This document shows, piece by piece, positions 1-7,239 of a DNA stretch of 7,239 nucleotides. The position numbers and the translations under genes were made by a program. Every line of letters begins with the position of its first letter. The stretch's first letter is position 1. Source of the DNA: an archaeon (lineage in GTDB: Archaea; Thermoproteota; Nitrososphaeria; Nitrososphaerales; CADDZS01); the NCBI GenBank assembly GCA_021792315.1, contig JAJYUX010000080.1, positions 1 to 7,239 on the forward strand, given 5' to 3'. The notes beneath the pieces are model-generated. The model was given only the letters and a program-made list of their open reading frames with translations. It had not been told where the DNA came from and made no database searches.

Positions 1-233
1 GTTTCTTGGGGTTCTGTACTAGTCCTGCTTTCTTCCTTTTGTGCTGTTTCGGGTTTGAGTTTCCAGTTGAGAATGAAATAAGCCCCAGTGAAAACCAAAC
101 CGAGAATCGAAAGCAAACCAACGAGCCAATCATTCGCATGCAGGACGTATACTCGGACAGGAATAAGTGCCCAGCAGATTATTGCCACAATGGCAAACCA
201 AGCGAGAACCTTCTTCCTCACTTTTTCTCTCAT
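1..233 (-). CDS. Small two-helix membrane protein, C-terminus off the left edge
   Basis: An open frame on the minus strand starts with ATG at 233-231 and runs 77 codons to the window edge without a stop. The product begins MREKVRKKVLAWF, a basic N-terminus. Two hydrophobic segments follow, at about residues 9-30 and 36-56, and then a polar tail rich in Lys, Glu, Ser and Thr. This pattern suggests a membrane protein with a soluble tail. The ATG is preceded by a GGTGA-type ribosome binding site (244-250) and a TATA-like TTTATG (280-285). An in-frame GTG five codons upstream is possible but overlaps the binding site, so ATG is preferred. The family is not recognised. The plus-strand frame at 6-284 is its antisense shadow. 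Confidence 0.72.
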   Translation of the reverse strand, partial: MREKVRKKVLAWFAIVAIICWALIPVRVYVLHANDWLVGLLSILGLVFTGAYFILNWKLKPETAQKEESRTSTEPQE

Positions 234-279
234 TTTCTGAAAACTCACCTATTGACCCCCCTCTTCTCGCTGGTAGGTA

Positions 280-285
280 CATAAA
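280..285 (-). promoter_or_regulatory. TATA-like box for the left-edge membrane protein
   Basis: TTTATG on the minus strand lies 46 bases ahead of the ATG at 233. An archaeal start site about 25 bases downstream would leave a leader of roughly 20-25 bases holding the GGTGA motif. This is inferred from position and composition only. Confidence 0.35.
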
Positions 286-295
286 CCGTGAAGCT

Positions 296-313
296 AGTTC
301 ACTTTAGTGAACT
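296..313. promoter_or_regulatory. Perfect inverted repeat between divergent promoters
   Basis: AGTTCAC-TTTA-GTGAACT is a perfect 7-base inverted repeat with a 4-base spacer. It sits between the minus-strand TATA-like box (280-285) and the plus-strand AT-rich box (323-330) of two divergent membrane-protein genes. A dyad this close to both core promoters fits an operator for a dimeric regulator. It could also fold as a small hairpin. No regulator gene is visible in the window. Confidence 0.45.
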
Positions 314-322
314 CTCAGTACC

Positions 323-330
323 AATTAATA
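323..330 (+). promoter_or_regulatory. TATA-like box for the 175-residue membrane protein
   Basis: AATTAATA lies about 35-40 bases ahead of the TTG start at 365. This would place transcription start near 350-355 with a very short leader, as is common in archaea. Supported by position and composition only. Confidence 0.35.
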
Positions 331-364
331 GCTACGATCTCCTGCTGGCAAGGCAATCATCCTC

Positions 365-892
365 TTGGAAAGTAAGGAACTGCAACAGCGACAGGTTGAG
401 GCCGAACTAATCGCTACGAGACTTTTCCGCTACAAGATTAGAAGAGGTCAGGGAGTGTTTTATGCACTAATTGCCACAATGCCTGTGCTTGGAATAATTC
501 TGTACCTGACTGTTCCGATTCTTTTCGTGGTTTCCGGACTCGTCGCTGGGTATCTTGTCGTATACATTGTTTCAAGATTTAGCGGATTTGAAGGACTTTC
601 ACGCATGCAGTACAGTTTGGACTTTCAAAGAGGGAAGAGGGGGAAGACCTACAATGAAAAGAGTTACCGCCCCTTCTCTCACTTCGAATGCATAACACAG
701 CTAGACGTTCTACCCCTCCGAATGCGAGACGCAACCGGATATCTAATGCTTGACTTTCTTCGGTTCTTGTTGCATTTTTCCCACTACAGCTTCGATAATC
801 GAGTTGCGGCTGGGATTGCCAGCAAATTCTGGATCCGAGATGTGGGATTTGAACACCAATTTACTAGTAACGAGATTGCAAGAAACTCATGA
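365..892 (+). CDS. Uncharacterised membrane protein with two N-terminal helices
   Basis: This 175-residue protein starts with TTG. The frame has a TAG at 329-331 and no other usable start in between, so TTG is the best choice. Residues 1-28 are charged (Gln/Glu/Arg-rich, probably helical). Two hydrophobic stretches at about 31-50 and 52-70 form a likely helical hairpin with a Pro at the turn. The remaining 100 residues are mixed, with an Arg/Lys-rich patch near 90-97, and end in a soluble C-terminal region. No catalytic motif is recognised and no function can be given. It diverges from the other small membrane protein at the left edge and shares the intergenic inverted repeat with it, so co-regulation is possible. 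It ends 11 bases from the converging hydrolase gene. Confidence 0.68.
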   Translation: MESKELQQRQVEAELIATRLFRYKIRRGQGVFYALIATMPVLGIILYLTVPILFVVSGLVAGYLVVYIVSRFSGFEGLSRMQYSLDFQRGKRGKTYNEKSYRPFSHFECITQLDVLPLRMRDATGYLMLDFLRFLLHFSHYSFDNRVAAGIASKFWIRDVGFEHQFTSNEIARNS

Positions 893-903
893 CATATCGG
901 AAT

Positions 904-1776
904 TCATCGTTTGAAGATCAAATTCTTGTGTGCGAGGCTTGAGACGAAGGCTCTCGCTGTGATGGGGTTGACGCAGTAGGGTGGCAGTTTCAACTCAGTC
1001 ACTACTTGCTGACACAATTCTATCGGGTCATTCTTTCCTGTCTTCTTATCCATTTCGAGGACAGTTTCATGAATGCGCTGAAAATAGCAAACGCTCTCAT
1101 CTATTCGTTCCATCATTCGATAGTGCCCCTGAATCATGGTCTCAAAAGAAGATAACATGAACTCTGTCTTGTCCAATTTCGCGAGTTTTCCAAGTGAGTC
1201 AACAGAGTCAGAGATATCATCATACATCGGAAGGTCATTTGCGAGGAGAACAGCGTCGCCAGTTAAGACTACCTTTTGTTCACCGCCGAAGAGTAGTGAA
1301 ATCGATCCTCGCGAATGGCCTGGTGTATGAATCACTCTAGCAGTAGTGTCTTTTTGAAAAGAAAGAGTTTCTCCATCTGCAAGAAATCCATCTATGTGAA
1401 CAGGCCCCTGAACGAGAGAATCAAATCCCGGCACAGGTCTTTCCCTGAATTGCCGTGAAGTATTCTCTATCCATTCCTTCTCTCCCTTGTGCGCTAGAAT
1501 CTCGCAACCAGTTGCCTCGTGAATCGATCTTGCCGCTCCAATATGATCTGGATGAGAATGAGATAGAATCAATGTGGAGATTTCTTTCGGATCCCTTCCA
1601 ATTTTTCTGATATAGTCAAATATTCTTGATTCTGATCCTGAAACGCCGGTGTCAATGAGAGTTATCTTTTCGCCCAAAACCAAGAACACGAAGACCGTTC
1701 TATCAATTGTCTTTCCGGGAGCAACCGCTATTTTGAAAGGAATCTCCAGAGAGTGGATTCTCCCTGTAACCTGCAT
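904..1776 (-). CDS. Metallo-beta-lactamase fold hydrolase
   Basis: This 290-residue protein is a complete member of the metallo-beta-lactamase superfamily (glyoxalase II-like branch). The dinuclear metal site is intact: the HxHxDH motif is SHSHPDHIG (His73, His75, Asp77, His78), followed by His154 in HTPGHSRGS, Asp174 in LTGDAV and His218 in IQGHY. The strand LIDTGVSGSES near residue 40-50 is the usual first conserved motif. A C-terminal helical extension (about 220-290) resembles that of MBL hydrolases with a winged-helix-like tail. The family hydrolyses thioesters, lactones, phosphodiesters and other esters, and the substrate cannot be told from sequence. There is no signal peptide, so it is probably cytosolic. 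An AGGAGA ribosome binding site lies at 1789-1794, about 12 bases before the ATG. The plus-strand frames over it are shadows. Confidence 0.92.
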   Translation of the reverse strand: MQVTGRIHSLEIPFKIAVAPGKTIDRTVFVFLVLGEKITLIDTGVSGSESRIFDYIRKIGRDPKEISTLILSHSHPDHIGAARSIHEATGCEILAHKGEKEWIENTSRQFRERPVPGFDSLVQGPVHIDGFLADGETLSFQKDTTARVIHTPGHSRGSISLLFGGEQKVVLTGDAVLLANDLPMYDDISDSVDSLGKLAKLDKTEFMLSSFETMIQGHYRMMERIDESVCYFQRIHETVLEMDKKTGKNDPIELCQQVVTELKLPPYCVNPITARAFVSSLAHKNLIFKR

Positions 1777-1932
1777 TTCGCCAACTATTCTCCTTTCAGT
1801 TCAGGAAGATCTTGATTCGAGTCCATTCATACACTTATCGAAACTTAGTGAGCAAAAATATCCTGCACAGCCCCCTGTGACTTGACTAGTAAATCCCGAG
1901 TGCGGGAAGGGGACCCCCGCACACGCTTTTGT
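1777..1932. other. Intergenic stretch with a GC-rich hairpin
   Basis: No gene is seen. GTGCGGG (1900-1906) and CCCGCAC (1916-1922) form a perfect 7-base-pair stem around an 8-9 base loop that itself contains the palindrome GGGGACCCC. It lies just after the stop of the ABC-ATPase remnant and about 125 bases ahead of the hydrolase ATG, both on the minus strand. It could end read-through transcripts or act in the hydrolase leader. There is a short T-run only on the plus-strand side (1926-1930), so a terminator role is weakly supported. Confidence 0.4.
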
Positions 1933-2182
1933 TCAAGGTAACAGGGATTCTTCAAGAACTGGCAGGACGAAACCTGGAACCTTTTCGAAAGGAATTTCCT
2001 TCAGCTTGCCATTCTCGTCGGTTCGGATTTTTAGCTCTGGAAAGTCTTTGACCCAAGAGCTCGAACACCTCGCCCTCCCTGATCAAAAAACTGATCCCGT
2101 TGACGGCATCGGTGGTATGATTGTATACCTCCTCGAGGTTCTCTACCACAACAACGCCATCTTGGCACATTGACGCTAACAA
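1933..2182 (-). pseudogene. Remnant of an ABC transporter ATP-binding protein joined to unrelated coding-like sequence
   Basis: From TTG at 2182 or ATG at 2170 the frame reads VVVVENLEEVYNHTTDAVNG, then ISFLIREGEVFELLG. This is the typical start of an ABC ATPase: A-loop region, then the strand leading to Walker A. The expected PNGAGKTT never appears. Right after ELLG the coding signal shifts by one base into a frame reading VKDFPELKIRTDENGKLKE and ending ..VLPVLEESLLP with a TGA at 1933-1935. The second segment has good codon quality but no recognised family. The piece therefore looks like the product of a deletion that fused an ABC N-terminus to the C-terminus of the same or another gene, out of frame. 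A functional ATPase is excluded because Walker A, the signature motif and Walker B are all absent. Confidence 0.7.
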
Positions 2183-2235
2183 ATTTCTCCGGCGGCTAAT
2201 TAAATAGCGGCCGCGATTCTCAAATATGAGAAAAG

Positions 2236-3144
2236 TTATGGAAAGCTCATCGTGATTGATGATGTGCTCCCGGCATTAGGGCAGATGCCGGTGGCCGACT
2301 TTGTAATTCCACCCACGGTCGCGGTAATCGTAACCGAGGAACCGGGCTGGCAGCTGGAGATAGCGCCAAATGTTCCCTGATAGTATCCTGCGTAGGGAAG
2401 ACCCGGAATGAGTTGGAACTGCGCATACAAACTCTCGTAAAATGTCGAAGAAAATGGTTTGCCGTTGATCGCAACACTAGCTGGGTAGATGTAGACCAGT
2501 CCCAGATAAGTGGGCGTAGTCCAAGTTATACTCCCATCGACCAACGTAGGCGGCGGGCCAGGCGGAGGCGTGGTAGTGGTTGTCGTGCTCGTTGTGGAGC
2601 TCGTGGTGCTTGAGGTTGTGGTCGTTGAGGATGAGGTGGTATATTCCAGAACCCTGTTATTACTATAATCAGCGACCCATATGTTGCCGCTTGCGTCGAA
2701 AGCGAGACCGTCAAGCTCGTATAGTCCGGTTGAAGTCACTGAGTGACCACTACTTGTGAAAGTTGATTGTCCAAGGACCAAGCTTGCAGCTTCACCAGTC
2801 GAGAGCGAAGCGGCGTACTCGAGAACTCTGTTGTTAGCGAAATCTGAAACCCATAGATTCCCACCAGAATCGATTGCGAGATACAATGGATCGTCCAAAG
2901 CAGTAGACGATAGATCAGCAGTGCCGGTAGTGAAGCTCGACTGACCTATTACGAGGTTGGCCGCTTCATTGGTTGAAAATGGAGTGGGGAATTCTAGGGC
3001 CCTACTGTTTCCCGAGTCCGCGACCCACATGTTGCCCGTAGAGTCGAAGGCCATTGTGATTGGAGATGAGAATCCGGTCGAGCTGGTAGCACCTGCATAT
3101 GAGATAAAGTTAGCCTGTCCAATTACTTTACAATGATTTTGCAA
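2236..3144 (-). CDS. NHL-repeat protein with Ser/Thr linker, 5' truncated
   Basis: The 302-residue frame begins with three beta-propeller-type NHL units of exactly 58 residues, marked by VIGQ/VLGQ at residues 7, 65 and 123. Each carries the core (D)xxGNxWVADxxNNRxLEY. A Ser/Thr run (about 169-192) and PPPGPPP form a flexible linker to a C-terminal domain (about 201-302) with two cysteines (265, 288) that could form a disulfide. Related proteins are secreted or surface-bound and usually have a signal peptide and more repeats. Here the frame opens with a TTG only six residues before the first unit, after an in-frame TAA, with no signal peptide and no clear ribosome binding site. I infer loss of the 5' end, so the gene may no longer be expressed. 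Three units are also too few for a full propeller. Plus-strand and other frames here are shadows. Confidence 0.72.
   Translation of the reverse strand: MQNHCKVIGQANFISYAGATSSTGFSSPITMAFDSTGNMWVADSGNSRALEFPTPFSTNEAANLVIGQSSFTTGTADLSSTALDDPLYLAIDSGGNLWVSDFANNRVLEYAASLSTGEAASLVLGQSTFTSSGHSVTSTGLYELDGLAFDASGNIWVADYSNNRVLEYTTSSSTTTTSSTTSSTTSTTTTTTPPPGPPPTLVDGSITWTTPTYLGLVYIYPASVAINGKPFSSTFYESLYAQFQLIPGLPYAGYYQGTFGAISSCQPGSSVTITATVGGITKSATGICPNAGSTSSITMSFP
2569..2640 (-). repeat. Low-complexity Ser/Thr-coding tract
   Basis: About 24 consecutive codons of the NHL-repeat gene encode only Ser and Thr (residues 169-192), giving a purine/pyrimidine-skewed simple sequence. It is a likely site of slippage and length variation, and it separates the propeller units from the C-terminal domain. 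Confidence 0.75.
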
Positions 3145-3272
3145 TCGTACCAGATATTAAAGCAAGTGAATCCTGACTCTGTTACGTCTTAGTTAGTTGA
3201 TGCATGAAAATGAAGCACCCATCTGGCGATAACGAGACAATACCGTAAAGTCTCAAAACATCTAAGGGTTAC
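3145..3272. other. Intergenic stretch between two decayed genes
   Basis: No open frame with coding character and no RNA gene is seen. It lies directly upstream of the truncated NHL-repeat frame and does not contain a missing signal peptide or further NHL unit in the frames I read. Confidence 0.4.
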
Positions 3273-3596
3273 CTAAAAAAAGCTGCAGTTTACAAGTGGA
3301 AAGTTTCTACATAGAGTTTCGAAGAATATTTCATAGACACTCCGTTTTGTATCGAGGATGAATTTTCGAACAAGGAGAGACGTTCCAACGCCCGCGGGTC
3401 CGGTGATGAGCACCGGCAGCGGTCGATCCACCGCTGTTGCGTCGGTCAGAAGTTAGTACGCTTTCTTGTATTGACCTTCCACAATCATATTTACGTCATC
3501 AAGAGCCTTTTCAACAAGTGATTTCCTGATCAGATCGTGAACAGATTTTGAGGTCAAAGCTTGTCTCTCACTCGCATAGCTATTAGGTAGATTTAC
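3273..3596 (-). pseudogene. P-loop ATPase relic with internal stop and damaged Walker A
   Basis: Reading the minus strand from 3596, one frame gives SVHDLIRKSLVEKALDDVN.. and ..EGQYKKAY, a TAA at 3455-3453, and then in the same frame LLTDATAVDRPLPVLITGPA, GVGTSLLVRKFILDT, ending at TAG 3273-3275. The segment PLPVLITGPAGVGxS is a clear Walker A lead-in strand and P-loop of an AAA-type ATPase. The invariant Lys is replaced by Thr (GPAGVGTS, 3378-3401). Nothing resembling Walker B or later motifs follows. The frame staying open on both sides of the stop, with a helical N-terminal region joined to the P-loop, indicates a once-intact ATPase gene. The exact family is not recognised. Confidence 0.62.
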
Positions 3597-3842
3597 TCAC
3601 TGGAACTAAATCGAGCTATTGGTTTGAAATGAAGTCTCTGGGGGCGATTAAATCTATGTTAAAGGAATTCTATAGCAGTCAAGCAAAGATCGGTCAAGCC
3701 AATGAATAATCTAATGAAGCCATTTGAATGAAATAGATTCATGATCAATTTGATAGCAAAGTCTCGACACCCGGCTCTAATCCGCAAGGGGCACTTTTTT
3801 TCTAATCCCTGTCATGATCATTGTTAGGAACTGAATCAGTGT
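3597..3842. other. Gene-free stretch
   Basis: Nothing convincing is seen in about 250 bases. A T7 run occurs at 3796-3802 on the plus strand, preceded only by an imperfect CCC/GGG pairing, so it is not called a terminator. A 40-codon plus-strand frame (3588-3709) lacks a start and a ribosome binding site near its beginning. Confidence 0.4.
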
Positions 3843-4070
3843 CTAGGCTTTCTTTTCTGCTACACTCTTGTATCCCGGCATACAGAACTTGCAGCCAGTG
3901 TAACTCATACCCGATGGTATGCTAAGCCACTCAAACATCTGAATTCTAGTCCGCGGAATTGCTTCTATCTTGCAATTTGTAGATTCTTTGTCGACATCGT
4001 GCAAGATTTTTGTCTCTGAGTCCCCGATGTATCTCTTTCCAAAATATGGCGCATTTAGTCTTCTTGCCAA
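3843..4070 (-). CDS. Small cysteine-containing protein, possible metal-binding domain
   Basis: This 75-residue protein starts with TTG at 4070. An in-frame TGA lies two codons upstream, and a strong TATA-like TTTAAATATA (4106-4115) would start transcription near 4085, leaving a short leader. The sequence KRYIGDSETKILHDVDKEST, with Cys33, followed by an aromatic/hydrophobic middle and a C-terminal YTGCKFC (Cys60, Cys63), resembles a widespread archaeal small-protein pattern of the form GD..TK.vHDl..E...C...I....y..C..C. Three cysteines and His24 could bind a metal such as zinc, as in the Ada-type metal-binding fold. This is a resemblance, not a firm family call. It diverges from the DUF5679 gene and shares its upstream region. 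Confidence 0.68.
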   Translation of the reverse strand: MARRLNAPYFGKRYIGDSETKILHDVDKESTNCKIEAIPRTRIQMFEWLSIPSGMSYTGCKFCMPGYKSVAEKKA

Positions 4071-4105
4071 AATTCATCCGCTCTAAACTCTTTTTTCGGC
4101 ATTTG

Positions 4106-4115
4106 TATATTTAAA
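4106..4115 (-). promoter_or_regulatory. TATA-like box for the small Cys protein
   Basis: TTTAAATATA on the minus strand is the best match to an archaeal TATA box in the window. It is 36-45 bases ahead of the TTG at 4070. It also argues against using the ATG at 4103, which would overlap the promoter and only yields a 15-codon frame. Confidence 0.55.
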
Positions 4116-4150
4116 GCTCGAATCGAATCCTTCGTTAGGACACGCTTAGC

Positions 4151-4158
4151 TTAAATAC
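4151..4158 (+). promoter_or_regulatory. TATA-like box for the DUF5679 zinc-ribbon gene
   Basis: TTAAATAC lies about 30 bases ahead of the ATG at 4187. A start site about 25 bases downstream would give a leader of only a few bases. Confidence 0.5.
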
Positions 4159-4186
4159 GAATTCCGCAAGAACGCGCGTGAGAAGT

Positions 4187-4333
4187 ATGGTTACCGGTTA
4201 CTGCGTCAAGTGCAAAAAGTCCCGCGAAATCAAGAATCCTAAACAGGTAAAGCTGAAGAACGGACGACCTGCCGTTTCTGGAACTTGTACCAATTGCGGA
4301 ACTAAAATGTTTAAGATCGGCAAGCTAGCTTAG
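4187..4333 (+). CDS. DUF5679-type small zinc-ribbon protein
   Basis: This complete 48-residue gene begins MVTGYCVKCKKSREI and ends ..KMFKIGKLA. It has two CxxC knuckles, Cys6/Cys9 (YCVKCK) and Cys34/Cys37 (GTCTNCGT), separated by a basic linker with NGRPAVSG. This is the layout of the short archaeal and bacterial DUF5679 proteins, which are thought to bind one zinc ion; their role is unknown. The basic content (many Lys) fits nucleic-acid or ribosome contact, but that is an inference. A GTGAG motif (4178-4182) sits about 4 bases before the ATG. The gene has its own TATA-like box and terminator, so it is probably monocistronic and well expressed. Confidence 0.85.
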   Translation: MVTGYCVKCKKSREIKNPKQVKLKNGRPAVSGTCTNCGTKMFKIGKLA

Positions 4334-4358
4334 GCGATTCTTGCCTTCCCTTCCTAAG

Positions 4359-4382
4359 TGGAGTTAGGAGCTCCATTTTTTT
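4359..4382 (+). terminator. Hairpin plus T-run terminator after the DUF5679 gene
   Basis: TGGAG (4359-4363) pairs with CTCCA (4371-4375) and is followed at once by seven T (4376-4382). An overlapping alternative stem CCTAA/TTAGG begins at 4353. It starts about 20-25 bases after the stop codon. A T-run is the usual archaeal termination signal. Confidence 0.65.
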
Positions 4383-4437
4383 GTTGTCCTCGAGTGTGAA
4401 CTATGGAATAGTCTTTGACATTACTTTCATAGCAACC

Positions 4438-4444
4438 TTTTAAG
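4438..4444 (+). promoter_or_regulatory. TATA-like box for the 81-residue protein
   Basis: TTTTAAG lies 32-38 bases ahead of the ATG at 4476 and would start transcription near 4466, just before or at the GGATGAT motif. Assigned by position and composition. Confidence 0.4.
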
Positions 4445-4475
4445 ACAAAGAACCATTGTTGGATGATGATTTATC

Positions 4476-4721
4476 ATGATGCCGCAGATGCCACCTTCGA
4501 AGGCTGTAGGATTCAAACCACTTGCAGAAGAATGGAATTATTATTCAGTTGATGACGGATATGTCTTGGGAGTGAAGCTTGTTCTTACCAAGGTGCTCAA
4601 GACATCGCAGACAGACCCAGCGGGAGTTCCGATATACGTCATTCAGCACCAGCCAGCGGTCCAAGTTCTCACTCAGGACGAGTACAAGAGCATCACAAGT
4701 AGAGGAACGATACAAAAATAG
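4476..4721 (+). CDS. Small conserved-looking protein of unknown function
   Basis: This 81-residue protein starts with a doubled ATG (4476 and 4479) behind a GGATGAT motif at 4461-4467, 8 bases upstream. The first 15 residues are Pro/Met-rich. Residues about 19-75 read as a compact beta-rich domain: EEWNYYSVDDGYVLGVKLVL, then a short polar turn with DPAGVPIYVIQ, then VQVL. This resembles short archaeal proteins that I know only as uncharacterised. There are no cysteines, no signal peptide and no membrane segment, so it is probably cytosolic. It lies on the same strand as cysS, 132 bases upstream, and could be co-transcribed. The minus-strand frame at 4545-4790 is a shadow. Confidence 0.68.
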   Translation: MMPQMPPSKAVGFKPLAEEWNYYSVDDGYVLGVKLVLTKVLKTSQTDPAGVPIYVIQHQPAVQVLTQDEYKSITSRGTIQK

Positions 4722-4853
4722 ACTTGCTTTCTCCTGAAACGCCAGCTCGCACTTGTGTAGCATTGATTCAAGCAGGTCGTATCGGCGCAAGTGAATGCTT
4801 ATCTCGAAGATATGATTTAGTCAAAATAGAGCGCCTCTCAGAGGGCATTCCAC

Positions 4854-6290
4854 TTGATCAGATTCTACAACACGTTAGGGCGGAGGCTTGAAGAATTCAG
4901 GCCCTTGAAGAATGGAGAGGTCAGAATGTATACCTGTGGCCCTACCGTATGGAACTACCCGCACATCGGCAACTACAGAACATTTCTATTTGAAGATCTA
5001 CTCAGGCGATTTCTCAAACTGAGCGGTTACAGAGTCACGCAGGTGATGAACCTGACCGATGTGGACGACAGAATCATCAAGATCTGTCGCGAAAACGATA
5101 TAGGACTTCATCAGTTCACGGAGAAATATACAAGTGCTTTCTTTGACGATCTGAATTTTTTGGGCATCGAAAGAGCGGAGCACTATCCTCCTGCCACCGA
5201 GCATGTGCCCGCCATGGTTCAGTTAATTGAAGGCTTGATTCAAAATGGCCTAGCGTACAGAAGTGAAGACGGATCAGTTTACTACAGCATTTCAAAATTC
5301 CCTTCGTATGGCAAGCTCTCAGGGCTCAAAGTCGGAGAGTTGAAAACAGGGGCAAGAGTCAGACAGGACGATTACGACAAAGACTCCGTGCAGGATTTTG
5401 CGCTCTGGAAGTCCTGGGACAAAGATGATGGAAATATCTTCTGGGAAACGTCTCTGGGCAAGGGGAGACCTGGCTGGCATATTGAGTGCTCTGCAATGGC
5501 TATGAAATATCTGGGAGAGCAGTTTGACATCCATACGGGGGGCGTTGACAACATATTCCCTCATCACGAGAACGAAATTGCCCAATCGGAGGGATATACC
5601 GGTAAGAAATTTGTCAACTACTGGCTTCACTCCGAGCACCTTCTGATAAACGATGCAAAGATGGCGAAGCGCCTGGGAAACTTCCTAACGGTAAGCGACA
5701 TACGCGACAGAGGCATCAGTGGAGAAACTCTCAGGTTCCTCTTGCTCTCCGCCCACTACAGAGCCCAGCTCAACTTTACGGAAAAGTCACTGGAACAGGC
5801 TTCATCATCTGTAAGAAGAATTGAAGAGTTCATGCTTCGACTGGACGAAGAGTCCCAAAAGAATCAGTCTGGAGAATCTGATAGCAATTCTAGAGCATCA
5901 AAACTCATCGAGGATACACGAAGCAGGTACATGGAAGCGTTGCAAGACGACCTTGACACTCCGACCGCATTGGCTGGAGTGTTCGGATTCATTGGAGAAG
6001 TGAACAGAATGCTCGATCAGGGTCATTTAGGGAAGACAGAAGTGAAAACAATGTTGGACTTCATGAATATTGATTTCAACTACGTTTTTGGAGCTGTGAG
6101 AAGGCCCTCGGTCAATGACTCAGGAGTTTCTGAAGAGATTTCATCGCTCCTGAAAGAGAGAGAGACTGCGCGCCAAGTCAAGGACTGGAGGAGATCTGAC
6201 CTCCTAAGGAATAAACTACTGGAGAAAGGAATTGAAGTGCAGGATACTCCAGCGGGACAAAAGTGGAGAAAGCGCTCTGGTTCAGCTTAG
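4854..6290 (+). CDS. cysS: Cysteinyl-tRNA synthetase
   Basis: This 478-residue class I aminoacyl-tRNA synthetase attaches cysteine to tRNA-Cys in the cytoplasm. The start is TTG at 4854, with GAGG at 4841-4844, nine bases upstream. There is no in-frame upstream alternative, and the expected N-terminus IRFYNTLGRR begins right there. The Rossmann fold has the HIGH-type signature as PHIGN (residues 36-40) within CGPTVWNYPHIGNYRT, and the KMSKS-type signature as KMAKR (269-273). The zinc site that selects cysteine is complete: Cys28, Cys212 (HIECSAM), His237 and Glu241 (FPHHENEIAQSE). The C-terminal DALR-type helical domain and tail extend to residue 478, the usual full length for the family. Two antisense frames inside it are shadows. 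Confidence 0.97.
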   Translation: MIRFYNTLGRRLEEFRPLKNGEVRMYTCGPTVWNYPHIGNYRTFLFEDLLRRFLKLSGYRVTQVMNLTDVDDRIIKICRENDIGLHQFTEKYTSAFFDDLNFLGIERAEHYPPATEHVPAMVQLIEGLIQNGLAYRSEDGSVYYSISKFPSYGKLSGLKVGELKTGARVRQDDYDKDSVQDFALWKSWDKDDGNIFWETSLGKGRPGWHIECSAMAMKYLGEQFDIHTGGVDNIFPHHENEIAQSEGYTGKKFVNYWLHSEHLLINDAKMAKRLGNFLTVSDIRDRGISGETLRFLLLSAHYRAQLNFTEKSLEQASSSVRRIEEFMLRLDEESQKNQSGESDSNSRASKLIEDTRSRYMEALQDDLDTPTALAGVFGFIGEVNRMLDQGHLGKTEVKTMLDFMNIDFNYVFGAVRRPSVNDSGVSEEISSLLKERETARQVKDWRRSDLLRNKLLEKGIEVQDTPAGQKWRKRSGSA

Positions 6291-6638
6291 TTTTGCACCA
6301 ATGTATCTTCGTTCCGCAGTTTCTACTTTTTCCTTGGTGATGGGATCACTTCAGCTATAGCCAAAAGGCAGACCAAGTGGGATCACCGAGCAAATCTATC
6401 GGATAGTGTGCCACGAAAGTGTTGAAAAGAGAACACCGAATATAACTGGCACACGTGTCAGAGCCATTTGTTCGTGAACCTTAACCTGAAGCAGCGGAAA
6501 GGATCACTTCCAAGAGGACCACCTATCTTGAGGGCGTGCGGGTTTTAGACCCTTTTGCGAAAATCAAACAGCACCGGTGAGGTCGAACCGAGCTCACGAT
6601 TCTCTGTCTATCGCAGATTTGGACACGTGGAAAGAAGA
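6291..6638. other. About 350 bases without a recognisable gene
   Basis: No intact frame or known RNA was identified. It has several small structures: GTGAT-GGG-ATCAC (6337-6349), a GGATCAC heptamer recurring near 6343, 6380 and 6501, and GGGT-TTTAG-ACCC followed by TTTT (6540-6556), which could end a plus-strand transcript from cysS. A minus-strand frame near 6467 encodes a short hydrophobic peptide that is soon interrupted by TAG and then TGA, possibly gene decay. Confidence 0.35.
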
Positions 6639-6687
6639 CGCCGGGAGCCGGATTCGAACCGACGAGGCCGAAGAACGGCCACGGGCT

Positions 6688-6702
6688 ATCTTCCGATAGG
6701 GA
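6688..6702 (-). other. tRNA intron 3 (15 bases, canonical position 37/38)
   Basis: It lies one base 3' of the anticodon, the usual archaeal intron site. Loop bases C32-U33-U34 can pair with AAG near the intron's 3' end, with 3' bulge AT^A and a CC/GG intron stem around UAUC. The motif is weaker than in the other two introns (three central pairs). A competing hairpin CTATC-GGAA-GATAG spans the 3' junction. Confidence 0.72.
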
Positions 6703-6710
6703 CTCAAGGC

Positions 6711-6732
6711 CTACGCTTCGACTGGATCGAAA
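6711..6732 (-). other. tRNA intron 2 (22 bases, position 29/30)
   Basis: Central helix GCGC/GCGT (four pairs, one G-U), three-base bulges GG^T and AG^G, and intron helix TTCGA/TCGAA around TCCAG. The outer exon helix is missing, as in relaxed archaeal splice motifs. Removal restores the five-pair anticodon stem, which is independent support for the cut sites. Confidence 0.78.
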
Positions 6733-6754
6733 CCGCGCAATAGTCCACTCTGCC

Positions 6755-6771
6755 ATCGGGATTCTATAATA
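6755..6771 (-). other. tRNA intron 1 (17 bases, position 8/9)
   Basis: The pre-tRNA folds as a canonical 3-4-3 bulge-helix-bulge: outer helix TGC/GCA, central helix CGGG/CCCG, intron helix ATT/AAT with loop ATAG, and bulges AT^T and AT^G at the two cuts. The exact cut is ambiguous by up to three bases because GAT repeats at both junctions, but every choice gives the same mature sequence. Confidence 0.75.
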
Positions 6772-6782
6772 ATCCCGGCAAA

Positions 6783-6794
6783 TGCCATCCCGGC
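6783..6794 (-). repeat. 12-base copy of the spliced tRNA 5' end
   Basis: GCCGGGATGGCA on the minus strand is identical to mature tRNA positions 1-12, i.e. to exon 1 joined to exon 2. It lies three bases upstream of the 5' end assigned here, giving a 15-base period between the two GCCGGGAT blocks. It may be a leftover of tandem duplication or the real 5' end of the tRNA with a longer (32-base) first intron. Either choice predicts the same mature tRNA. Confidence 0.7.
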
Positions 6795-6823
6795 ACTAGT
6801 TAGCATGACCTCTGGGCGCCAGC

Positions 6824-6829
6824 TTAAAA
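6824..6829 (-). promoter_or_regulatory. TATA-like box for the tRNA-Ser gene
   Basis: TTTTAA lies 30 bases before the upstream 12-base copy and 45 bases before the assigned 5' end. With a start about 25 bases downstream, the leader would be roughly 6 bases to the copy or 21 bases to the assigned end, so the spacing mildly favours the upstream end. Confidence 0.4.
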
Positions 6830-6889
6830 TCGTTTGTTAATTTGAGTGGTTGCTGAAAGCGGTAAATCTGATCTAGACTGGTTTGGCAA

Positions 6890-7239
6890 ATGAGTGAACA
6901 TTCGGAGCGTGGCTTCAGGTTTCTGGAGCACACAACTGACGCTGAGATTGAGGCATTTGGGAGGGGACTGAATGACTCCTTCGAGAATGCCGGACTGGCT
7001 GCCGAAGACTTGATGGTCGATCTGGCTAGCATAAGGCCCATTACACAAAAGAACATCGAGGTGACTGGAGAAGACATTGAATCTTTGCTGTACAACTGGC
7101 TCGAGGAGCTTATCTCTCTGCAGGATATCGAAGGACTGTTGTTTTCCAAATTCAGTTGTTCTATATCAAAATCGAAAGATAGATTAAAACTGAAGGCTAC
7201 TGCTTCAGGCGAAAAATTCGATCCGACGAAAGATCGGAA
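6890..7239 (+). CDS. Archease, cut by the right edge
   Basis: The frame starts with ATG at 6890 and stays open for 116 codons to the window edge, lacking the last few dozen residues of a family of about 140. The N-terminus FRFLEHTTDAEIEAFG carries the archease HTxD motif (His14, Asp17), followed by a typical FENAGLAAEDLMVD helix, the central LLYNWLEELI segment and the late GEKFDPTKD motif. Archease activates the RtcB RNA ligase by speeding its guanylylation and so supports tRNA exon joining in the cytosol. No strong ribosome binding site precedes the ATG, so a short or absent leader is likely; TAAATC at 6863-6868 could be its core promoter. It diverges from the three-intron tRNA, an RNA whose maturation it should assist. 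The minus-strand frames here are shadows. Confidence 0.93.
   Translation, partial: MSEHSERGFRFLEHTTDAEIEAFGRGLNDSFENAGLAAEDLMVDLASIRPITQKNIEVTGEDIESLLYNWLEELISLQDIEGLLFSKFSCSISKSKDRLKLKATASGEKFDPTKDR

Follow-up and report, generated by a model that had tools for sequence, protein, structure and literature searches.

How can an intron be spliced out of a tRNA precursor if it lies directly behind the 5′ strand of the acceptor stem? With an intron so close to the 5′ end, the splice motif and the acceptor stem are mutually exclusive. The question is raised by a tRNA gene on contig JAJYUX010000080.1, of which we analyzed a stretch of 7,239 nucleotides (the window). The host is an uncultured, Nitrososphaerota-type archaeon, and the best relatives of the cysteinyl-tRNA synthetase encoded at positions 4854-6290 (plus strand) go by names like Nitrososphaerales, Thaumarchaeota and Nitrososphaerota archaeon. 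The tRNA gene is flanked by this synthetase gene and by the start of an archease gene (from 6890 on, plus strand), of which 6890-7237 (Pfam PF01951) lies within the window just beyond the tRNA gene. Archease is the activator of the RtcB tRNA ligase, which we take to be the enzyme that would join the exons of the tRNA-Ser(UGA) described here. The window further encodes a zinc-ribbon-like protein of 48 amino acids (4187-4333, plus strand; Pfam DUF5679), an NHL-repeat protein with a Thr/Ser-rich linker (2236-3144, minus strand) and a metallo-beta-lactamase-fold protein (904-1776, minus strand).

The tRNA-Ser(UGA) gene occupies positions 6779-6639 of the minus strand, and its 141 nt consist of exons of 8, 22, 8 and 49 nt separated by segments of 17, 22 and 15 nt. 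Exon 1 (6772-6779; all features of the gene are on the minus strand) comprises the true 5′ acceptor strand GCCGGGA followed by U8. Intron 1 (6755-6771, 17 nt, position 8/9) has a 3-4-3 bulge-helix-bulge (BHB) motif in which C3-G6 (CGGG) pair centrally with CCCG, the bulges are A7U8^U and AU^G9, and the outer pairs are U-1:A12, G1:C11 and C2:G10. Exon 2 (6733-6754, 22 nt) holds positions 9-29, that is, the D arm and the start of the anticodon stem. Intron 2 (6711-6732, 22 nt, position 29/30) again has a 3-4-3 motif, with the central helix GCGC/GCGU and an inner helix of 5 bp (UUCGA/UCGAA). Exon 3 (6703-6710, positions 30-37) contains the UGA anticodon and is followed by intron 3 (6688-6702, 15 nt) at the canonical position 37/38. 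Exon 4 (6639-6687) runs from position 38 to the discriminator G73 and includes the variable arm, the T arm and the 3′ acceptor strand. Drawn by hand, the motif at 29/30 is strict and the one at 37/38 relaxed, with 3 of 4 central pairs; the motifs at 8/9 and 29/30 bear out the original prediction of clear 3-4-3 motifs in two of the three segments. Its claims of complete arms and of an intron share above one third likewise hold, as the acceptor stem GCCGGGA/TCCCGGC is paired at 7/7 positions, the D, T and long variable arms are there, and 54 of 141 nt (38%) are intron. All exons lie in order on one strand inside 141 nt, and we reject a split or permuted tRNA gene.

Joining the exons gives a cloverleaf of 87 nt with the anticodon UGA, which ARAGORN calls tRNA-Ser(tga). 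No tRNA was found by ARAGORN in the window, in the precursor or in a form in which only the 17-nt intron is retained; with introns allowed, it calls tRNA-Ser(tga) in forms that retain a single intron of 22 or of 15 nt. Rfam gave no tRNA match at E ≤ 1 in the window. Its one weak match, to a plastid 3′UTR family (E 0.75), overlaps the T arm on the opposite strand and is a T-arm look-alike. The suspicion that standard scans may miss this gene was therefore justified.

A gene overlooked by standard scans could be a pseudogene or a chance tRNA-like sequence. We therefore turn to its relatives. Among the matches listed by a scan of genome contigs, most were distant cysteinyl-tRNA synthetase genes, and the Thaumarchaeota contig L004 served as the entry to related genomes, which are apparently mostly draft assemblies. 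BLAST with the tRNA gene matched 12 of 12 relatives. Nine of them, all nine genomes examined of the family of G318, carry orthologues with the same three intron sites, and the remaining three (G323, G200, G212) are outgroups without the 8/9 intron. In G318 itself the synthetase gene (73% identity of the product) and the tRNA gene share a contig, with the tRNA gene 1.4 kb past the synthetase gene. The ten mature sequences of the family (window plus nine) are nearly identical and all 87 nt long; exon 2 is the same in 9 of 10 with a single change in G309, and the 37/38 site is shared by 10/10. With the window included, the segments measure 16-42 nt at 8/9, 19-43 nt at 29/30 and 10-28 nt at 37/38. 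ARAGORN calls tRNA-Ser(tga) for all ten spliced forms and for none of the ten precursors; taking out the segments restores a full cloverleaf, as in archaeal BHB-intron tRNA genes of the multi-intron type. Chance tRNA-likeness is excluded because nine relatives share nearly the same exons, with segments at the same three sites. Moreover, in the nine family genomes (the window's own is not among them) BLAST at E ≤ 10 found no second full-length tRNA-Ser(UGA) match. Given the intact arms and the near-identical exons in 9/9 family genomes, we regard a pseudogene or a chance resemblance as practically negligible. By sequence comparison, the predicted tRNA-Ser(UGA) gene with three introns in 141 bases and of these lengths is confirmed as real, and the three segments are presumably removed as introns by splicing.

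The splicing machinery of the family may fit such motifs. Seven of the nine family genomes encode two endonuclease-domain proteins, G304 one and G250 none. Among the readable proteins of the relatives, one kind retains a His, which we take to be the catalytic residue of the endonuclease, and the other kind is without it. By analogy, this pair resembles the heterotetrameric splicing endonucleases, which are said to have a broad specificity, and the same assembly type may apply here. We also observed that tRNA genes of the family are markedly intron-rich: several tRNA-like genes in G318, G307 and G315 (loci L182-L241) reach lengths of 140-190 nt and seem to have introns in the D region and the anticodon arm.

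Just beyond the stretch covered by the original prediction, and absent from it, is a second copy of the 5′ acceptor strand. The leader copy GCCGGGA (6788-6794, minus strand), the proposed placeholder strand, starts fifteen bases before the true 5′ end and is followed by the spacer TGGCATTT (6780-6787, minus strand), then by GCCGGGAU and the 8/9 intron. T(-1), which ends the spacer, could form a pair with A12. The leader copy is present in all ten family genes. Their spacers differ, measure 4-26 nt and all end in T, and at position 7 the copy has A or G in agreement with the acceptor. A simple motif search found a putative TATA-like promoter element, TTTTAAG, at 6823-6829 (minus strand) in the window; in 9 of 10 family genes the distance from the start of such a motif to the leader copy is 33-44 nt, and in G250 it is 54 nt. 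With the motif at this distance upstream, the copy is probably part of the transcript.

We then asked how strictly the copy is tied to the 8/9 intron across the order. An order-wide search with a spliced form and reading of the loci gave five further 8/9 introns, each with a copy. We also searched 400 genomes of the order with an intron pattern that does not require the copy, GCCGGGRT and GCAGAGTGG with 9-39 nt between; longer introns, such as the one of 42 nt in G315, and other acceptors escape this pattern. Matches came from 34 genomes. The matches in G001, G172, G148 and G141 are not tRNA genes by sequence, and 30 are. G334 failed the first tRNA test, having an extra T-loop intron, and was added by eye. 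Together with G315 and the window, a set of 32 tRNA-Ser(UGA) genes with the 8/9 intron results, and all 32 have the leader copy in some degree. In 21 the copy is exact, and in these base 7 tracks the acceptor (A with A, G with G). Five genes have a copy with one changed letter (G174, G272, G273, G274 and G140, where the change retains a G-U pair), and six have a five-letter copy, GCCGG then TC (G070, G102, G317, G080, G083, G167). The spacers vary from 1 to 26 nt, T(-1) is found in 26/32, and the central helix of the 8/9 splice motif has 4/4 pairs in 25 genes and 3/4 in seven. In G281, G199 and G338, all outside the family, the 8/9 intron is the sole intron. G334 (L312) shows another set of three introns, at 8/9, in the D loop and apparently in the T loop, next to its leader copy.

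Controls without the intron were taken from the best-matching loci of the order-wide search (257/400 genomes matched; 30 loci taken). Of 17 such genes, including the three outgroups of the family BLAST, all except L243 could be parsed. Not one of the 16 parsed genes has a leader 7-mer with more than 5/7 Watson-Crick pairs to the 3′ strand. A copy of at least 6/7 is thus present in 26/32 genes with the intron versus 0/16 without it (Fisher p 3e-8, relatedness ignored). Two of these genes without the 8/9 intron, in G261 (L245) and G206 (L246), carry GCCGGGT and ACCGGGT upstream at about the right place, and these are likely decaying relics of a lost module.

Beyond this tRNA the search has a narrower reach. 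In a phylum sample, the pattern of copy plus intron matched 1/398 genomes, namely G250; the pattern is specific to the letters of tRNA-Ser(UGA) and therefore uninformative on other tRNAs. A scan of loci from G307, G315 and G318 gave 66 tRNA-like candidates, not all of them tRNAs. Within 100 nt upstream, no candidate shows its own 5′ strand again at 7/7 positions; four have a second match more than 100 nt off, and in L232 a match lies within the gene. As judged by eye, these candidates are without an 8/9 intron, so the rule linking the 5′ intron and the copy was examined on tRNA-Ser(UGA) only.

Having two copies of the 5′ strand, one must ask which of them starts the tRNA. Measured from the TATA-like motif, the leader copy stands where a tRNA would be expected to start, and one can draw a splice helix that uses the same CCCG; the downstream copy would then be inside a longer intron. 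However, the two copies differ in 11/32 genes, in which the downstream one is perfect, partly through selection as both pattern and test require perfection. U follows the leader copy in just 15/32, whereas U8 follows the downstream copy in 15/15 genes that were found without requiring U8. We therefore consider it very improbable that the leader copy is the real 5′ end. We also tried by hand to draw a second BHB that would excise the spacer together with the true strand, as CCGG is self-complementary; its outer and inner helices are absent, and we reject it.

The history of the module was followed on a tree of elongation factor EF-2 from 39 genomes, 24 with and 15 without the 8/9 intron. Genomes with EF-2 missing or partial, or with an unparsed intron state, are outside the tree (the intron-bearing G304, G320, G338, G319, G326, G337 and G272, and also G256 and G275), and G178, with an unread intron state, was removed from a second EF-2 tree. 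The intron state changes 8-9 times, and at least seven changes are forced by well-supported branches. The state is mildly clustered on the tree (20/500 shuffles were as low). Among near-sisters, G199 has intron and copy and G271 has neither. The changes on the tree and this near-sister pair indicate that intron and copy come and go jointly, with one sister pair retaining a decayed copy.

The copy could be a leftover without function, produced when the 8/9 intron arose through duplication of part of the 5′ end. The copy in the window runs on as GGCA (6783-6794, minus strand) like the 5′ end of the spliced tRNA (GCCGGGATGGCA), as expected from a duplicated 5′ end, and in G318 nearly so; this hints that the copy originated when a gene lacking the 8/9 intron was duplicated. 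Furthermore, the sisters G261 and G206 retain degraded copies without the intron, so a copy can outlive it. A mere leftover would hardly stay exact in 21/32 genes, however, while the spacers vary from 1 to 26 nt. No intron-bearing gene is without the copy, although recombination between identical 7-mers should lose it easily, and the copy decays where the intron is gone. We thus hold a functionless leftover for rather unlikely, whatever the origin of the copy.

If the copy is maintained, what does it pair with? When the gene is folded without its leader, the acceptor stem is formed and the splice motif is absent; we therefore tested the leader. ViennaRNA folds were computed for the 32 precursors with the natural copy and with the copy replaced by seven A. 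The natural copy is predicted to pair with the 3′ acceptor strand at P ≥ 0.90 in 27/32 genes, and all five exceptions are five-letter copies. With seven A instead, the 3′ strand pairs with the true strand (P ≥ 0.5 in 28/32), whose mean pairing in the intron hairpin falls from 0.52 to 0.07. With the natural copy, the true strand is within the intron hairpin at P ≥ 0.5 in 20/32 genes. The exact splice helix exceeds P 0.7 in just 8/32; a competing register or other pairing is often favored. In five of the six genes with five-letter copies the true strand is predicted to win the 3′ strand, and this group fits the placeholder idea poorly.

Shuffled copies, folded for ten genes, behave otherwise than the all-A replacement: the true acceptor stem is not restored (mean P 0.13), and the splice helix is not clearly lower (0.30 versus 0.34). 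We suspect that GC-rich shuffles pair elsewhere. For the ten family genes with the leader retained, the copy outcompetes the true strand even after removal of the 8/9 intron (mean P 0.94 versus 0.02) or of all introns (0.87 versus 0.08). In forced folds of the spliced leader-bearing form the copy is favored by 0.7-6.0 kcal/mol in 9/10 genes, and in the window the true strand is favored by 0.4. As the folds of the spliced form prefer the copy, a last strand exchange would need tertiary structure or an enzyme. On the whole, pairing of copy and 3′ strand is well supported by conservation; its purpose is less so.

Such pairing might serve another step, be it 3′-end processing, protection of the precursor, control of RNase P or the start of transcription. 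It would give a closed acceptor stem before splicing, and the copy lies near the expected transcript start. Yet the copy occurs only with the 8/9 intron, and its base 7 tracks the acceptor instead of being part of a fixed promoter sequence. A combined role is compatible with both observations; another step on its own we judge unlikely.

We favor, with moderate confidence, that the leader copy is a placeholder which frees the 8/9 splice motif and clamps the tiny 5′ exon. The sequences and their folds establish the structure with three introns, the presence of the copy together with the 8/9 intron, and the predicted pairing. The steps that follow are inferred, from transcription of the copy through splicing, clamping and strand exchange to the action of RNase P. 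The three BHB introns would be removed by splicing endonuclease and ligase. The 8/9 motif would engage the start of the tRNA: the intron would pair with C3-G6, and the D-arm strand with G1C2 and, in 26/32 genes, with T-1 as well. As the motif occupies the true 5′ strand, this strand would be unavailable to the 3′ acceptor strand at the same time. In the precursor the leader copy could instead pair with the 3′ acceptor strand and leave the true strand free for the splice motif. Once the site is cut, the 5′ exon of 8 nt, to which the leader remains attached, would be tethered by the copy to the rest of the precursor and so be kept ready for ligation. The true strand would displace the copy when splicing is complete, and the leader would be cut off last, presumably by RNase P.

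If the copy indeed solves the conflict between splice motif and acceptor stem, tRNA maturation would include a strand-exchange step. This would explain how introns can reside in the most constrained part of a tRNA, and it would provide a sequence signature for tRNA genes missed by scanners. The placeholder idea can be tested directly on the natural copies of seven, six and five letters and on the near-sisters, of which one has the module and the other does not. In more general terms, precursor tRNAs could carry a placeholder strand in the leader. It would hold the 3′ strand during splicing of a 5′-proximal intron, keep the exon clamped while cleavage and ligation proceed, and then be displaced; intron and copy would form one module, gained or lost together across an archaeal order. 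For this wider statement we see the chances as evenly balanced.

How does this gene compare with known systems? Archaeal tRNA genes with up to three introns are described, mostly from Thermoproteales, in the accessible parts of PMC8450103, PMC4033280 and PMC3218864, and the original prediction agrees with print in this respect. Its view that three introns in one gene are rare needs care, as up to three are published and all nine family genomes have the same three sites. For Thaumarchaeota, noncanonical introns and heterotetrameric splicing endonucleases are published (PMC8450103, PMC4033280, PMC3218864, PMC4090602; excerpts). What appears to be new is the leader copy of the acceptor strand and its link to the 8/9 intron; up to three introns per archaeal tRNA were already known. 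In the literature searched, mostly outside subscription papers and in excerpt, we found no account of an acceptor-strand copy that is conserved in the leader and linked to an intron.

The multi-intron genes of Thermoproteales (Pyrobaculum, Thermofilum) likewise combine several BHB introns, canonical and noncanonical, up to three, according to the same excerpts (PMC8450103, PMC4033280, PMC3218864); the gene of the window belongs to another lineage and has the leader copy. Position 8/9 is not among the intron sites in the accessible text of PMC4090602, whose list ends with "etc."; the 3/4 intron of Thermoproteales given there also breaks the region of the 5′ acceptor strand, at a different site. 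In the split tRNAs of Nanoarchaeum and Caldivirga extra sequences also pair and hold the exons for the splicing endonuclease (PMC3218864, PMC4033280, in part). Here, in contrast, there would be a single transcript, and the holding strand would be an exon copy that pairs with the 3′ strand of the tRNA. Finally, a fragment of the 5′ end is also found upstream of the two-intron tRNA-Thr gene of Caldiarchaeum (PMC3293823, in the part accessible). That fragment lies 1.8 kb off, beside a mobile element, and was read there as gene disruption, whereas the copy described here lies 1-26 nt from the tRNA and is retained across the order.
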